From an uncultured Bacteroidales bacterium (lineage in GTDB: Bacteria; Bacteroidota; Bacteroidia; Bacteroidales; UBA932): 64,000 nt of DNA. A model generated the notes under the pieces. The model was given only the letters and a program-made list of their open reading frames with translations. It searched no databases and was not told where the DNA came from. A program made the position numbers and the translations under genes. Below are positions 1 through 64,000 of this stretch, piece by piece. How positions within the stretch are numbered: position 1 is the first letter of the stretch; every line of letters starts with the position of its first letter. The stretch is taken from assembly GCA_946187865.1 (NCBI GenBank), contig CAMHST010000001.1, forward strand, positions 44,070 through 108,069, given 5' to 3'.

Positions 1-290
1 GTCCGCACAGGACAGGGCACCCGTCTGCGGAAAGCGCAGTAGGGAGTAATCTTTAGATATCGTAACAGAAAATAACCGCCGCGGGAGGCCTTTCGGGGCC
101 GATTGCACCGCCGGCAAGGGTGAAAACGCGGGGTAAGGGCCCACGACGCTGCATGGCGACATGCCGCGGGTACGGTATCCGGGCCTGCAAGACCAAATAT
201 ACCGGCAGATGAGGACGGCCCGTCCGATGCCGGGGGGTAGGTTGCGAAGATAAATGACAGATTTAAAAACAGAAAGCGGCTTACGGCCCC
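1..290 (+). ncRNA. rnpB: RNase P RNA, bacterial class A (5' end missing)
   Basis: This is the catalytic RNA subunit that trims the 5' leader of pre-tRNAs. The conserved landmarks appear in the right order: GTCCG...ACAGGGCA near the window start, ACAGAAAATAACCGCC near 68-83, GGTGAAAA in the middle, AGACCAAATA at about 189-198, GGGGTAGGTTGC at 235-246, and a 3' strand ACAGAA...GGCTTA near 270-283. By comparison with E. coli about 60 nt of the 5' end lie outside the window. A T-run at 294-300 just after the 3' strand can act as terminator; it overlaps the stop of the convergent recX gene. Confidence 0.93.
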
Positions 291-299
291 ACCATTTTT

Positions 300-758
300 T
301 TATTCTCCCTTAAGCACGCGGGATACGGCGGCTTCCACATCGGCATATTCATAGCCCCGGGAAAGGGCGAACTTGAGCAGTTTCAGCCGGCACTGCGGGT
401 CTCCCTGCAGGGTGCGGTACTTGGCGGCGATGAGGCGGTCCAGTTTGTCGGCGGCTTTTTCCGGGTCTATCTCTTCCAGGGCGGCCCGGATGGCTTCGTC
501 GGCAATGCCCTTTCCCTTCAGCTGGAAACGGATTTTCACGGCGCCCCAGCCCTGCAGCGAGGATTTCTCCCGGGCGAAGGCCGCGGCATAGCGGGCGTCG
601 TCCACGTACCGCTCCGCCACCAGCTGCGCGACAATGCGCTCTGCGGCATCGGCATTCCCCTCCAGATCTTTCAGGGCTTTCCGGTACATGTCCTGACGGC
701 AGTATTCCGCCCGGGAGCACAGCCGCTGCAGGCGGGACAGACACTTGGCGCTTTCCAT
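300..758 (-). CDS. recX: Regulatory protein RecX
   Basis: A 152-residue protein of the RecX family, which binds RecA filaments and limits recombinase activity. The length is normal for the family, and it has the usual helical repeats with basic and aromatic residues (for example YVDDARYAAAFAREK and a second unit with KGIADEAI). It is the last gene of the minus-strand set rlmN-patatin-recX: it begins four bases after the patatin stop. recA itself starts divergently from rlmN at 4322, so regulator and target are near each other but on opposite strands. The family call is firm from the sequence; activity on RecA is inferred from the family. Confidence 0.9.
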   Translation of the reverse strand: MESAKCLSRLQRLCSRAEYCRQDMYRKALKDLEGNADAAERIVAQLVAERYVDDARYAAAFAREKSSLQGWGAVKIRFQLKGKGIADEAIRAALEEIDPEKAADKLDRLIAAKYRTLQGDPQCRLKLLKFALSRGYEYADVEAAVSRVLKGE

Positions 759-762
759 GGCC

Positions 763-3165
763 TTAGAAATTGAAGCCCAGGGACACGTACGCGCCCACCT
801 TTTTGGTGAGGGAATTCCAGTGGATGTCCAGTTTCAGGGGGCCCACTACCGAATCGTAGGCATATTCCAGGCCAGCCCCGAAAACATGTTCTCCCAGCTC
901 GAAGGTGCCGAAATTGTCGAAATCATAAGCGGCATTGAAAATGGCGCTCACATAATGGCTTTTGCCGAACCCCAGACGGGCGTCCAGCCGGCCGATCATC
1001 ATGTAGTTGCGCCGGAAGGCCCCGCTGGGAATGCCCATGAAGGGCAACTGCTGCTCTACGTAGCGGCCGGCAAAATCACCGCCCATCACGTTGGAGTACA
1101 CGATGGGGACATTCTCTCCCAGGATGTAACGGAGACTGCCCTGCGGGATCAGGGCGAACCGGCCCATAGCCACCGGCATCTTTCCGTCCAGGGATACGAT
1201 GCCGAACAGGCTCCCCTTCTCCGGTGTGAACATCCGGGACACCAGTTCCGCCTTGATTCCGCCCGAGATGCCCCGGGTGGGGAAATACCCGTCGTCCATG
1301 GTCTCCATCCGGCCGTTGACAAAGAAGCTGGGATAGTCCCGGGTCACGGCCGCGGGATCATAGGCGCCCGACTCTTCGGCGGAGAGGATACGCTTGACCC
1401 GGAAATACTGGTTCCGGATACCGGCCTGCAGGTCAAAGGAATACCACTTGAGGTTGGACGCGTAGATCTCCTGGGTGTACTGGGTAAAGTCGATGGAGTA
1501 GATATTGCTCCCGGACAGGAAATTGTTGCGGTCGTTCCAGCGGAAACGGGCCGTGACATTGATGGTTGGCATCTTGGGCGCGTCGTAGGCATAGTGGAAT
1601 TCCAGGAAGGGATTCACGCCGATCCGTCCGGTCAGGTCCAGGGAAGACCCGCGGACGGCGTGCGTGTTGAAGCCCAGATTAACCAGGATGGAAACCAGGT
1701 CTTCTGAATCGGCCCGAAAACCCAGTCCCAGCTGATGCAGAGGTCCCCGCTTGCACAGAATCCGGAGCCGGTAGGGCTCCATGGTTCCGCGAAGCTCATA
1801 GCTCACAAAGTCATAGGTGCCCTGCCCGAAGACCCGCGCGATATCCTCTTCGATGGCCTGTTTGGTGACCACGGCACCAGGCTGTACGGCCAGCTTGGAG
1901 CGGATGAATTCCGCATCGGAGGCGGGCACGCCCACGATATCGATGTCGCCGATGACCACCGGCTTCACGTTCAGGTCTACCGCCTTCGGGGCCTGCAGTT
2001 GCCTCTTGGCGCCGCCCACCTTCTTTTTCACGGCGGCAAGCTCGGCGGCGCTCGCACGGGCGGCACGGAGCCCCCGCTGGTACATGGTATCGATGGCAAC
2101 GTCGTTGAAGCTGAGCATGTCGTACCCCGTAAGGTCCGGATGGATGCGCACGTCCACCGACTGGATATTCCGCTCGAAGGAGTCGTTGGACAGCATGTCT
2201 ATCCCCTGCATCAGGATGTCTCCCAGGTTGTTGATCTTGTCCGCCCCGGGAGAGGAGCCGGAAAGGTCTATGCCGATGACAATGTCGGCGCCCATGTCCC
2301 GGGCGATATCCACAGGGAAATTGTTCCGCATGCCGCCGTCGGCCAGGACCATTCCCTGGGTGCGGACCGGCGTGAACAGGCCGGGGATGGACATGGTGGA
2401 ACGAAGGGCCAGGTTCACGGAGCCGCTGTGCCAGATCTTGGCCTTGCCGGAAGCCATGTCCGTGGCCACGCAGGCGAAGGGAATGGGGAACTTGAAGAAA
2501 TCGGTGGAATCACTGTAGCCTACTGTCCGGGAATTGATGATCTGGCTCACATTCTGCCCGTACACGAAGCCGGAGGGAAGGCTGCCCATGAGGTTGTCTC
2601 CGAGGATCCGGTCTATGGAGCGCGCCTGCTCATCGTCGGCCCGAAGGTGCAGGAAACGGTCTTCCCCGTTGGAAAAAGGCATATCACCCGCCACGAAGGA
2701 TTTGTAATCGTCTGTCCGGTAGTAGAAAGGGATGGATACCAGGAACTTCTCCTTGTACCGGATCCTGGAATAGGGGATGTATTCCCGCTGCACCTTGTCG
2801 CTCAGGGCCATGTCCCAGTTGATGGAATGGATGAGCGTATCCAGATAGGCGGCGTCGTACCCCAGGGCGTACATGCCACCCAGCAGGCCGCCGATGCTGG
2901 TCCCCACCACCATGTCTACCGGAAGGCCATACTCTTCGATGACTTTCAGCGCCCCCACCGTAGCCGCGCCCTTGGCGCCGCCGCCGGACAGGACCAGCGC
3001 CACCGTGGGCCGATGCTTGCGGATCTGGGCCATCCGGTTGCGGATACTGTTCACAGCCTTGGCGTCTTTGGGATCCAGGCCGAAAGTGGAAGAAGAGCGG
3101 TCCTGGGCCAAGGCGGACAAGCCGGCAAGGACAAGACAGGACAGCCAGGTGAGGACTTTTCTCAT
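763..3165 (-). CDS. Patatin-like phospholipase with C-terminal surface-antigen beta-barrel
   Basis: An 800-residue exported protein. Residues 1-20 form a signal peptide ending LSALAQ. Residues about 54-350 are a patatin domain with the oxyanion loop SGGGAKG, the nucleophile elbow GTSIG (Ser90) and the catalytic Asp in DGG near residue 277. A POTRA-like segment (about 400-475) and a Bac_surface_Ag/D15-type barrel follow, closing on the aromatic C-terminus GFNF. This layout matches outer-membrane patatins related to PlpD, with the lipase exported or exposed at the outer membrane. The ATG overlaps the rlmN stop (ATGA), so the two are translationally coupled. The natural lipid substrate is unknown. 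Confidence 0.9.
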   Translation of the reverse strand: MRKVLTWLSCLVLAGLSALAQDRSSSTFGLDPKDAKAVNSIRNRMAQIRKHRPTVALVLSGGGAKGAATVGALKVIEEYGLPVDMVVGTSIGGLLGGMYALGYDAAYLDTLIHSINWDMALSDKVQREYIPYSRIRYKEKFLVSIPFYYRTDDYKSFVAGDMPFSNGEDRFLHLRADDEQARSIDRILGDNLMGSLPSGFVYGQNVSQIINSRTVGYSDSTDFFKFPIPFACVATDMASGKAKIWHSGSVNLALRSTMSIPGLFTPVRTQGMVLADGGMRNNFPVDIARDMGADIVIGIDLSGSSPGADKINNLGDILMQGIDMLSNDSFERNIQSVDVRIHPDLTGYDMLSFNDVAIDTMYQRGLRAARASAAELAAVKKKVGGAKRQLQAPKAVDLNVKPVVIGDIDIVGVPASDAEFIRSKLAVQPGAVVTKQAIEEDIARVFGQGTYDFVSYELRGTMEPYRLRILCKRGPLHQLGLGFRADSEDLVSILVNLGFNTHAVRGSSLDLTGRIGVNPFLEFHYAYDAPKMPTINVTARFRWNDRNNFLSGSNIYSIDFTQYTQEIYASNLKWYSFDLQAGIRNQYFRVKRILSAEESGAYDPAAVTRDYPSFFVNGRMETMDDGYFPTRGISGGIKAELVSRMFTPEKGSLFGIVSLDGKMPVAMGRFALIPQGSLRYILGENVPIVYSNVMGGDFAGRYVEQQLPFMGIPSGAFRRNYMMIGRLDARLGFGKSHYVSAIFNAAYDFDNFGTFELGEHVFGAGLEYAYDSVVGPLKLDIHWNSLTKKVGAYVSLGFNF

Positions 3166-4187
3166 AGTTGCATGTGTTTTCCGGCCAGAAGGCCGCAGGC
3201 GGCGAAAATATCTTCTCCGCGCGAGGCGCGGATGGTGGCGGTGAGCCCGCCCCGGGAAAGGCGGTCCCGGAAGGCTTCCATCTGCGTGTCGCTGGCGGGT
3301 CCCAGGGGGAAATCGGGGATACGGTGGAAACGGATCAGGTTAACGCGGCATTCCAGTCCGGAAAGCAGGCGCAGGAGCGCGTCTGCATGCCGTTTGGTGT
3401 TGTTCCACCCGTCAAAGACCGTGTACTCGAAACTGACCCGGCGCTGCCCGGTGAAATCGTAGCGGCGGATCAGTTCCACCACCGACTCCAGGGGCCACGC
3501 CTTCTCTACGGGCATCATTTCCAGACGCTCCTCCGGGAAGGGATTGTGCAGGCTCACGGCCAGGTGGCAGTGGCTTTCGTCCAGGTATTTTTTCAGGTTG
3601 GGCAGCACGCCGATCGTGGAAAGGGTGATACGCTTGGGACTCCAGGCCAGCCCCCAGGGGGCCGTGAGGATTTCGATCACCTTTTTCACCTGGTCCCAGT
3701 TGTCCAGCGGCTCTCCCATGCCCATGAAGACGGTGTTGGTGAGCTCCGCGGCTTCGTCGATCGCGAAAAACTGCGAAAGGATGTCTGCGGCCGACAGGTT
3801 TCCGTGGAAGCCCTGCCGCCCCGTCATGCAGAACTTGCAGCCCATCTTGCAGCCGGCCTGGGAGCTGACGCAGAGGGTTTTCCGGTCCTGGTCCGGGATC
3901 ATGACCGTCTCTACGGCGTTCAGGGGGTCCTCCCCTACCGGGAACAGGTATTTCCGGGTACCGTCGACCGAAGTCTGGGAGCCCAGGGGGCGGGCCATGC
4001 CCACCTCCCAGTTTTGGGAGAGGGCTTCCCGGCCGGCCTTGGACAGGTTGGTCATTTCCTGCAGCGAATGGGCGCGGCGCACATACAGCCACTGGGCCAT
4101 CTGCTTGCCGGCGAAAGCGGGCAGGCCGGCGTCCAGGGCAATCTCTTTCAGTTCTTCCGGGGTTTTTCCAAGCAGGCGTTGTTTCAT
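3162..4187 (-). CDS. rlmN: Dual-specificity RNA methyltransferase RlmN
   Basis: A radical SAM enzyme that methylates C2 of A2503 in 23S rRNA and A37 in some tRNAs. The 4Fe-4S motif CKMGCKFC is present, followed by MTGRQGFHGNLSAADI and GMGEPLDN, all characteristic of RlmN; a second catalytic Cys lies near the C-terminus (FAACG). The track ORF begins at 4232, but the preceding 15 residues do not look like the family, so I chose the ATG at 4187 (MKQRLLGKTPEEL), giving 341 residues, close to the family norm. It is the first gene of the operon with the patatin and recX, divergent from recA. Confidence 0.95.
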   Translation of the reverse strand: MKQRLLGKTPEELKEIALDAGLPAFAGKQMAQWLYVRRAHSLQEMTNLSKAGREALSQNWEVGMARPLGSQTSVDGTRKYLFPVGEDPLNAVETVMIPDQDRKTLCVSSQAGCKMGCKFCMTGRQGFHGNLSAADILSQFFAIDEAAELTNTVFMGMGEPLDNWDQVKKVIEILTAPWGLAWSPKRITLSTIGVLPNLKKYLDESHCHLAVSLHNPFPEERLEMMPVEKAWPLESVVELIRRYDFTGQRRVSFEYTVFDGWNNTKRHADALLRLLSGLECRVNLIRFHRIPDFPLGPASDTQMEAFRDRLSRGGLTATIRASRGEDIFAACGLLAGKHMQL

Positions 4188-4263
4188 GGACTCACTCTTT
4201 TCCTTCGCACAAAAATAATAATAAATATCCAATGAAAAAATTCTGAATAACCGAGTTTTTGAT

Positions 4264-4271
4264 TAACTTTG
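4264..4271 (+). promoter_or_regulatory. -7 box of the recA promoter
   Basis: TAACTTTG fits the Bacteroidota TAnnTTTG consensus and lies about 50 bases before the recA start, in the only gap between recA and the divergent rlmN. No good TTTG -33 box is visible at the usual spacing. No LexA-type palindrome was recognised. Confidence 0.6.
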
Positions 4272-4321
4272 TCTTTCAGCGGTAAAGGATGCCCGCGCAA
4301 AACTTTTAACTAAAACAGATT

Positions 4322-5356
4322 ATGGCAAAAGCAGCAGAAGAAATGACCGAAGCCCAGGTAAACGCAGCCAAACTCAAGGCCCTGCAGGCTACGATCGACA
4401 AGATTGAGAAAGATTACGGGAAAGGAACCATCATGAAGCTGGGAGACCAGCCGGAATGGGATGCCTCTCAGGTCATCCCCAGCGGTTCCATCTCCCTGGA
4501 CCATGCGCTGGGCATCGGCGGATACCCCAAAGGCCGCATCATCGAGATCTACGGTCCGGAATCCTCCGGTAAAACCACCCTGGCCATCCACGCCATCGCC
4601 CAGGCCCAGAAAGGCGGGGGCATCGCCGCCATCATCGACGCAGAACACGCGTTCGACCGCAGCTATGCCAAAGCCCTGGGCGTGAATCTGGACACCCTCC
4701 TCATTTCCCAGCCGGACAACGGGGAACAGGCCCTGGAAATCGCCGACAACCTTATCCGCAGCGGCGCCGTGGACATTGTGGTGATAGACTCCGTGGCCGC
4801 CCTTACCCCCAAGGCGGAGATCGAAGGAGAGATGGGAGAGAACAAAGTCGGCCTGCAGGCCCGCCTGATGTCCCAGGCCCTGCGCAAACTGACGGCCAAC
4901 ATCTCCAAGACCGGCACCTGCTGCATCTTCATCAACCAGCTGCGTGAGAAGATCGGCATCATGTTCGGCAACCCGGAAACCACCACCGGCGGCAATGCGC
5001 TCAAGTTCTACGCTTCCGTCCGGCTGGATATCCGCCGCACCACCCAGATCAAAGACGGCGACGACGCCCTGGGCAACCACGTGAAGGTAAAGGTGGTCAA
5101 GAACAAGATGGCTCCGCCCTTCAAGAAAGCGGAATTCGACATTGTCTTCGGCGAGGGCATTTCGCGCAGCGGAGAAATCGTGGACCTGGGCGTAGAGCTG
5201 GGCATTATCCAGAAGTCCGGTTCCTGGTTCAGCTATAACGACAGCAAACTGGCCCAAGGCCGGGAAGCCACCAAAAAGCTTATGCTGGACAATCCGGAAC
5301 TCGCAGAGGAAATCGAAGGCAAGATCCGGGAAGCCATGAGCAAAATCCAGGACTAA
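4322..5356 (+). CDS. recA: Recombinase RecA
   Basis: A 344-residue RecA that forms filaments on single-stranded DNA, promotes strand exchange and triggers SOS cleavage. Walker A is GPESSGKTT, Walker B is [11 protein letters not shown], and the L1/L2 neighbourhoods [19 protein letters not shown] and [20 protein letters not shown] are intact. The short N-terminal extension rich in Ala/Glu before [19 protein letters not shown] is usual in Bacteroidales. It is a single gene with its own promoter and terminator, divergent from rlmN. Confidence 0.99.
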
Positions 5357-5376
5357 GGTGCCGTTGCACCCCCATC

Positions 5377-5412
5377 AAGAGGCAGACCTTCCGGGCCTGC
5401 CTCTTTGTTTGT
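5377..5412 (+). terminator. Intrinsic terminator of recA
   Basis: A perfect 9-bp stem AAGAGGCAG/CTGCCTCTT with an 11-nt loop, followed by TTTGTTT, starts 20 bases after the recA stop codon. Confidence 0.9.
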
Positions 5413-5441
5413 GTCCCGTAAGCCGCCAGGCCGGTGTTGGT

Positions 5442-5542
5442 CGTGACTTCCGCGCCGTCACTTTTGGCCGATTTTGCGGGCGCCGATGTCAGCCGTGACT
5501 TCCGCGCCGTCACTTTTGGCCGTTTTTGCGGGGGCCGATGTC
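5442..5542. repeat. Two tandem 49-bp direct repeats at the 3' end of the HhH gene
   Basis: Two copies (5442-5490 and 5494-5542, period 52) begin CGTGACTTCCGCGCCGTCAC and end GCCGATGTC, with only two differences. The second copy contains the last codons and stop of the helix-hairpin-helix gene; the first lies just beyond it. This looks like a local duplication of the gene's tail: both copies would encode DIG-RK-GQK and a stop. Confidence 0.85.
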
Positions 5543-6661
5543 GGACAGGGGTGCAATGAGGCAGAGCGACAGGCGGGCGGCGTGATCTTCCGAGAGTACG
5601 CCGGCTTTCCGGAGGCCTTCTACCGTACAGGCTTCTGCCCGGTTATGCTGGCGGTACAGGACGATACCGTGGGCTTCGGCCTTGGAGATATACGGGTGGC
5701 GGGCCAATTCCGCCTCCGGAAGGGTCCAGAGCGGGTATGGAGCCGGCGGAGAACAGCTGATCAGGTCGCTCAGGCCGTCGTATTTTTCCCGGTCGAAGCG
5801 ATAGATTTCCAGCAGCTGCTCCGGATGCGAATACCCGCCCAGCTCTTCCCGGTAGCTGATCATTTTGGCGGCAAACCAGGGGCCGATACCAGGAAGGGTT
5901 ACCAGCGCGGCGCTGTCGGCCCGGTTGATGTCGATTTTGGGGATGTCGATGTAGGGCGCCAGCCGCTCATACACGGAATCGGCCACCACGTACGACTTGG
6001 CAAAATCCGTCTTTCTGCGGAAGCGGCCGCCCTTTTCCCGATAGCGGACGATGGAGAGCGCCTGCTTTTCAGAGAACCCCAGCCGCTGCAAGTCCTCCGC
6101 CGAGACCGTATTGGGGTTGAACCGGAAGTTCTCCACCCGGCGTGGCTGCGCCTTCTCCCGCACCGCCCGGACCGCCGCCGAATGCACCGCATTCTTCCGC
6201 ACCACCACCGCACCGGCCTTCTTGCTTCGTCCGGCTTCGGCGTTGTTTCCAAGGGCATCAACCTTTTTGCTTCGTCCGGCTTCGGAGATGCCGCCAGGGG
6301 CATCGGCCTTCTTTTTTGCCCCTGGAGGCATCTCTGAAGCCCTATCACCTGAAGCCCTATCACCTGAAACCCTGTCAGCAACCACCGGATCTTCGGATGC
6401 AATGAAAGAGGCCGATGCATCCGACGATTCCGCGGCTTCCGGAGAGAAATCGGCCTCCCGGAGGATTTCTTCGGCCAGGGCACGGTCTATCACATACACC
6501 GTGTCCGGCCGGTCCCGGTTGGCCTGGATACGCATTACCGCAGCTTTGTGCACGAACAAAGCCACTTCATAACCGATAATCAGGAATACCAGGGCGATGG
6601 CGCCCGTTACGAAACTGCCGTGAAGGCTACTCCCCTTCCGTTTGTCCTTCCCCTCTTTCAT
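5510..6661 (-). CDS. ComEA-like helix-hairpin-helix membrane protein
   Basis: A 383-residue protein with one N-terminal membrane segment (residues about 16-36) and a variable linker rich in Ala, Gly, Lys and Arg that contains short repeats (GDRAS twice, EAGRSKK twice). At least three helix-hairpin-helix units follow: FRFNPNTVSAEDLQRLGFSEKQA, then INRADSAALVTLPGIGPWFA with YREELGGY, and a third divergent unit. ComEA-type proteins bind DNA without sequence specificity, often at the cell surface or in the periplasm during uptake; here the function is inferred from the fold. The start overlaps the end of rsmI by 35 bases, so the two are probably cotranscribed. The gene's 3' end is tandemly duplicated. 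Confidence 0.8.
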   Translation of the reverse strand: MKEGKDKRKGSSLHGSFVTGAIALVFLIIGYEVALFVHKAAVMRIQANRDRPDTVYVIDRALAEEILREADFSPEAAESSDASASFIASEDPVVADRVSGDRASGDRASEMPPGAKKKADAPGGISEAGRSKKVDALGNNAEAGRSKKAGAVVVRKNAVHSAAVRAVREKAQPRRVENFRFNPNTVSAEDLQRLGFSEKQALSIVRYREKGGRFRRKTDFAKSYVVADSVYERLAPYIDIPKIDINRADSAALVTLPGIGPWFAAKMISYREELGGYSHPEQLLEIYRFDREKYDGLSDLISCSPPAPYPLWTLPEAELARHPYISKAEAHGIVLYRQHNRAEACTVEGLRKAGVLSEDHAARLSLCLIAPLSDIGPRKNGQK

Positions 6662-7361
6662 ACCGCCTCTTTTTTTCCGATTTCACCGGCTCTGCGCCGG
6701 CCACTACAATGACAATTTCCCCTTTGGGTTCATGCTCCCGGAACCAGTCCGCCACTTCCTGGAGGGTGCCCCGGCGGTGCTCCTCGTGCACCTTGGAGAT
6801 TTCCCGCGCCACCGAACAGCGGCGCTCCCCGCCGAAGTGTTCCGAGAGCTGCTCCAGCGTTTTCACCAGCCGGTAGGGCGACTCGTAAAAGACCATCGTC
6901 CGGGTTTCCGCGGACAGCTGCTGCAGGAGCGTCTGGCGGCCCTTTTTCTGGGGCAGGAAGCCTTCGAAGCAGAAACGGTCACAGGGAAGGCCGGAAGACA
7001 CCAGCGCCGGGATGCAGGCCGTTGCCCCAGGAAGCGTCTGGACCTCAATGCCTTCTTCCGCGCAAGTGCGCACCAGCAAGAAACCGGGGTCCGAAATGCC
7101 CGGCGTGCCGGCATCGCTGATCAGGGCCACGTTGAGCCCGCCCAGGATGCGCTCTTTGATGAGCTGGACCGTCTGGTGCTCGTTGAATTTGTGATGGCTC
7201 TGCAGACGGGCCTGGATGCCGTAATGATGCAGCAGCACCGAACTGGTGCGGGTGTCCTCCGCCAGCACCAGATCCGCCTCCCGAAGCACCTGAACGGCCC
7301 GGTAAGTCATGTCTTCCAGATTCCCCACCGGTGTGGGGACGATATAAAGTTTCCCTGCCAT
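6627..7361 (-). CDS. rsmI: 16S rRNA (cytidine(1402)-2'-O)-methyltransferase RsmI
   Basis: A 244-residue SAM-dependent tetrapyrrole-methylase-fold enzyme that 2'-O-methylates C1402 in the ribosomal P site. Family signatures are LYIVPTPVGNLEDMTYRA at the start, LAEDTRTSSVLL, LISDAGTPGISDPG, LPGATACIPALVSSGLP and FYESPYRL. The C-terminus carries an extra basic, charged tail. The ATG overlaps the stop of the upstream coiled-coil gene by one base (TGATG). Confidence 0.96.
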   Translation of the reverse strand: MAGKLYIVPTPVGNLEDMTYRAVQVLREADLVLAEDTRTSSVLLHHYGIQARLQSHHKFNEHQTVQLIKERILGGLNVALISDAGTPGISDPGFLLVRTCAEEGIEVQTLPGATACIPALVSSGLPCDRFCFEGFLPQKKGRQTLLQQLSAETRTMVFYESPYRLVKTLEQLSEHFGGERRCSVAREISKVHEEHRRGTLQEVADWFREHEPKGEIVIVVAGAEPVKSEKKRRYERGEGQTEGE

Positions 7362-8050
7362 CAGCCCAGCTTTTTGCGGACAGCCATCATGAAACTGTAC
7401 ACCACATCCGAATGCAGGTTCCAGTCCGGGAAGTGCCTCCGGATATAGTCCACGGCCTGGTCCAGGGTGGTGAGCTCGTTCAGTTCCCGGATGGTGTTGT
7501 CGTACAGGGTGAAGTCTTCCTTGAACAGCGTGCCGATAAAAAGGGCCCGGTCGTACAGGGAGATGCCGCTGCGGATGTTTTTCACCTGCAGGCCAGGACG
7601 GTCTTTCCGCCAGGGAAGGTCTGCCGTGTCGTCCGGTTCAAGGGGCGCGGGAGCTTCTTCCTCCGCAGGAACATCGGCCGCAGGGACATCCCCCGCAGGC
7701 ACCTCCACCGGAGCCTCTTCCGGTACGGACAAAACCTCCGGGCCGAACGCTTCCCCGTCCATCTCAACGTCCGTGAAATCCACCGGCGCAGCGTCCTGCA
7801 CGGCAGCCTCTACAGGAACGTCCCCGGCCGATGCCTCCTCCACGGCGGCCTCGTCCACCGGCGCGAAATCCACTGGAGGAAGATCCATCGGCGGCATGTC
7901 CGCTTCCGGGATATCGGCCTCCGGGACATCCGCCTCCTGCGCCTCCGCCTTCCAGGCCGACAGCTTCTCCTCCAAGGCCGCTACACGCTCTTTGAGCAGG
8001 GCGAGCTCCGCCTCGCATTCTTGCAAAAAATCTGTATGAGTTTTGTCCAT
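7361..8050 (-). CDS. Coiled-coil/acidic-linker protein, conserved Bacteroidales hypothetical
   Basis: A 229-residue protein in three parts: an N-terminal coiled coil (residues about 8-40, heptads of Leu/Ala/Glu), a long acidic Pro/Ala/Glu/Asp linker (about 40-150) with degenerate repeats such as PEADIPEADMP, and a compact C-terminal domain (about 160-229) containing GISLYDRALFIGTLFKED and a Tyr/Phe-rich end. From memory, the C-terminal domain is widespread in Bacteroidales beside tdk and rsmI, but I know of no assigned function. It is coupled to rsmI by a one-base overlap and is divergent from tdk. Confidence 0.75.
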   Translation of the reverse strand: MDKTHTDFLQECEAELALLKERVAALEEKLSAWKAEAQEADVPEADIPEADMPPMDLPPVDFAPVDEAAVEEASAGDVPVEAAVQDAAPVDFTDVEMDGEAFGPEVLSVPEEAPVEVPAGDVPAADVPAEEEAPAPLEPDDTADLPWRKDRPGLQVKNIRSGISLYDRALFIGTLFKEDFTLYDNTIRELNELTTLDQAVDYIRRHFPDWNLHSDVVYSFMMAVRKKLG

Positions 8051-8057
8051 AAATGAC

Positions 8058-8065
8058 TATATTTG
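8058..8065 (+). promoter_or_regulatory. -7 box before tdk
   Basis: TATATTTG matches the Bacteroidota -7 consensus and lies 27 bases before the chosen tdk ATG (8093). Its position also argues against the earlier track start at 8063, which would fall inside the promoter. Confidence 0.6.
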
Positions 8066-8092
8066 CATTCAAGCACCAACAAAGTTACGGAA

Positions 8093-8671
8093 ATGTTTTT
8101 GGAAAATGCAAAAAAAGCGGGCTGCATCGAAGTGATTTGCGGCTCCATGTTCTCCGGCAAAACGGAGGAACTGATCCGGAGGCTCAAAAGGGCCCAGTTC
8201 GCCAAACAGAAAATCGCCACTTTCAAACCCACGATAGACAAGCGCTACTCAGATCTGGACGTTGTCTCGCACGACTCCCACAGCATTTCCTGTACGCCTA
8301 TCAAATCCCCGTCCCGGATGCTCCAGATAGACCCTGACGTGCAGGTGGTGGGCATCGACGAAGCCCAGTTCTTCGACGAGAGCATCATCCCCGTATGCCA
8401 GGAACTGGCAAACCGGGGCGTCCGCGTGATCATCGCCGGACTGGACACGGATTACCTGGGCAAGCCCTTCGGCCCCATGCCCGGGCTGATGGCCATCGCG
8501 GAGGATGTGCAGAAGGTACACGCCATCTGCGTACGCTGCGGTTCCCTGGCCAACCATTCCCATCGGCTCTCCGCCTCCAAGAAACTGGTGGTGCTGGGAG
8601 AGAAAGACACCTATGAGCCCCTGTGCCGGGAATGCTACCAAAAAGCCCTTGCAGAAGATGCGCAGCAATAA
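8093..8671 (+). CDS. tdk: Thymidine kinase
   Basis: A 192-residue type II thymidine kinase that phosphorylates deoxythymidine in the salvage pathway. Walker A is [11 protein letters not shown]; the catalytic Glu is in [10 protein letters not shown]; the lasso region [15 protein letters not shown] is intact; and there is a zinc site CVRCG...CRECY. I moved the start from 8063 to the ATG at 8093 ([10 protein letters not shown]), which matches the family N-terminus and clears the promoter. Confidence 0.97.
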
Positions 8672-9056
8672 GAACCTGTCGGCAGAAGACCTCCCCGTCT
8701 ATCAGGGAGAATACAACGAGGACAAACTCTGGAAAAAAGTGGGCAAGATCGCCAAAAAGGCCGGCATCAAGCTCATCTACTACGTCCTGCTGCTGTATTA
8801 TGTCCTCAAAGACCCTTCCACCCCCGCCCGCTACCGCATGGTCATCATGGGAGCCCTGGGCTATTTCATCCTCCCGGCCGATGTAATCCCGGACCTGCTC
8901 CCCTTTGCGGGCATGGCCGACGACTGGGCCGCCCTGATTGCGGCCGTCAGCTTTGTGGCATCGGCCATCACCCCCGCCATCAAGGAAAAGGCCAAGGCGC
9001 AGCTGCGCGCCTGGTTCGGGGATTATGACGATTCCCAGCTGGGGGAAATGGCTTGA
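8658..9056 (+). CDS. DUF1232 (YkvA-like) membrane protein
   Basis: A 132-residue protein beginning at the ATG at 8658, which overlaps the end of tdk by 14 bases; the longer track ORF starts inside tdk and is not credible upstream of this ATG. The core [28 protein letters not shown] is the DUF1232 signature, a short paired hydrophobic hairpin. Function is unknown in the family. It is likely cotranscribed with tdk. Confidence 0.88.
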
Positions 9057-9082
9057 AACCAAACCAACAACCAATAACTGAC

Positions 9083-11389
9083 ATGAAAAGAATCTTCCTT
9101 CTGACTGCAGCCGCACTGAGCTTCTTCTGCAGTTGCAGTAACGGTTCCGGGTCGGCTTCGGCCGACGCCAAAATGGACCGCTTTATCGACAATCTGATGG
9201 GCAAAATGACGCTGGAACAGAAGATCGGCCAGCTGAACCTGCATTCCGCCTCCGGCTTCGTGTCGGCGCTCCGCGTCACCGAAGAAGACGAGAACGTGAA
9301 ACTGCTCCGCGCCGGAAAGCTGGGCGGCATCTATGGCAGCGGAAACGTGGAGTATCTGCGCGACATCCAGAAAATCGCCATGGAATCCGGCGCCGGCATC
9401 CCCCTGATTACCGGCATGGACGTCATCCACGGCTACCAGACCGTATTCCCGGTTCCTCTGGCCCTTTCCACCTCCTGGAATCCGGAGATGGTGGAAAAGA
9501 CCGCCCGCATCGCCGCCAAGGAAGCGTCGGCCAGCGGCATCAACTGGGTGTTCAGCCCCATGGTGGACATCTGCCGCGACGCCCGCTGGGGCCGAATCGT
9601 GGAAGGCGGCGGTGAAGACCCTTTCCTGGGCGGTGAACTGGCCAAGGCCTATGTGTACGGCTACCAGGGCCGCGACGGCGTATATGACAATACGGACGTG
9701 ATGACCTGCGTCAAACACTACGCCCTTTACGGCGGAGCAGAGGCCGGCCGCGACTACAACTCCGTATTCCTGAGCCGGCAGGAAGCCCTGAACGGCTACC
9801 TGCGCCCGTATCAGCAGGCCGCCTATGCCGGCGCCGCCAGCTACATGAGTTCCTTCAATGAATTCGAAGGCATTCCCGCCACCATGAACACCTACCTGAT
9901 GGACGAACTCCTCCGCAAGGCCTGGGGCTTCGACGGCTTCATCGTGAGCGACGCCACCGCCGTGCTGGAAGAGGTGGCCCATGGCATCGGAGACCTCCAG
10001 GAAGTGTCGGCCCGTTCCCTCCAGGCCGGTCTGGACATGGACATGAACTCCGACGGCTTCGTGGGCACCCTGGAGAAATCCCTTCAGGAAGGCCGCATTT
10101 CCAAGGCCGATATAGACCGCGCCTGCCGCCGCATCCTGGAAGCCAAATACAAGCTGGGCCTGTTCGACGACCCTTACAAATACCTGGATCCGGAGCGTGC
10201 CGCCAAGGATGTCTATACGCCCGAACACCGGGCCTTCGCCCGCGAGGCCGCCCGTGAGTGCCTGGTGCTGCTGAAGAACGACGGCGTACTGCCGCTCAGG
10301 AAAGGAACCCGCGTTGCCGTGGTGGGTCCGCTGGCCCAAAATGGAGAAGCCATGGCTGGCAGCTGGTCCATGTCGTCCCACAATGCCGAGAGCGTGACCC
10401 TGTTCCAGGGCATCTCCGAAGTCACCCCCGCCACCTATGCGGAAGGCAGCTGGCTCTTCAAGGACAAAGACCTGGAAGAGAGCATCCTGTACGGCATGAT
10501 CAAATACTTCGCCCCCAACTACCCCATCCCTGAGCTCCACACCGTTCCCCAGCAGAAGCTGGTGGCCGACGCCGTTGCCAAGGCCCGTCAGGCCAACGTA
10601 GTAATCGCCTGCGTGGGTGAGGTGCCCAATATGAACGGCGAAGGTGCCTCCCGCACGGACATCTCCATGCCGGACGCCCAGCTGGAACTCCTGAAGGCCC
10701 TGAAAGCCACCGGAAAGCCCGTCGTGATGGTGCTCGTGACCGGTCGTCCGCTCACCCTGAACTGGGAAAACGAGAACATGGACGCCATCCTCAACGTGTG
10801 GTCCCCGGGCTCTGAAGGCGGTCATGCCGTGGCAGACGTGCTCTTCGGCGACTACGCCCCTTCCGCCAAGCTCACCACCACCTTCCCGCGTGCCGTGGGT
10901 CAGCTGCCGCTCTATTACAACCACAAGAGCACCGGCCGTCCGCACCCGGATTACGAGCCTTACCGGAAGTTTACCAGCTGCTATGAAGACGAGCTGAACG
11001 GGCCGCTGTATCCCTTCGGTTTCGGCCTGTCCTACACCACCTTCGCGTACTCCCCTGTTACTCTGAGCGCCGCTGAGATGCCGCTCAGCGGCTCCGTGAC
11101 CGCCTCCGTGACCGTGACCAACACCGGTTCCCGCGATGCCGATGAAATTGTGCAGTTATACATCCACGACATCTACGCCACCTCCACCCGTCCGGTGAAG
11201 GAACTGAAGGGCTTCAAGAAGGTGCACATCGCGGCCGGAGCGTCCGTCAAGGTAGATTTCACCCTAACCGCGGAAGAACTCTCCTACTTCAACCACGACT
11301 GCGAGTGGGTCTGTGAACCCGGCGACTTTGAAATCATGGCCGGCCCCGACAGCGAACGCCTGCAGAAGGCCGTCCTCACGGTGAAATAA
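9083..11389 (+). CDS. Glycoside hydrolase family 3, BglX-like beta-glucosidase lipoprotein
   Basis: A 768-residue GH3 enzyme likely to release terminal beta-glucosyl or related residues from oligosaccharides. The start is the ATG at 9083; residues 1-20 form a lipoprotein signal (SFFCSC), so the protein is probably anchored in a membrane facing the periplasm. The TIM barrel carries MTLEQKIGQLN, KHYALYGGAEAGRDYN and the nucleophile region FIVSDATAV; the alpha/beta sandwich and a C-terminal fibronectin-III-like domain (SVTVTNTGSRDADEIVQLY) follow. GH2 and GH94 enzymes lie next to it, which suggests a glycan-degrading locus, but no SusC/SusD pair is in the window. Confidence 0.93.
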   Translation: MKRIFLLTAAALSFFCSCSNGSGSASADAKMDRFIDNLMGKMTLEQKIGQLNLHSASGFVSALRVTEEDENVKLLRAGKLGGIYGSGNVEYLRDIQKIAMESGAGIPLITGMDVIHGYQTVFPVPLALSTSWNPEMVEKTARIAAKEASASGINWVFSPMVDICRDARWGRIVEGGGEDPFLGGELAKAYVYGYQGRDGVYDNTDVMTCVKHYALYGGAEAGRDYNSVFLSRQEALNGYLRPYQQAAYAGAASYMSSFNEFEGIPATMNTYLMDELLRKAWGFDGFIVSDATAVLEEVAHGIGDLQEVSARSLQAGLDMDMNSDGFVGTLEKSLQEGRISKADIDRACRRILEAKYKLGLFDDPYKYLDPERAAKDVYTPEHRAFAREAARECLVLLKNDGVLPLRKGTRVAVVGPLAQNGEAMAGSWSMSSHNAESVTLFQGISEVTPATYAEGSWLFKDKDLEESILYGMIKYFAPNYPIPELHTVPQQKLVADAVAKARQANVVIACVGEVPNMNGEGASRTDISMPDAQLELLKALKATGKPVVMVLVTGRPLTLNWENENMDAILNVWSPGSEGGHAVADVLFGDYAPSAKLTTTFPRAVGQLPLYYNHKSTGRPHPDYEPYRKFTSCYEDELNGPLYPFGFGLSYTTFAYSPVTLSAAEMPLSGSVTASVTVTNTGSRDADEIVQLYIHDIYATSTRPVKELKGFKKVHIAAGASVKVDFTLTAEELSYFNHDCEWVCEPGDFEIMAGPDSERLQKAVLTVK

Positions 11390-11454
11390 GCTTCTTTTAA
11401 AGAAATTGATAGGATAAAAACAGTTTCTGAAATAAAAGAAAGAGTCTGGGCTGT

Positions 11455-11462
11455 TATCTTTG
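11455..11462 (+). promoter_or_regulatory. -7 box before the GH2-isomerase gene
   Basis: TATCTTTG fits TAnnTTTG and is 19 bases before the first ATG of the GH2 fusion (11482). It indicates separate transcription from the upstream GH3 gene. No clear -33 box. Confidence 0.55.
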
Positions 11463-11481
11463 CATTCAGTAAAATGTGCAA

Positions 11482-14400
11482 ATGATGAACAGTTTCAGAC
11501 CCTTTCTTTTTGTCTTTGCCCTGACGGGCCTCTCGCTCAGTCTCCGGGCCGAGGAACGGAATTTCAGCAAAGGCTGGGAATTCTCCCGGGATTCCCTTGC
11601 AACCGTTAAAACAGTGGACCTCCCCCACGATTTCAGCATGGAACCTGCCGTAGAGGCCGAAGGCGTCACTACCATGGGCCCTTTCACCAGTGCCTCCGCC
11701 AACGGCCGCGCCATGGGCTACCTGGGCGGCGGAACCGGCTGGTACCGGAAAACCTTCACCGTCGCCCCGGAAGAGGCAGGGAAACGGTTTTCCCTGCTCT
11801 TTGACGGCGCCTACATGGAAACCGACGTCACCGTGAACGGGAAACCAGCCGGCAGCCACAAGAACGGATATACGCCTTTTTATTTCGACATCACGGACCT
11901 TCTGCTCGCTCCCGGAGAGGCCAACGAAGTCATCGTCAAAGTCCGGAATATCGGCCGCAACACCCGCTGGTACAGCGGCTCCGGCCTGTATAGGGAAGTC
12001 TCCCTGGTGGTTACAGAGCCTGTGCATGTGGCCCAGTGGGGCGTCAATGTGACCACACCGTCCGTTTCCAAGGCCGATGCCGAAGTGCTGGTCGCCGTCT
12101 CCGCCGTCAATGACACCCGCAAGCGCACGGACATCCAGGCCGTCGTTTCCATCCTGGACGCCGCCGGGACCTGTGTCGCCGAGGGAAAGGCGTCCCTCCG
12201 CCTCAATGCGGCGGCATCGGCCCAGGGCAAAGTGAATATGAAAGTGGAGAGGCCCCGCCTCTGGGACACGGAGCATCCCCATCTCTATACCGCCCGCGTA
12301 GAGTTGAAAAGCAAGGACGGCACCCTCCTGGACAGCTACGAGCAGCGTTTCGGCATTCGCTCCATCGCGTGTGACGCACAGGACGGTCTCCGCATCAACG
12401 GTGAGCCTGTCCTTCTCAGGGGCGGCTGCGTCCATCACGACAACGGCCTGCTGGGAGCCGCCGCTTACCGCACGGCCGAATACCGCCGGGTGCGCCAGCT
12501 CAAGGAAAGCGGCTACAATGCCGTCCGCTGCGCCCACAACCCGCCTTCCCGCTATTTCCTGGAAGCCTGCGACGAACTGGGCCTGCTGGTAATGGACGAG
12601 TTCACCGACATGTGGGAACAGCCCAAGAATACAGACGACTACTCCCGGTTCTTCGTAGAATGCTGGGAAAGCGACCTTACCGATATGATGCTGCGGGACC
12701 GGAACCATCCGTCCATCATCCTTTGGAGCATCGGCAATGAAATTCCCAACTGGAGCATCAAGGATGCCTCCCGGATCGGGAAACAGCTCAGCGACAAGGT
12801 CCGTCAGCTGGATCCCACCCGCCTGGTCACCCAGGGCATTACAGGCGCTTACATCCACCTGGAATGGGACAATTCCCAGTACACTTTCCAGCATCTGGAC
12901 GTGAGCGGTTACAACTACCTCCGCCATCTTTACGAAGGCGACCATGCAAAATTCCCCGACCGGGTGATCGTAGGGACCGAATCCTATCCCAACCAGTCCT
13001 ATGCCTACTGGAAGGACGTGGAGGAGAAGCCTTATGTCATCGGTGACTTTGTCTGGACGGCCCTGGACCATCTGGGAGAGGCCGGGCTGGGTTCCAGCCG
13101 CTATGTACCGGCCGACCAGCCCGAGCGCCAGATGCCGCAGTCCCAGACCTCGATGGGTCCCAAGGAGAACCAGAATCCGGCCATGATGTGGTTCGGAGGT
13201 GGCGGAAACGCCCCTGCCGGTGCCCCGCGCATGCCGCAGGTGCAGTTCCCGGCCACCTACGTGAATTACTGCGGTGACATCGACCTCGTCGGGGATGTGA
13301 AGCCGCAGGGACGCTACCGCCGGGTGATGTGGGATGTTTCTCCGCTGGAGATCCTGGTTCACGAACCCATGCCGGAGAATACCAAAGAGACCATGGGCCT
13401 CTGGGGCTGGCAGCGTGAGGAATCTCTCTGGTACTTCCCCGGCCATGAGGGCGAGAAAGTGCAGGTCCGCGTATTCACCAAGGAGCCGCAGGTGCGCCTG
13501 GAAGTGAACGGCAAGGTCGTGGGGATCCAGAACACGGACGACAACCTCACAGCCACCTTCGAAGGTGTCGAATACTTGCCTGGCAAGTTGGTCGCCATCT
13601 CGCTCCGCGACGGCAAGGAAATGGAGAGCCGCGTGCTCCGTACCCCCGGAAAACCCGCCGCCGTCCGCATCCTCCGCGAGCGCTACAACGTAGCCGATGA
13701 CTTGGTCTTCCTGAAACTGGAAGTGATTGACAATGAAGGAGTCATCGTTCCGGACACCTTTAAGCTGAACATCAATGTGCAGGGAGCGGAGTTTGTCGCT
13801 TCCGGCAACGGCTCGATCAGCGGGATGGAGAGTTTCGGCTCCCATACTCCCCTTACTCACCTCGGCGGTGCCATGGTGATTGTGCGTCCGGACAGTCCGG
13901 AGGCCATCGTGGATGTGACGGCCGCCTGCGAAGGACTTGAGACAGGCCGTGCCATCTTCGACGGCAAAGGCCAGGACATCCTGAAAAAAGACATCGGCGT
14001 TGGGCTTTGCTCGGTCATCGGCATCGGGGCCGATTTCGAGGATTCCGTCCGCCGGGTGGCGCAGACAGGCGCCACCTATGTAGAGATGAACAACTTCATG
14101 GGCGGCCGCATGTTCGGGCTCACACCTCAGGAAACCAGGGCCATCATGGACAAATACGGCCTTCGCGTGGTTTCAGACGTCACCATGGCCAGCGCCATCG
14201 AAGATACCCCTGAATATCTGGCCCGCTGGGAGGAGACCTTCAAGGAAGACGCCGTCCTGGGCGTGAAGTACGTAGCCATGACCGCCAACATGTTCTGGGG
14301 CAACGAGGAGCACGCCCTCACCTGCTGTCAGGTACTGGATAAGATCGGCGCCATCGCCAAGAAATACGGCATCCAGTTCCTCTATCACCTGCACAACATC

Positions 14401-14973
14401 GAGTTCAACCCGCTGGTGGATTCCGACAAGCAGATTGTGGATTTCATGATAGAGCATACCGACCCCGACCTGGTGAAATTCGAGGACGACGTGTTCTGGG
14501 TGCAGATCGGCGGCCGGGATGCGGCGCAGTTCCTGCGCGACCATGCCGACAGGATTCCCATGCTGCATGTGAAGGACTTCTATTTTATCGGCCAGGGAGA
14601 TTTCATGGACTATAAGGCCGTACTGGGCCAGTTCTATGCGAACGGAGGCCACGACTGGGTGCTGGAGATGGAAGACCCGATGACCCGCGAGGCCATGTTC
14701 CAGAAGGCCGAAGGACACAACCGCATGAGCCAGACCCGCGAAATGCCCCGCATGAACTTCGGCCCGGGCGGACCCGGCGGACAGCGTCCCCAGCCCTCCG
14801 AGGAGGAACTGGCGGCCCGCCGCGAGCAGCAGAACCGCTCCCGCCTCAAAGCCCTCAGGGACATCGAGACCAACATGCGCACCCTGGAAGGCTTCCCCTT
14901 CATTCCTTACATCCCGCTGACCACCCTTTCTCCATCGACAACCGTTTCAGCAAACTCGCACAGTAGGCCGTAA
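11482..14973 (+). CDS. Exported GH2 glycosidase fused to a sugar isomerase/epimerase-like TIM barrel
   Basis: About 1163 residues. The track starts at a GTG (11476); ATG at 11482 or 11485 gives a signal peptide ending SLSLRAEE. The N-terminal 650 residues are a GH2 enzyme: sugar-binding domain (NGKPAGSHKNGYTPFYFDI), immunoglobulin-like domain, and barrel with acid/base Glu in WSIGNEIPNW and probable nucleophile Glu in VGTESYPN. Beta-sandwich domains follow to about residue 825. Residues about 835-1090 form a second barrel of the xylose-isomerase-like/AP-endonuclease-2 class, with candidate metal ligands in YVEMNNF, YHLHNIEF, LHVKDF and LEMED. The tail is Gly/Pro/Gln-rich and then charged. The last 20 or so codons look frame-shifted. 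Beta-galactosidase-type chemistry is the best guess for the first part; the second may process the released or oxidised sugar. Confidence 0.88.
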   Translation: MMNSFRPFLFVFALTGLSLSLRAEERNFSKGWEFSRDSLATVKTVDLPHDFSMEPAVEAEGVTTMGPFTSASANGRAMGYLGGGTGWYRKTFTVAPEEAGKRFSLLFDGAYMETDVTVNGKPAGSHKNGYTPFYFDITDLLLAPGEANEVIVKVRNIGRNTRWYSGSGLYREVSLVVTEPVHVAQWGVNVTTPSVSKADAEVLVAVSAVNDTRKRTDIQAVVSILDAAGTCVAEGKASLRLNAAASAQGKVNMKVERPRLWDTEHPHLYTARVELKSKDGTLLDSYEQRFGIRSIACDAQDGLRINGEPVLLRGGCVHHDNGLLGAAAYRTAEYRRVRQLKESGYNAVRCAHNPPSRYFLEACDELGLLVMDEFTDMWEQPKNTDDYSRFFVECWESDLTDMMLRDRNHPSIILWSIGNEIPNWSIKDASRIGKQLSDKVRQLDPTRLVTQGITGAYIHLEWDNSQYTFQHLDVSGYNYLRHLYEGDHAKFPDRVIVGTESYPNQSYAYWKDVEEKPYVIGDFVWTALDHLGEAGLGSSRYVPADQPERQMPQSQTSMGPKENQNPAMMWFGGGGNAPAGAPRMPQVQFPATYVNYCGDIDLVGDVKPQGRYRRVMWDVSPLEILVHEPMPENTKETMGLWGWQREESLWYFPGHEGEKVQVRVFTKEPQVRLEVNGKVVGIQNTDDNLTATFEGVEYLPGKLVAISLRDGKEMESRVLRTPGKPAAVRILRERYNVADDLVFLKLEVIDNEGVIVPDTFKLNINVQGAEFVASGNGSISGMESFGSHTPLTHLGGAMVIVRPDSPEAIVDVTAACEGLETGRAIFDGKGQDILKKDIGVGLCSVIGIGADFEDSVRRVAQTGATYVEMNNFMGGRMFGLTPQETRAIMDKYGLRVVSDVTMASAIEDTPEYLARWEETFKEDAVLGVKYVAMTANMFWGNEEHALTCCQVLDKIGAIAKKYGIQFLYHLHNIEFNPLVDSDKQIVDFMIEHTDPDLVKFEDDVFWVQIGGRDAAQFLRDHADRIPMLHVKDFYFIGQGDFMDYKAVLGQFYANGGHDWVLEMEDPMTREAMFQKAEGHNRMSQTREMPRMNFGPGGPGGQRPQPSEEELAARREQQNRSRLKALRDIETNMRTLEGFPFIPYIPLTTLSPSTTVSANSHSRP

Positions 14974-15004
14974 AATGGAACATCATACAAATCAAGCATT
15001 TAAC

Positions 15005-15041
15005 AAAAAGTGTCTAGTTGAAATCGACTAGACACTTTTTT
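15005..15041. terminator. Bidirectional terminator between convergent GH genes
   Basis: A perfect stem of about 14 bp (AAAAAGTGTCTAGT/ACTAGACACTTTTT) with an 8-nt loop and T-runs on both strands lies between the GH2 fusion (plus) and the GH94 gene (minus). Confidence 0.92.
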
Positions 15042-15081
15042 ATAACAATATGTTTATCAATTAGTTCCACTCAACGCTATT

Positions 15082-17472
15082 TCAGAGCACGATCTCCAAT
15101 ACCTGCTTTCCCTCTTTGTAGGGGATGAACGCCTGGGGGGCCTTGCCTTCCTGGCGTATGGTTATGTCGTATTCCGCATTCCGGAAACGGCGGTGGACGC
15201 GGTAGGTTCCTAGCGGAATGCAGGGGCGGATGAGCAGGCCATCAAACTGCGGCTGGATGCCCAGCAGCGCCTCGCTCACGGCCTTCCAGGCCCAGGCGGC
15301 CGTACCGGTGAGCCAGCTGTTCTTGCCTTCGCCGGGGCGGAAAGCATCTTTTCCGGACACCATCTGGCAGAACACATACGGCTCCACTTTCCGTAGCTGC
15401 TGGTCTTCCGCAAAGGCGGGAGCAATCTTGCGGTAATGGCGCCAGGCATCGTCGGCCCGCCCGGCCATGGCCTCCGCGATGATGATCCAGGGATTGTTGT
15501 GGCAGAACACACCGGCGTTCTCCTTGTAGCCCTGCGGGTAGGAGCTGATCTCTCCGTAGTCCTTGATATAGGCCGAATAGGCCGGGTTGTTCAGGACCAG
15601 CCCCTGCTCACATTCCAGGTACTTCACAGCGGCGTCCAGGGCCTTGTCGCACAGGCCTTCCTCCGCCCCGATCCGAGCCATGGCGCACCAGCCCTGGCTC
15701 TCGATGAACACCTTTCCCTCCGCATTTTCCTTCGACCCGATCTTATTCCCATAGTAATCGTAGGCTCGCAGGAACCACTCCCCGTCCCAACCATATTCCT
15801 TCACGGCTTTCTCCATGTCGGCCACGGCCGCTCGGACCTGGACCACATACGGAGCGGGGGCTTTCACGCGGGGATGCTCCAGCAGCTCCGCGAAGTCCTT
15901 GCCCTGAGCTACAAACAAGCCGGCGATCATCAGGGATTCCGCCTTGGAGCCCTCCGTCTTGTTCTCCGTGGTCTGGAAAGACTCGTCGGGGTTGTCGGAG
16001 AAGCAGTTCAGGTTCAGGCAGTCGTTCCAGTCGGCCCGGCCGATGAGCGGGAGGCCGTGCGGGCCGAGGTTGTCCGTCACGTGCCGGAAGCTGATTTTCA
16101 GGTGTTCCAGCAGGGAGACCTCGGTTCCGGGCTGATTGTCGAAGGGCACCGGCTCCTGCAGGATGCCGAAATCCCCCGTCTCGCGGATATAGGCGACGGT
16201 GCCGAAGATGAGCCACAGCGGGTCGTCATTGAAACCGCCGCCGATGTCGTTGTTCCCGCGCTTGGTGAGGGGCTGGTACTGGTGGTAGCAGCCGCCGTCC
16301 GGGAACTGCGTGGAGGCGATGTCGATGATGCGCTGCCGGGCGCGGTCCGGGATGAGGTGGACGATGCCCGCGAGGTCCTGGTTGGAGTCGCGGAAGCCCA
16401 TGCCCCGGCCGATGCCGCTCTCGAAATAGCTGGCGCTCCGGCTGAAGAAGAAGGTGATCATGCACTGGTACTGGTTCCAGATGTTCACGGTGCGGTCCAG
16501 CTCCGGGACCTCGGAGGTCACGGAGAAACGGCCGAGCAGGTTATCCCAGAAGGCCTTGAGCGCGTTAAAAGCCCGCTCTACCTTTTCACTGCTGTCAAAC
16601 GCCTCCATCATGGCCAGGGCCGGCGCCTTATTGATGACCCCGGGCGCCGAAAACTTCTCCCCGTCCGGATTTTCCACATAGCCCAGCACGAAGATGATTT
16701 CCTCCGTCTGCCCCGGTTCCAGATCCAGGCAGAAACGGTGAGAGGCCACCGGGCTCCAGCCATGGGCCACGGAATTGCCGGAAGTGCCGGCGAGCACCTG
16801 CTGCGGGGCGTCGAAACCGTTATACAGGCCGATGAACGTTTCCCGGTCCGTGTCGAAACCGTCGAAGGACCGGTTGGCCCCGAAGAACGCGTAATGGTTG
16901 CGGCGTTCCCGGTATTCCGTCTTGTGATAGAGGACATTCCCTTCCACCTCCACTTCCCCGGTAGAGAGGTTGCGCTGGAAGTTCTCCATGTCGGTGGAGG
17001 CGTTCCACAGGCACCATTCCACAAAGGAATACAGTTGGACCTGCTTCCGCTGATTTCCCGTATTGGTCAGCCGCACCCGGTGCAGCTCGCACCGGTGGCC
17101 GATGGGGACGAAAAACAGCACCTCCGAGCGAAGGCCGCCTTTCTCCCCCGTGATCCGGGTGTATCCCATTCCGTGTCGGCACTCATAGAAGTCCAGCGGC
17201 GTCTTGCAGGGCTTCCAGCCGGGATTCCACACGGTGTCACCGTCTTTGATGTAGTAATACCTGCCCCCGTCGTCCATGGGCACTCCGTTGTAGCGGTAGC
17301 GGAGGATACGCCGGAATTTGGCGTCCCGGCAGAAGCAGTAGCCGCCTGCCGTGTTGGAAATGAGCGAGAAAAAGTCTTCCGTGCCCAGGTAGTTGATCCA
17401 GGGCCAGGGGGTGTCCGGGCGGGTAATCACATACTCCCGGGCCGGGTCGTCGAAATGTCCGTATCGTTTCAT
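15082..17472 (-). CDS. GH94 glycoside phosphorylase, probably cellobiose phosphorylase
   Basis: A 796-residue GH94 enzyme with no signal peptide, so cytoplasmic. It cleaves a beta-linked disaccharide with phosphate to give a sugar 1-phosphate and saves ATP. Family marks include the N-terminal beta-sandwich ([22 protein letters not shown]), the catalytic-Asp segment [13 protein letters not shown] (residues about 358-370), [23 protein letters not shown] and [15 protein letters not shown]. From memory the last motif resembles cellobiose phosphorylases more than chitobiose or cyclic-glucan members, so cellobiose is the favoured substrate; laminaribiose or a mixed linkage is possible. It is 29 bases downstream of the DUF4421 gene on the same strand and may share its transcript. 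Confidence 0.9.
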
Positions 17473-17501
17473 GGATGATGGAAATGATTGCTGGTAAAGG
17501 A

Positions 17502-18512
17502 TTACAGTCTGAGCCCCAGGATAACATGCCCCTCCGTGCGGGCGTTGGAGAACTCCAGCCGGTCCTGGGCGCCGTAGGTGGCCCCCCGCACCGACAGGTT
17601 AACCCCGTAGAACCATCGGCCTGTCCAATGGAGGGCGGCGGCCTGGAACACGCCCACCCAGTCCGGGAAGGTTTTCTGCATCCGGTAATCCCCCGCCGAC
17701 GTGTATAACTTGTTATAGCTGAGCAGGGACAGGTTGGCCATGGCCGACACATGGAACAGCCAGTGGTGCGGCGTGACAAAATTGTGCGCATAGCCGGCGC
17801 CCACCGCCAGGATATTGGTAATCAGGGACATCTCCTCTGTCCCCTGGTAGCTCAGGCCCGCGAAGCGCGTGACGCCGTTTCGCAGGGATAGGCTCAAGAC
17901 CGGACTGCCGGCACTCCTTTTCTGGGTCTGCATCATGCTGAAGGCGGCAGGGAAGGAGAATTTGTCCCCGTTGAAAACATAATAGGCGTCGAAGTCTCCG
18001 GAGATGTCGGCGTTGACGGCGCCCAGGGGGATCTCCGTCACCGTGGAGTCCGGGTAGGAGATGATGCTTCCCCGGTAGGAATTGGACACCCGGAAAGTGG
18101 CCGACATGCTGAATTTATTGCCGAAAAAGGAAATGGAATAGGCCTGGTCGCTGTTTTTCAGGCTGGGGATGAACCAGCCCGGGTTGACGCTCACCCCCAG
18201 CTCCAGCCACCGCCAGGCCACGGAAAACCCCTGCGAGAGCGTGGGGGTGGAATTCAGGACCGTGGCATAGCCTTCCTCCTGCTCCTGGTGACGGATGCCC
18301 AGGGTGTTCCAGGAATAGTTGGACGATGTCTTGAAGGTCCAGCGCTCTTCGGGGATATCGATATACGCGGTATCCACCCGGGCCTTGTGCTGACTGCGGT
18401 ACATGCGTGCGTCTATCCGCTGGAACATATTCAGGCTGTCAGCTACCTCCTGCGCCGTCAGGGACAGGGCAGGAAGCAGGAACAAAAAAAGAAGGAGTAT
18501 CTTTTTCATCAT
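17502..18512 (-). CDS. DUF4421 family outer-membrane protein
   Basis: A 336-residue protein with a signal peptide ([21 protein letters not shown]) and alternating hydrophobic beta-strands ending in GLRL, as expected for a small outer-membrane barrel. The layout ([27 protein letters not shown] near the start, then repeated strands with GLSYQ and YGVNLSVRG) matches the Bacteroidota DUF4421 family of unknown role. The start codon ATGATG lies in the loop of a perfect 13-bp hairpin followed by a T-rich stretch that also encodes the signal peptide. Confidence 0.78.
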
Positions 18513-18527
18513 CCAAAGATACTCCTT
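18492..18527 (-). terminator. Hairpin with T-tract that embeds the DUF4421 start codon
   Basis: A perfect 13-bp inverted repeat (AAGGAGTATCTTT/AAAGATACTCCTT) has a 10-nt loop holding ATGATG of the DUF4421 gene on the minus strand, followed by CTTTTTTTG. It has the form of an intrinsic terminator for the upstream GIN operon, or of an attenuator for DUF4421. The stem includes TATCTTTG, a -7-like sequence, so a promoter cannot be excluded. Confidence 0.7.
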
Positions 18528-18548
18528 TTTCCACAGAATGGCAACAGC

Positions 18549-19481
18549 TTAGATCTCTTTTACGGAAGAGCCGCGGGAGGCGTTGATAATCCTGGTTCCC
18601 AGCTTGCCCGCCGCCTTGTACCGGCAGGTCGAGGCGCCGGAGGCCTCCACTTTCAGGCTCTCCTGTGCCGCCACCCGGCACTTGGAGGCGCCGCTCAGTT
18701 CAATCTCCACCTCGCGGGCCGGAGCTTCCTCGGCGTCCAGGGAAGAGGCGCCGCTCCCTTCGTATTCCAGCTTGTCCGCCTGTACTTCCAGGCTTGCGCC
18801 GGCCGATCCGGAACATTCCATCTCAACCGACCGGCATTCCGCGCCCCGGAGAGTGGCTTTGGCCGATCCCGAGAGAACCACCTTCCATGTATCGGCCTGG
18901 AGGTCGAAGCCGCCCTTGGCCGCTCCGGACATGCGCAGGTCTACCTGCGGAATCTGACCGGTGAACGAAGGCAGTTTGGCCGCCCCGCTGGCTGCCAGCC
19001 GCGCTTTGGGGGCCGATACGGCCATGCCGTCCACGACGGCGGCGCCGGAGACATCCAGCCGGAATGTATCTCCCGCAGGCTCGAAGGAACCCTGCGCATT
19101 GAGCCGGGCCGCGCCGCTGACCGTGAGTTTGTTCAGGCGCGGCATGTGCACCTTGGCCGTGAGCACCTTGTTCTCCTTGTAATTACGGCTGCGCTGGACA
19201 GACTGCGGCACGTTTTTGAGGTTCAGTTTGAGCTGGCTGCCGGCAAGCTGCACATCCAGATACGGCTCCAGGAAATCGCTGTATTCGATGCTCACCTTCC
19301 ACTGGTTGTCCTGTACCAGTTCCACCTGGAAGGAATGCCCTACTGCAAGCTCCTGGAAATTCTTGAAATCGAAGGTTTTAGATATTACCTTCGGCGTGGC
19401 GTCCGCCGGGTTTTCCACGGCATGCAAGCCCGTGACAGACAGGGCGAGAAGGGCGGTAATAAGGGTAAGGATTCTTTTCAT
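18549..19481 (-). CDS. Secreted GIN-domain (DUF2807) adhesin-like protein
   Basis: A 310-residue protein with a signal peptide (LSVTGLHA) and repeated short beta-helix turns typical of the head-GIN/DUF2807 domain: KLTVSGAARLNAQGS, VDLRMSGAAKGGF, VVLSGSAKATL, EIELSGASKCRV, each with a G/S-A-S/A turn. Such proteins are periplasmic or surface proteins of unclear function and are often encoded with ECF sigma systems in Bacteroidota, as here. It follows the putative anti-sigma gene by six bases. Confidence 0.88.
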   Translation of the reverse strand: MKRILTLITALLALSVTGLHAVENPADATPKVISKTFDFKNFQELAVGHSFQVELVQDNQWKVSIEYSDFLEPYLDVQLAGSQLKLNLKNVPQSVQRSRNYKENKVLTAKVHMPRLNKLTVSGAARLNAQGSFEPAGDTFRLDVSGAAVVDGMAVSAPKARLAASGAAKLPSFTGQIPQVDLRMSGAAKGGFDLQADTWKVVLSGSAKATLRGAECRSVEMECSGSAGASLEVQADKLEYEGSGASSLDAEEAPAREVEIELSGASKCRVAAQESLKVEASGASTCRYKAAGKLGTRIINASRGSSVKEI

Positions 19482-19487
19482 ATCGTT

Positions 19488-19964
19488 TTACTTTTTATTG
19501 GTTTTCAAGATAGATTCCACGCCGTCCAGCAGGGCGCCGTAATAGTCGCGGAGAATTTGCGCCTGCTCCGCTGCCGGCAACTCTTCCGGCAATTGCTCCA
19601 GCATAGGAACCGTTTCCTCCGTGAGGCCGGAGAGCTGGTCGGAGAGGTCTTCGTACGGTCCCGCCAGTTCCCAGGCATGTTCCACCTGGGCCAGATAGCT
19701 GCTGTAAACGGCTTCCGGGGTATTGTCTATGCCGCGGAACCAGTCGTGCGGCGTAGCGGACCGAACCCAAAGCAGTGCGGCGACAACGGCGGCAGCGGCG
19801 GCACTCCAGAAGACGACACGCTGGATTCCGTGTGCAGGCTTCTGCCGGTCATGCCCGGCCTCCCAGCGCTCCAGGAAGCGTTCTTCCGCTTCTTCGGGCA
19901 GCGGGGCCGTATCCAATTCGGCGGCGTGCTGCCGGATGTATGTCTCCCAATTATTCATCGTCAT
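19488..19964 (-). CDS. Putative anti-sigma factor, single-pass membrane protein
   Basis: A 158-residue protein with an acidic N-terminus, one membrane segment (residues about 48-66, VVFWSAAAAAVVAALLWV) and an extracytoplasmic helical domain. The gene begins inside the 3' end of the ECF sigma gene (14-base overlap) and is followed by a GIN gene. I infer an anti-sigma role from position and topology; no recognised anti-sigma domain motif is visible. Confidence 0.6.
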   Translation of the reverse strand: MTMNNWETYIRQHAAELDTAPLPEEAEERFLERWEAGHDRQKPAHGIQRVVFWSAAAAAVVAALLWVRSATPHDWFRGIDNTPEAVYSSYLAQVEHAWELAGPYEDLSDQLSGLTEETVPMLEQLPEELPAAEQAQILRDYYGALLDGVESILKTNKK

Positions 19965-20448
19965 TCCAGTTTTTCAGTTTGGCGGCCAGCCGGGCTTTTC
20001 CCCGGGCGTACACAGAACGCAAGGTATTCTCTTTCTGGCCTGTCATCTTGGCTATTTCGGCATAGCTGAGCCCTTCTGTCAGCACCAGGTTCAGGACCAG
20101 GCCGTAGGGAGGGGGCATCTCATCCATCGCCTTGCGAATCACAGCCAAGGGTGGAATTACTGCCAGATCCGTCTCTTCCTCCACGTCCCCTGCCGCCTCT
20201 ACATCCTCAAACACCAGGTCTTTCTTCCTGGCCCGCAGCAGGTCGATGGAGCGCCGCACGCAAGTGGTCCGGAGCCAGGCGGCAGCCTGGGCATCGGAGG
20301 CGCTCCTTACCCCCAGGGAAAGGTATTTGAGCAGGGTGTCCTGCATCACCTCTTCCGCGTCGGCCCGGTTATGGAGGATACGCAACGCCGCATTGTACAG
20401 CGGCTGGCTGTGCTTCCTGTAGAACTGTGCGGCTTCCTGTCGGGTCAT
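19951..20448 (-). CDS. ECF-type RNA polymerase sigma factor
   Basis: A 165-residue sigma-70 family factor with region 2 (LYNAALRILHNRADAEEVMQDTLLKYL) and region 4 (MPPPYGLVLNLVLTEGLSYAEIAKMTGQKENTLRSVYARGKARLA), the latter a clear helix-turn-helix. The start is the ATG at 20448; the 25 extra residues in the track ORF are hydrophobic and not family-like. It heads the operon sigma/anti-sigma/GIN. Autoregulation is likely but no target promoter was identified. Confidence 0.93.
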   Translation of the reverse strand: MTRQEAAQFYRKHSQPLYNAALRILHNRADAEEVMQDTLLKYLSLGVRSASDAQAAAWLRTTCVRRSIDLLRARKKDLVFEDVEAAGDVEEETDLAVIPPLAVIRKAMDEMPPPYGLVLNLVLTEGLSYAEIAKMTGQKENTLRSVYARGKARLAAKLKNWNDDE

Positions 20449-20504
20449 GGCGGTTTTTCTTGTCTCTACTCTATAAACGGCAAAGATGGCGTTTTGTTGC
20501 AAAA

Positions 20505-20538
20505 AAGAGAAAAAAAAGAGCAACCCGGAAGGTTGCCC
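20505..20538 (-). terminator. Terminator of the second GH3 gene
   Basis: On the minus strand the stem GCAACC/GGTTGC with loop TTCCG is followed by TCTTTTTTTTCTC, eight bases or so after the GH3 stop at 20546. Confidence 0.8.
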
Positions 20539-20545
20539 TCAAAAG

Positions 20546-22924
20546 TTACTGCGGAAGGAGCAGGCGCTCTGTCTTCCATTCGGAGGCCTTGCCCAGCTTG
20601 ACGGTGGTTTCCGTGAGCATCTTCTCCGAGGAGGCGCCAAAGCAGAACTTGTACGTCCCCTTGGCCGTCTGCCAGGCCGATTTCTTCTCGTTGAAGGAGG
20701 CCAGGCCGTAGAGGGTGACGGGGATTTCCATTACCTGGCTTTCACCGGGCTTGAGTTCCCGGGTCTTGGCGAAGCCCTTGAGCTCGCGGGCAGGTTTGTC
20801 CAGACCGCCGGAGGGGGCGCTCACATATAGCTGCACCACCTCGCGGCCGGGGCGGGAGCCGGTGTTCCGAACCGTGACGCGGGCCACAAAACCATCGGCC
20901 GAAGGCTCTACCACAGCATTTTCGTACGCAAAAGCGGTATATGTAAGACCGTGGCCGAAGGGATAGGCCACCGGAGCGCCGGAAGTGACGAAATAGCGGT
21001 AGCCCATATTCAGCCCTTCCTCATAGTTGGTATAATCCACCGTAGGAACCAGTTCGCGGCCTTCCCGGGGTGCACGGCCGCCAATCAGGGCCCTGAGGTC
21101 CATCTTGTCTTCCATCACGGGGAAATTCTTGTCGGCCGGGGCGTCGCCGTAGCGTATGCTCCAGCTCTGATTCAGGCGGCCGGAAGGGGCCACCTTGCCG
21201 CAGAGGGCGTCGGCGATGCTCTCCCCTGCCCGCTCGCCAGGCTGCCCTACCACCAGAATGGCATCCACGCTGTCCCGCCAGGAAGCCGTTTCGATGGCGG
21301 CGGGAACATTCAGCAGCACCACCACCGGCTTTCCGGCTGCCCTATAGGCGGCCGATACCTCCTCCAGCAGCTTCCGCTCAGACCCCGTCAGGTCATACTC
21401 AGAGGGATGGCGGTCGAAGGCCTCTCCGGTGGTGCGGGCCAGCGTGATGATGGCTGCATCATTTTCCGCAGCCTGCTCCGCCAGCGTCCAGTTGCGATGG
21501 GCCACGGTGACCGCCACGCCGACATCGGCCGCCATGGCAATTTCTTCCGCCGACAGGGAGGACGGGCGCTCCTGCCCGGGAATGATCTCTTCCGGATTGT
21601 CAAAACGGTAGAACTGGGCATACACGGCAGGGAAGGCCGACCGGATTTTCTCCTTGGCCGACGGCACATAGTCCGAATACTCGCGGAGAAGGTCCCAGTC
21701 CACCGTGAAACCGTCTTCCCGGAGGCCCTGCACCAGGGAAACGTGATAGACGCCCTGGTTGGTGCCGCCCACCCCCATGTTGGCGGGGACCAGGTCATAA
21801 GAAGCGCAGCCGTACAGGGCTACTTTACCCGGAGTGAGCGGCAGGGCGCCGCCGTCGTTCTTCAGGAGCACCATTCCCTCGGCCGAAACCCGCCGGAGAA
21901 GCTTCTGATGGGTTTCCCGGTCGATATCGTTGCTGTACTTGTAGCCCTTGAAGGAGGGACTCTTCACAATCAGCTCCAGCACGTGCTTCACATTGCGGTC
22001 CACATCGGCCTGGGACAAGGTGCCGCTTTCCAGGCCCTTCACAATGTCCTGGCGGTTCGCTTCCGTGCCGGGCTCGATGAGGTCGCAGGTGGCCCGCACG
22101 GCTTCCTCCGTAAGCACCACGCCGTCCCAGTCGCTCATCACTACGCCCTTCCAGCCCCATTCCTGCCGGAGCAGGCGGTCCAGCAGGTCCGGGTTCTCGC
22201 AGGCGTGGACCCCGTTCACGTAATTGTAGGCGCCCATGACGGTTGCAGGATTCCCCTCCTTCACGGCAATCTCGAAGGCCTTCAGGTACAGTTCCCGGAG
22301 CGTACGGACATCCACGCGGGAGTCGTTCTCCTTGCGGTTGGTCTCCTGATTATTCACGGCAAAGTGCTTCAGGGAAGTTGCCACCCCGTTGGACTGTGCG
22401 CCCTGGATCCAGGCGGCGGCCATCTTGCCGGCAAGCACCGGATCTTCCGAGAAGTACTCCTGGTCACGGCCGCCCAGCACGCTTCTGTGCAGGTTGATTC
22501 CCGGGCCCAAGATCACGTCCAGGCCCCGCTCTTTCAGCTCATAGCCGATGGCATGGCCTACGGCGCGTGCCGCCTCCACATCCCACGAGCTGGCCAAAGA
22601 AGAACCGGAAAGGAAGAACGTACAGCTGTAGTCGTTCACATCATACTCGCGGTAGCGGGACATGTTTACGCCCTGGGGGCCGTCGGCAAAATAGATGGAG
22701 GGAATGCCCAGCCGCGGGATGGCGGCCGTCCAGCCGGCGGTGCCCATGAACTTGGCGTTCACATTGCCCCAGCCGGCGCCGCAGCCCACCAGCAGGGTGG
22801 CTTTTTCCTGCGGGGTCATGACGCTGACAATTTGGTCGATATTGTCTTCCCGGAGACGGAGCTCCTGAGAAAAGGCTGGCACGCAGAGCGATACGAGCGC
22901 AGCGGATAAAAGAAGTTTTTTCAT
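20546..22924 (-). CDS. Secreted GH3 beta-glucosidase-like enzyme with fibronectin-III-like domain
   Basis: A 792-residue GH3 enzyme with a signal peptide cleaved near VPAFSQ. Landmarks are MTPQEKATLLVGCGAGWG, GPGINLHRSVLGGRDQEYFSEDP, SLKHFAVNNQETNR, the nucleophile segment GVVMSDWDG, the C-terminal sandwich VVLLNVPAAIETASW and a fibronectin-III-like end (VTVRNTGSRPGREVVQLYVS). The domain order fits the thermostable beta-glucosidase subgroup without a PA14 insert. It sits alone, divergent from the EamA transporter, and differs clearly from the BglX-like enzyme at 9083. Substrate not determined. Confidence 0.93.
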   Translation of the reverse strand: MKKLLLSAALVSLCVPAFSQELRLREDNIDQIVSVMTPQEKATLLVGCGAGWGNVNAKFMGTAGWTAAIPRLGIPSIYFADGPQGVNMSRYREYDVNDYSCTFFLSGSSLASSWDVEAARAVGHAIGYELKERGLDVILGPGINLHRSVLGGRDQEYFSEDPVLAGKMAAAWIQGAQSNGVATSLKHFAVNNQETNRKENDSRVDVRTLRELYLKAFEIAVKEGNPATVMGAYNYVNGVHACENPDLLDRLLRQEWGWKGVVMSDWDGVVLTEEAVRATCDLIEPGTEANRQDIVKGLESGTLSQADVDRNVKHVLELIVKSPSFKGYKYSNDIDRETHQKLLRRVSAEGMVLLKNDGGALPLTPGKVALYGCASYDLVPANMGVGGTNQGVYHVSLVQGLREDGFTVDWDLLREYSDYVPSAKEKIRSAFPAVYAQFYRFDNPEEIIPGQERPSSLSAEEIAMAADVGVAVTVAHRNWTLAEQAAENDAAIITLARTTGEAFDRHPSEYDLTGSERKLLEEVSAAYRAAGKPVVVLLNVPAAIETASWRDSVDAILVVGQPGERAGESIADALCGKVAPSGRLNQSWSIRYGDAPADKNFPVMEDKMDLRALIGGRAPREGRELVPTVDYTNYEEGLNMGYRYFVTSGAPVAYPFGHGLTYTAFAYENAVVEPSADGFVARVTVRNTGSRPGREVVQLYVSAPSGGLDKPARELKGFAKTRELKPGESQVMEIPVTLYGLASFNEKKSAWQTAKGTYKFCFGASSEKMLTETTVKLGKASEWKTERLLLPQ

Positions 22925-23033
22925 ATTGGATTGATTGGTTTTTCCGTTTGCGCAAAATTACAAAAAAAGAAGGACCTTCACCAGACGATTTGTGCGATAT
23001 TATCAACAATTTTTGTAACTTGCCTGCCGTTTT

Positions 23034-23957
23034 ATGGGTAAATCGCGTTTCATCTGGCATTTGCTGGCCCTGGCCGTCGTTGCGGTATGGGGTGTGACGT
23101 TCGTGTGCACCAAAACCTTGATATCGGCCGGAATGGACCCCGCCGGCATCTTCGCCATCCGTTTCACCCTGGCCTATATAGGCATCTGGGTGCTCTGCCT
23201 GTCGGACAGGAAGAATCTCCGGTGCTGGAGCCGCTCCTGGAAAGACGAGCTGGTATTCCTGTTTCTGGGCATCACCGGCGGCTCTTTCTACTTTCTCACG
23301 GAGAATACCGCCCTGGCCCACACCCAAGCCACCAACGTGGCGTTCCTGGTCTGCGTAGCGCCGCTTTTCACCCTCTTGTTCACGCTCCTGTACAAGCTGC
23401 TGTTCAAAGACCGTTTCGCCCGGGGCATGGAAGATGTCCGGCTGGGGTTTCCGCTTGTCGGCGGCACACTTCTCGCCCTGGCGGGCATGGCCATGGTGGT
23501 GTTCGACGGAGCACGGCTGCAGATTTCCCTGGAAGGGGACCTGCTGGCCATCGGCGCGGCCCTCTGCTGGGCACTCTACAGCCTGTTCATGGGACAGATG
23601 ACGGCCGATTACGGAGCGGTTTTCGCCACCCGGAAGGTCTTCTTCTACGGGCTTCTCACCATCCTCCCCTTCCTGGGCGCATCGGCCGGTTCTTTCTCCC
23701 CTGCCGTCCTGGGTCAGCCGGTCGTTTACGGGAACCTGCTGTTCCTGGGCCTGGTTGCCTCCCTGGCCTGTTTTGTGGCCTGGAACCTGGTGATGGCCAA
23801 GCTCGGGAACGTCACCTCCACCAACTATGTATACCTGAACCCCGTGTTCACGCTCATCTCCGCCATGGTCATCCTGGGAGAGCGGATGACCCTGGTCTCC
23901 GGGCTGGGCAGCGCCGCCATCCTCGCGGGAGTGATCCTGGCCGGTTCCAAGAAATAG
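23034..23957 (+). CDS. EamA/DMT-superfamily transporter
   Basis: A 307-residue integral membrane protein with ten predicted helices in two EamA repeats (WHLLALAVVAVWGVTFVCTK at the start; FLGLVASLACFVAWNLVMAKLG in the second half, then NPVFTLISAMVILGERMT). Family members export or import small metabolites such as amino acids; this substrate cannot be read from sequence. It is monocistronic, divergent from the GH3 gene, and ends shortly before tRNA-Gly. Confidence 0.92.
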   Translation: MGKSRFIWHLLALAVVAVWGVTFVCTKTLISAGMDPAGIFAIRFTLAYIGIWVLCLSDRKNLRCWSRSWKDELVFLFLGITGGSFYFLTENTALAHTQATNVAFLVCVAPLFTLLFTLLYKLLFKDRFARGMEDVRLGFPLVGGTLLALAGMAMVVFDGARLQISLEGDLLAIGAALCWALYSLFMGQMTADYGAVFATRKVFFYGLLTILPFLGASAGSFSPAVLGQPVVYGNLLFLGLVASLACFVAWNLVMAKLGNVTSTNYVYLNPVFTLISAMVILGERMTLVSGLGSAAILAGVILAGSKK

Positions 23958-24000
23958 GTTGCAGGCAATAACTGTTCAAATCCAAATTCGTCCCCAAATT

Positions 24001-24031
24001 CTTGGCGGATGAAAAAAAATGCGTATATTTG
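24001..24031 (+). promoter_or_regulatory. Promoter of tRNA-Gly
   Basis: CTTG at 24001-24004, a 19-nt spacer and TATATTTG at 24024-24031 form a near-consensus Bacteroidota promoter 10 bases before the tRNA 5' end. Confidence 0.75.
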
Positions 24032-24041
24032 TAGTCCCGAC

Positions 24042-24117
24042 GCGGAATTAGCTCAGTTGGTAGAGCGGCGGCTTCCCAAGCCGCAGGTCACGAGTTCGAA
24101 CCTCGCATTCCGCTCCA
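24042..24117 (+). tRNA. tRNA-Gly (anticodon CCC)
   Basis: The acceptor stem GCGGAAT/ATTCCGC, D-arm GCTCAGTTGGTAGAGC, anticodon loop TTCCCAA (CCC), T-arm ACGAGTTCGAACCTCG and an encoded CCA after discriminator T all fold normally. The U73 discriminator is typical of glycine tRNA. Confidence 0.97.
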
Positions 24118-24119
24118 AG

Positions 24120-24155
24120 ACACTCCTCAAGGCCCGCGCCCAAGGGAGTGTATTG
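24120..24155 (+). terminator. Possible terminator after tRNA-Gly
   Basis: A 7-bp stem ACACTCC/GGAGTGT with an 18-nt loop is followed by ATTGTTTT. It is weaker than other terminators here and might instead be a leader hairpin before the glutamine synthetase gene. Confidence 0.45.
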
Positions 24156-24177
24156 TTTTAATAACCGCATAATTGTT

Positions 24178-25692
24178 ATGGACAAAAACATTGCCCTCAA
24201 CCCCAACCAGGTTGTCGCTTTCCTGCAGAAACACCCGGAAGAGTTTACCCGGGAAGACCTGCTCCGTTTTATCACAGAAAACGGAATCCAGATGATCGAC
24301 TTCATGTATCCCGCAGAAGACGGCCGGGTGAAAACCCTGAATTTCACCGTCAACAGCCTTGCCTACGCAGAGACCATCCTCACGGAAGGAGAGCGGGTAG
24401 ACGGTTCCAGCCTGTTTCCCTCCTTCATCGAGGCCGGCAACAGTGACCTGTACGTGATTCCACGCTACCGGACCGCCTTTGTAGATCCCTTCAACGAGAT
24501 TCCCACGCTGTGCCTGCTGTGCAGCTTCTTCGACAAGAGCGGAGAACCGTTCGACTGCGCCCCGCACGAGACCCTGCGCCGCGCGGAAAAAGCTTTTGAG
24601 GCTTCCACCGGCATGCAGTTCGAGGCCATGGGAGAGCTGGAATACTATGTGATATGCGAGGAAGACCCGCTTTTCCCCGCCACGGACCAGAAAGGCTACC
24701 ACGAATCCGAGCCCTTTGCCAAACTGAACGACTTCCGCCGCGAATGCATGATGCACGTGGCCCGCACGGGCGGCCAAATCAAGTACGGCCACTCGGAGGT
24801 AGGCAATTTCACGCTGGACGGAAAAATCTATGAGCAGAACGAAATCGAATTCCTCCCCTGCCCGGTAGAAACCGCAGCGGACCAGCTCCTGCTGGCCAAA
24901 TGGGTAATCCGGAACCTGGCCTACCGCTATGGGCTGGACGTTTCCTTTGCGCCGAAGATCACCACCGGAAAGGCCGGCAGCGGCATGCACATCCACATGC
25001 GCCTGATGCGGGACGGCCGCAACGCCACCCTGGGCGCCGACGGAAAACTCTCCGAGGAAGCCCGCCGCGCCATCGCCGGTCTGATGCAGATGGCTCCGTC
25101 CATCACCGCTTTCGGCAACAAGAACCCCACCTCCTATTTCCGCCTGGTGCCGCATCAGGAGGCCCCCACCAACGTCTGCTGGGGAGACTGCAACCGCAGC
25201 GCCCTGGTGCGCGTTCCACTGGGCTGGAGCGCCGGCACGGACATGTGCTCCAAGGCCAATCCCCTGGAAAAGGCCGCCGACCACGACACCACCGCCAAAC
25301 AGACCTTCGAGATGCGCTGCCCGGACTGCTCGGCCGACATTTACCAGCTCATGGCCGGCCTGTGCGCAGCCGCCCGCATCGGCCTGGAAATGGAGCCGGA
25401 GAAGGCCCTGAAAATCGCCGCGGACAAATACGTGGACATGGACATCCACCGCAGCGAGAATGCGGCCAGACTGGCCACGCTGGAGAATCTGCCCACCTGC
25501 TGCGCCGAGTCGGCCGACGCCTTGGAAAAGGCGCGCGCCTGCTACGAGGCCGCCGATGTTTTCCGCCCGCGGATGATAGACGGTATTATCAAGGCCCTCC
25601 GCGCCCACGACGATGCCAACCTGCACGAAGCCGCCCGGAAAGACCCGGAGCTGATGCGGAAACTGGTGGAACAGTATTTCTACTGCGGATAA
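24178..25692 (+). CDS. Glutamine synthetase (type I-like)
   Basis: A 504-residue glutamine synthetase family enzyme making glutamine from glutamate, ammonia and ATP. The start at the ATG 24178 (MDKNIALNPNQ) is preferred to the track start at 24148, which overlaps the post-tRNA hairpin. Active-site segments include GELEYYVICEE, NEIEFLPCP, KAGSGMHIH and NKNPTSYFRLVPHQEAP, and a C-terminal helical extension follows. The call rests on the catalytic domain; a gamma-glutamyl ligase for another amine is less likely but not excluded. Confidence 0.88.
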   Translation: MDKNIALNPNQVVAFLQKHPEEFTREDLLRFITENGIQMIDFMYPAEDGRVKTLNFTVNSLAYAETILTEGERVDGSSLFPSFIEAGNSDLYVIPRYRTAFVDPFNEIPTLCLLCSFFDKSGEPFDCAPHETLRRAEKAFEASTGMQFEAMGELEYYVICEEDPLFPATDQKGYHESEPFAKLNDFRRECMMHVARTGGQIKYGHSEVGNFTLDGKIYEQNEIEFLPCPVETAADQLLLAKWVIRNLAYRYGLDVSFAPKITTGKAGSGMHIHMRLMRDGRNATLGADGKLSEEARRAIAGLMQMAPSITAFGNKNPTSYFRLVPHQEAPTNVCWGDCNRSALVRVPLGWSAGTDMCSKANPLEKAADHDTTAKQTFEMRCPDCSADIYQLMAGLCAAARIGLEMEPEKALKIAADKYVDMDIHRSENAARLATLENLPTCCAESADALEKARACYEAADVFRPRMIDGIIKALRAHDDANLHEAARKDPELMRKLVEQYFYCG

Positions 25693-25759
25693 GAGAAGGC
25701 TTAAATTTGCAATTTCGGGGGCAGAGTGGTAACTTTGCTCCCGATTGATTATTGTGAAG

Positions 25760-26887
25760 ATGAAACGCCTTTTCATGCTGCTTGCCGGTTCCCTTGCGCT
25801 CGCCCACGGCTGCGCTGCGGGAGACCCGGTAGAAAAACAACTCAGGAAGATGACACTGCGAGAGAAGATCGGCCAGCTGTTTATCGTTCGGCCGGAAGCC
25901 CTGGACCCGGAAATCAGCTGGGTCACGGGGGAAGATCTGGTCCCCTACGCCGTCCGCAGCGTCAACGGGCGGATGGCTGCCACGGGCAAACAGTATCCCG
26001 TCGGGGGCATCCTGCTGTACGCCCATAACATCGACACCCCGGAGCAGGTGACCCGCTTCATCGGGGAGCTCCGCCACCTGCAGGGAGATCCCTTGATCTG
26101 CATCGACGAGGAAGGCGGACGGGTGGCCCGCATAGCCAACAACCCCAATTTCAAGGTGCCCAAGTTCGAGAGCACGGCTTCCATCGGCGCCACCGGGAAT
26201 CCCAAGGCCGCCTACAAGGCCGCCTACGCCATCGGCTCCTACCTGAAGCAGTACGGCTTCGAGGTGAATTTCGCCCCCGTGGCAGATGTGAACACCAACC
26301 CGGAGAACATCATCATCGGCACGCGGGCCTTCTCTGACAAGCCGGAGGTGGCCGCCCCCATGGTGGCCCAGTATGTGAAAGGCATGGCCGATGCCGGCGT
26401 GGTGAGCTGCCTCAAGCACTTCCCCGGACATGGAGACACCTATGCCGACACCCACCTGGGCTACGCCGTGAGCCACAAAAGCTGGGAAGAGATGCTGGAC
26501 TGCGAGATGGTCACCTTCCGCGCGGGCATCGAAGCCGGCGTCCCCATGGTCATGACCGCGCACATATCGGCCCCGAAAGTGACCGGCTCGGAAATTCCCT
26601 CCACCCTCTCCCCCGTGATCCTGCAGGATAAACTCCGGAAAGAGCTGGGTTTCAATGGCGTAATCATCACCGACGGCATGGAGATGGGCGCCATCACCCG
26701 CGAATACAAGTCGGAGCAGGCCGCCATCCTGGCCATCCAGGCCGGAGCCGACATCCTCCTGGGCACCCGGGAATATCCCAAGGTCTTTGACGCGGTGCTC
26801 AAGGCCGTCCAGGACGGGACCATTCCCGAGTCCCGCATAGACCAGAGCGTCCGGCGCATCCTGAAACTGAAAGCGTCCGTCCGTTAG
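25760..26887 (+). CDS. GH3 beta-N-acetylhexosaminidase (NagZ-like) lipoprotein
   Basis: A 375-residue GH3 enzyme with the NagZ signature [14 protein letters not shown], which carries the His/Asp acid-base dyad of this subgroup, and the nucleophile Asp in [10 protein letters not shown]. It likely removes GlcNAc from cell-wall or host-glycan fragments. The ATG at 25760 gives a lipoprotein signal ending HGC, so unlike the cytoplasmic E. coli NagZ it is exported. It contains only the TIM barrel, as usual for NagZ. Confidence 0.9.
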
Positions 26888-26898
26888 CGTTTTTTTCG

Positions 26899-26906
26899 TA
26901 CTTTTG
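26899..26906 (+). promoter_or_regulatory. -7 box before hisS
   Basis: TACTTTTG fits TAnnTTTG and lies 16 bases before the hisS ATG. No clear -33 box was seen. Confidence 0.6.
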
Positions 26907-26922
26907 TAAAAATTATAGAGTT

Positions 26923-28296
26923 ATGGCAATCCAGAAGCCCGGAATCCCGAAGGGCACCAGAGACTTCGGCCAGAAAGAAATGGCCCGTCGCAATTATATT
27001 TTCGATACCATCCGGAGCGTTTTCCGCACCTACGGATACCAGCAGATAGAGACTCCCGCCATGGAGAACCTGTCCACCCTGCTAGGCAAATACGGGGAAG
27101 AAGGGGACAAACTCCTGTTCCGCATCCTCAACTCCGGGGATGCATTCGCCGGGATAGACCCGGACAAGCCCGTTGTCCCCCAAATCTGCGAAAAGGGTCT
27201 CCGCTACGACCTCACCGTGCCGTTCGCCCGGTATGTGGTGCAGCACCAGAGCGATATCTCCTTCCCCTTCAAGCGCTTCCAGATCCAGCCGGTCTGGCGG
27301 GCAGACCGTCCCCAGAAAGGCCGCTACCGCGAATTCTACCAGTGCGACGTGGACGTGATCGGCTCCACCTCCCAGGTGAACGAGCTGGAACTGGTGCAGA
27401 TGGTAGATGCCGTGTTCGGCAAGCTGGGCGTCCGGGTGGGCATCCACATCAACAACCGGAAGGTGCTCACCGGCTTCGCGGAGATTGCCGGCGCCCCGGA
27501 CAAGGTGGTGGACATCACGGTGGCCATCGACAAGCTGGACAAGATCGGCCTGGACAAGGTGAAGGAAGAGATGGCGGACAAAGGCATCGAGGCCGGCGGC
27601 ATCGCCGTCATCGAACAAATCCTGTCCCTGAGCGGTTCCTTCCAGGAGAAACTTGCCGCCATGCGTACGCTCTTCGAGGGCGGCAGCGCCTCCGGCATCG
27701 GCTCCGAAACCGGGCTCAAGGGCCTGGCAGAGCTGGAAGAGCTGTTCGGCCTCATAGAAGCGGCCGGCGTGGGGGCCCCGGTAGAGATGGACCTTTCCCT
27801 GGCCCGCGGGCTCAATTATTACACCGGCGCCATCTTCGAGGTAAAGGCGCTGGACTGGGAGATCGGTTCCATCTGCGGCGGCGGCCGCTACGACAACCTC
27901 ACCGGCATCTTCGGCCTGCCGGGCCTCTCCGGCGTGGGTATCTCCTTCGGCGCAGACCGCATCTACGACGTCCTCACCGGCCTGGAACTCTTCCCTGCCT
28001 CGCTGTCGGAAAGCACCACCCTGCTGTTTGCGGTGATGGGGGCCGACGAACTCCGCTATGTGCTTCCCGTAGCCAAAGCGCTCCGGGAGGCGGGCGTATC
28101 GGTAGAGGTATATCCGGAACCCACCAAACTCAAGAAGCAGTTCGACTACGCCGACAAGAAAAACATCCCGTTCATCTCCATCAACGGCAGCACCGAGATA
28201 GAGGCCGGCACAGTGAATATCAAGAACCTGCAAAGCGGTGAGCAGAAGGCTTTCCCTACCGCGGACCTGCCGGGCATTCTCGCATTCCTGAACTAA
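26923..28296 (+). CDS. hisS: Histidyl-tRNA synthetase
   Basis: A 457-residue class II aminoacyl-tRNA synthetase charging tRNA-His. Motif 1 lies near [21 protein letters not shown], motif 2 is [22 protein letters not shown], the histidine-specific loop is [10 protein letters not shown], motif 3 is GGGRYDNL, and the anticodon-binding domain occupies the last 90 residues. All parts are intact. The next gene starts 17 bases downstream and may be cotranscribed. Confidence 0.98.
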
Positions 28297-28312
28297 CCAA
28301 ACTTGAATAATT

Positions 28313-29665
28313 ATGAACCGATTCAAACCTTTCCTCACTGCAGTGGCCCTGGTCATTGCCGTATCGGCAGGCGCCCAGACCCTGAAAATGGAGCCTCAGG
28401 TGGCCGGCGTCACCACCTACGAAGCCTCCACGGCCGTCAACCTGGTTGTGGTCAAGCCGGAAATCAGGCTGGAGAACCCTGATCCGTCCGTATTCTCCGT
28501 GAACACCAACGGAACGGAACGCAATGTCTTGAGCATCTATCCCTGCGACGCCCGGGGCGCGTTCAACCCGGAAGGCGAATACCTTGCGCTGGGCCTGGAA
28601 AAGGCTTCCGGCCGCGGTATCGGCCTCACCAAAAACGGCGATGTCTGGAAAGACGAATACAGCATCAAGGTGGCCCTGAAGAAGGGAAAGGTCCTGAAAG
28701 TGGGCAAGCAGAAATTCACCGCCATCGACTGCGAGACGGAAAAAGGTCTGCGGGACTTCGTTTCGGAAGCCGACTACTTCAACAAGGGCACCTTCACGGG
28801 CGCAACCACCGGAAAGCCCGGTGAAGTCACCCTCACCTATGCCTCCTATGAGCCCTGGTCGCTCAAGGGCGACGGAAAAGCCAATCCCCTGATCATCTGG
28901 CTGCACGGCGGCGGAGAAGGCGGCGTGGATGTGTCCATCACCCTCCTGGGCAACGAGGTGGTATCCCTGATCCGTCCGCAGATCCAGTCGCATTTCACCA
29001 CGGAAGGCGGCGCCGGCGGCGCTTACGTCCTGTCCGTCCAGTGCCCCACCATGTGGATGGCAACCGCCAAGGGCTTCGGCCACGGGGATTACCCTTCCCT
29101 TTATGCCGATGTTCTCAAATCCTGCATCGACTACTATCTGGAGCAGAATCCGGACGTGGACCGCAGGCGCGTGTACGTGGGCGGCTGCTCCAACGGCGGA
29201 TACATGACCATGCACATGCTCATGCGCCATCCCAGATTCTTTGCCGCAGCCTATCCCACCTGCGAGGCCTACATGGACCAGTACATCTCCGACACGGAGA
29301 TCGCCACCCTGGCAGAGGAGAACATCTGGATCGTCCAGTCCTACGACGACACCACCGTGGATCCCAAGACCCACTGCATCCCCACGTTCCAGCGCCTGAT
29401 GAAGGCCGGTGCCAAGAACGTATGGATGTCCATGTTTGAAAATGTCCAGGGAATGGACACTCCCGGCCGCCGGCTGATGGGCCATTTCTCCTGGTGCTAC
29501 CTGTTCAACGACGCCGTCACCAAGTCTCAGGAGCAGAGCGAGGGAGATGTCAAGCCCAGCAACGACGGAGGCGGCTCCGTCGCCCCCCAGGGCCATGCGA
29601 ACATCTTCGAATGGATGAACGCCCAGGTCCTCTCAGACCCTGAGATCACCCATCCCCGCTGGTAA
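28313..29665 (+). CDS. Secreted alpha/beta-hydrolase (esterase/PHB-depolymerase-like)
   Basis: A 450-residue protein with a signal peptide (AVSAGAQ), an N-terminal beta domain (residues about 22-150) and an alpha/beta-hydrolase domain with oxyanion motif IIWLHGGGEGG, nucleophile elbow GGCSNGGYM and a C-terminal His in GHFSW. This resembles the feruloyl/acetyl esterase (CE1-like) and poly-hydroxybutyrate-depolymerase group. In a glycan-degrading genome, removal of ester groups from polysaccharides is a reasonable guess, but the substrate is not visible. Confidence 0.75.
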   Translation: MNRFKPFLTAVALVIAVSAGAQTLKMEPQVAGVTTYEASTAVNLVVVKPEIRLENPDPSVFSVNTNGTERNVLSIYPCDARGAFNPEGEYLALGLEKASGRGIGLTKNGDVWKDEYSIKVALKKGKVLKVGKQKFTAIDCETEKGLRDFVSEADYFNKGTFTGATTGKPGEVTLTYASYEPWSLKGDGKANPLIIWLHGGGEGGVDVSITLLGNEVVSLIRPQIQSHFTTEGGAGGAYVLSVQCPTMWMATAKGFGHGDYPSLYADVLKSCIDYYLEQNPDVDRRRVYVGGCSNGGYMTMHMLMRHPRFFAAAYPTCEAYMDQYISDTEIATLAEENIWIVQSYDDTTVDPKTHCIPTFQRLMKAGAKNVWMSMFENVQGMDTPGRRLMGHFSWCYLFNDAVTKSQEQSEGDVKPSNDGGGSVAPQGHANIFEWMNAQVLSDPEITHPRW

Positions 29666-29689
29666 AATCGGCTCCGCGGCTTGGAAAAA

Positions 29690-29721
29690 TTTGTTTTTTT
29701 CAAAAAAACGCCTTACCTTTG
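29690..29721 (+). promoter_or_regulatory. Promoter of tRNA-fMet
   Basis: TTTG at 29690-29693, exactly 20 nt, then TACCTTTG at 29714-29721: a textbook Bacteroidota sigma-A promoter 11 bases before the tRNA. Confidence 0.85.
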
Positions 29722-29732
29722 CATTCCCAAAC

Positions 29733-31357
<1,625 letters not shown>

Positions 31358-31559
31358 AGTCGGCGTGTTTTTGCAGATAGTCTTTTACTAAAACTTTAGA
31401 CAACCGGTCCAGAAACTCCAGCATCACTTCTCTTTGCCGGGCATCGGAGAATCCGGCTTTCTGGAGTTTTTCAGAGTACCTTCTATACTCTCCGGGTGTC
31501 ATACAAATTTAGTCATTTTTCGCCAACTCAGACAGTTCAGAGATGGTTTTTTCAAATAT

Positions 31560-32459
31560 TTACATACTTGGATATAATGCCATATGGGAGGAATAGCCCC
31601 GGGATGCCTGAAGCATTTCGCTTATGTCTTTGAATTGGCCGTAGAGGTCGGACATGTCCACCGCGTCTTTCCCTTTCAAGAGGTCACGGACGCCCTGATA
31701 GCAGCGCTCCCCGGCGGCATCGTTGTCCAGGAAACAGGTGGCGCCGTCGTGCTGCTTGAGGTATTCGGCCGCCTTGCCGAGGTTGTTGACGGAGTTCAGG
31801 ATGACTACGTCGCAGCTGGGCAGCTCGCTTCCCTGCATCACGCGCCACGAAAGGAAATCGAACATCCCTTCAAAGACGGCAACTTTCTTCGTGGACGGTT
31901 TCGAGGTAATCTTTCCCTCCTTATTTATAGTGGTGATTCCCGCTTTGTCGGTTCCCTTATGACCGCTGGGCGACTTCATTGCATAGCCTCCGGCGTTGTT
32001 GGGAATTCCCAACAAGGTAAAATGCAGGTCCCGCTGCGGGTCATAGACGATAATCTCTTTCAGATATCGCTGGGCCAGGCTCAGCGGAATCTTCCTCCCC
32101 TCCAGGTACTGCAGGAGATAGTTGCTCCGGATGGCCCGGACGGCCTTAATCTGTATGGAGGGACGCTGCTCGACTGCTTCCTTTACGGCCGAACGGAGCG
32201 GCGTGGGAACCAGCCTGGCCAGGAAACTGTAAGCCTCGGCCTGCGAGCATTTCCTCACGCGCATCACCAGGTCCACGTTGGTTCCGCCCTGCGAGAGACC
32301 GAAGTCGTACCAGACGTTCTTGACCGGATCCACATGCAGGGACGCATTCTTCTCGGAGCGTAGCGGAGAGGTCCACATATTCCGGGCCTTCCCCGGCCTT
32401 GCACCCAGGGCTTCCAGCACCTTCCCCAGCGGGATGTTGTACAGTTCGTTGTCGAACAT
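31560..32459 (-). CDS. Toprim-domain primase-like protein (CHC2/DnaG-like)
   Basis: About 299 residues from the ATG at 32459; the track start at 32555 reads through a promoter/operator region and is rejected. The N-terminal half resembles a degenerate CHC2 primase zinc domain (PSLHVDP-type segment seen as ASLHVDPVKNVWYDF, then GGTNVDLVMRV) without a full cysteine set. The C-terminal half is a Toprim domain: VAVFEGMFDFLSW and ATCFLDNDAAG hold the acidic metal-binding residues. Proteins of this kind are common on Bacteroidales mobile elements and may prime replication of transferred strands. Confidence 0.78.
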   Translation of the reverse strand: MFDNELYNIPLGKVLEALGARPGKARNMWTSPLRSEKNASLHVDPVKNVWYDFGLSQGGTNVDLVMRVRKCSQAEAYSFLARLVPTPLRSAVKEAVEQRPSIQIKAVRAIRSNYLLQYLEGRKIPLSLAQRYLKEIIVYDPQRDLHFTLLGIPNNAGGYAMKSPSGHKGTDKAGITTINKEGKITSKPSTKKVAVFEGMFDFLSWRVMQGSELPSCDVVILNSVNNLGKAAEYLKQHDGATCFLDNDAAGERCYQGVRDLLKGKDAVDMSDLYGQFKDISEMLQASRGYSSHMALYPSM

Positions 32460-32504
32460 ACGAAAAAAGTTTATCTTTTTCTCGGTTTTTCCGATTATTC
32501 TACT

Positions 32505-32528
32505 TACTTTTGTCAAGTCAAATTTGAC
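32505..32528 (+). promoter_or_regulatory. Promoter with palindromic operator before the HTH gene
   Basis: TACTTTTG (32505-32512) is a -7 box; it is followed by the perfect 12-bp palindrome GTCAAATTTGAC (32517-32528) at the expected transcription start. This is a plausible autoregulatory operator for the HTH protein at 32599, and it also sits in the upstream region of the divergent Toprim gene. The -33 box is weak. Confidence 0.6.
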
Positions 32529-32598
32529 AACGGCGGTTGTTAACTGACAATGCAAAGGAAAACAATGCGCCGTAAACGCCCAAATTTGAAAAGGAAAA

Positions 32599-32904
32599 AT
32601 GATGGCAAACGAAGTTAAGAATGCAGCAGTAGAATCTGCTGCCCAGACCGCTCAGACCCCGAATTCAAGGGCCAGAATGCCCTTTTCTCCCGGAACGAAA
32701 AAGGGAGCCCGCCTCCGTCCCGTATTTGACTTCCTGATGGACGAAAACGTCTCCCTTTCGGAGCTCGGCCGCCGTGTGGGAATCTCCCGCCAAAGCATGA
32801 GCACCCGCTTCGCCGTGGACGACTGCAAAATGTCCGACATGGAAAAGATGGCCGACGCCCTCGGCTACGATTTCGAGTGGACCTTTAAGAAGAGGCAGCA
32901 GTAG
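32599..32904 (+). CDS. HTH-domain DNA-binding protein
   Basis: A 101-residue protein (or 100 from the second ATG at 32602) with a disordered Ala/Gln/Thr-rich N-terminus and a helix-turn-helix of the Cro/C1 class: SLSELGRRVGISRQSMSTRF followed by MSDMEKMADALGYDFEW. It is probably the regulator of the divergent Toprim gene and itself. Its last 20 bases overlap the 3' end of the convergent coupling-protein gene. Confidence 0.78.
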   Translation: MMANEVKNAAVESAAQTAQTPNSRARMPFSPGTKKGARLRPVFDFLMDENVSLSELGRRVGISRQSMSTRFAVDDCKMSDMEKMADALGYDFEWTFKKRQQ

Positions 32905-34819
32905 CCCCCGGCTCCGGATCCGGCCGGTTGAGTTCCTTTTGCACGAGGTTATAAACCTCGTTGCGGATGCGCTTATAGTTGAGCCGGACCTCCTTCATGA
33001 TTGTTTCTTTTGTTGTATCGACGACCTGCGGGACTTCCTCCTTGTGGGTCGTCTTTCCGTCCGAGATAATCTCCCCGCAGAACACCTTCGGGTGGATCTT
33101 CTGCCGATACTCATCGGCCACGTAGCCGCAGAAGGAGCCTTGCGACAGCGCCTCTATACGGCTGGCCGGGAGCACATCCCGCTGCTGGAAGGATATGGTG
33201 ACGTGTTCGGAGGTGTCGCTCTCCTGATAGGAGCGTGTTTCCTGCTCGAACTTGCCGAACGACTTGGACAGTCCCTCGGCCGTCTCGCCCTTGACAGCAC
33301 CGGCAAAGACGTTCCCCACCGTGTTGAAGATGACGTCCGATTCCTTCTTGTCGTAATCTTTCACCAGCTGGGATTTGTCCTGGGCGCCTAGTACCACAGC
33401 GACCTTATTCTGCCGGGCCGTGTTGATGAGGTGGTCCAGGCCTTTCAGGTAGATGGTGGGCAGTTCGTCAATCAGCACGCCGCAGCGCATCATCCCGGGC
33501 CGGTTGATAATCTTGAAGAGCTGGCTCATCAGCATGGCCAGCGTGGTCCCGTAGACCTGCTGACGGGTGGGATTGTTCCCCACGCAGACAATCTTCGGAT
33601 GCTGCGGGTCGTTGATTTGCAGGGAGAAATCGTCCCCGGAGAGCGTCCAGTACAGGGTTTCGGAGACAAAGCGGTTGAGTGGCACACGGGCCGATGCAAT
33701 CTGGCCCTGCAGCTGCTCGAAGGCCCGGTCCGTTATGGCGTCCTGAAAAGTGTTGCGCTTCACGTCCAGTTCCGGATAGCGCTGCATAATCAGCAGCACG
33801 TGCTTGTAGTTCTGCCCCATCAGCTCGATGAGGTGCGGAAATGTGCAATACTTGCCGCCCTCGTAGATTCGAAGGAACCAGATGAGCATATCCACGTAGC
33901 AACGGGCAGACAGTGAGAAGAAATCATCCCCCTTGTTCGTCTCCTTGCTGGCGTTTTTCATGATTACCTCGGCAATCTCCGTGGCGTCGATGGGGTCCTG
34001 CAGGTAGCGCGGATGGATGGGGTTGAAGCGGTGCGAGTACAGCGGGTCATCAAAGTTCACCACATACATCTCCGGCTTCACGCCCTTGTAGCAGTCGATG
34101 TTGTCCAGCAGCTCGTTCATCACGCGCTGAGTGAGGTCCGGGAACTTGTAGTCATACACAAAGAGCGAATAGCCCTTCTGGATCATCTGCCGGATGTAAG
34201 GGCCATAGACCGAGTGAGTCTTGCCGGAGCCGGGCGTGCCGATGACCATCGTCCCGCGGAAAGGGTTCACCACATTGATGTAGCCCTTGTGCATCTTGCC
34301 TTTATCCTGATACCGCGTGGGGATATTGATGCTGTAGCGGTTTTCAATCAGCCTTTCGCACTGCGGGAAAGTATCGTTTCCCCGGTCCATCGTACCGGCC
34401 TTCATCGCCCTCCAGGCACGGCCCAGGGCGATGGCGCCCATCAGATACAAGGCGAAACCCACCAGTGTCATCAACACGTACAGCAGCCCGGTTCCCGCCG
34501 CACGTCCGCCGAAGAATAGGGCCGCCCCGATGCCGACGGGAAGGGCTACCTCCTGCCACTGCGCCTCCTTGGAACTGCCGCTCCGGACCATCACGGACCA
34601 GGTGCAGAAGAACAGCGCAATCAGCCGCACATCCCACCAGTTCTGCATCACTCCTGCCTTGTAGATGGCCAGCATCAGCGAGTCCGTCAGTCCGGCTGTC
34701 AGGTGCAACTCCGCCCAGAACGGGTAGGCCTCATAGTAAATCATTATCAGTACCAGCGCTCCCGAGAAATATAGGAACGCCGAAAACATGGGTTTAGTTC
34801 TTGAATCCATACGCCTCAA
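32885..34819 (-). CDS. VirD4/TraG-type coupling protein
   Basis: A 644-residue conjugative ATPase that links a relaxosome to a type IV secretion channel. Several membrane segments occupy residues about 10-140, Walker A is VIGTPGSGKTHS, and the Walker B/TraM-recognition region includes GVLIDELPTIYLKGLDHLINTARQNKVAVVLGAQDKSQL. The C-terminus is Pro/Glu-rich. It lies three bases after the relaxase stop, so the two are in one operon. The start could also be Met4 or Met11. Confidence 0.92.
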   Translation of the reverse strand: MRRMDSRTKPMFSAFLYFSGALVLIMIYYEAYPFWAELHLTAGLTDSLMLAIYKAGVMQNWWDVRLIALFFCTWSVMVRSGSSKEAQWQEVALPVGIGAALFFGGRAAGTGLLYVLMTLVGFALYLMGAIALGRAWRAMKAGTMDRGNDTFPQCERLIENRYSINIPTRYQDKGKMHKGYINVVNPFRGTMVIGTPGSGKTHSVYGPYIRQMIQKGYSLFVYDYKFPDLTQRVMNELLDNIDCYKGVKPEMYVVNFDDPLYSHRFNPIHPRYLQDPIDATEIAEVIMKNASKETNKGDDFFSLSARCYVDMLIWFLRIYEGGKYCTFPHLIELMGQNYKHVLLIMQRYPELDVKRNTFQDAITDRAFEQLQGQIASARVPLNRFVSETLYWTLSGDDFSLQINDPQHPKIVCVGNNPTRQQVYGTTLAMLMSQLFKIINRPGMMRCGVLIDELPTIYLKGLDHLINTARQNKVAVVLGAQDKSQLVKDYDKKESDVIFNTVGNVFAGAVKGETAEGLSKSFGKFEQETRSYQESDTSEHVTISFQQRDVLPASRIEALSQGSFCGYVADEYRQKIHPKVFCGEIISDGKTTHKEEVPQVVDTTKETIMKEVRLNYKRIRNEVYNLVQKELNRPDPEPGATAASS

Positions 34820-34822
34820 TCT

Positions 34823-36004
34823 TTATCTGTGTCTTCCCCTTCTCATGATCTCCTCATCCTCGTGACGGCGGCTCCGTTCCGCCGCCATCGCAGCCACCAG
34901 CGATTCGGCCGCCTCTTCTGCTGCCGTTTTCTGCCGGGGCTCCTCCCAGACTTTCCACTCCCGGTCCTCCGGAGGCCACTTGGTCATCCGGGCTTCCTCG
35001 AACTGACCGGCGGTGATGCCCTTCAACTCGCTGGACTTGAACACGCAGCGGGTCTGATGGTCGATGAAAGTAACGCCGAAAATCTTCCCCTCCTTGGTGC
35101 GGGAAAAGACAATCCCGATGTTCTTTTTCCGAAGAATCCGCCGCGTATGCAGCTCGGAAGTGCCATTTTTCAAGGCTATGCGGGCCAGGTTGGCCACGCG
35201 CTGCTTCTCCTTGTCACGTTTCTCTTTCTTGCAATCTTCAATGTGCTTGCGGATTTCTTCCATCGCAGGTACGTTCAGGTCTTTTTCCGGGATGGGCGCC
35301 GTACATTTGCGCCCGGTCTTGGGGTCAACGCCATAGTAAACCAGCATCGGCTTGCGCCGTATCATCTGCTCTTCCACAACTACGCCGAACTGCTTCATCA
35401 GCATCTTATACTGCTCGCCGGTGGTGAAATGGTACTTCATGGCCAGCTCCACAAGCGCTTCTATCTGCTTCATATAGTCGCCCTTCTCAGGGTCGAAACG
35501 CGGATAATCCACCCGCTCATCCTTCGGCCCTTTGTCCTTCTTCTCCTTCTTTTCTCCCTTGCCGATGGTGAAGCCGTACTTCGGGGCCAGCTCCTTCATC
35601 AGCTCCTGGCAGCGTCGGTGCTCCTGATGGTCGGGAATCTTCCGGCCGTCCTTGTCCACGCGCACGGATACGATATGGTAGTGCTCGCGGCCGATGTCGT
35701 TGTGCCGGTAGATGATGAAGGGCTGGTTGCCATAACCGAGGCCCTCCATCATTTCCCGAGCAAAGCTGACAATCTGTTCCTGGCTCATCCCGTCCGTCAC
35801 CGACGGATTGATGGACATGTGAAAGGACATCTTCTCGCACCGGCGGCTGCCGCGTTCATACCGCTCGAAAGTCTCAAGCGGTTTCTCCGGGTTATCGAGA
35901 CCCTGGGAACAGACCACGGCAGCCTTGCCCTCTTCCACTTTCCTCTCATTGTACTGGAGGCTGGTGGAACAGTGCGGTGTGGGTGCGTTGATTTTCACTA
36001 CCAT
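34823..36004 (-). CDS. Relaxase/mobilization nuclease (MobB-like, MOBP type)
   Basis: A 393-residue relaxase that nicks oriT and carries the strand into the recipient. The N-terminal domain has the three-histidine metal motif in YRHNDIGREHYHIVSVRVD and the upstream segment MSFHMSINPSVTDGMS; a probable catalytic Tyr lies near the N-terminus (YNERKVEEGKA). The C-terminal part is Lys/Arg/Glu-rich and helical. It sits between ssb and the coupling protein on the same strand. Confidence 0.9.
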   Translation of the reverse strand: MVVKINAPTPHCSTSLQYNERKVEEGKAAVVCSQGLDNPEKPLETFERYERGSRRCEKMSFHMSINPSVTDGMSQEQIVSFAREMMEGLGYGNQPFIIYRHNDIGREHYHIVSVRVDKDGRKIPDHQEHRRCQELMKELAPKYGFTIGKGEKKEKKDKGPKDERVDYPRFDPEKGDYMKQIEALVELAMKYHFTTGEQYKMLMKQFGVVVEEQMIRRKPMLVYYGVDPKTGRKCTAPIPEKDLNVPAMEEIRKHIEDCKKEKRDKEKQRVANLARIALKNGTSELHTRRILRKKNIGIVFSRTKEGKIFGVTFIDHQTRCVFKSSELKGITAGQFEEARMTKWPPEDREWKVWEEPRQKTAAEEAAESLVAAMAAERSRRHEDEEIMRRGRHR

Positions 36005-36044
36005 GTCATAAACAGTTCAGGTCAACAGAGTAAATCCGAATCAG

Positions 36045-36350
36045 TCAGCTCTCCTTGGGGAGCGGTGCCAGGTCCAGGCTGCCCACCCAGACGTCCAGGT
36101 TCACATAGGTCTTGCCTTCCTTCTCCACCACATTCACCTTGAGGTTCCCGAGGATGGACACGAAGCGTCCCTTCTTCAGGTACTCGGCGATGCCGGTCTT
36201 CTTCATCCGGCATGTGTAGTACGTCGGCTTTTCTTCCTTGTCCCGGCCGTCTTTCACGGCCACGTCGAAACGGAGCATCTCGGCCCCTTCCTTCCCTTGG
36301 ATCACCTCGCAATCCTTGGCGAGGTTCCCCGAAATCAAAATGGTTTGCAT
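36045..36350 (-). CDS. ssb: Single-stranded DNA-binding protein
   Basis: A 101-residue OB-fold protein (MQTILISGNLAKDCEV, VKDGRDKEEKPTYYTCRM, KGRFVSILGNLKVN) matching short SSBs of mobile elements. It lacks the acidic DDIPF-like tail used by chromosomal SSBs to recruit repair proteins and ends PLPKES, so it probably protects transferred single strands without acting as a recruitment hub. It is encoded in the mob operon. Confidence 0.88.
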   Translation of the reverse strand: MQTILISGNLAKDCEVIQGKEGAEMLRFDVAVKDGRDKEEKPTYYTCRMKKTGIAEYLKKGRFVSILGNLKVNVVEKEGKTYVNLDVWVGSLDLAPLPKES

Positions 36351-36372
36351 AATGCGTTTGGGTTAAAAATGG

Positions 36373-36825
36373 TTATACATAGGAGGACTCATCATCCTCA
36401 CTTTCTTTCTCATCTCCTTCTTCACCGGCGCAGCCGGTCACCTCCTCCCGGATGACCGAAAAGGTCCTGACCATTTCGGTCATCATCTCCTTCATCTCGG
36501 TCATGTCGTGCTCGATGTCCCGCGCATTGATAATGACGTTCCCGTGCCTGTCGCGCACGAGCGCAAGGCGGTTGAGCGTCTTTACGCGCTGGTTGTAGTT
36601 CACGCCGATGCGCTTGAGATCCAGGCGGAGCAGCTCGATCTGCTTCGCCACGTTTGCCTCATTCAGACTAAGGTTCCTGCGCTTGCGGACGCGCGTAGAA
36701 AGCAGCGCGTCACGGATGTACCTTGAACGGTTGTTATACCCGGAAAGATGCATCTGGGTATTCAGCTTCTCGAACTCTTTCTCCGAGAAACGCACATTGA
36801 CATAGTGTTTTCTAATCTCTCTCAC
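36373..36825 (-). CDS. MobC-type relaxosome accessory protein (ribbon-helix-helix)
   Basis: About 150 residues if translation starts at the GTG at 36825 (VREIRKHYVNVRFSEKEFEKLN), which is where homology-like sequence begins. The following strand and helices (FSEKEFEKLNTQMHLSGYNNRSRYIRDALL) are typical of the relaxosome protein that helps the relaxase at oriT; the C-terminus is acidic and low-complexity. The track ORF extends 73 more residues upstream through a folded GC-rich block that does not look like protein. First gene of the mob operon. Confidence 0.82.
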   Translation of the reverse strand: MREIRKHYVNVRFSEKEFEKLNTQMHLSGYNNRSRYIRDALLSTRVRKRRNLSLNEANVAKQIELLRLDLKRIGVNYNQRVKTLNRLALVRDRHGNVIINARDIEHDMTEMKEMMTEMVRTFSVIREEVTGCAGEEGDEKESEDDESSYV

Positions 36826-36866
36826 AATACCAAACTCTACATTAAACACTGTCTCCACTGCCCAGA

Positions 36867-36996
36867 CGGGCCGTAGGCCCGAAAGCAGGCGACTTCGGAG
36901 CCTGCTGTGCCCGCCGTAGGCGCACGAGATGGCCCCGTAGGGGTCTGCGTTCGTGACACGAAAGCCCATCTCGCAATCTGGACTAACGCCCAGATT
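36867..36996 (-). other. Folded block upstream of mob genes: candidate oriT or structured leader
   Basis: Seven inverted repeats are packed into 130 bases: CGGGCC-GTA-GGCCCG (36867-36881), GCAGGC/GCCTGC (36885-36905), GCC-GTA-GGC (36913-36921), an 8-bp stem CGAGATGG/CCATCTCG (36925-36932 with 36966-36973) enclosing CCCC-GTA-GGGG and TTCGT-GAC-ACGAA, and AATCTGG/CCAGATT (36975-36996). The enclosed pair makes a three-way junction. It lies directly upstream of the mob operon, where an origin of transfer or a leader RNA would be expected. Confidence 0.65.
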
Positions 36997-37058
36997 CACC
37001 GCTCCTTTATAAGTCGCGCTGCAAACATAGGCATTTTGTGGCAAATTGACAAATACTA

Positions 37059-37090
37059 TTTGACAAAGTAAGACAAAACATATACTTTTG
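37059..37090 (+). promoter_or_regulatory. Strong promoter upstream of the RHH-like gene
   Basis: TTTG (37059-37062), exactly 20 nt, TACTTTTG (37083-37090). The same -33, spacing and -7 sequence occurs before the Rep gene. Its -33 box sits inside TATTTGACAA. The start point would be near 37097, giving a leader of about 200 nt before the gene at 37298. Confidence 0.8.
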
Positions 37091-37099
37091 TGGCGGACT

Positions 37100-37292
37100 T
37101 TTCTGATATCAATGCATCAATGTAAGGATGTATCTTGATAGAAAGGATAGAAGATAGCTTGTCATCTTGATAGCTTGATAGGTTGAAACAATGGCATAAA
37201 GATGCATTGATATCAAGATGACATGATGAAATGATGACAAGATGAGAAGATACAATGATATCAAGTAATCAAGTAACCAAGTAAACATTATA
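37100..37292. repeat. AT-rich operator- or centromere-like repeat region
   Basis: The leader of the RHH-like gene is packed with short repeats: a 13-bp inverted repeat TGTCATCTTGATA (37160-37172) and TATCAAGATGACA (37211-37223), four (A/T)TATCAA boxes, and several CTTGATAG and AAGATGA units. Such clusters serve as operators or partition sites for small DNA-binding proteins. Confidence 0.6.
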
Positions 37293-37297
37293 TCAAT

Positions 37298-37606
37298 ATG
37301 ACACAGTTGGACGAATTCCGGGAGCAGCTGCGACAGCGCCCCAAGCTACATCAAGATGAGAGAGACAAGCCGGTGGCCGAGGATCCCTCGGCGCCAAAGA
37401 AGGTGAGAAAGAAAAAGGATGCCCCGCAGGAGCGGGCGGCCGTCTGGATTCCCAAGGAGGTTCAGCGCAAAGTCCGCCTGCTGGGAATCTGGCTGGACTC
37501 GGAAGGGCTGGAGGATGCCCCCTCCCTCGGCGATGTCATCACCGAGGCAATTGAGCATCTTATCGACACCAAGTACCCTAAAGCGAAGAAATTTGCCGAG
37601 AAATGA
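37298..37606 (+). CDS. Small basic protein with ribbon-helix-helix-like C-terminus
   Basis: A 102-residue protein with a charged N-terminus (QRPKLHQDERDKPVAEDPSAPKKVRKKKD) and a C-terminal segment (AAVWIPKEVQRKVRLLGIWLDSEG... DVITEAIEHLIDTKY) with the strand-helix-helix pattern of ribbon-helix-helix DNA-binding proteins. Together with the repeat-rich DNA upstream it may be an autoregulator or partition protein of the element. No firm family match. Confidence 0.68.
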   Translation: MTQLDEFREQLRQRPKLHQDERDKPVAEDPSAPKKVRKKKDAPQERAAVWIPKEVQRKVRLLGIWLDSEGLEDAPSLGDVITEAIEHLIDTKYPKAKKFAEK

Positions 37607-37636
37607 CTAAATTTGTTTCTTGGATGATTTCAGACG

Positions 37637-38200
37637 ATGAAAAGTACAATTAACGAGGACAACAAATGGAAGGTGCTCCACTCCGAGTATCTGATACAGC
37701 GCCCGTGGCTGACGGTGCGCAAGGATGAGGTGCAACTTCCGGATGGTCGCATCAATCCTGAGTACTATATCTTTGAGTGCCGCGATGGTGTGAACATTAT
37801 TGCCATCACAAAGACCGGCGAAATCATCCTGGAACGCCAGTACCGGCACGGCCTGGGCAAGACTTGCTACGAGCTACCCTGTGGTGTAGTGGAAGATGGT
37901 GAAACGCCGCTGCAGGCCGCCAAGCGCGAACTTCTGGAGGAAACCGGATACTCCGGAGGCATGTGGCAGGAACTGATGACCATTTCTCCCAACGTGGGCA
38001 CTCACAATAATCTGGTGCATTGTTTCCTCGCCCGGGATGTCGAGAAGGTTGCCGACCAGAGACTGGACCCTACCGAAGACATCAAAATCTCCCTTCACAG
38101 CGAATCCTATGTGCGTGAACTGCTGGTCGATAACCAGATTATGCACGGGCAGATGGTCGCCTCGTTGTGGAAATTCTTCTATCAGCTGGATAAGAAATAG
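37637..38200 (+). CDS. NUDIX hydrolase (ADP-sugar-pyrophosphatase-like)
   Basis: A 187-residue NUDIX enzyme with a complete box GVVEDGETPLQAAKRELLEETGY (Gly, Arg-Glu and Glu-Glu residues in place) and an N-terminal strand region typical of ADP-ribose/ADP-sugar pyrophosphatases (VNIIAITKTGEIILERQYRHG). It hydrolyses a nucleoside diphosphate linked to another group; substrate unknown. Its presence among transfer genes is unusual. A 142-bp folded repeat starts four bases after its stop. Confidence 0.9.
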   Translation: MKSTINEDNKWKVLHSEYLIQRPWLTVRKDEVQLPDGRINPEYYIFECRDGVNIIAITKTGEIILERQYRHGLGKTCYELPCGVVEDGETPLQAAKRELLEETGYSGGMWQELMTISPNVGTHNNLVHCFLARDVEKVADQRLDPTEDIKISLHSESYVRELLVDNQIMHGQMVASLWKFFYQLDKK

Positions 38201-38203
38201 GAT

Positions 38204-38345
38204 AGCCGGTCAGGCGGGCTTGCCCGACTGACGGGCGGAAAGAGGCGCGGCGGTGGAACAGTCTCTGACGGGCTTGCCCCGGCAGAGTCTGTGGAGCCGT
38301 GAGACTTTCGCGGCGGCTTCGCCGACGTGAAGGTCTCAAGCGCCG
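38204..38345. repeat. Folded direct repeat, copy 1
   Basis: Copy 1 of a 141-142 bp repeat. Hairpins: GTCAG-CGGGC/GCCCG-CTGAC; ACAG-CTCTG-CGGG pairing with CCCG-CAGAG-CTGT, extended by CGGC/GCCG; and GAGAC...GTCTC, the last two enclosed by GGCGC/GCGCC. It follows the NUDIX stop directly and is about 95% identical to copy 2. Confidence 0.88.
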
Positions 38346-38457
38346 ACGGAGCGGAAGTGGGGTTGGCAGCTTGCTGACAACCCGACTGGAGTGACAACCC
38401 GTAACAAATGCCACGGTTTTTGCATCTATAGAGGCGTAAAACCAATCAAGTACAACA

Positions 38458-38766
38458 ATGAAACCGAGGAAAGGAAAGAAACTGCGGATTACGGAGGCCG
38501 ACTATATGTTGGCCCAGCGCAGGGCGGCTCGGATGGAAGAGATTGCCGAGCACGGGAGGCCGGTTTCATACTCGGCGTTCCACAAATCCAAAAAGGTCTA
38601 TGACCGCAAGCGTTTGAAGAGGACGGGCATCAATCTCGATGACTCGTTCTCTTTTCGTGCTTGGGAGAGCCGGTCAGGCGGGTTTACCCGACTGACGGGC
38701 GGTAATAGGCGCGGCGGTGGAACAGTCTCTGACGGGCTTGCCCCGGCAGAGTCTGTGGAGCCGTGA
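38458..38766 (+). CDS. Small conserved mobile-element protein with repeat-derived C-terminus
   Basis: A 102-residue ORF. The first 70 residues (KKLRITEADYMLAQRRAARMEEIAEHG, HKSKKVYDRKRLKRTGINLDD) match a small basic protein I recall from many Bacteroidales mobile elements, of unknown function. From about residue 71 the frame enters copy 2 of the folded repeat and encodes a Gly/Arg-rich tail that looks accidental. The natural stop was probably lost when the repeat arrived. Confidence 0.68.
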   Translation: MKPRKGKKLRITEADYMLAQRRAARMEEIAEHGRPVSYSAFHKSKKVYDRKRLKRTGINLDDSFSFRAWESRSGGFTRLTGGNRRGGGTVSDGLAPAESVEP

Positions 38767-38808
38767 GACTTTCGCGGCGGCTCCGCCGACGTAAAGGTCT
38801 CAAGCGCC
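38668..38808. repeat. Folded direct repeat, copy 2
   Basis: Same order of hairpins as copy 1. Of the few differences, two are symmetric (the innermost C/G of the first palindrome becomes T/A), two fall in a linker and one in a loop. It overlaps the 3' end of the small ORF at 38458. Confidence 0.88.
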
Positions 38809-38843
38809 ATTCAGCGGAGATGAAGCGGCAGGTTCACCTGACG

Positions 38844-38875
38844 CTTGGTCGGAGCGGAGATTTTGGTTAAATTTG
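38844..38875 (+). promoter_or_regulatory. Promoter without a downstream gene
   Basis: CTTG (38844-38847), 20 nt, TAAATTTG (38868-38875) is a good promoter reading right, but the next genes on that strand are absent: radC and its partner are on the minus strand. Confidence 0.65.
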
Positions 38876-38881
38876 CAATAC

Positions 38882-39044
38882 GACACGGCGGGACGTTCTT
38901 TTGCTAATGGCCAGAGCAGGCCCTGTTCCGCTGTGATGCCTTTCGGGCATGGTCGGAGTCCTTTTTCACGCGGGGCTCCGGTTTCGTTTGTGCTCCGGGC
39001 GGAAGCACAATTATAAACCCTCACTATGCTGTAGCGAGGGTTTT
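38882..39044 (+). ncRNA. Candidate small RNA downstream of an orphan promoter
   Basis: A transcript from the 38868 promoter would run about 160 nt through GGCC/GGCC, ATGCC-TTTC-GGCAT and GTGCT/AGCAC hairpins to a terminator-like stem at 39017-39041 followed by TTTT. Only a 26-codon ORF (MPFGHGRSPFSRG...) lies within it. An RNA product, a leader peptide, or only an untranslated radC 3' region are all possible. Confidence 0.4.
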
Positions 39045-39045
39045 G
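39017..39045. terminator. Terminator-like hairpin at the radC 3' end
   Basis: ACCCTC-CTA/TAG-GAGGGT with one internal mismatch; TTTT follows on the plus strand and TTTATAAT on the minus strand, so it can stop transcription both ways. The radC stop codon lies inside the stem. Confidence 0.65.
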
Positions 39046-39620
39046 AGGATGGTTTCGTTATATTTGGCTTTATGCTCCTCCTGGAAGGAATAGTAAGAGG
39101 AATCGGAGATGATGATGTGGTCGAAGAGGTGTAGTTCTACTGCTGCACAGGCTTTCTCAAGAGTCTTGGTCGCCAGAACATCTGCCTTGCTGGGCATGGG
39201 ATCACCCGTGGGATGGTTGTGGGAAATGATGATGCCGTGGGCGCCGAGGAGTAATGCATGACGGAGAATCTGCTTGTTGTCAATGGTAGTCTGGGTAAAG
39301 CCACCCTTGGAAATCTGCATCCGCTTGATGATGGTGTTCTTGCGGGAGAGATAAAGAATCCAGCACTCTTCATGGTCCAGTCCCTTCATGACGGGCAGCA
39401 GGTAGAAACTGGCCAGGTCGGCATTCTTGATTTGCACGTTCGTACTAACCGGTATGGAAACCATGTATTCGGAAATGGCTTCTCTCAGGACACCGATTCT
39501 GTCCAGCTGTTCATTAGAGAAACCTTCCAGATAACCGGCGCCGCTGGCAAGGATAAGGTCGGATACATTCCAGTCTTCGCGGAGTTCAAGCCCCAGCTTG
39601 TTGAGTTCTTCACATCTCAT
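39024..39620 (-). CDS. RadC-like JAB/MPN-domain protein
   Basis: About 198 residues from the ATG at 39620, which overlaps the stop of the preceding small gene. The C-terminal JAB domain has the metal motif SHNHPTGDPMPSKAD with an upstream Glu region (LDHEECWILYL). RadC-type JAB proteins are frequent on Bacteroidales mobile elements and are probably nucleases or isopeptidases; the old DNA-repair label is not well supported. Residues before about 70 lack the usual helix-hairpin-helix part. Confidence 0.85.
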   Translation of the reverse strand: MRCEELNKLGLELREDWNVSDLILASGAGYLEGFSNEQLDRIGVLREAISEYMVSIPVSTNVQIKNADLASFYLLPVMKGLDHEECWILYLSRKNTIIKRMQISKGGFTQTTIDNKQILRHALLLGAHGIIISHNHPTGDPMPSKADVLATKTLEKACAAVELHLFDHIIISDSSYYSFQEEHKAKYNETILKTLATA

Positions 39621-39780
39621 AAGGCAGCAAGTTAAGGGTTGAACCATTGACACTGACCAACGTGAGCCCCAGTTCATCAATCAGGTTCCGGAGCTCGGAT
39701 TTCATGGATGCACTCATCCTGGATGCCATCTCCTGAAGCATCTGCTTCTTTGTGAGATTTCTTTGTTCTGAAAGTTTCAT
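39610..39780 (-). CDS. Small helical protein coupled to radC
   Basis: A 56-residue ORF from the ATG at 39780 (MKLSEQRNLTKKQMLQEMAS), rich in Met, Lys and Leu and likely helical. It overlaps the radC start by 11 bases, the usual sign of translational coupling. No family recognised. Confidence 0.55.
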   Translation of the reverse strand: MKLSEQRNLTKKQMLQEMASRMSASMKSELRNLIDELGLTLVSVNGSTLNLLPYEM

Positions 39781-39823
39781 AATACAATCAATTAGAGGGT
39801 TTAACGAATTATGGAGCGCTGGC

Positions 39824-39952
39824 AATCAATGCGGTTTGAGATGCAAGGTTTTTGTCGAAAATACTACCCCGCAGGGGTGGAGATTTTCGGCAAAAGGCCG
39901 CAGGCCCCTGACCTTGCAGCTCAAAGACGGCCTCCGGCCGTCAGCATTGATT
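39824..39952. other. 129-base multibranch folded element beside the iterons
   Basis: Nested pairing: AATCAATGC (39824-39832) with GCATTGATT (39944-39952); TTTGAG (39835) with CTCAAA (39920); TGCAAGGT (39842) with ACCTTGCA (39911); inside that, CGAAAAT/ATTTTCG (39856/39883) capped by ACCCC-GCA-GGGGT, and GGCC-GCA-GGCC (39896-39906); and ACGGCC-TCC-GGCCGT (39927-39941) next to the outer stem. Nearly every base is in a stem. No coding sequence covers it. It could be an RNA, a single-strand initiation site or part of an origin. Confidence 0.75.
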
Positions 39953-40004
39953 ATTTATGCGGAGGAATTCGATAAACCCTCTGATTGATGGAGGCAACGA
40001 AGAA

Positions 40005-40130
40005 AAAGTATTCAAAACTTAGGAACGGCTCCGAGAGTTACTCAATTCTTAGGAGAAAAGTATTCAATCCTTAGGAGGAAAGTATTCAAAACTTAGGAAA
40101 CCGAGGCTGAAAAGTATTCAAAACTTAGGA
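40005..40130 (+). repeat. oriV: Five iterons: probable replication origin
   Basis: Five direct copies of AAAGTATTCAAAACTTAGGA start at 40005, 40035 (degenerate), 40057, 40079 and 40111. Spacings of 30, 22, 22 and 32 bases are close to whole helical turns, as for initiator-binding sites on one face of DNA. The Rep_3-type initiator gene is 1.2 kb away, beyond an insertion element. The rest of 39781-40323 holds the folded element above and AT-rich DNA with no gene. Confidence 0.85.
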
Positions 40131-40220
40131 AACCGGCCCCGTTTCACACCTTCCAATCATCAAATATACAACGAATTAACAACGCCCGAAAAGCGCCGTA
40201 CAAATTGAATCATTACAAGT

Positions 40221-41273
40221 ATAAATAAATATATGACTAACAAATGTTTTACCTAAAATAGACCTTGCGCCTCGTCTTGGCACAATCAGGCACTACTTTC
40301 GTACCATCAAACGACGATATACGATGAACCTGATTGATTTCACCAAGGAGTTTCCGAACGATGAAGCCTGCGAGCGCAAGTTGAAAGAGTACCGAATAAG
40401 GGAGGGCGTGGTCTGCCCCAAGTGCGGATGCGTCCACCATTACTGGAAGAATGACAAGAAATGCTTCGAGTGCAAACAGTGCCACTACCGGCAGAGCCTT
40501 ACGGCCAATACCGTGATGCACGGGAGCCAGCTCCCGCTGCTGTACTGGTTCACGGCCATTCATCTGCTCACGTCCACGAAGAAGAGTTTCTCCGCGGCGG
40601 AGCTTCAGCGGCAGCTCGGCCACAAGAACTATATGCCAATCTGGGCGATGCTTCATAAACTGAGGATAGCGATGGGCAAACGGGACGAACGGTACACACT
40701 CAAGAACATGGTGGAACTCGACGAAGGGTTCTTCACGACGGAAGTGCCTGACGATGAGAAGGGAAAGCCTCTCAAGAAAGGCCGTGGCAGCCAGCGGAAG
40801 ACGAAGGTCCTGGTGATGGCCGAGACCGTGGAGGGCAACCCGACGAAGAAAAGCCACAAGCACACGGCCGTCAAGCACATCAAGATGATCGTCATCGACG
40901 ACCTCTCGTCCGAGACCATCGACGGCAAAGTAAAAGACAATATTGAATCAAGCTCAACCATCATCAGTGATCATTCCACGTCATACGCCAACTTCAAGTC
41001 CATCGTGGCCAGCCACCGTCCCCAGGTCATCCCGAAGGATCAGGTCGGCCAGATCCTGCCCTGGGTCCACATCGCCATCAGCAACGCCAAACGCCTCTTC
41101 CTGGATGTCTACCATGACATCTGCCCCGGCTACATCCAGAACTACCTCAGCGAGTTCTGCTGGAAGTTCAACCGCCGGACGATGGGCAATGAGATGTTCG
41201 ACAGGCTCGTCGTGGCAGGACTGGGCTATAAAAACTCGTTTAGGTATAACATTTAGTATTCATAAATAAATAT
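40221..41273 (+). mobile_element. IS1595-family insertion sequence
   Basis: The transposase gene is bracketed by imperfect inverted repeats (GACTAACAAATGTTTTACCTAAA near 40235 and, inverted, GAATACTAAATGTTATACCTAAA near 41240-41261). The 12-bp direct repeat ATAAATAAATAT flanks both sides (40221-40232 and 41262-41273), which contains the target duplication. The element seems intact and separates the iterons from rep. Confidence 0.85.
40324..41256 (+). CDS. IS1595-family transposase
   Basis: A 310-residue DDE transposase. An N-terminal zinc ribbon (CPKCGCVHHYW...CFECKQCHY) is followed by the catalytic domain with acidic residues in VELDEGFF and ISDHSTSY and the segment HIAISNAKRLFLDVYHDI with YLSEFCWKFNRR near the end, all typical of the ISXO2-like/IS1595 group. 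The ORF is uninterrupted, so the copy may be active. Confidence 0.95.
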   Translation: MNLIDFTKEFPNDEACERKLKEYRIREGVVCPKCGCVHHYWKNDKKCFECKQCHYRQSLTANTVMHGSQLPLLYWFTAIHLLTSTKKSFSAAELQRQLGHKNYMPIWAMLHKLRIAMGKRDERYTLKNMVELDEGFFTTEVPDDEKGKPLKKGRGSQRKTKVLVMAETVEGNPTKKSHKHTAVKHIKMIVIDDLSSETIDGKVKDNIESSSTIISDHSTSYANFKSIVASHRPQVIPKDQVGQILPWVHIAISNAKRLFLDVYHDICPGYIQNYLSEFCWKFNRRTMGNEMFDRLVVAGLGYKNSFRYNI

Positions 41274-41353
41274 CTCAACAACGCGTGTACGCACCCGGGG
41301 AAAGGAGATGAGAAAGAAAAAGAGAAGATGCCCGGCGGGCCGGGCATGACTGG

Positions 41354-42382
41354 TCAGATGTCCGAATAGCGCAACAGCCAGTCGGAATACCAGGCCAGCA
41401 TGGCGGCGTGAACGTAGGCGTCCACATTGGAAATACCCCGGCGGATGCGAATGTCGGCTGTGAGACTGGCCAGTTTGTCCGTGAACGAATGCAGATCCTC
41501 GAAATCCAATTGTTTCCAGATGTCGGCAATGGCCTGTGCATGCCCTCCTGCGGCATTCATCAGCAAACGACACGCATCCCAGGCCTCCTGCGTCGCCTTG
41601 TTTCTGGTCTCTTCATCTACCTGATAGCCAATCTTAAAGCAGATGTACTGACGGTCGGAGCGAAGCAGCAGTCGGAAATCGAACCAGATGGGATAATGCT
41701 CCCGCAAATCGGCGGCTGACGGTTTCAGGATGTGCGTTACGATATTGTCCGAACGGTCATAGGACGGCCCGAGCGTAAGCATCCGCCGAAGTTCGTCAAT
41801 ACTTAGGACAAAACCGCCGCGATTACGCCAGGAGCAGACCAACCAGTAGAGCCGGACGGTGTATTTGTTGGCCATTGAAAGTGCCGCCTGGCAGGAATAG
41901 GCGGTGTAGCCCTCTTCCACCAGAAGCAAGCGGGCCACCATTTGCTCCTGCAGGAAGATTTCAACGTCGTGGCCGTAAGCCGGAAATCGGAACCCCTCTA
42001 TGAATCCTGTGAAATGATTCTTCTGCTCGCTGTCCGGAAAACGGATGGCGGTATGCTCCAACTCCCGAAGGCAAGCACGGAGCCTGGCGCCATTTTTCTC
42101 CCCAATGTGAAAAGCCTGCGCCGGGATGGTCAACACCCGATATCCACGGTCATTCTTCGGCGGCAGGAAAACTTCCGGCACACCCTTCCTTTCATTGCCT
42201 CGCGTCAGGCGCAATCTTATTGCTCGCTGGAGCTCCGAAATGATGGCCATCAGGATGCGAAGGTGATTCAATTTTAAATCGGCTTCTATGTACGTGATTC
42301 CGTTGACATGAAGCAGCTCATCCTTGCGCTGAGGTGCGTCAGGACGTCTTTTTGTGCTTGGAGATGTCAACTTTTTTCTCAC
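41354..42382 (-). CDS. Rep_3-family plasmid replication initiator
   Basis: About 342 residues. The N-terminal winged-helix region (NHLRILMAIISELQRAIRLRL), ALSMANKYTVRLYWLVCSW and FVLSIDELRRMLTLG fit Rep_3 initiators that bind iterons. The track start (42604) runs into the next gene; I prefer GTG at 42382 because a clear promoter (TTTG-N20-TACTTTTG) predicts a start point near 42397. A later ATG (MAIISEL) would cut the first domain. It should act at the five iterons at 40005-40130. Confidence 0.8.
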   Translation of the reverse strand: MRKKLTSPSTKRRPDAPQRKDELLHVNGITYIEADLKLNHLRILMAIISELQRAIRLRLTRGNERKGVPEVFLPPKNDRGYRVLTIPAQAFHIGEKNGARLRACLRELEHTAIRFPDSEQKNHFTGFIEGFRFPAYGHDVEIFLQEQMVARLLLVEEGYTAYSCQAALSMANKYTVRLYWLVCSWRNRGGFVLSIDELRRMLTLGPSYDRSDNIVTHILKPSAADLREHYPIWFDFRLLLRSDRQYICFKIGYQVDEETRNKATQEAWDACRLLMNAAGGHAQAIADIWKQLDFEDLHSFTDKLASLTADIRIRRGISNVDAYVHAAMLAWYSDWLLRYSDI

Positions 42383-42403
42383 AAAGTAAGCCGGTTTTTG
42401 TCT

Positions 42404-42435
42404 CAAAAGTATCTGAAATATTTTGAAAGAACAAA
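42404..42435 (-). promoter_or_regulatory. Promoter of rep
   Basis: On the minus strand TTTG (42435-42432), exactly 20 nt, TACTTTTG (42411-42404). It predicts transcription from about 42397 and so a short leader before GTG 42382. A TATTTGACAA box lies just upstream (42462-42453). Confidence 0.82.
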
Positions 42436-42506
42436 TTTTTGCCTTTCCTTTGTTGTCAAATAGCGTATGACAATGCAAGACTAAATGCGTCAAACCAAAA
42501 CGAGAA

Positions 42507-43082
42507 ATGACAAAAAGGCATTCAATAAGCAAATCATTCGGAACCATCCTCACCGGATTGTTCCTCATCCTCTCGTGTACCTCAGCCTCGGCCCAGCGAA
42601 CCATCTCTGGCCAATCTACCCTCGCAATCTCTGCGCACTATACCGGCACGTCCGTGGGGGCCGAGGCTTTCTATTCGCAATATACCCTTGGCGGTTTCTG
42701 GGAGTCCGGCATCATGGTATCCCCCTACCGTTACGGGCTTTCCACAAACCATATTCTGGACGACTGGCACATTTCTGCCGCCGGGGCCTACCTTTGGAGA
42801 CTCGCCGCCACTCGCAGCCGCAGTTTCAATTGGTACGCAGGCGCAGGCGTATTCGCGGGTATAGAATGGTTGGACCCGTTCGGGCACCTGCCTGATTACA
42901 TCGATCTGGGAACAGCCAATATCCGTTTCCTGTATGGCGTCTATGCAATGACCAGCCTGGAAATCTTCCTCTCTTCCAGGTTCGCCCTTCTGGTCCAGGG
43001 CGCCCTTCCTGTCAACTTCTCTTCCTATGCCGGGAACATCCACTGGCAGGCGGGACTTGGGATCAAATTCATGCTCAACTAA
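42507..43082 (+). CDS. TraO-like outer-membrane protein of conjugative elements
   Basis: A 191-residue protein with a signal peptide ending ASAQR, then amphipathic strands with a Gly-rich pattern (WYAGAGVFAGIEWLDPFGHLPDYIDL, FLSSRFALLVQGALPVNF) and a C-terminal GLGIKFMLN. Length, the AQR cleavage region and the strand pattern resemble TraO of Bacteroides conjugative transposons as I remember them, but I cannot align it. If right, it is the only secretion-channel-type component in the window. Confidence 0.5.
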   Translation: MTKRHSISKSFGTILTGLFLILSCTSASAQRTISGQSTLAISAHYTGTSVGAEAFYSQYTLGGFWESGIMVSPYRYGLSTNHILDDWHISAAGAYLWRLAATRSRSFNWYAGAGVFAGIEWLDPFGHLPDYIDLGTANIRFLYGVYAMTSLEIFLSSRFALLVQGALPVNFSSYAGNIHWQAGLGIKFMLN

Positions 43083-43094
43083 TCCATTATTCAT

Positions 43095-44123
43095 ATGAGA
43101 CCTTTTATCAATTGGGCGGGCAGCCGCGAGAAAGACCTGGGAGTGATTCTCCCCCTGATTCCGAAGGATATCGAGACCTTCGTGGATCCATTCGTCGGTG
43201 ACGGCGCCTGCTTCCTGGCCGCAGAGGCGAAAAGCTATGCGCTGGCCGACAAAAACGCGGAACTAATCAATGCCTACCGCGTCGTGCAAACCGGAGGCCC
43301 CCGGCTTCGCACACTGCTTCCAGAACTGAAAAAGACCTGGGAAAACTGCGATTTGGCCTTTGAAAGCATCCGGAGCGGATTGCTGGAACTCAAGTGCAGT
43401 GCCGATGACGGCCTGTTCGCGGAGTATCCTTCGCTGGTGAAAGCTGTCGGCCGCATCACGGACCGGATACCGGTGGAGGACCTCTTCCCCTCACCCTACA
43501 CGGAAGGAGACCAGTTCCTCATGGAATTGCGCCACCAGACCATTGAGGCGTTGGAGTCCATGACTCTGTTTATTGACGATGCAACCGTCACTTCAACATT
43601 CTACACCGCCTTCAAGGCCGCCGTACATCAGTATCTGGTGGAAGTGTTCAACCTGCCGGAAACGAAAAATACACTCCGCGCCGCGCTGCTCATCTTCCTC
43701 ATGGAGTACGCCCGGGGCGACAAATATGTGGAAGACGCGCAGCAGTTCCGGCCGGAGTATGCCGGGCGCAAGGCGAATCAGCGTAGCATTGAGAGCCGAA
43801 TTTCCACGGTTACGAGTCCCGTCCTTGCCAGAAAAATGGAAGTGACCCGGACGTACTCGCAGGAACTTTTCCGCACGCTGGGCTATCCCTTCTCCAAGGA
43901 AGAAGGCAATTTCCTGTTTCTGGATGTCCCCGGCCCCGGGCCGAAGACACTCACCACGGCAGGACACAAGCGCCTGGCGAAGTTTCTTCGTAACGACACC
44001 AAGGCACGCTGGATGGCCATCTGCGCCCCGGACAACCCGATGGTGGACATGCTTAACGCGAAGCCCAAGAAGATACGCCATGCTGTTCCCCTTGGGAAGG
44101 AACTCATCATCATGAACTATTGA
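43095..44123 (+). CDS. D12-class adenine methyltransferase-like protein with altered catalytic motif
   Basis: A 342-residue protein. Its start MRPFINWAGSREKDLGVILPLIP and the SAM-binding segment ETFVDPFVGDGACFLAAEAKSYALADKNAELINAY match Dam/D12 N6-adenine methyltransferases. Where DPPY should stand, the sequence reads NFLFLDVPGPGPKTLTTAG: the Asp is kept but Pro-Pro-Tyr is replaced. A large helical insert (residues about 60-210) carries the usual target-recognition position. It may be a catalytically dead DNA-binding relative or a divergent enzyme. It lies 12 bases after the TraO-like gene, in one operon. Confidence 0.72.
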   Translation: MRPFINWAGSREKDLGVILPLIPKDIETFVDPFVGDGACFLAAEAKSYALADKNAELINAYRVVQTGGPRLRTLLPELKKTWENCDLAFESIRSGLLELKCSADDGLFAEYPSLVKAVGRITDRIPVEDLFPSPYTEGDQFLMELRHQTIEALESMTLFIDDATVTSTFYTAFKAAVHQYLVEVFNLPETKNTLRAALLIFLMEYARGDKYVEDAQQFRPEYAGRKANQRSIESRISTVTSPVLARKMEVTRTYSQELFRTLGYPFSKEEGNFLFLDVPGPGPKTLTTAGHKRLAKFLRNDTKARWMAICAPDNPMVDMLNAKPKKIRHAVPLGKELIIMNY

Positions 44124-44219
44124 CCCTTGGATGAAACTCTCCGGCGAGTCAAGTGAGCCGGATTAGTGAGAGAGAGACCCTCCGGAGAGCGGATTCCATT
44201 TGCAATCATTTTTCCAACC

Positions 44220-44247
44220 GGGAAGGACGTTGGGAAATGTCCTTCCC
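44220..44247 (+). terminator. Hairpin before the fimbrial operon
   Basis: A perfect 9-bp stem GGGAAGGAC/GTCCTTCCC with a 10-nt loop followed by TTTG, between the methylase-like gene and DUF3575 gene. It may end the element's transcript or act as a leader hairpin of the fimbrial operon. Confidence 0.55.
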
Positions 44248-44279
44248 TTTGTAAGGGACCATTTAAAAATTTACTGAAT

Positions 44280-44864
44280 ATGAAGAAGTTAGTTTTTCTT
44301 TTCTCATCGTTATTCTTGTTCGCGGCAGCCGCTTCGGCCCAAACCTGGGCCGTGGCGGTGAACGCCGCCGATGCCATTGATCTGGGAACCATCGGAATCG
44401 AGGGTTCCGCAGCCGTCGGCCAGCACTGGAGTATCCACGCCGGTGCCAGAGTCAATCCCTGGACCTTCGCAAAGAAGGACACCTTCAACGGCCTGTTCTC
44501 TGAACCCAACCCGGACCAGTTCCAAGACCGTAAGCAATCTTATGCCGTGGGCATGCGCTGGTGGCCTTGGAACGTCTATTCCGGCTGGTGGCTTGGCGGC
44601 AAAGCTCAGTACCAAGAATACAACCGGGGCGGCGTGCTCCGGGAGACCGCCGAAGAGGGCGACGCCTTCGGAGCAGCTCTTTCCGGAGGATACTCGCTCA
44701 TGCTAAAGGAGCATATCAACCTGGACTTCGGCCTGGGCCTCTGGGGAGGCTGGACGAAGTACACAACCTATGCCTGTCCGAGCTGCGGAAAAGTCGTGGA
44801 CCAGGGTGAAAAGTGGTTCATCCTGCCCAATGAAGTGATCCTCTCGCTGGTTTACATCTTCTAA
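44280..44864 (+). CDS. DUF3575 outer-membrane protein, first gene of the fimbrial operon
   Basis: A 194-residue protein from the ATG at 44280 (MKKLVFLFSSLFLF), with a signal peptide ending ASAQ and the DUF3575 pattern: WAVAVNAADAIDLGTIGIEGSAAVGQHWSIHAGARVNPWTF, then GMRWWPWNVYSGWWLGGKAQYQEYN. DUF3575 proteins are small barrels encoded at the head of many Bacteroidales fimbrial operons. The longer track ORF includes a hairpin upstream and is not a credible start. Confidence 0.85.
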   Translation: MKKLVFLFSSLFLFAAAASAQTWAVAVNAADAIDLGTIGIEGSAAVGQHWSIHAGARVNPWTFAKKDTFNGLFSEPNPDQFQDRKQSYAVGMRWWPWNVYSGWWLGGKAQYQEYNRGGVLRETAEEGDAFGAALSGGYSLMLKEHINLDFGLGLWGGWTKYTTYACPSCGKVVDQGEKWFILPNEVILSLVYIF

Positions 44865-44877
44865 AACGTAAAATCAT

Positions 44878-46116
44878 ATGAGACAGTTATTTATAGCTGC
44901 GGCGGGAGCCGCGGCGGCGCTAGCCCTGGCTTCCTGCGACCCCAAAGAACTGATTGTAACCGATACCAGCGCCCTGGAGAGTATCACCATCGAGGTGAGC
45001 AATGACAACCCAAAATGGGATTATGGCGAGGAGCGCCTTTTCACCATCGTCCCCACGCCAAATACTGCCATTGTCAGCGAATACGGACTGAGTTGTTCAG
45101 ACCCTGACATCGTGGAAATGAAACCCGGCGAACTGCCCAATCAGTTCAAGGTAACTGCTGCGGGCGAAGGAAAACTGACCATTACGGCGCGTGCTGTCGG
45201 CCATGGAGCCGTTCCCGGGCAAAGCGGAACGGAGTGGAAAGTGGAAAAGACCGATCAGGTCGGCTTCACCCTGCAGGACAACCGCGTGAAGCCCAAGCGC
45301 CCCGTGGTCACGATGCAGCTGGCGCCTACGACCGATATCGAGAATAAAACCTATATGGCCGAGGATGCTCCAACCGTGATTGCGGACAATCAGGACCTCT
45401 TGCTCACGGCGGGCAGCGATTCTGAACGTGCGACTTACTCCCTCTCCAGCGCTGACAAGAAGGTGCTCACAGTAGAAAAAACCGGCGCCCAGAGCTGGAT
45501 GCTCAAAACGACCGCTCCCGGTAGGGCCATGCTGAACCTAATCGTTACCGATGGCTACGGCAATCCATTCGAGTACAGTTACTGGGTCTATTCCTTTGGT
45601 CACGTGACCATGACCGCCGAGTACGACCCCCTGATGGCTGAGGCCGGCATCTCTATCAGCGAACATCAGTACCCTAACTTGACCGGCCAGGTCTATATGG
45701 CAGGGACTATCTTCGGATGGCCTTGGAACGATGTAAATAATATTGCCAGCCGGGACATTCCTGTGTTCAATGGCACGTTGGATTTCAGCGAGGAGTTCGA
45801 GCACCCTTCGCTGGTCGAGACCTATGACCAGCAGAACGAGATTTATAACATGACCGTCGGTGAAGGGCTGGACAAAGCCTGGTTCAGCATCCACGAAGTG
45901 AAGCTCAATTATATCATCACACTCAGCACCCCCTTCATCATCATCGATGACCTGGTTGATGACGATGACCGGGAAGAGACGCTTTGGTGGAACTTCAAGA
46001 TCATGGGCGCCCTTCAGCAGGAAGGGATTGCTCCTGTGGAAATCCCGGAGCCTATCGGTTTTACTGCCGGAGTTGACAGCTGGCAGGATGGAGGCGAATA
46101 CACGATTCCATTATGA
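44878..46116 (+). CDS. Lipoprotein of the fimbrial operon, unrecognised family
   Basis: A 412-residue protein with lipoprotein signal LALASC (Cys19) and beta-rich sequence with immunoglobulin-like features in the first half (ITIEVSNDNPKWDYGEERLFTIVPTP, YSLSSADKKVLTVEK). The C-terminal half has no family I recognise. It overlaps the next gene by four bases and lies between DUF3575 and an OmpA-like protein, so a role in fimbrial assembly or anchoring is inferred from context only. Confidence 0.7.
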   Translation: MRQLFIAAAGAAAALALASCDPKELIVTDTSALESITIEVSNDNPKWDYGEERLFTIVPTPNTAIVSEYGLSCSDPDIVEMKPGELPNQFKVTAAGEGKLTITARAVGHGAVPGQSGTEWKVEKTDQVGFTLQDNRVKPKRPVVTMQLAPTTDIENKTYMAEDAPTVIADNQDLLLTAGSDSERATYSLSSADKKVLTVEKTGAQSWMLKTTAPGRAMLNLIVTDGYGNPFEYSYWVYSFGHVTMTAEYDPLMAEAGISISEHQYPNLTGQVYMAGTIFGWPWNDVNNIASRDIPVFNGTLDFSEEFEHPSLVETYDQQNEIYNMTVGEGLDKAWFSIHEVKLNYIITLSTPFIIIDDLVDDDDREETLWWNFKIMGALQQEGIAPVEIPEPIGFTAGVDSWQDGGEYTIPL

Positions 46117-46559
46117 GCCAGATAAGCGACTACATGCACGACCAGGAAGTGAGGAAAGTGCAACTACTCTGTGAAAACCCTGAGCGTTACGCCATCCGTT
46201 TTGACGATGGCTCTGCCATGCTGACTGACGGTGAGGGAAACAGAATTAACAGCCCACTGAGCAATTACGATTTCATCACCAAGGTCGAGTACATCGGCAG
46301 GATGAACGACGTTCCTCACTTTGCCTTTGAGGGCTGTGATTATGCCAGCCGGCATTTCCCTGAAACGGGAATGTTCGATGCCGATGGCCACCGGAAACTG
46401 TTCCGGGATCCACGCACGGCAGGCTTGGATGGCGTGGAGTACATCAAATGGGAGTTTGAAAGGCTTGAAAAGCTGGCAAACGACCCGACGAATCCCCACC
46501 GGAATGACCCTGTGCTGATTGACCTGGATGAACAACAGAACCTGAGTATGAAACGATGA
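46113..46559 (+). CDS. Cytoplasmic hypothetical protein in the fimbrial operon
   Basis: A 148-residue soluble, acidic protein without signal peptide or membrane segment (RYAIRFDDGSAMLTDGEGNRINSP; then DGVEYIKWEFERLEKLANDPTNPH). It overlaps both neighbours by four bases (ATGA), so it is tightly coupled to an otherwise exported gene set. A cytoplasmic partner in such an operon is odd. No family recognised. Confidence 0.7.
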   Translation: MSQISDYMHDQEVRKVQLLCENPERYAIRFDDGSAMLTDGEGNRINSPLSNYDFITKVEYIGRMNDVPHFAFEGCDYASRHFPETGMFDADGHRKLFRDPRTAGLDGVEYIKWEFERLEKLANDPTNPHRNDPVLIDLDEQQNLSMKR

Positions 46560-48694
46560 AGAAGTTTTTCAAGACCATAGCCGGCTGGTTCAAAGAGACA
46601 AGGAACCGCCCGGATGACTGGGATAATATGAGCTACTACGAAAGAAAATTATACACTGCATCCGTAGGGCTGGCAGGCATTGTAGTTCTGTTCCCCATAG
46701 TAGTAATCTTGCTGATAGTGTCACTGTGCAGCCAAGGTTGTTCCGGCCCAAGCAAGATCCAGCGCGTACAGACCGAACAGATGCAGGCCTCCATTGGGCT
46801 GGTGGAAGAAGATGCTTCGCGTGCGCTCAGCATGACAGCCTCCGTTCAGGATGTTGCCAGGCCGGACACCCTGGTTGTCCGCGACGATGACGGCCGCGAG
46901 TTCATCATCATGAAGGCTGTCAAGGATGAAAACGGCGAAATGGTGGCAACGGACGTTATCAGCGCTGCCGTGGTGGAAGCTCGCTTCCGGAATGTGGCTG
47001 AACGCCACGGGAAAGTGGACATCGAGTTCCAGATCCGCGTGCCCCAGGACATGCAGGACGAAGCCTGGCAACTCAGGTTCTATCCCCGGATGCACATTCT
47101 GGGCGATACGCTGAATCTGGAGCAGGTCATCATCACTGGCGCCAAATACCGCAAAGCTCAGCTGCGCGGATACCAGCAGTATGAGAAGTATCTGGCCAGC
47201 ATCGTGACGGACAGCACCCGCTTCATCAACATGCGCCTGCTGGAACTGTTCATCCAGCGGAATATCCCTGACCTGTATGCGTTCAAGGCCGACTCCACCG
47301 AGGTGGCCGACGAAAGTTTCAACGCTATCCTGGACACGAAAGTGGCCAGCAACTTTGCCTCGCAGTACGGCGTAACCGGCCGCGATGCTATTGAGCACTA
47401 TACCAACACGATATCCAAGCACCTCAATGCCCGTCGCTGGGAGCAGAGAGAGAAGATGTACCGCCGGTACGTCAAGGCTCCCATCGTTCACGAGGGCTTG
47501 AGGCTGGATACCGTTATCACGGCCGCCAATGGCGATTTTATCTACAATTACGTGCAGACCATCCACGCCCGGCCGAAGCTCCGGAAGGTAGACGTGATTC
47601 TTTCCGGGGACATCTACGAGCAGGATAAGCGACTGTATGAGATTCCCGCGACGGAGCCGCTGACCTACTACATCAGTAGCCTGTCGGCCTTTGTGGACGG
47701 CACATCCCGCTATAAGAAGCAGATCATCAGCCGCCGGGTGGAAGCTAATACCGCCTGCTATATCGACTTTGAGCAAGGGTCTGATGTCATTATCGAGGAA
47801 CTCAGCAATAACCGCTTCGAGATGGGCCGCATCAAGAAGAACCTGGGCAGCCTAATTGAGAACAAGGATTTCGACCTTGACAGTATCGTGGTGACGGCCT
47901 CCTGCTCCCCGGAAGGATCGGTTGCACACAATACCAAACTCTCCCAAAGAAGGAGCGAATCCGTGAGCCGGTATTTCAGCCAGTTCATCGAGGCTTACCG
48001 GGATTCCCTGCGGGAGGAAATGCTGGAGCACATCTACTTCGATGGCGCCGAGGACCCGCGTGAAACGCAGACGGACATCAAGTTCATTTCGCGCAGCAAC
48101 CCGGAGAACTGGAGGATGCTGGACGTACTGGTCGAGCAGAGCGAAGTCCTGACCGACAATGAGAAGCAAATCTATCGGGATATCCGGGAGATAGAGAACC
48201 TGGATCTTCGGGAGCAGTCCCTCTCTTGGCAGGACTTCTATCCGCACCTGCGGGAGGTCCTTTATCCGAGGCTCCGCACGGTGAAGTTTGATTTTCATCT
48301 TCACCGGAAAGGCATGGTTAAGGACACCCTCCAAACCACCGTGTTGGATGAGGAATATATGGCCGGCATCCAGGCCATCCGCGACAGGGACTATGAAACG
48401 GCTATCCAACTACTCCGTCCATACAAGGATTACAACTCTGCCGTAGCATTCTGTGCCATGGACTACAATGCCTCGGCGCTCCAGATATTGGAGGCACTGC
48501 CGGAAACAGACCAGGTGCATTACCTGCTGGCCGTCATCTATAGCCGTCAGGGCCGGGACAAAGAAGCCGTGGAGCACTATCTCAAGGCCTGCCGGATGAC
48601 ACCGGCCTACATCCACAGGGGCAACCTGGACCCTGAAATATCAGAACTGATTAAAAGGTACAACCTTACAAAAAATTATCTACAAACTCATTAA
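46556..48694 (+). CDS. Membrane-anchored OmpA-like/TPR protein of the fimbrial operon
   Basis: A 712-residue protein with a cytoplasmic N-terminus, one membrane segment (residues about 38-60, GIVVLFPIVVILLIVSLCSQGC), a long beta/helical middle, an OmpA-like part (ASCSPEGSVAHNTKLSQRRSESVSRYF) that may bind peptidoglycan, and TPR-like helices at the end (EEYMAGIQAIRDRDYETAIQLLRPY, VHYLLAVIYSRQGRDKEAVEHYLKA). OmpA-like proteins accompany DUF3575 and fimbrillin genes in other Bacteroidales. It probably links the fimbrial machinery to the cell wall. Confidence 0.75.
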   Translation: MKKFFKTIAGWFKETRNRPDDWDNMSYYERKLYTASVGLAGIVVLFPIVVILLIVSLCSQGCSGPSKIQRVQTEQMQASIGLVEEDASRALSMTASVQDVARPDTLVVRDDDGREFIIMKAVKDENGEMVATDVISAAVVEARFRNVAERHGKVDIEFQIRVPQDMQDEAWQLRFYPRMHILGDTLNLEQVIITGAKYRKAQLRGYQQYEKYLASIVTDSTRFINMRLLELFIQRNIPDLYAFKADSTEVADESFNAILDTKVASNFASQYGVTGRDAIEHYTNTISKHLNARRWEQREKMYRRYVKAPIVHEGLRLDTVITAANGDFIYNYVQTIHARPKLRKVDVILSGDIYEQDKRLYEIPATEPLTYYISSLSAFVDGTSRYKKQIISRRVEANTACYIDFEQGSDVIIEELSNNRFEMGRIKKNLGSLIENKDFDLDSIVVTASCSPEGSVAHNTKLSQRRSESVSRYFSQFIEAYRDSLREEMLEHIYFDGAEDPRETQTDIKFISRSNPENWRMLDVLVEQSEVLTDNEKQIYRDIREIENLDLREQSLSWQDFYPHLREVLYPRLRTVKFDFHLHRKGMVKDTLQTTVLDEEYMAGIQAIRDRDYETAIQLLRPYKDYNSAVAFCAMDYNASALQILEALPETDQVHYLLAVIYSRQGRDKEAVEHYLKACRMTPAYIHRGNLDPEISELIKRYNLTKNYLQTH

Positions 48695-48707
48695 ACCTCA
48701 AAAAGTT

Positions 48708-49712
48708 ATGCGAAAACTTGCATTTCTCGCGGCCGTAGCCGCAACCTTCTGCACCGTCGCGTGCAACAAAGAAATCTCCACCTCCAAGGTGGAAGCGCCC
48801 GTAACTTCCGACGATGGAAGGGTGGAAGTCACCCTCACCATCACCGGAGGAGCCAAAACCAAATCGGCCGACCAGGACATCGATGACAACCTGAGCGTCG
48901 TCCATAACATCCAGTTCTTCGCCTTCAACAGTGACGAGACCATCGACACTTACGTGAAGGTGACCAGCGGAATGAGCGGAAGCATGCGCGTCAAGGCCGG
49001 TCAGAAGAAATTCTGGGCCGTCGTCAATGCCGATGACATCACCAATGTCCAGACGCTGGATGAACTCAAGGCCATCAAGACCCAGCTTGCCGACAATGCC
49101 GACGGGTTTATCATGGTGGGCAGCTACAACTCCAACGTGGGCACTACTCCGATTCCCATCGAGGTCAAGCGCCTTGCCTCCCGCGTGGTCCTGAAAAAGG
49201 TCACCGCCGCGTTCACCAGCCCCGCCGAGGCTGCGTTGGACTGTGTCCTCAAGCGCGTCTATCTAATCAACGTAGCGGGCGATTTCAATCTGGGAGCCAC
49301 AGATGATCCCACCGTATGGTACTCCAAGATGGCATACGAGAGCCCGACCGGGCTGGATGACCTGCTGAACACAACCCTCAGCCCCAGCCACGACCTCAAA
49401 AGCAGCGCCTACGAGGTCCCCAGCTATCATTACTGCTACCAAAACCACAAGCAGCCGGACACTCAGGCGACCACTTGGAGTCCACGCTTCACCAGAATCG
49501 TGGCCGAAGTGGAACTTGGCGGCACCACCTATTACTACCCGGTGAACATCCAGTATATCGACTGCAGCAAGTCCTACGAGATTGAGAACCTGACCATCAC
49601 TCGCAAGGGCTCCACCAATCCCGACCAGCCCATAACCATTCAGTCCGGCACTTTCGAAATTACTGTGAAAGACTGGACCGTTGTCCCTGTTACCAGCGGA
49701 ATCACCATCTAA
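48708..49712 (+). CDS. Fimbrillin (FimA/Mfa-like), probable major subunit
   Basis: A 334-residue lipoprotein (TVACNKE, Cys19) with the two-domain fimbrillin pattern: strand VEVTLTITGGAKTKS, then IQFFAFNSDETIDTYVKV, IPIEVKRLASRVVLKKV, and a C-terminal donor-like strand FEITVKDWTVVPVTSG. Lys52 in AKTKSA is a likely protease site for maturation at the surface. It is followed by a terminator-like hairpin, suggesting higher expression than the later subunits, hence the major-subunit call. Confidence 0.8.
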   Translation: MRKLAFLAAVAATFCTVACNKEISTSKVEAPVTSDDGRVEVTLTITGGAKTKSADQDIDDNLSVVHNIQFFAFNSDETIDTYVKVTSGMSGSMRVKAGQKKFWAVVNADDITNVQTLDELKAIKTQLADNADGFIMVGSYNSNVGTTPIPIEVKRLASRVVLKKVTAAFTSPAEAALDCVLKRVYLINVAGDFNLGATDDPTVWYSKMAYESPTGLDDLLNTTLSPSHDLKSSAYEVPSYHYCYQNHKQPDTQATTWSPRFTRIVAEVELGGTTYYYPVNIQYIDCSKSYEIENLTITRKGSTNPDQPITIQSGTFEITVKDWTVVPVTSGITI

Positions 49713-49753
49713 ACGACGCGAGGTCGTGATTTGATACTTTTCATAATGTTGGT

Positions 49754-49804
49754 GGGGCCGGAGGTCCTTCGGCTACGCTCAGGATGACAATCCGGCCCCT
49801 TTTA
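49754..49804 (+). terminator. Terminator/attenuator between first and second fimbrillin genes
   Basis: A 9-bp stem GGGGCCGGA/TCCGGCCCC encloses a second hairpin (TCCT/AGGA) and is followed by TTTT. The inner segment TTCGGCTACGCTCAGGATGAC resembles a motif I recall as dispersed in many bacterial genomes. Confidence 0.7.
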
Positions 49805-49817
49805 AAACGAGATTTTT

Positions 49818-51152
49818 ATGCGAAAAATACTGACACTGTTGCTGCCCCTGGCCCTGATGCTGCCTGTCTCCTGCAGCAAGGATATAGAGCCGCAGCAAAC
49901 CCAGACAGGAGACGAAGAGCATACTGTAACCGTCTTGATTACAGGAGGACGTGCGGCAACCACAAAAGCTTATAATACGTCCGATCTCACTCTTACCGAT
50001 GGCGTACAGCGCCTGGATCTGTACATCTTCCACCAGACCGCCACCGAGGATGACCGGCACGTAGCCATCACCGAGATTACCAGCGATACCACCCGATTCG
50101 TCATCAAGGAAAAGAAGGGAGAGCGTGTGGGCATCATCGCGATGGCGAACCTCGACGTCGATACCGCGGAACTCCTCTCCGGGCACACCCTGGCCGATTT
50201 TGCCGATTACTGGAACATGCCCTGTCCTATCGTTTGGACGGCGAACAACTTCGACTTTGACCGTATGCCGATGGTGGGCGCTGCTGACACTTATTTCAAC
50301 GGTGACAGGACAGTTGAGATAGAATTGCGCAGGCTCATGTGGCGCATTGACATCGGAAATATTGTCTATGACCCGGAGGATGAACGGATGAGAGGCAAAG
50401 ACGTGTTCGTGAAAAACATAGCCATCACCAACATCGGCAACCATTTTAACCCCACTATGTCCAGTTCTATCGGACATTTCTACACTTGGTACTTGTTCTT
50501 CGGGAATGGCGAGTATGAGGGTAGTTCCACCGGAGCCTTTGGTAGGATTACGGACGGTTTCCGCTTCTACACCAACGCTCCCTCAGGCTGGTCCCAAACC
50601 GGAACGTGGAACCCCGGTGGCCCTGGCATCCTGAATCAAAGCTATCCACGTACCATCAACAACAACTGGAAGGTGGCCAAGGGAGTCCTGAACATCGACG
50701 CCACCGGAAAGTATCTCGCTGCCACCTGCCAGACCTACGATGTTGCCAATGGGCAGGGCCGTTTGGCCACCGCCGGAAATACCGCCGTCCAAAGCATGAC
50801 TGTTGGTAAGAGCCTTTACGGATTCATGGGACGCGGCTGTTTCAGCAACTATAGCCCTGTGAGCACCTACAACGACCAGGTTCAGTACCCGAAGTTGGTT
50901 ATTGAATTAGTGATAGATGGCGTGTCCAAGTTCTACCCGATCTGCATCACCTATCCCCAGCCGAACACCGTGTACCAGGTTGGAACAATTACCATTGTCG
51001 GAGAGGGTTCGGATTACTCGAACTTCATTGAGCAGAAGTATTATGCCACTTTCAACATCTCCGTGCGGGATTGGGACCAACTGGAGGTAAACAATATTGA
51101 CGTGGGCGTAGACCCGGTGACAGGACAGCCCATCGGTGGACAACAGAACTAA
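49818..51152 (+). CDS. Fimbrillin-like accessory subunit 1
   Basis: A 444-residue lipoprotein (LPVSCSKD, Cys19) with fimbrillin features: VTVLITGGRAATTKAY (Lys50 the likely cleavage site), RLDLYIFHQTATEDDRHVAITEI, VEIELRRLMWRIDIGNIVYD and a C-terminal strand FNISVRDWDQLEVNNIDVG. It is longer than the probable major subunit, as tip or accessory subunits usually are. Confidence 0.78.
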   Translation: MRKILTLLLPLALMLPVSCSKDIEPQQTQTGDEEHTVTVLITGGRAATTKAYNTSDLTLTDGVQRLDLYIFHQTATEDDRHVAITEITSDTTRFVIKEKKGERVGIIAMANLDVDTAELLSGHTLADFADYWNMPCPIVWTANNFDFDRMPMVGAADTYFNGDRTVEIELRRLMWRIDIGNIVYDPEDERMRGKDVFVKNIAITNIGNHFNPTMSSSIGHFYTWYLFFGNGEYEGSSTGAFGRITDGFRFYTNAPSGWSQTGTWNPGGPGILNQSYPRTINNNWKVAKGVLNIDATGKYLAATCQTYDVANGQGRLATAGNTAVQSMTVGKSLYGFMGRGCFSNYSPVSTYNDQVQYPKLVIELVIDGVSKFYPICITYPQPNTVYQVGTITIVGEGSDYSNFIEQKYYATFNISVRDWDQLEVNNIDVGVDPVTGQPIGGQQN

Positions 51153-51164
51153 AATCGATTGAAA

Positions 51165-52538
51165 ATGAAAAAGATACTATATATCGCAGCGTTGGCGGCC
51201 ACTATGCTGACCGCCTGCAACAAGGAATGGGGCCCCGATGCTCCTGGTAAGGGTCAGTGTGAAATCAGCCTCCGCTTCCAGCAGGCTCCGCTCACTGCAT
51301 TCCAAACCAAGGCCGATGCCATAGGCCCGGCCACAGAGGATGATGTCATCGACCGTCTGGATGTCTTCGTCTATAAGGGAACGGACACACTTCTCTTTGA
51401 CCATAAGGTTTATACAAACGCTTCCGGCGTGGACCTCTCGTCCATCGAGACAAAGTATTATGACGTGCATGGCACATACTTCTACTTCTTCGCCCTGGCC
51501 AATCTGGACAGCGCGACGGCGGCGTATTTTGCGCAGCTCAGCAAGAATCAGGTCCAGACTTACTACGGCGGACTGATTCCGCTGGAAGCCGGGAACTTCC
51601 GGGCTCACCGTCCCATTATGGGAGGTGTGGCATCAGTGCAGCTGGGAAACTATTCTTACTATAGCACCCAGCCCGGCGACAAGACCGCCACGATTACCCT
51701 TTACCGATATCTGGCTCGCTTTGAGATTGAGAAGATTACGGCCGATTTTGACAGTGCGGACTTGATGAATTCCGACGTAATCGTCAAAGGCATCATCTGG
51801 ACCAACGTCGCCAATGCCTTACGTCCACTGCAATACTTCCCGTCGCCAAACACCGTTGAGAGCGGTGGCCCTGTGTTTGGCAGCCGTTCGACCTATTTCC
51901 CAGAACAGGAGTTTGGGAACCTGGAATATGAAAGCGGCTATCGGTACTATCAGGCGAATGAGAACCATCACGGATGGGTATCGCTGCAGGAGAACTACAA
52001 CCTGGCACAATATGGTGCTACGGGTGCGTTGGCGGCCGATTTCCCCTATATCTACAACAACAATTACAGATTATCAGAGGGCGTGCTGAATGTGGATGCC
52101 CCGGGATATATGTGCGATGCAACCACCCACTATTTCACAGGAGAGACCGGTCGCGTGTGCTCGTCTACAAACCCTTCTCAAAGCCATATCCTCAATGTGA
52201 ACCGCGAGTTTTACATTTACCCCATTGGCCGGAATAGCTACGGCACGTATATGTGCACGAACTTCGAAGGTCAGGATGACACCATCAAGATGGTCATCGT
52301 AGTAGAAATAAACGGCACCACGTACTACTATCCTTACCGGACCATGTATGTCCAGCCCAATTCCCGCTATCTGGTCCATAACATTACCCTCAAGGGCCTT
52401 GGCAGCACCTACAGCAACTTCTACTTGAAGAAATACAGCGCAACGATGGCTCCGATGAGTGTCGGTGAGTGGCAGGAACTGGAGGTGGACAACATCAACC
52501 TGGGTTACAAAGACTATGGCGGAACTGAAATCTATTAG
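51165..52538 (+). CDS. Fimbrillin-like accessory subunit 2
   Basis: A 457-residue lipoprotein from the ATG at 51165 (the track start at 51159 is a TTG). Lipobox LTAC (Cys18), strand CEISLRFQQAPLTAFQTKAD with the Thr-Lys site, then DVIDRLDVFVYKGTDTLLFD, ITLYRYLARFEIEKITADF and the end strand VGEWQELEVDNINLGY. It starts 12 bases after the previous stop. Confidence 0.78.
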   Translation: MKKILYIAALAATMLTACNKEWGPDAPGKGQCEISLRFQQAPLTAFQTKADAIGPATEDDVIDRLDVFVYKGTDTLLFDHKVYTNASGVDLSSIETKYYDVHGTYFYFFALANLDSATAAYFAQLSKNQVQTYYGGLIPLEAGNFRAHRPIMGGVASVQLGNYSYYSTQPGDKTATITLYRYLARFEIEKITADFDSADLMNSDVIVKGIIWTNVANALRPLQYFPSPNTVESGGPVFGSRSTYFPEQEFGNLEYESGYRYYQANENHHGWVSLQENYNLAQYGATGALAADFPYIYNNNYRLSEGVLNVDAPGYMCDATTHYFTGETGRVCSSTNPSQSHILNVNREFYIYPIGRNSYGTYMCTNFEGQDDTIKMVIVVEINGTTYYYPYRTMYVQPNSRYLVHNITLKGLGSTYSNFYLKKYSATMAPMSVGEWQELEVDNINLGYKDYGGTEIY

Positions 52539-52542
52539 ACCT

Positions 52543-53898
52543 ATGCGAAAGAGAATCAGATACCTGCTCCTGCCGCTGCTGATCGCACTGGCAGGATGCG
52601 AGCCGGAGGACATCCCGACCTCCTTCGGTGTGGAAAGCGGCGGGCAGGAAGTGGTGAACATCACCTTCAGCGTGATGGACTTTGACACCCCTGACACCAA
52701 AAGCATAGCGGCCGACAACGTGGATGATGAAGTGGACCGTATTGACATCTTTGCCTTTGACAACAACGGAGCTATCTACGGCCATACCGTCATTGGCGAA
52801 TACGGCGGCTCAGCGTTGGACCTTTCTAACGTGTCCTTCCAAGACTCCGGCGAGGGCGGCAAGAAGCGCTACTACCTCATCATGGCCAACTTGGATCCTG
52901 ACAGTGCCAACTACATCGCGACACTGGACAAAGTGGGCATCAGCAGCTACCCCAAGGCTTTCATCCCTTGGAGCGCCGGGAACTGCCGTCCTAACCGGCC
53001 GCTGATGGGTGCCACGGCCTATGTCCAATTCAATTCGACAACAACGGTGTCCGTGGAGTTCATGCGCTATATGTCCAAGTTCAAGATTGAGACCATTTCC
53101 GCACAGTTCTGGGGCGATCCGGACCTGTATCGGAATGTGTATGTAAAACACCTGGCCTTCATCAACGGCTGGGATATCGTACGCATTTGCCAGACGCAGC
53201 CGCAGAGTTTTAACGGTACGCCCTGGGACATCTTCGGCCCCAACGGAACGTCCAGCTACAACTTCGGCGGTGCTTCTTATCACTATTTCATGGCGAACTG
53301 CTTCCTCGGGCAGGATGAATGGAGCCAGCACGGAATGACCTACGCCGACATGCACGGAACCTACAACATGGGTACCTACGGTGGCCGGGGCAAACTGAAC
53401 CAGGCCTACCACTACATCTACAATGACAACCACATGCAGCCGAAGCACACCATCTGCCTGGACGCGCCGGAGCCGCTTGTGGCCGTCTCCCAGCAAACCT
53501 GGGACACCAACGCCTACCTGCCGCAGAACGCAGGAAAGCTTTGCAGTGACATCGATGGATACCTTGGCCCCTTGCAGGTGAACAAAGTGTTCTATTCCCT
53601 GCCAACCAAGTTCAACGCCTGGTTTGATGAACCCACTTACGGAGATGAATCCCAGAACAGTGAGCTTCGGCTCTGTTTGGCAGTAAAGATTAACGGCACG
53701 TTGTATTTCTACTCCAAAATGATTACCGGGCTGAACCCCAACATGTATTACATCATCCATAATATCACCCTGGCCGGTGAGCCGTCGGAATATCCGAACA
53801 CGTGGATTAAGGGCGGTCAGGTGACTAAGGCAGGAACTCCGGAAGAACAATGGCGCGTACACGGCAACGTGGCCGAAATAGACAATCTGGTGCTATGA
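52543..53898 (+). CDS. Fimbrillin-like accessory subunit 3
   Basis: A 451-residue lipoprotein from the ATG at 52543 (lipobox LAGC, Cys19); the earlier track start lies inside the upstream gene. Strand VVNITFSVMDFDTPDTKSIA carries the Thr-Lys site, followed by EVDRIDIFAFDNNGAIYGH and VSVEFMRYMSKFKIETISAQF. The middle resembles subunit 2 closely (Gly/Tyr-rich HYFMANCFLG region), so the two are likely duplicates. Its stop overlaps the next ATG (ATGA). Confidence 0.78.
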   Translation: MRKRIRYLLLPLLIALAGCEPEDIPTSFGVESGGQEVVNITFSVMDFDTPDTKSIAADNVDDEVDRIDIFAFDNNGAIYGHTVIGEYGGSALDLSNVSFQDSGEGGKKRYYLIMANLDPDSANYIATLDKVGISSYPKAFIPWSAGNCRPNRPLMGATAYVQFNSTTTVSVEFMRYMSKFKIETISAQFWGDPDLYRNVYVKHLAFINGWDIVRICQTQPQSFNGTPWDIFGPNGTSSYNFGGASYHYFMANCFLGQDEWSQHGMTYADMHGTYNMGTYGGRGKLNQAYHYIYNDNHMQPKHTICLDAPEPLVAVSQQTWDTNAYLPQNAGKLCSDIDGYLGPLQVNKVFYSLPTKFNAWFDEPTYGDESQNSELRLCLAVKINGTLYFYSKMITGLNPNMYYIIHNITLAGEPSEYPNTWIKGGQVTKAGTPEEQWRVHGNVAEIDNLVL

Positions 53899-54620
53899 GA
53901 CGGAGTTTAATAATCGGATTGCTGGGGCTGGTGGCCCTGGCATCCTGCTCGGTCAAGGAAGACCGAAGCGACTGTCCGTGCTGGCTCACGGTTAGGGCAT
54001 CCTACCCGCAGGAGCTTGTCAGCGCCTGGTTCGGCACCCACACTCTCTTTGAGGGGCACGATGGCGAGTTGATTGACTACAGGGTCCCCAGAGGAATCGT
54101 GGAAGTGGTGGCCAGCACCGGAGACTTCACCGTTCCGGAAGGCCAGCAGATGGCCGAACTCTTTGCCAGCGTTACAAAGGTGAATACCATATGCGAAGAG
54201 ACGGAAGTCATTCCCGTCCTGCACAAACAGTTCGCCCGCGTGGACATTGACTTTAAGGACGAAGATGACGGTCGGACCGCTTATGACCTGCTGGTGACAG
54301 GCAATGTGTCCGGCTCGGACAAACGCACACTGGAGCCACTGGAGGGCACTTTCCGCTGCGCTCCGGAGCCCATAACGGATGGCCGTGGCTACGAATTCCG
54401 CGTACCCCGGCAGAAGGATGAATCCCTGAGGCTTGAACTCTCATATCACGGAAACCCAGTCGAGACCATCGACCTGGGCTATCTGATTGGCAAGACCGGC
54501 TTCGACTGGAAGGCCGAGAACCTGGGCGACGTGTCCATCCTCTGCGACCTCCCGGCCCACACCTTCACCATCACCGTGATGGAATGGGAAGGGCCTGAGA
54601 CATTCAACATTACGATATAG
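53895..54620 (+). CDS. FimB/Mfa2-like fimbrial anchor lipoprotein
   Basis: A 241-residue lipoprotein from the ATG at 53895 (LASCSVKEDRSDCPCWLTV). The Cys-x-Lys-Glu-Asp...Cys-Pro-Cys start followed by strands is typical of FimB/Mfa2 anchors that end fimbrial growth and hold the fiber in the outer membrane. It has no Thr-Lys cleavage motif, consistent with an uncleaved anchor. Last gene of the operon. Confidence 0.82.
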   Translation: MRRSLIIGLLGLVALASCSVKEDRSDCPCWLTVRASYPQELVSAWFGTHTLFEGHDGELIDYRVPRGIVEVVASTGDFTVPEGQQMAELFASVTKVNTICEETEVIPVLHKQFARVDIDFKDEDDGRTAYDLLVTGNVSGSDKRTLEPLEGTFRCAPEPITDGRGYEFRVPRQKDESLRLELSYHGNPVETIDLGYLIGKTGFDWKAENLGDVSILCDLPAHTFTITVMEWEGPETFNITI

Positions 54621-54676
54621 ACAACCAACCTAAACCTCTAAAGTTTTTTTCATAAGTATTAAACAGTTAAACTACC

Positions 54677-54711
54677 GGAGCGGACGCCTGTGAGGGTCTC
54701 CGCTTCTTTTA
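54677..54711 (+). terminator. Terminator of the fimbrial operon
   Basis: AGCGGA/TCCGCT stem with a 14-nt loop, then TCTTTTATT, about 60 bases after the anchor gene and just before the convergent AraC gene. Confidence 0.75.
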
Positions 54712-55599
54712 TTGCAATTGTTGTCCTTGAGTAAAGGCACGATATTCCAACGGCGTCATCCCGGTATGGTGACGAAACAGCGTGTAAAAATAATCTTCAT
54801 TCTCATATCCTGCTTCAAAGGCTATCTGGCGTGCGGGAAGATCGCTGTTGGTCAGTGCTTCCTTAACCTTGTTCAAACGGACCATTTGAATGTATTTTGC
54901 CGGTGAAAACCCCGTGTAGTCCCTGAAAACCCTTCGGAAATTATTATAGCCCATGCAGATCTGGGAGGCTACATCCTCAGGATAAATAGTCCTATATTGC
55001 TCTGCAATAATGATTTTTGCCCGGTTTATCTGCTGTGCTGATTCAGAAAATATGGCGTTTCTTCCATAGAACCATGCCAGGCTCAGAAGATGGGATACGA
55101 TACCCCCGAGCCTTTGCTGGAATCCGGACTGCTGACGGTCTGCAATGGCAATGGCCTCTATATACAAGTCAACAATTTCGTTTTGTAGGCCTATATCCCA
55201 AACAGGTTGTAAGCGGGAGAAGAAGCCGTTGGTTATCCAATCTTCCATCTGTGTTCCGGTGAATCCTATCCAATATTCTTTCCATCCTGTCTCCAAATAA
55301 GGAGCATAACTATGCCATTCTCCTGGATATAAGAGGAACATGGAACCTTTCTGTAAGTGGTGATTTTGTGGACAGCTTGCACTTTTGAAAGAACCCTTGC
55401 CCCTAATTATATAAAGGAGTTGGTATTCATCAAGAATTCTCCCGTGATCTCGTGTAAATAGGTATCGGGAAGGATGATTCTGCGGAGGATATGGCTCTCC
55501 AGCAAGCACCTCTTGGACGCCCACCGAATTCACGGCAAGCCCCCATAAAGAATCTGCAGGACTTACGGCTAAATATTTAAGGTGTATTGAATCTTTCAT
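54709..55599 (-). CDS. AraC-family regulator of the rhamnose cluster
   Basis: A 296-residue regulator with an N-terminal cupin-like sensor (YQLLYIIRGKGSF, FLLYPGEWHSYAPY) and a C-terminal double helix-turn-helix (VASQICMGYNNFRRVFRDYTGFSPAKYIQMVRLNKVKEAL; IAFEAGYENEDYFYTLFRHHTGMTPLEYR). It is divergent from rhaB with facing promoters, so a RhaR/RhaS-type activator responding to rhamnose is the likely role. Confidence 0.88.
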   Translation of the reverse strand: MKDSIHLKYLAVSPADSLWGLAVNSVGVQEVLAGEPYPPQNHPSRYLFTRDHGRILDEYQLLYIIRGKGSFKSASCPQNHHLQKGSMFLLYPGEWHSYAPYLETGWKEYWIGFTGTQMEDWITNGFFSRLQPVWDIGLQNEIVDLYIEAIAIADRQQSGFQQRLGGIVSHLLSLAWFYGRNAIFSESAQQINRAKIIIAEQYRTIYPEDVASQICMGYNNFRRVFRDYTGFSPAKYIQMVRLNKVKEALTNSDLPARQIAFEAGYENEDYFYTLFRHHTGMTPLEYRAFTQGQQLQ

Positions 55600-55630
55600 G
55601 GACGCAAGTTACTCCATTATTATCAAAAAT

Positions 55631-55638
55631 CAAAGTTA
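55631..55638 (-). promoter_or_regulatory. -7 box of the AraC regulator gene
   Basis: TAACTTTG on the minus strand, 31 bases before the AraC start; it faces the rhaB promoter across about 40 bases, where a shared operator would be expected. Confidence 0.55.
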
Positions 55639-55678
55639 GGCATCCAAAAACTGCATTATATTGTATTAAGCCGCAATA

Positions 55679-55686
55679 TAACTTTG
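55679..55686 (+). promoter_or_regulatory. -7 box of the rhamnose operon
   Basis: TAACTTTG, 22 bases before the rhaB start. No good -33 box is visible, which suits an activator-dependent promoter. Confidence 0.6.
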
Positions 55687-55708
55687 CATCATTAAACAAA
55701 GTTTCGCT

Positions 55709-57115
55709 ATGGCAAACCAATTCCTCGCTTTCGACTGTGGCGCCACTTCCGCCCGTGCGGTCCTCGCCACCTTCAGCAACGGATCCTTCCAAATGGAAGA
55801 AGTCTATCGCTTCCCCAGCGGCATCATTGAATTATACGGAAAGTACTATTGGGATATCCTCGCCATTTACGACCACTTCCTCAAATGCCTTTCGGACTTG
55901 GGGCGGAGAGGCATCAGGATTGATTCCATAGGCATAGATACCTGGGGCGTAGATTTCGGCTTCGTGGCCGATGACGGTTCCCTGCTGGGCAACCCCCGCG
56001 CCTACCGCGACCCTTATACGGACGGCATTCCGACGAAGGTCTTCCAGACCATATCCCACGAAGAGTTGTACGCTTGCACGGGCATCCAGATCCTGAATTT
56101 CAATTCCATTTTTCAGCTTTATGCGCAGATCAGGGAGGACTTTTCCCCTTTACGCTATGCCAAGGCCATCCTATTCATCCCGGATCTGCTTTCTTATATG
56201 CTCACCGGCAACAAGGCTTGCGAATACACCATCGCTTCAACTTCCGGAATGATGGACCAGACTTCCCGCCAATTCAACAAGGAGTTGCTGAAAAAACTTG
56301 GCATCCGGACCGACATGCTCCTTCCCATTGTCCAACCGGGAGAGAAGGTTGGTGTCCTCCGCAAGGAAATTGCAGAAGCCTGCGGCCTGCCACAAATTCC
56401 GGTCATCGCTGTAGCCGGGCACGATACCGCATCGGCCATTGCCGCCGTTCCTGCCAGAGACAGGAACTTCGCCTATCTTTCCAGCGGAACGTGGAGCCTG
56501 ATGGGAATCGAAGTTCCTGAACCGATTATCAATGCCGATAGCGCCAGACTGAACTTTACAAACGAAGGCGGAATAGAAGGGACTACTCGTTTTCTGAAAA
56601 ACATCACCGGCATGTGGCTTCTTGAGCAGTGCCGGAAGGTCTGGAAGGGCGAAGGCAAAGATTATTCGTATCCCCATCTTCAAGAGATGGCCTTGGCCGA
56701 AAAGGACTTTTCAGGGCGCATTAACCCGGACGATCCTCGCTTCGTCAATCCTAACAATATGGTGGAAGAGATTGCCAGTCAGGTCGGCAATGACGCGAGC
56801 GATGCCCAGATTGTCTCCTGTATCTACCATTCTCTCGCTGATAGGTATAAACAGGTCCTTACGATGCTTAAAAGTTTCGCACCTTTCCAGATAGAGAAAC
56901 TGCATGTCATAGGAGGCGGTTCCGCCAATGACCTTTTGAACCAATGGACGGCCGATGCTATCGGCATCCCTGTGGTAGCCGGTCCAACCGAAGCTACTGC
57001 CATCGGCAATATAATGATTCAGGCTAACGCTGCCGGCCTGGTGGTAGACCGTTGGGAAATGCGACGCATCATTGCCGATGCCTTCCAAGTAAAAACCTTC
57101 ACGCCAAATAATTAA
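55709..57115 (+). CDS. rhaB: Rhamnulokinase
   Basis: A 468-residue FGGY-family kinase that phosphorylates L-rhamnulose at C1. The ATP-binding start FLAFDCGATSARAVLA, IGIDTWGVDFGFV, the catalytic Asp region VAVAGHDTASAIAAVPA and the adenosine motif VIGGGSANDLLNQWTADA are intact. First gene of rhaB-rhaA-rhaT-rhaD. Confidence 0.95.
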   Translation: MANQFLAFDCGATSARAVLATFSNGSFQMEEVYRFPSGIIELYGKYYWDILAIYDHFLKCLSDLGRRGIRIDSIGIDTWGVDFGFVADDGSLLGNPRAYRDPYTDGIPTKVFQTISHEELYACTGIQILNFNSIFQLYAQIREDFSPLRYAKAILFIPDLLSYMLTGNKACEYTIASTSGMMDQTSRQFNKELLKKLGIRTDMLLPIVQPGEKVGVLRKEIAEACGLPQIPVIAVAGHDTASAIAAVPARDRNFAYLSSGTWSLMGIEVPEPIINADSARLNFTNEGGIEGTTRFLKNITGMWLLEQCRKVWKGEGKDYSYPHLQEMALAEKDFSGRINPDDPRFVNPNNMVEEIASQVGNDASDAQIVSCIYHSLADRYKQVLTMLKSFAPFQIEKLHVIGGGSANDLLNQWTADAIGIPVVAGPTEATAIGNIMIQANAAGLVVDRWEMRRIIADAFQVKTFTPNN

Positions 57116-57125
57116 AATCGATACC

Positions 57126-58376
57126 ATGAAAGAAGCCCAAATCCTGAAGTCCTACGAAATGGCCCGCGAGCGTTATGCCGCCCTGGGCGTGGACACCGAC
57201 AAAGCCATTGAAACCCTGGAAAAGACCCCCATCTCCCTGCATTGCTGGCAGACCGACGACGTGGTGGGTTTCGAGCGCAACGACGCCCTTTCCGGCGGCA
57301 TCCAGACCACCGGCAACTATCCCGGCCGCGCGCGTAATATAGAAGAGGTTCGCAAAGATGTCCTCTTTGCCAAGAGCCTTATCGCCGGCAACCACCGCCT
57401 GAACCTCCATGAGATTTACGGGGACTTCGGCGGACAGTTCGTTGACCGCGACCAGGTGGATGTCAAGCATTTCCAGAGCTGGATCGATTGGGCCAAGGAG
57501 AACAATCTGAAGCTTGACTTCAATTCCACTTCCTTCTCCCATCCCAAGAGCGGAGACCTGTCCCTGAGCAATCCGGATCCCGCCATCCGTGAGTTCTGGA
57601 TTGAGCACACCAAGCGCTGCCGCCGCATTGCCGACGCCATGGGCAAGGCCCAGGGCGACCCCTGCATCATGAACATCTGGGTGCACGACGGTTCCAAGGA
57701 CCAGACCGTGGAGCGCAAGCGCTACCGCGAAATCTTCGCCGAGTCCCTGGATGAGATCCTGAAGGAAGACCTGCCCGGCATGAAGACCTGCCTGGAGGCC
57801 AAACTCTTCGGTATCGGCCTGGAAAGCTATACCGTAGGTTCCCACGACTTCGTGTCCGGCTACTGCGCCACCCGCAAGCTGATGTACACCCTGGATACCG
57901 GTCACTATGAGATGACGGAGAATGTGGCCGATATGGTGGCTTCCCTCCTGCTCTTCGTGCCTGAACTGATGCTGCACGTTTCCCGCCCCATCCGCTGGGA
58001 CTCCGACCACGTGACCATCATGAACGACCAGACCCTGGACCTGTTCAAGGAGATTGTGCGTGCCGATGCGCTCAACCGCGCCCACATCGGCCTGGATTAC
58101 TTCGACGCCGCCATCAACCGCATCGGCGCCTACGTGATTGGCACCCGTGCCACGCAGAAGTGCCTGCTGAGCGCCCTGCTGGAGCCGCTGGCCAAACTGC
58201 GCGAATACGAAGATGCCGGCAAGGGCTTCCAGCGCCTGGCCCTGCTGGAAGAAGCCAAGACCCTGCCCTTCGGCGCCGTGTTCGATTATTTCAACTACAA
58301 GAACGGCGTTCCCGTGGGCGAAGCCTTCATCCCGGAAATCGAGAAGTACGAGAAAGAAGTCACCTCCAAGAGATAG
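57126..58376 (+). CDS. rhaA: L-rhamnose isomerase
   Basis: A 416-residue enzyme converting L-rhamnose to L-rhamnulose. It follows the E. coli RhaA pattern from end to end: SLHCWQTDDVVGFE, GGIQTTGNYPGRARN, LDFNSTSFSHP, ESYTVGSHDF, LLHVSRPIRWDSDHV, and HIGLDYFDAAINRI, with metal ligands in the EAKLFGIG, DTGHY and SDHV regions. Starts 10 bases after rhaB. Confidence 0.96.
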   Translation: MKEAQILKSYEMARERYAALGVDTDKAIETLEKTPISLHCWQTDDVVGFERNDALSGGIQTTGNYPGRARNIEEVRKDVLFAKSLIAGNHRLNLHEIYGDFGGQFVDRDQVDVKHFQSWIDWAKENNLKLDFNSTSFSHPKSGDLSLSNPDPAIREFWIEHTKRCRRIADAMGKAQGDPCIMNIWVHDGSKDQTVERKRYREIFAESLDEILKEDLPGMKTCLEAKLFGIGLESYTVGSHDFVSGYCATRKLMYTLDTGHYEMTENVADMVASLLLFVPELMLHVSRPIRWDSDHVTIMNDQTLDLFKEIVRADALNRAHIGLDYFDAAINRIGAYVIGTRATQKCLLSALLEPLAKLREYEDAGKGFQRLALLEEAKTLPFGAVFDYFNYKNGVPVGEAFIPEIEKYEKEVTSKR

Positions 58377-58379
58377 TTT

Positions 58380-59399
58380 ATGAATCTCATCATCGGTTTG
58401 TTAATCATAGCAGTTGGGGCATTCTGCCAGTCCAGCTGCTATGTCCCTATCAACAAGATTAAGTCTTGGAGTTGGGAAAGCTACTGGTTGGTACAGGGCG
58501 TTTTCGCCTGGCTGTTTTTTCCGCTCGTGGGCGCTCTCCTGTCCGTCTCAGGAACGGGCGCTGGCTTCGGTGATTTGATGGGCCTGATGAATGCGAATCC
58601 CAAAGCAACTTGGCTCACTATCCTGTTCGGCGCGTTGTGGGGTGTGGGAGGCCTGACTTTCGGTCTGAGCATGCGTTACCTTGGCGTTGCCCTGGGACAG
58701 AGCATCGCACTCGGTACCTGCTCGGCACTCGGCGCCATCCTGGGCCCGGTTTTCACGGGACATGCGGGTGACCTCACGAGCGCCGTCATCATCGGCGTGG
58801 TCGTCACGCTCATCGGCATCGCTATTATCGGCATCGCCGGAGCCATGAAGGCTTCCACATTGCCGGAAGAAGAGAAAAAGAAGGCAATCAAGGACTTCAA
58901 CTTCGGCAAAGGCATCTTTGTGGCACTGCTCGCCGGTTTCATGAGCGCCTGCTTCAATATCGGCCTGAACTTCGGCCAGGACCTTTATCTGGAGGGTACA
59001 CAGGAAATCTTCAAGAGCCTCCCGGCCACGATGCTTGTGACTTTCGGTGGTTTCCTGACGAACGCAGCCTACTGCTTATTCCAGAATCGTAAAAACAAGA
59101 CATGGGGCGACTATAGTCAGAAATCCCTATGGGGCAATAACATCGTATTTTGCTGCCTCGCCGGCCTGCTGTGGTATAGCCAGTTCTTCGGCCTTAGCCT
59201 GGGAAAAGGCTTCCTGACGGAGTACCCAGTCCTCATCACCTTCAGCTGGTGCATCCTCATGAGCCTGAATGTTGTGTTCAGTAATGTCTGGGGGATCATT
59301 CTCAAGGAATGGAGAGGCGTTTCCCGCAAAACCATCGCCGTCCTTGTGACCGGCATCGTTGTCCTGATTATCAGTACTTTTTTACCGCAAATCATATGA
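58380..59399 (+). CDS. rhaT: L-rhamnose/proton symporter
   Basis: A 339-residue inner-membrane protein with ten helices, matching RhaT (start IIGLLIIAVGAFCQSSCYVPINKIKSWSWE; FGLSMRYLGVALGQSIALGTCSALG; later YSQFFGLSLGKG). It imports rhamnose with protons. Located three bases after rhaA; its stop overlaps the rhaD start. Confidence 0.95.
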   Translation: MNLIIGLLIIAVGAFCQSSCYVPINKIKSWSWESYWLVQGVFAWLFFPLVGALLSVSGTGAGFGDLMGLMNANPKATWLTILFGALWGVGGLTFGLSMRYLGVALGQSIALGTCSALGAILGPVFTGHAGDLTSAVIIGVVVTLIGIAIIGIAGAMKASTLPEEEKKKAIKDFNFGKGIFVALLAGFMSACFNIGLNFGQDLYLEGTQEIFKSLPATMLVTFGGFLTNAAYCLFQNRKNKTWGDYSQKSLWGNNIVFCCLAGLLWYSQFFGLSLGKGFLTEYPVLITFSWCILMSLNVVFSNVWGIILKEWRGVSRKTIAVLVTGIVVLIISTFLPQII

Positions 59400-60205
59400 G
59401 CATTTTAGATAATAGAGCGGCCTTGAAGGCCGAAATATACAGGGTGGCCGAAGTGGCCGGATACCTATGGATGAAGGGCTGGGCCGAACGCAACGGCGGC
59501 AACATCACCGTCAATATCACGGAGTGGGCAGATGAGCCGATGCGTTCACTCCCTGCCATCAGTGGGACCATAGCTATCGGCATAACCCTTCCTCACTTGA
59601 AGGATTGTTGGTTTTATTGCAAGGGTACGCAGAGACGAATGCGGGACTTGGCTCGTGACCCTATGGGAAACGGCTCCATCATCCGCATTACACCGGACTG
59701 CGCCCATTATGAGATTATAGCAGATTCCCCTGTGGCCCCTACATCGGAACTCCCTTCCCACCTGGCCGTGCATGACTATCTTTTAGCAAAGAATTCGCCA
59801 TACCGGGCCTCTCTCCATACTCATCCCATTGAACTGGTGGCTCTCACACATAGCAAGAAATGGATGGAGAAGGACGCAGCAACTCATATGCTCTGGTCTA
59901 TGATTCCGGAAACCAAGGCCTTCTGCCCAAGAGGGCTGGGTATGGTTCCATATATGCTCCCATCCAGCGTGGAGCTGGCCGATGTAACCATAAAGGCCAT
60001 TGGCGATGACTATGACGTTGTGATGTGGGAAAAGCACGGCGTGTTTGCTGTTGATACGGATATCATGAGTGCATTCGACCAGGTGGATGTCCTTAACAAA
60101 GCCGCACAGATTTACATATCTTCCCGCAACATGGGTTTTGAACCGGACGGAATGACAGATGTTCAGATGAAAGAACTTACTGACGTTTTTGGACTGCCAA
60201 AATGA
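59396..60205 (+). CDS. rhaD: Rhamnulose-1-phosphate aldolase
   Basis: A 269-residue class II aldolase that splits rhamnulose 1-phosphate into dihydroxyacetone phosphate and lactaldehyde. The ATG at 59396 overlaps the rhaT stop (ATGA); the longer track start is rejected. Signature regions are WAERNGGNITVNI, the zinc ligands in SLHTHPIELVAL and a third His in WEKHGVFA. Last gene of the operon. Confidence 0.95.
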   Translation: MSILDNRAALKAEIYRVAEVAGYLWMKGWAERNGGNITVNITEWADEPMRSLPAISGTIAIGITLPHLKDCWFYCKGTQRRMRDLARDPMGNGSIIRITPDCAHYEIIADSPVAPTSELPSHLAVHDYLLAKNSPYRASLHTHPIELVALTHSKKWMEKDAATHMLWSMIPETKAFCPRGLGMVPYMLPSSVELADVTIKAIGDDYDVVMWEKHGVFAVDTDIMSAFDQVDVLNKAAQIYISSRNMGFEPDGMTDVQMKELTDVFGLPK

Positions 60206-60259
60206 ACAAAACGAAGAGAGGAGTAAACAAAATGGAGACTCTGTGAATGCTGGATGGGC

Positions 60260-60267
60260 TACCTTTG
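60260..60267 (+). promoter_or_regulatory. -7 box of the porin-like gene
   Basis: TACCTTTG, 28 bases before the ATG at 60295; it indicates separate transcription from the rhamnose operon. Confidence 0.6.
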
Positions 60268-60294
60268 CATCGGTTCTTTAAAACATTTTAACAA

Positions 60295-60966
60295 ATGAAG
60301 AAATTTGGAATCATTGCATTATTTGCACTCATTTCTGTAGCTGCCTCGGCCCAGATTAACGTCGGTGCAGGCTATCTCCAGTCCACCGCCACCTACCAGG
60401 CCAAATCCGGGGCCGATGTGAACAGCACCAAGTCCAACGGCTTCTATGTCGGCCTGGGCTATGAGATCCCCCTTATGCAGGGCCTAAGCGTCACTCCCGG
60501 CATCTATTATTCCTATCTCTACAGCGACGATGCGGGTTCTACCGCTATCGGCACCGTGGCCACCGGTTCTCTCAAGACCAACCTCAAGGAGCAGTATCTC
60601 AACATCCCCGTCACGGTCAATTTCGGTTACAACCTCACCCGTGACCTTCGCCTTTTCGCCTTTGGCGGTCCCACTGCCTCCATCGGCCTTAGCTCCGTGA
60701 GCCATTACGACGCCAGCGTTACCGTTATCGGCATCAACATCAGCGATTCCGGCGACACGGACAACTACTCCGGAACGAGTGACAACCCCGCCACTTATGG
60801 CCGTTTCGACGTTCTTCTTGGTGCCGGAGCCGGTGCCGACATCATGGGCAAGTTCCGCATCACCGTGGGCTACGACTGGGGTCTTCTGAACCGCAACGTG
60901 GATTCCAACTCCACGGCCATCCGTCACCGCAACCAACTCAAAGCAGGTATTGCCTATCTTTTTTAG
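60295..60966 (+). CDS. Outer-membrane beta-barrel (porin-family) protein
   Basis: A 223-residue protein with a signal peptide (SVAASAQ) and eight or so amphipathic strands (INVGAGYLQSTATY, GFYVGLGYEIPL, NIPVTVNFGYNLTRDLRLFAFGGP, FRITVGYDWGLLNR) closing on GIAYLF. It fits the small barrel family often named porin family or OmpW-like in Bacteroidota. Transport role not established. Confidence 0.82.
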   Translation: MKKFGIIALFALISVAASAQINVGAGYLQSTATYQAKSGADVNSTKSNGFYVGLGYEIPLMQGLSVTPGIYYSYLYSDDAGSTAIGTVATGSLKTNLKEQYLNIPVTVNFGYNLTRDLRLFAFGGPTASIGLSSVSHYDASVTVIGINISDSGDTDNYSGTSDNPATYGRFDVLLGAGAGADIMGKFRITVGYDWGLLNRNVDSNSTAIRHRNQLKAGIAYLF

Positions 60967-61044
60967 TTCGACAGTACTTTAAATTATTAGGTTAGCGGGC
61001 TTGCGGTGTCTTTGGCGCTGCAGGCCTTTTCGGGTTGAAATGAT

Positions 61045-61052
61045 TATATTTG
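61045..61052 (+). promoter_or_regulatory. -7 box almost touching the hydrolase start codon
   Basis: TATATTTG ends only four bases before the ATG at 61057. If used, transcription would begin at or near the ATG, giving a leaderless message. Confidence 0.5.
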
Positions 61053-61056
61053 CATA

Positions 61057-61974
61057 ATGAACAAAACCGTGAAGAGAATACTGATTGTCGCAGTCATCGT
61101 GCTTGGCTGCTGCGCCTGCTCGCAAAAATTCTGGGACAGCTTGCAGACCGTCTCGGAAGGATATCAGAAAAAGTACGAGTATCAAGGTGTTTTGGAAAAG
61201 AAATACGCGATGAACGGCAAGTATCAAGTGGAAGAGTATTCCCTTGAGGACAGCGACGAAAAGATAAAAAGCCATGATGTCTACTATCCGTCTGAATTGA
61301 AAACGTCTTCCCGCAAGTGGCCGCTTGTCGTAATCGCCAACGGAACCGGCACCCCTGCCAGGAAGTATAAGGCCATATTCCGTCATCTGGCTTCCTGGGG
61401 GTTCATCGTCGTGGGAAACCAGGAGGAATGGGCCTGGGAAGGGAAGTCGTCCAGTAAATCCCAGGAAGTAGTACTTGGTGAGAACAATAACCCTCAAAGC
61501 CCTCTTTATCATAAAGTGGATGCGGAGCTTATCGGTCTCGCCGGGCATTCTCAAGGCGGCATGGCGGTTTATACGGCCGCTTCCCGCTTCGAGAACAGCA
61601 GGCGCTACAAGGCGCTCTGCACACAAAGCGGGACCGCTGTCATGCTTGCAGACAGTCTTGGTTGGGGATTTCTGAAAGACGTAAAAGCCCCCATGCTGAT
61701 GATGGGCGGTACCGGGGCCTTCGATGCCAACGGACTTTGCAAATTGGACGATATGGTCAAGACATACGATGCCATCGGCTCCACACAAAAAGTAATGGGG
61801 CGGATCAAAAAGACCGACCATGGTGATATGCTCTCACGCAGCGACGCCTATATGACCGCCTGGATGCTCTACTGGCTGTGCGATGACAAGGAGGCTGGGA
61901 AATGCTTCACCGGCTCCAATTCCGAAATAGTCACCAATACGGGATGGCAAGACGTCAGAAAAGAGGGACTGTGA
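61057..61974 (+). CDS. Alpha/beta-hydrolase lipoprotein (chlorophyllase/PET-hydrolase-like fold)
   Basis: A 305-residue lipoprotein (GCCACSQ) with an alpha/beta-hydrolase domain: WPLVVIANGTGTPARKY, LASWGFIVVGNQEEWAW, nucleophile elbow GLAGHSQGGMAVY and a C-terminal His in KKTDHGDML. It resembles acyl-ester hydrolases of the dienelactone/chlorophyllase group. Substrate unknown. The next gene starts six bases later. Confidence 0.75.
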   Translation: MNKTVKRILIVAVIVLGCCACSQKFWDSLQTVSEGYQKKYEYQGVLEKKYAMNGKYQVEEYSLEDSDEKIKSHDVYYPSELKTSSRKWPLVVIANGTGTPARKYKAIFRHLASWGFIVVGNQEEWAWEGKSSSKSQEVVLGENNNPQSPLYHKVDAELIGLAGHSQGGMAVYTAASRFENSRRYKALCTQSGTAVMLADSLGWGFLKDVKAPMLMMGGTGAFDANGLCKLDDMVKTYDAIGSTQKVMGRIKKTDHGDMLSRSDAYMTAWMLYWLCDDKEAGKCFTGSNSEIVTNTGWQDVRKEGL

Positions 61975-61979
61975 ATTCC

Positions 61980-62393
61980 ATGAGGGGACTGCTGGTCTTT
62001 TTGCTTGTCTTCCTTCCGGTGCTCTCCTTTGCCCAGCGGTCGGCAGATCCCGTGCGTGAAAACTTGTTTCCGGGATTTGGCGTTGGTTCCCTGCATCAAG
62101 GCGACACCCTCGGCGCCAGGAAGTTCAAGACGGCAGACATCGTGGGGGTATCCCTTATCGGAGTCGGCACCCTTGGCATTGCTGCAACCGCCATCGAGAG
62201 AGACCTGCTCCGGGCAATGGTCGGCGAGACCACCAAGGCCGATTATTACATCTGCGGCGGAATCGCCGTGGCGGGGATTGCAACGCTGGTGACTTCCCGC
62301 ATCCTGGCCGTGAAGAAGGCTAAGAATTATGACGTGACGCCGGTCGCTTACTCTCAGGGCGGCGGAGGGTTGTCCCTTAAAATCAATTTCTGA
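61980..62393 (+). CDS. Small exported membrane protein
   Basis: A 137-residue protein from the ATG at 61980 with signal peptide (PVLSFAQ) and two hydrophobic segments (IVGVSLIGVGTLGIAATAI; YYICGGIAVAGIATLVTSRIL), then a short tail ending SLKINF. No family recognised. It is coupled to the next hydrolase by an overlapping TGATG, so these genes form an operon. Confidence 0.65.
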   Translation: MRGLLVFLLVFLPVLSFAQRSADPVRENLFPGFGVGSLHQGDTLGARKFKTADIVGVSLIGVGTLGIAATAIERDLLRAMVGETTKADYYICGGIAVAGIATLVTSRILAVKKAKNYDVTPVAYSQGGGGLSLKINF

Positions 62394-63340
62394 TGAAACG
62401 CCTGCTTCTGCTCATACTTGCTGCCGCTTCGCTTATGACTGGCTGCGTCGCCTTCCTGGAATCCCAGGAAAAGTTGAAGGAAACGCAGTCGCTGATTAAC
62501 GTGGATTTCAAGGGAACCGTCCAAAGGGACATCGCGTATGCCGACGGGCTCACTTTCGATTTGTATCTGCCCGTGGATTGCAGCAAACCGGCCGCAAATA
62601 CGCTTTTCTTCTTCATCCACGGCGGAGGCTGGACCAGCGGTTCAAAGGCCGACGGAGAGGCTTGGAGCCGGTTTTTTGCGGCAAGCGGTTATACGGCAGC
62701 GACGCTGGATTATTCCCTGCAGACCGGCAAAGCGACGCCTTCCATCGACCAAATGATTGATGAGATTCACCAGTGCATCCGGAAGGTCATCGCGGTCTCT
62801 GCCGAAAACGGCGTTTCTCTTACTCAGATGGTGGTGAACGGCTATTCTGCCGGAGCCTGCCTTGCGCTGCTGTACAGCTACCGGGAAGAGCCAGAACTTC
62901 CGGTTCGTTTTGTCATCACGGAGTCGGCCCCGGTGAGTTTCGACCCTTCCACATGGGAGGAAGGCGTACACTGGTACGTGAACTTCACCACAGGTGTGGA
63001 CGGCTCCGACAAGGGCGCTGCAGCCTGGCTCTCCAAGATGTCCGGCCAGGATGTGACGCCCAGGATGATTGCCGACGGAAGCGCCAGGCCAGTATGGGAA
63101 AAGATTTCTCCCGTTGACCAACTGAAGGCCGGTGCTCCGCCCACGCTGCTGGGCTACGGCCTTACGGACGGGGTGGTTCCCAGGGGGCATAAAGATTTAA
63201 TAATGAGTAAACTGAAAGAAACAGGGACGCATTATGATTACGTCCCCTTCCCTAATTCCGGCCATGCATTGGCCTATGATATCGATTGTCAGAAAGCGTT
63301 CCTGGACTTAGTCGCTCTCTACCGCAATCTTTTCCTATAA
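62393..63340 (+). CDS. Alpha/beta-hydrolase lipoprotein (carbohydrate-esterase-like)
   Basis: A 315-residue lipoprotein (LMTGCVA) of the hormone-sensitive-lipase/BD-FAE-like group: oxyanion motif FIHGGGWTSGSK, nucleophile VNGYSAGACLAL, Asp in YGLTDGVVPRG and His in FPNSGHALAYD. It may remove acetyl or feruloyl groups from glycans. It ends six bases inside the convergent gene's stop region. Confidence 0.82.
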   Translation: MKRLLLLILAAASLMTGCVAFLESQEKLKETQSLINVDFKGTVQRDIAYADGLTFDLYLPVDCSKPAANTLFFFIHGGGWTSGSKADGEAWSRFFAASGYTAATLDYSLQTGKATPSIDQMIDEIHQCIRKVIAVSAENGVSLTQMVVNGYSAGACLALLYSYREEPELPVRFVITESAPVSFDPSTWEEGVHWYVNFTTGVDGSDKGAAAWLSKMSGQDVTPRMIADGSARPVWEKISPVDQLKAGAPPTLLGYGLTDGVVPRGHKDLIMSKLKETGTHYDYVPFPNSGHALAYDIDCQKAFLDLVALYRNLFL

Positions 63341-64000
63341 CGGCATATACTTGTCCAGATACTCCTCCACGGCTTCCATCCATTGTCTTTGGATGGCGCT
63401 GTCGTTCTGCAGTCCATGGCCGGAGTGAGGCATTTCAAAGTATTTGAAATCCACGCCGTTAGCCTCTAAAGCCGCTTTCAGGCGAAGGGATGCCGGAAAG
63501 GCCTGTACCCGGTCGTGCGTGCCATATGCAACCACGGTCGGCGGAGCATCCGGCGTAATCCATTCCATGGCCGAGATGGGTTTCATCGTCTCCAGATAAG
63601 AGCCGTCCTTGATACTGTCGACAGAGAGCATTTCTCCGCGCATAGCGCTGAAAATGCCCACGGCGGCGAGATAACTCTCTTCGCTCTCACCCGTCATCCC
63701 ATAGCAGCCCCAGTCCTCTTTGTAAAAGCAGGACGGACCCACGGCGCCGAAAGTAAACACTACGGGGACAGGAGCTTCTTTGGCATCGCGATAGGCGTAA
63801 ATCATGGCCAGGGCATGCCCCGCAGATCCGCCGGCAATGGTCATCTTGTCGATGGGGTAACCCGCCGCCTCGGCCGCCTTGATTACTTCCGGGATAGCCG
63901 CCTTGATTTCGTTGGACTGGGAATAGACGCTTGCACCGTTGGATGCTCCGTTCAGCTCCTTTGCCAGGGTGTAATTGATTCCGGCGGCCACGTAGCCCTT
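63335..64000 (-). CDS. Alpha/beta-hydrolase, 5' end beyond the window
   Basis: The C-terminal 221 or so residues of a hydrolase like the previous one, on the opposite strand. The frame is open to the window edge (KGYVAAGINYTLA), so the track's GTG start at 63991 is internal. Nucleophile elbow IAGGSAGHALAM, Asp in AYGTHDRVQAF and His in MPHSGHGLQ are present. The two neighbouring hydrolases are paralogs facing each other. Confidence 0.82.
   Translation of the reverse strand, partial: KGYVAAGINYTLAKELNGASNGASVYSQSNEIKAAIPEVIKAAEAAGYPIDKMTIAGGSAGHALAMIYAYRDAKEAPVPVVFTFGAVGPSCFYKEDWGCYGMTGESEESYLAAVGIFSAMRGEMLSVDSIKDGSYLETMKPISAMEWITPDAPPTVVAYGTHDRVQAFPASLRLKAALEANGVDFKYFEMPHSGHGLQNDSAIQRQWMEAVEEYLDKYMPL

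Follow-up and report, generated by a model that had tools for sequence, protein, structure and literature searches.

What is the function of a nearly fully paired DNA segment that no gene covers and that lies beside the iterons of a replication origin? Such a segment occupies positions 39824 to 39952 of the 64,000-nucleotide (nt) stretch of Bacteroidales DNA analysed here (hereafter referred to as the window). The original prediction proposed it as a functional RNA, a single-strand initiation or priming site, or an origin component. Here we report that the segment is part of a larger hairpin, which represents an apparently undescribed family that is widespread in gut and rumen Bacteroidota. 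We consider it most likely that this hairpin is an Frpo-like single-stranded DNA (ssDNA) promoter on the conjugatively transferred strand, without sequence kinship to Frpo.

Single-stranded promoters, Frpo1/Frpo2 of plasmid F and those of ColIb-P9, were reportedly described by Masai and Arai in 1997 and by Nasim in 2004. Hairpins of this kind rebuild promoter boxes in ssDNA, drive early leading-gene expression from it, and precede genes for SSB and anti-restriction proteins (PMC9849209; PMC11541004). As far as the searched literature extends, ssDNA promoters are documented mainly for enterobacterial plasmids, and a search combining Bacteroides with 'single-stranded DNA promoter', with preprints and most subscription papers outside its scope, returned no paper. 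We know of no description of the Bacteroidota hairpins. Many gut and rumen conjugative elements reside in Bacteroidia, and a family of such promoters there would explain how anti-restriction genes are expressed before the elements become double-stranded. It would also supply a DNA signature by which metagenomes could be searched for transferred strands and establishment regions, and it flags uncharacterized first genes (DUF6943 and small open reading frames (ORFs)) as candidate anti-defence factors.

Structure of the hairpin

The fold described for positions 39824 to 39952 was reproduced, with its nested stems and three 3-nt loops (GCA, GCA and TCC). As RNA, this 129-nt segment has a minimum free energy of −70.2 kcal/mol (z −8.4 against shuffled sequences) and, as DNA, it folds at −47.0 (z −10.7); none of 200 shuffles matched its fold strength, and its complement is weaker (−61.2, z −6.3). 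The original prediction had, however, overlooked the base of the hairpin. Outer arms at positions 39787 to 39810 and 39966 to 39989 are 92% complementary, and the full unit is therefore a single hairpin of 203 nt (positions 39787 to 39989, with the plus strand as the folding strand), of which the segment first noticed forms the upper two thirds. This complete hairpin, supported by its outer arms, kept pairs and compensatory changes, is the proposed ssDNA promoter. As DNA it folds at −65.6, about 5 s.d. below the window mean for 203-nt stretches (−30.4, s.d. 6.9), and the 216-nt stretch that encloses it (positions 39781 to 39996) folds at −105.7 (z −9.1). The fold is real, with z scores of −8 to −11, and larger than first described.

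No credible gene lies in the hairpin, as had been stated; the only overlapping ORF encodes 78 amino acids from a GTG start. Positions 39860 to 39885 of the plus strand form the family apex, AATACTACC-CCGCAGGG-GTGGAGATT, with a conserved T–G wobble, which was identified by the apex pattern and the covariance model described below; the model (R1) matches the window at positions 39848 to 39897 (E 2.4e-9).

Genetic context in the window

The hairpin sits in a mobile element adjoining tRNA-Met. The window contains no att repeat of the tRNA-Met 3′ end, and the far boundary of the element was not found. The same element carries genes for a large serine recombinase (29765 to 31357), a coupling protein (32885 to 34819), a primase-like protein and a NUDIX protein. 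The relaxase gene (34823 to 36004; Pfam Relaxase, 3.4e-26) is located 5′ of the hairpin and is encoded on the opposite (minus) strand, as is a MobC-like relaxosome gene (36373 to 37044), upstream of which inverted repeats (including I8 and I15) and direct repeats delineate a candidate oriT region (37031/37045 to 37297). At the foot of the hairpin is the ATG of a 56-amino acid ORF (39610 to 39780, minus strand), the first in the predicted transcript, followed by a RadC/JAB-domain gene (39024 to 39680, minus strand; Pfam RadC, 7.9e-36) as the second. The 56-amino acid ORF has no Pfam match, and its start codon is found in homologues too. Two 145-nt direct repeats (38200 to 38344 and 38664 to 38808), which are 95% identical, flank a 102-amino acid ORF (38458 to 38766). 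Both fold strongly (the first copy with a DNA z of −6.75); they are the only two copies in the genome, with one similar repeat in L042, and the pair with its ORF looks cassette-like.

The five iterons, which had been placed about 50 bases away, begin 53 nt downstream of the 39824 to 39952 segment and occupy positions 40005 to 40135 of the plus strand. They mark a neighbouring replication origin, a separate module, which an IS1595-type transposase gene (40324 to 41256) splits from the gene for its Rep_3 initiator (41354 to 42604, minus strand; Pfam Rep3_N and Rep3_C). Among the element genes examined there is no rolling-circle Rep, Rep_3 with iterons being found instead. The suggestion that the hairpin is an origin component found no support: iterons accompany it only in the closest relatives (L037, L038, L041 and L042), two or more iterons were found at none of the other fetched loci, whereas many unrelated elements have the hairpin next to leading-region genes.

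A hairpin family in Bacteroidia

Distant matches have in common the apex AATACTACC-loop-GTGGAGATT. A pattern search for this apex yielded 33 occurrences in 27 of 300 genomes of the same family (reversed control, 0), matches in 9 of 297 genomes across the phylum, all of them of the class of the window (one control match), and 79 stretches of IMG/VR, in which the copies are partly related to one another. A copy was kept if at least 45 pairs enclosed the apex; IMG/VR chance matches below this threshold (for example, L125, L131, L150, L151 and L185) were dropped, and after the removal of chance matches and duplicates 83 distinct copies remain. The invariance of the apex letters in this set is partly imposed, because the search required them, and the letters vary slightly in model-found copies such as L248.

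A covariance-model search, as the original prediction had recommended, used the apex plus ten flanking pairs and detected the family in 24 of 346 Bacteroidia genomes, representing 20 of 186 genera, and in none of 32 genomes from other classes of the phylum; so far the family is seen only in Bacteroidia. Copies are also present in plasmid records of Bacteroides ovatus, B. fragilis, B. finegoldii and Parabacteroides distasonis. BLAST searches against plasmids gave matches for a Bacteroidaceae-type copy and none for the window hairpin. No Rfam family scored above its gathering threshold; the original prediction likewise knew of no named family with this layout.

Some copies, including L243, L247, L251 and L252, have apical loops of about 26–65 nt, and the loop of L251 contains a reversed copy (GTAGTATTT) of part of the apex. 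Two hairpins per element, from a few hundred bases to several kilobases apart, were observed in L186 (on the L017 contig), L188, L191, L198, L143 and L223, and in the annotated L223 each of them precedes its own gene. L200, at the same place as L014, is an apparent chimaera when compared with L018/L199 and L015/L191: the 5′ arm comes from one hairpin type and the 3′ part from another, with the junction at the apex that the two share, as if neighbouring hairpins had recombined and deleted the intervening DNA.

Covariation of the two arms

Near relatives in rumen Bacteroidales retain the window hairpin. Across five sequences, 98.5% of the cells of an 80-pair structure are paired, and 10 pairs, mostly in the outer stem, have changed on both sides; when the partner is slid by 1–3 columns, the compensatory pairs drop to 0–2. 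Loss of pairing without compensation, which had been named as evidence against the element, was looked for in these homologues and not seen. When 52 diverse copies were aligned, 84.9% of the cells were paired versus 72.7% in shuffles, with 137 compensatory cells versus 49.5 ± 6.3 in shuffles and at most 75 in slid versions. An alignment-free test, in which position −i is paired with +i from the fixed apex and arms swapped between copies serve as the control, gave 274 Watson–Crick pairs versus 146 ± 8.7 expected, and the 5′ arm pairs best with the 3′ arm of its own hairpin in 47 of 53 cases. RNAalifold on a plain MAFFT alignment recovered just 5 apical pairs because stem lengths vary, and the anchored and permutation tests were used instead.

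Promoter boxes in the folded strand

The 3′ arm has the layout GACCTTG(C), about 20 nt, then TAnnTTTG(C). The promoter consensus of Bacteroidota comprises TTTG at −33 and TAnnTTTG at −7 (PMC7366714), and, by sequence comparison, the 3′-arm boxes correspond to this consensus in most copies. Of 84 copies, 66 have TAnnTTTG in the 3′ arm and none has it on the minus strand of the 5′ arm; the later model-found copies carry TAnnTT[TC]G in 17 of 21 3′ arms versus 0 of 21. A CTTG-type box lies 17–23 nt (effective spacing) upstream of the −7 box in 63 of the 67 copies scored. In the folded DNA, a conserved mismatch bubble is located at the −7 box: the pairing probability is 0.35–0.48 just before and including its TA, and about 0.8–0.96 for the TTTGC that follows.

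In the window, the −33 box CCTTG (39912 to 39916, plus strand), which is conserved in the family, pairs with CAAGG on the 5′ arm (39844 to 39848). The −7 box TATTTATG (39952 to 39959, plus strand) lies in mismatched internal loops and is one base off the consensus; in the homologues L037, L039, L040 and L041 it reads TATTTTTG. Between the two boxes is a side hairpin, GACGGCC-TCC-GGCCGTC (39926 to 39942, plus strand), that is present in all four close homologues aligned and measures 17 nt in the window family (16 nt in some members). The linear spacing of the boxes is 35 nt in the window and 34–35 nt in its family, and extrusion of the side hairpin shortens it to 18 nt in the window, L037, L039 and L040. 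As the spacing enters the range of the whole family only after extrusion, we interpret the promoter as one that forms only when the strand is folded.

Strand choice and adjacent genes

With DNA parameters, the hairpin strand folds more stably than its complement in 79 of 84 copies, with RNA parameters the complement folds worse in 75 of 84, and replacement of the apex by a symmetric one leaves the hairpin strand better in 77 of 84 (p 5e-16). The selected molecule thus appears to be the hairpin strand as ssDNA, rather than the leader RNA of the adjacent genes. The nearest gene lies on the 5′ side and reads away from the hairpin in 60 of 79 cases, and in 19 of 22 out of sample; in 19 of the 79 the nearest 5′-side ORF is on the other strand, which counts against this arrangement, the ORF calls being simple and crude. 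On the 3′ side, 55 of 80 genes lie on the opposite strand, and most have their ends turned towards the hairpin. The direction of the boxes, along the 3′ arm, leads away from the nearest gene and can be reconciled with the direction of that gene only if the template is the 5′ arm of the same strand.

First genes behind the hairpin (n = 73) include those encoding RadC (11), SSB (11), ArdA (4) and ArdC (2), and they are followed by genes for RadC, PcfK, ArdC, DUF932, PcfJ and MobC. A B. ovatus plasmid has one copy ahead of ardA and a second ahead of the radC-like gene. Out of sample (n = 17), the first genes gave 10 matches to DUF6943 (9 distinct genes), 2 to SSB and 1 to PcfK. DUF6943 (PF22105), which comes first behind the hairpin in L230, L233, L240, L243, L245, L247, L248, L251, L253 and L254, is a candidate establishment or anti-defence protein.

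The relaxase gene is on the 5′ side and the opposite strand in 13 of 14 contigs that have relaxase and hairpin within 40 kb, several of these contigs being close relatives and the transferred strand being judged from gene orientation. This arrangement fits a transferred strand that carries the relaxase gene in last. The exception, G628:C25:11375 (L209), has its relaxase on the 3′ side and the same strand, and could reflect a rearrangement or belong to a different element. Where a full tra operon is present, the relaxase gene lies 16–38 kb from the hairpin; with the relaxase gene tens of kilobases away in CTnDOT-like elements, strict placement in the leading region is only putative there.

Proposed mechanism and alternatives

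We infer that RNA polymerase transcribes from ssDNA and that the hairpin strand is the transferred one. On entering the recipient single-stranded, this strand would fold into the hairpin, and the stem would rebuild a Bacteroidota promoter with the 3′ arm (−33 CTTG, −7 TAnnTTTG) as the non-template strand. The bubble would partly pre-melt the −7 box, where host RNA polymerase would initiate and, copying the 5′ arm, proceed to the stem base, there to leave the hairpin and enter the establishment genes on the complementary strand (in the window, the 56-amino acid ORF and radC). Anti-restriction, RadC and SSB genes would in this way be switched on while the conjugating element enters a new cell. 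Completion of the second strand would abolish the hairpin and shut the promoter off, and the hairpin RNA could additionally prime second-strand synthesis.

The original suggestion of a single-strand initiation or priming site came close to this mechanism as regards initiation on ssDNA; in place of bare priming, a promoter for transcription is indicated. That the hairpin recruits RNA polymerase or primase merely to prime second-strand synthesis, as an ssi or sso site, is unlikely. Such a site would have the same ssDNA hairpin design, the window copy adjoins a replication origin, and Frpo has been called both a promoter and a primer site, to judge from a title cited in PMC11541004. However, priming needs no placement upstream of outward-reading establishment and anti-restriction genes, and the elements with two copies, including L223 with a gene behind each, also speak against it. 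An ordinary double-stranded promoter directed towards the 3′ side, with the hairpin as upstream regulatory decoration, would account for boxes that read 3′-ward in the duplex and fit the Bacteroidota consensus. We regard it as very improbable, given that the 3′-side genes are mostly on the other strand and the linear spacing in the window family is too long, and it leaves the extensive compensatory pairing without explanation.

The functional RNA of the original prediction likewise fits poorly: the best-folding strand has a promoter in its own 3′ arm and differs from the transcript strand of the adjacent gene. Despite the strong RNA fold, there is little chance that the hairpin is a structured RNA, either a leader or attenuator of radC, ssb and ardA transcripts or an independent noncoding RNA. 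The leader would be the complementary strand, which generally folds worse and loses the conserved T–G wobble, an RNA started rightward by the embedded promoter would omit most of the hairpin, and Rfam offers no match. A folded recombination site, attC-like or an integrase target, would suit a hairpin within a mobile element, and the −7 box resembles the CTnDOT integration core (GTANNTTTGC). This reading is nevertheless extremely improbable, as the copies lie inside elements and ahead of operons, the −33 box and the spacing are conserved, and no site-specific junctions were seen at the copies.

Beyond the ssDNA promoter itself, we give roughly even odds to a broader proposal, in which Bacteroidota ssDNA promoters evolved independently of Frpo, the conserved apex is a dedicated recognition site, and an establishment programme is shared across elements. 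The apex would then be recognized by the alpha or sigma subunit of RNA polymerase, a primase or an element-encoded protein, single-strandedness would trigger the programme, and first genes such as DUF6943 would encode undescribed establishment or anti-defence factors.

Comparison with known systems

In the sso of rolling-circle plasmids, an ssDNA hairpin is used by RNA polymerase for priming. The Bacteroidota hairpins resemble sso in being hairpins on ssDNA, but their placement tracks establishment-gene operons. They also recall the leading-region anti-defence islands (Samuel et al. 2024, PMC11541004) in SSB and anti-restriction content and in the orientation of the genes to an ssDNA promoter; the main text of that paper has no mention of Bacteroid* or RadC.

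The closest likeness is to Frpo of plasmid F and the promoters of ColIb-P9, which are long ssDNA hairpins before ssb and anti-restriction genes on the complementary strand. The Bacteroidota family has the corresponding features: one strand forms a long stable hairpin, better than its complement (79/84), boxes rebuilt in the stem read towards its base (66/84 versus 0/84), and ssb or anti-restriction genes lie directly downstream on the complementary strand. A 330-nt segment upstream of ssb in plasmid F folds at −94.4 in the Frpo orientation and at −84.7 on the other strand. A −35/−10 scan of the F Frpo region allowing up to three mismatches found no match, and F therefore serves as a control for geometry only. 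No sequence similarity to Frpo or ssi was detected, the best match of model R1 in the F leading region scoring 17.4 bits (E 0.8). The family belongs to a different phylum, uses −33 CTTG and −7 TAnnTTTG where Frpo has −35/−10 boxes, and carries the AATACTACC/GTGGAGATT apex, which is absent from F; unlike Frpo, the window family also has a side hairpin between the boxes. Given these differences in sequence, promoter type, apex and side hairpin, the Bacteroidota hairpins are best regarded as functionally Frpo-like rather than as members of the Frpo sequence family.
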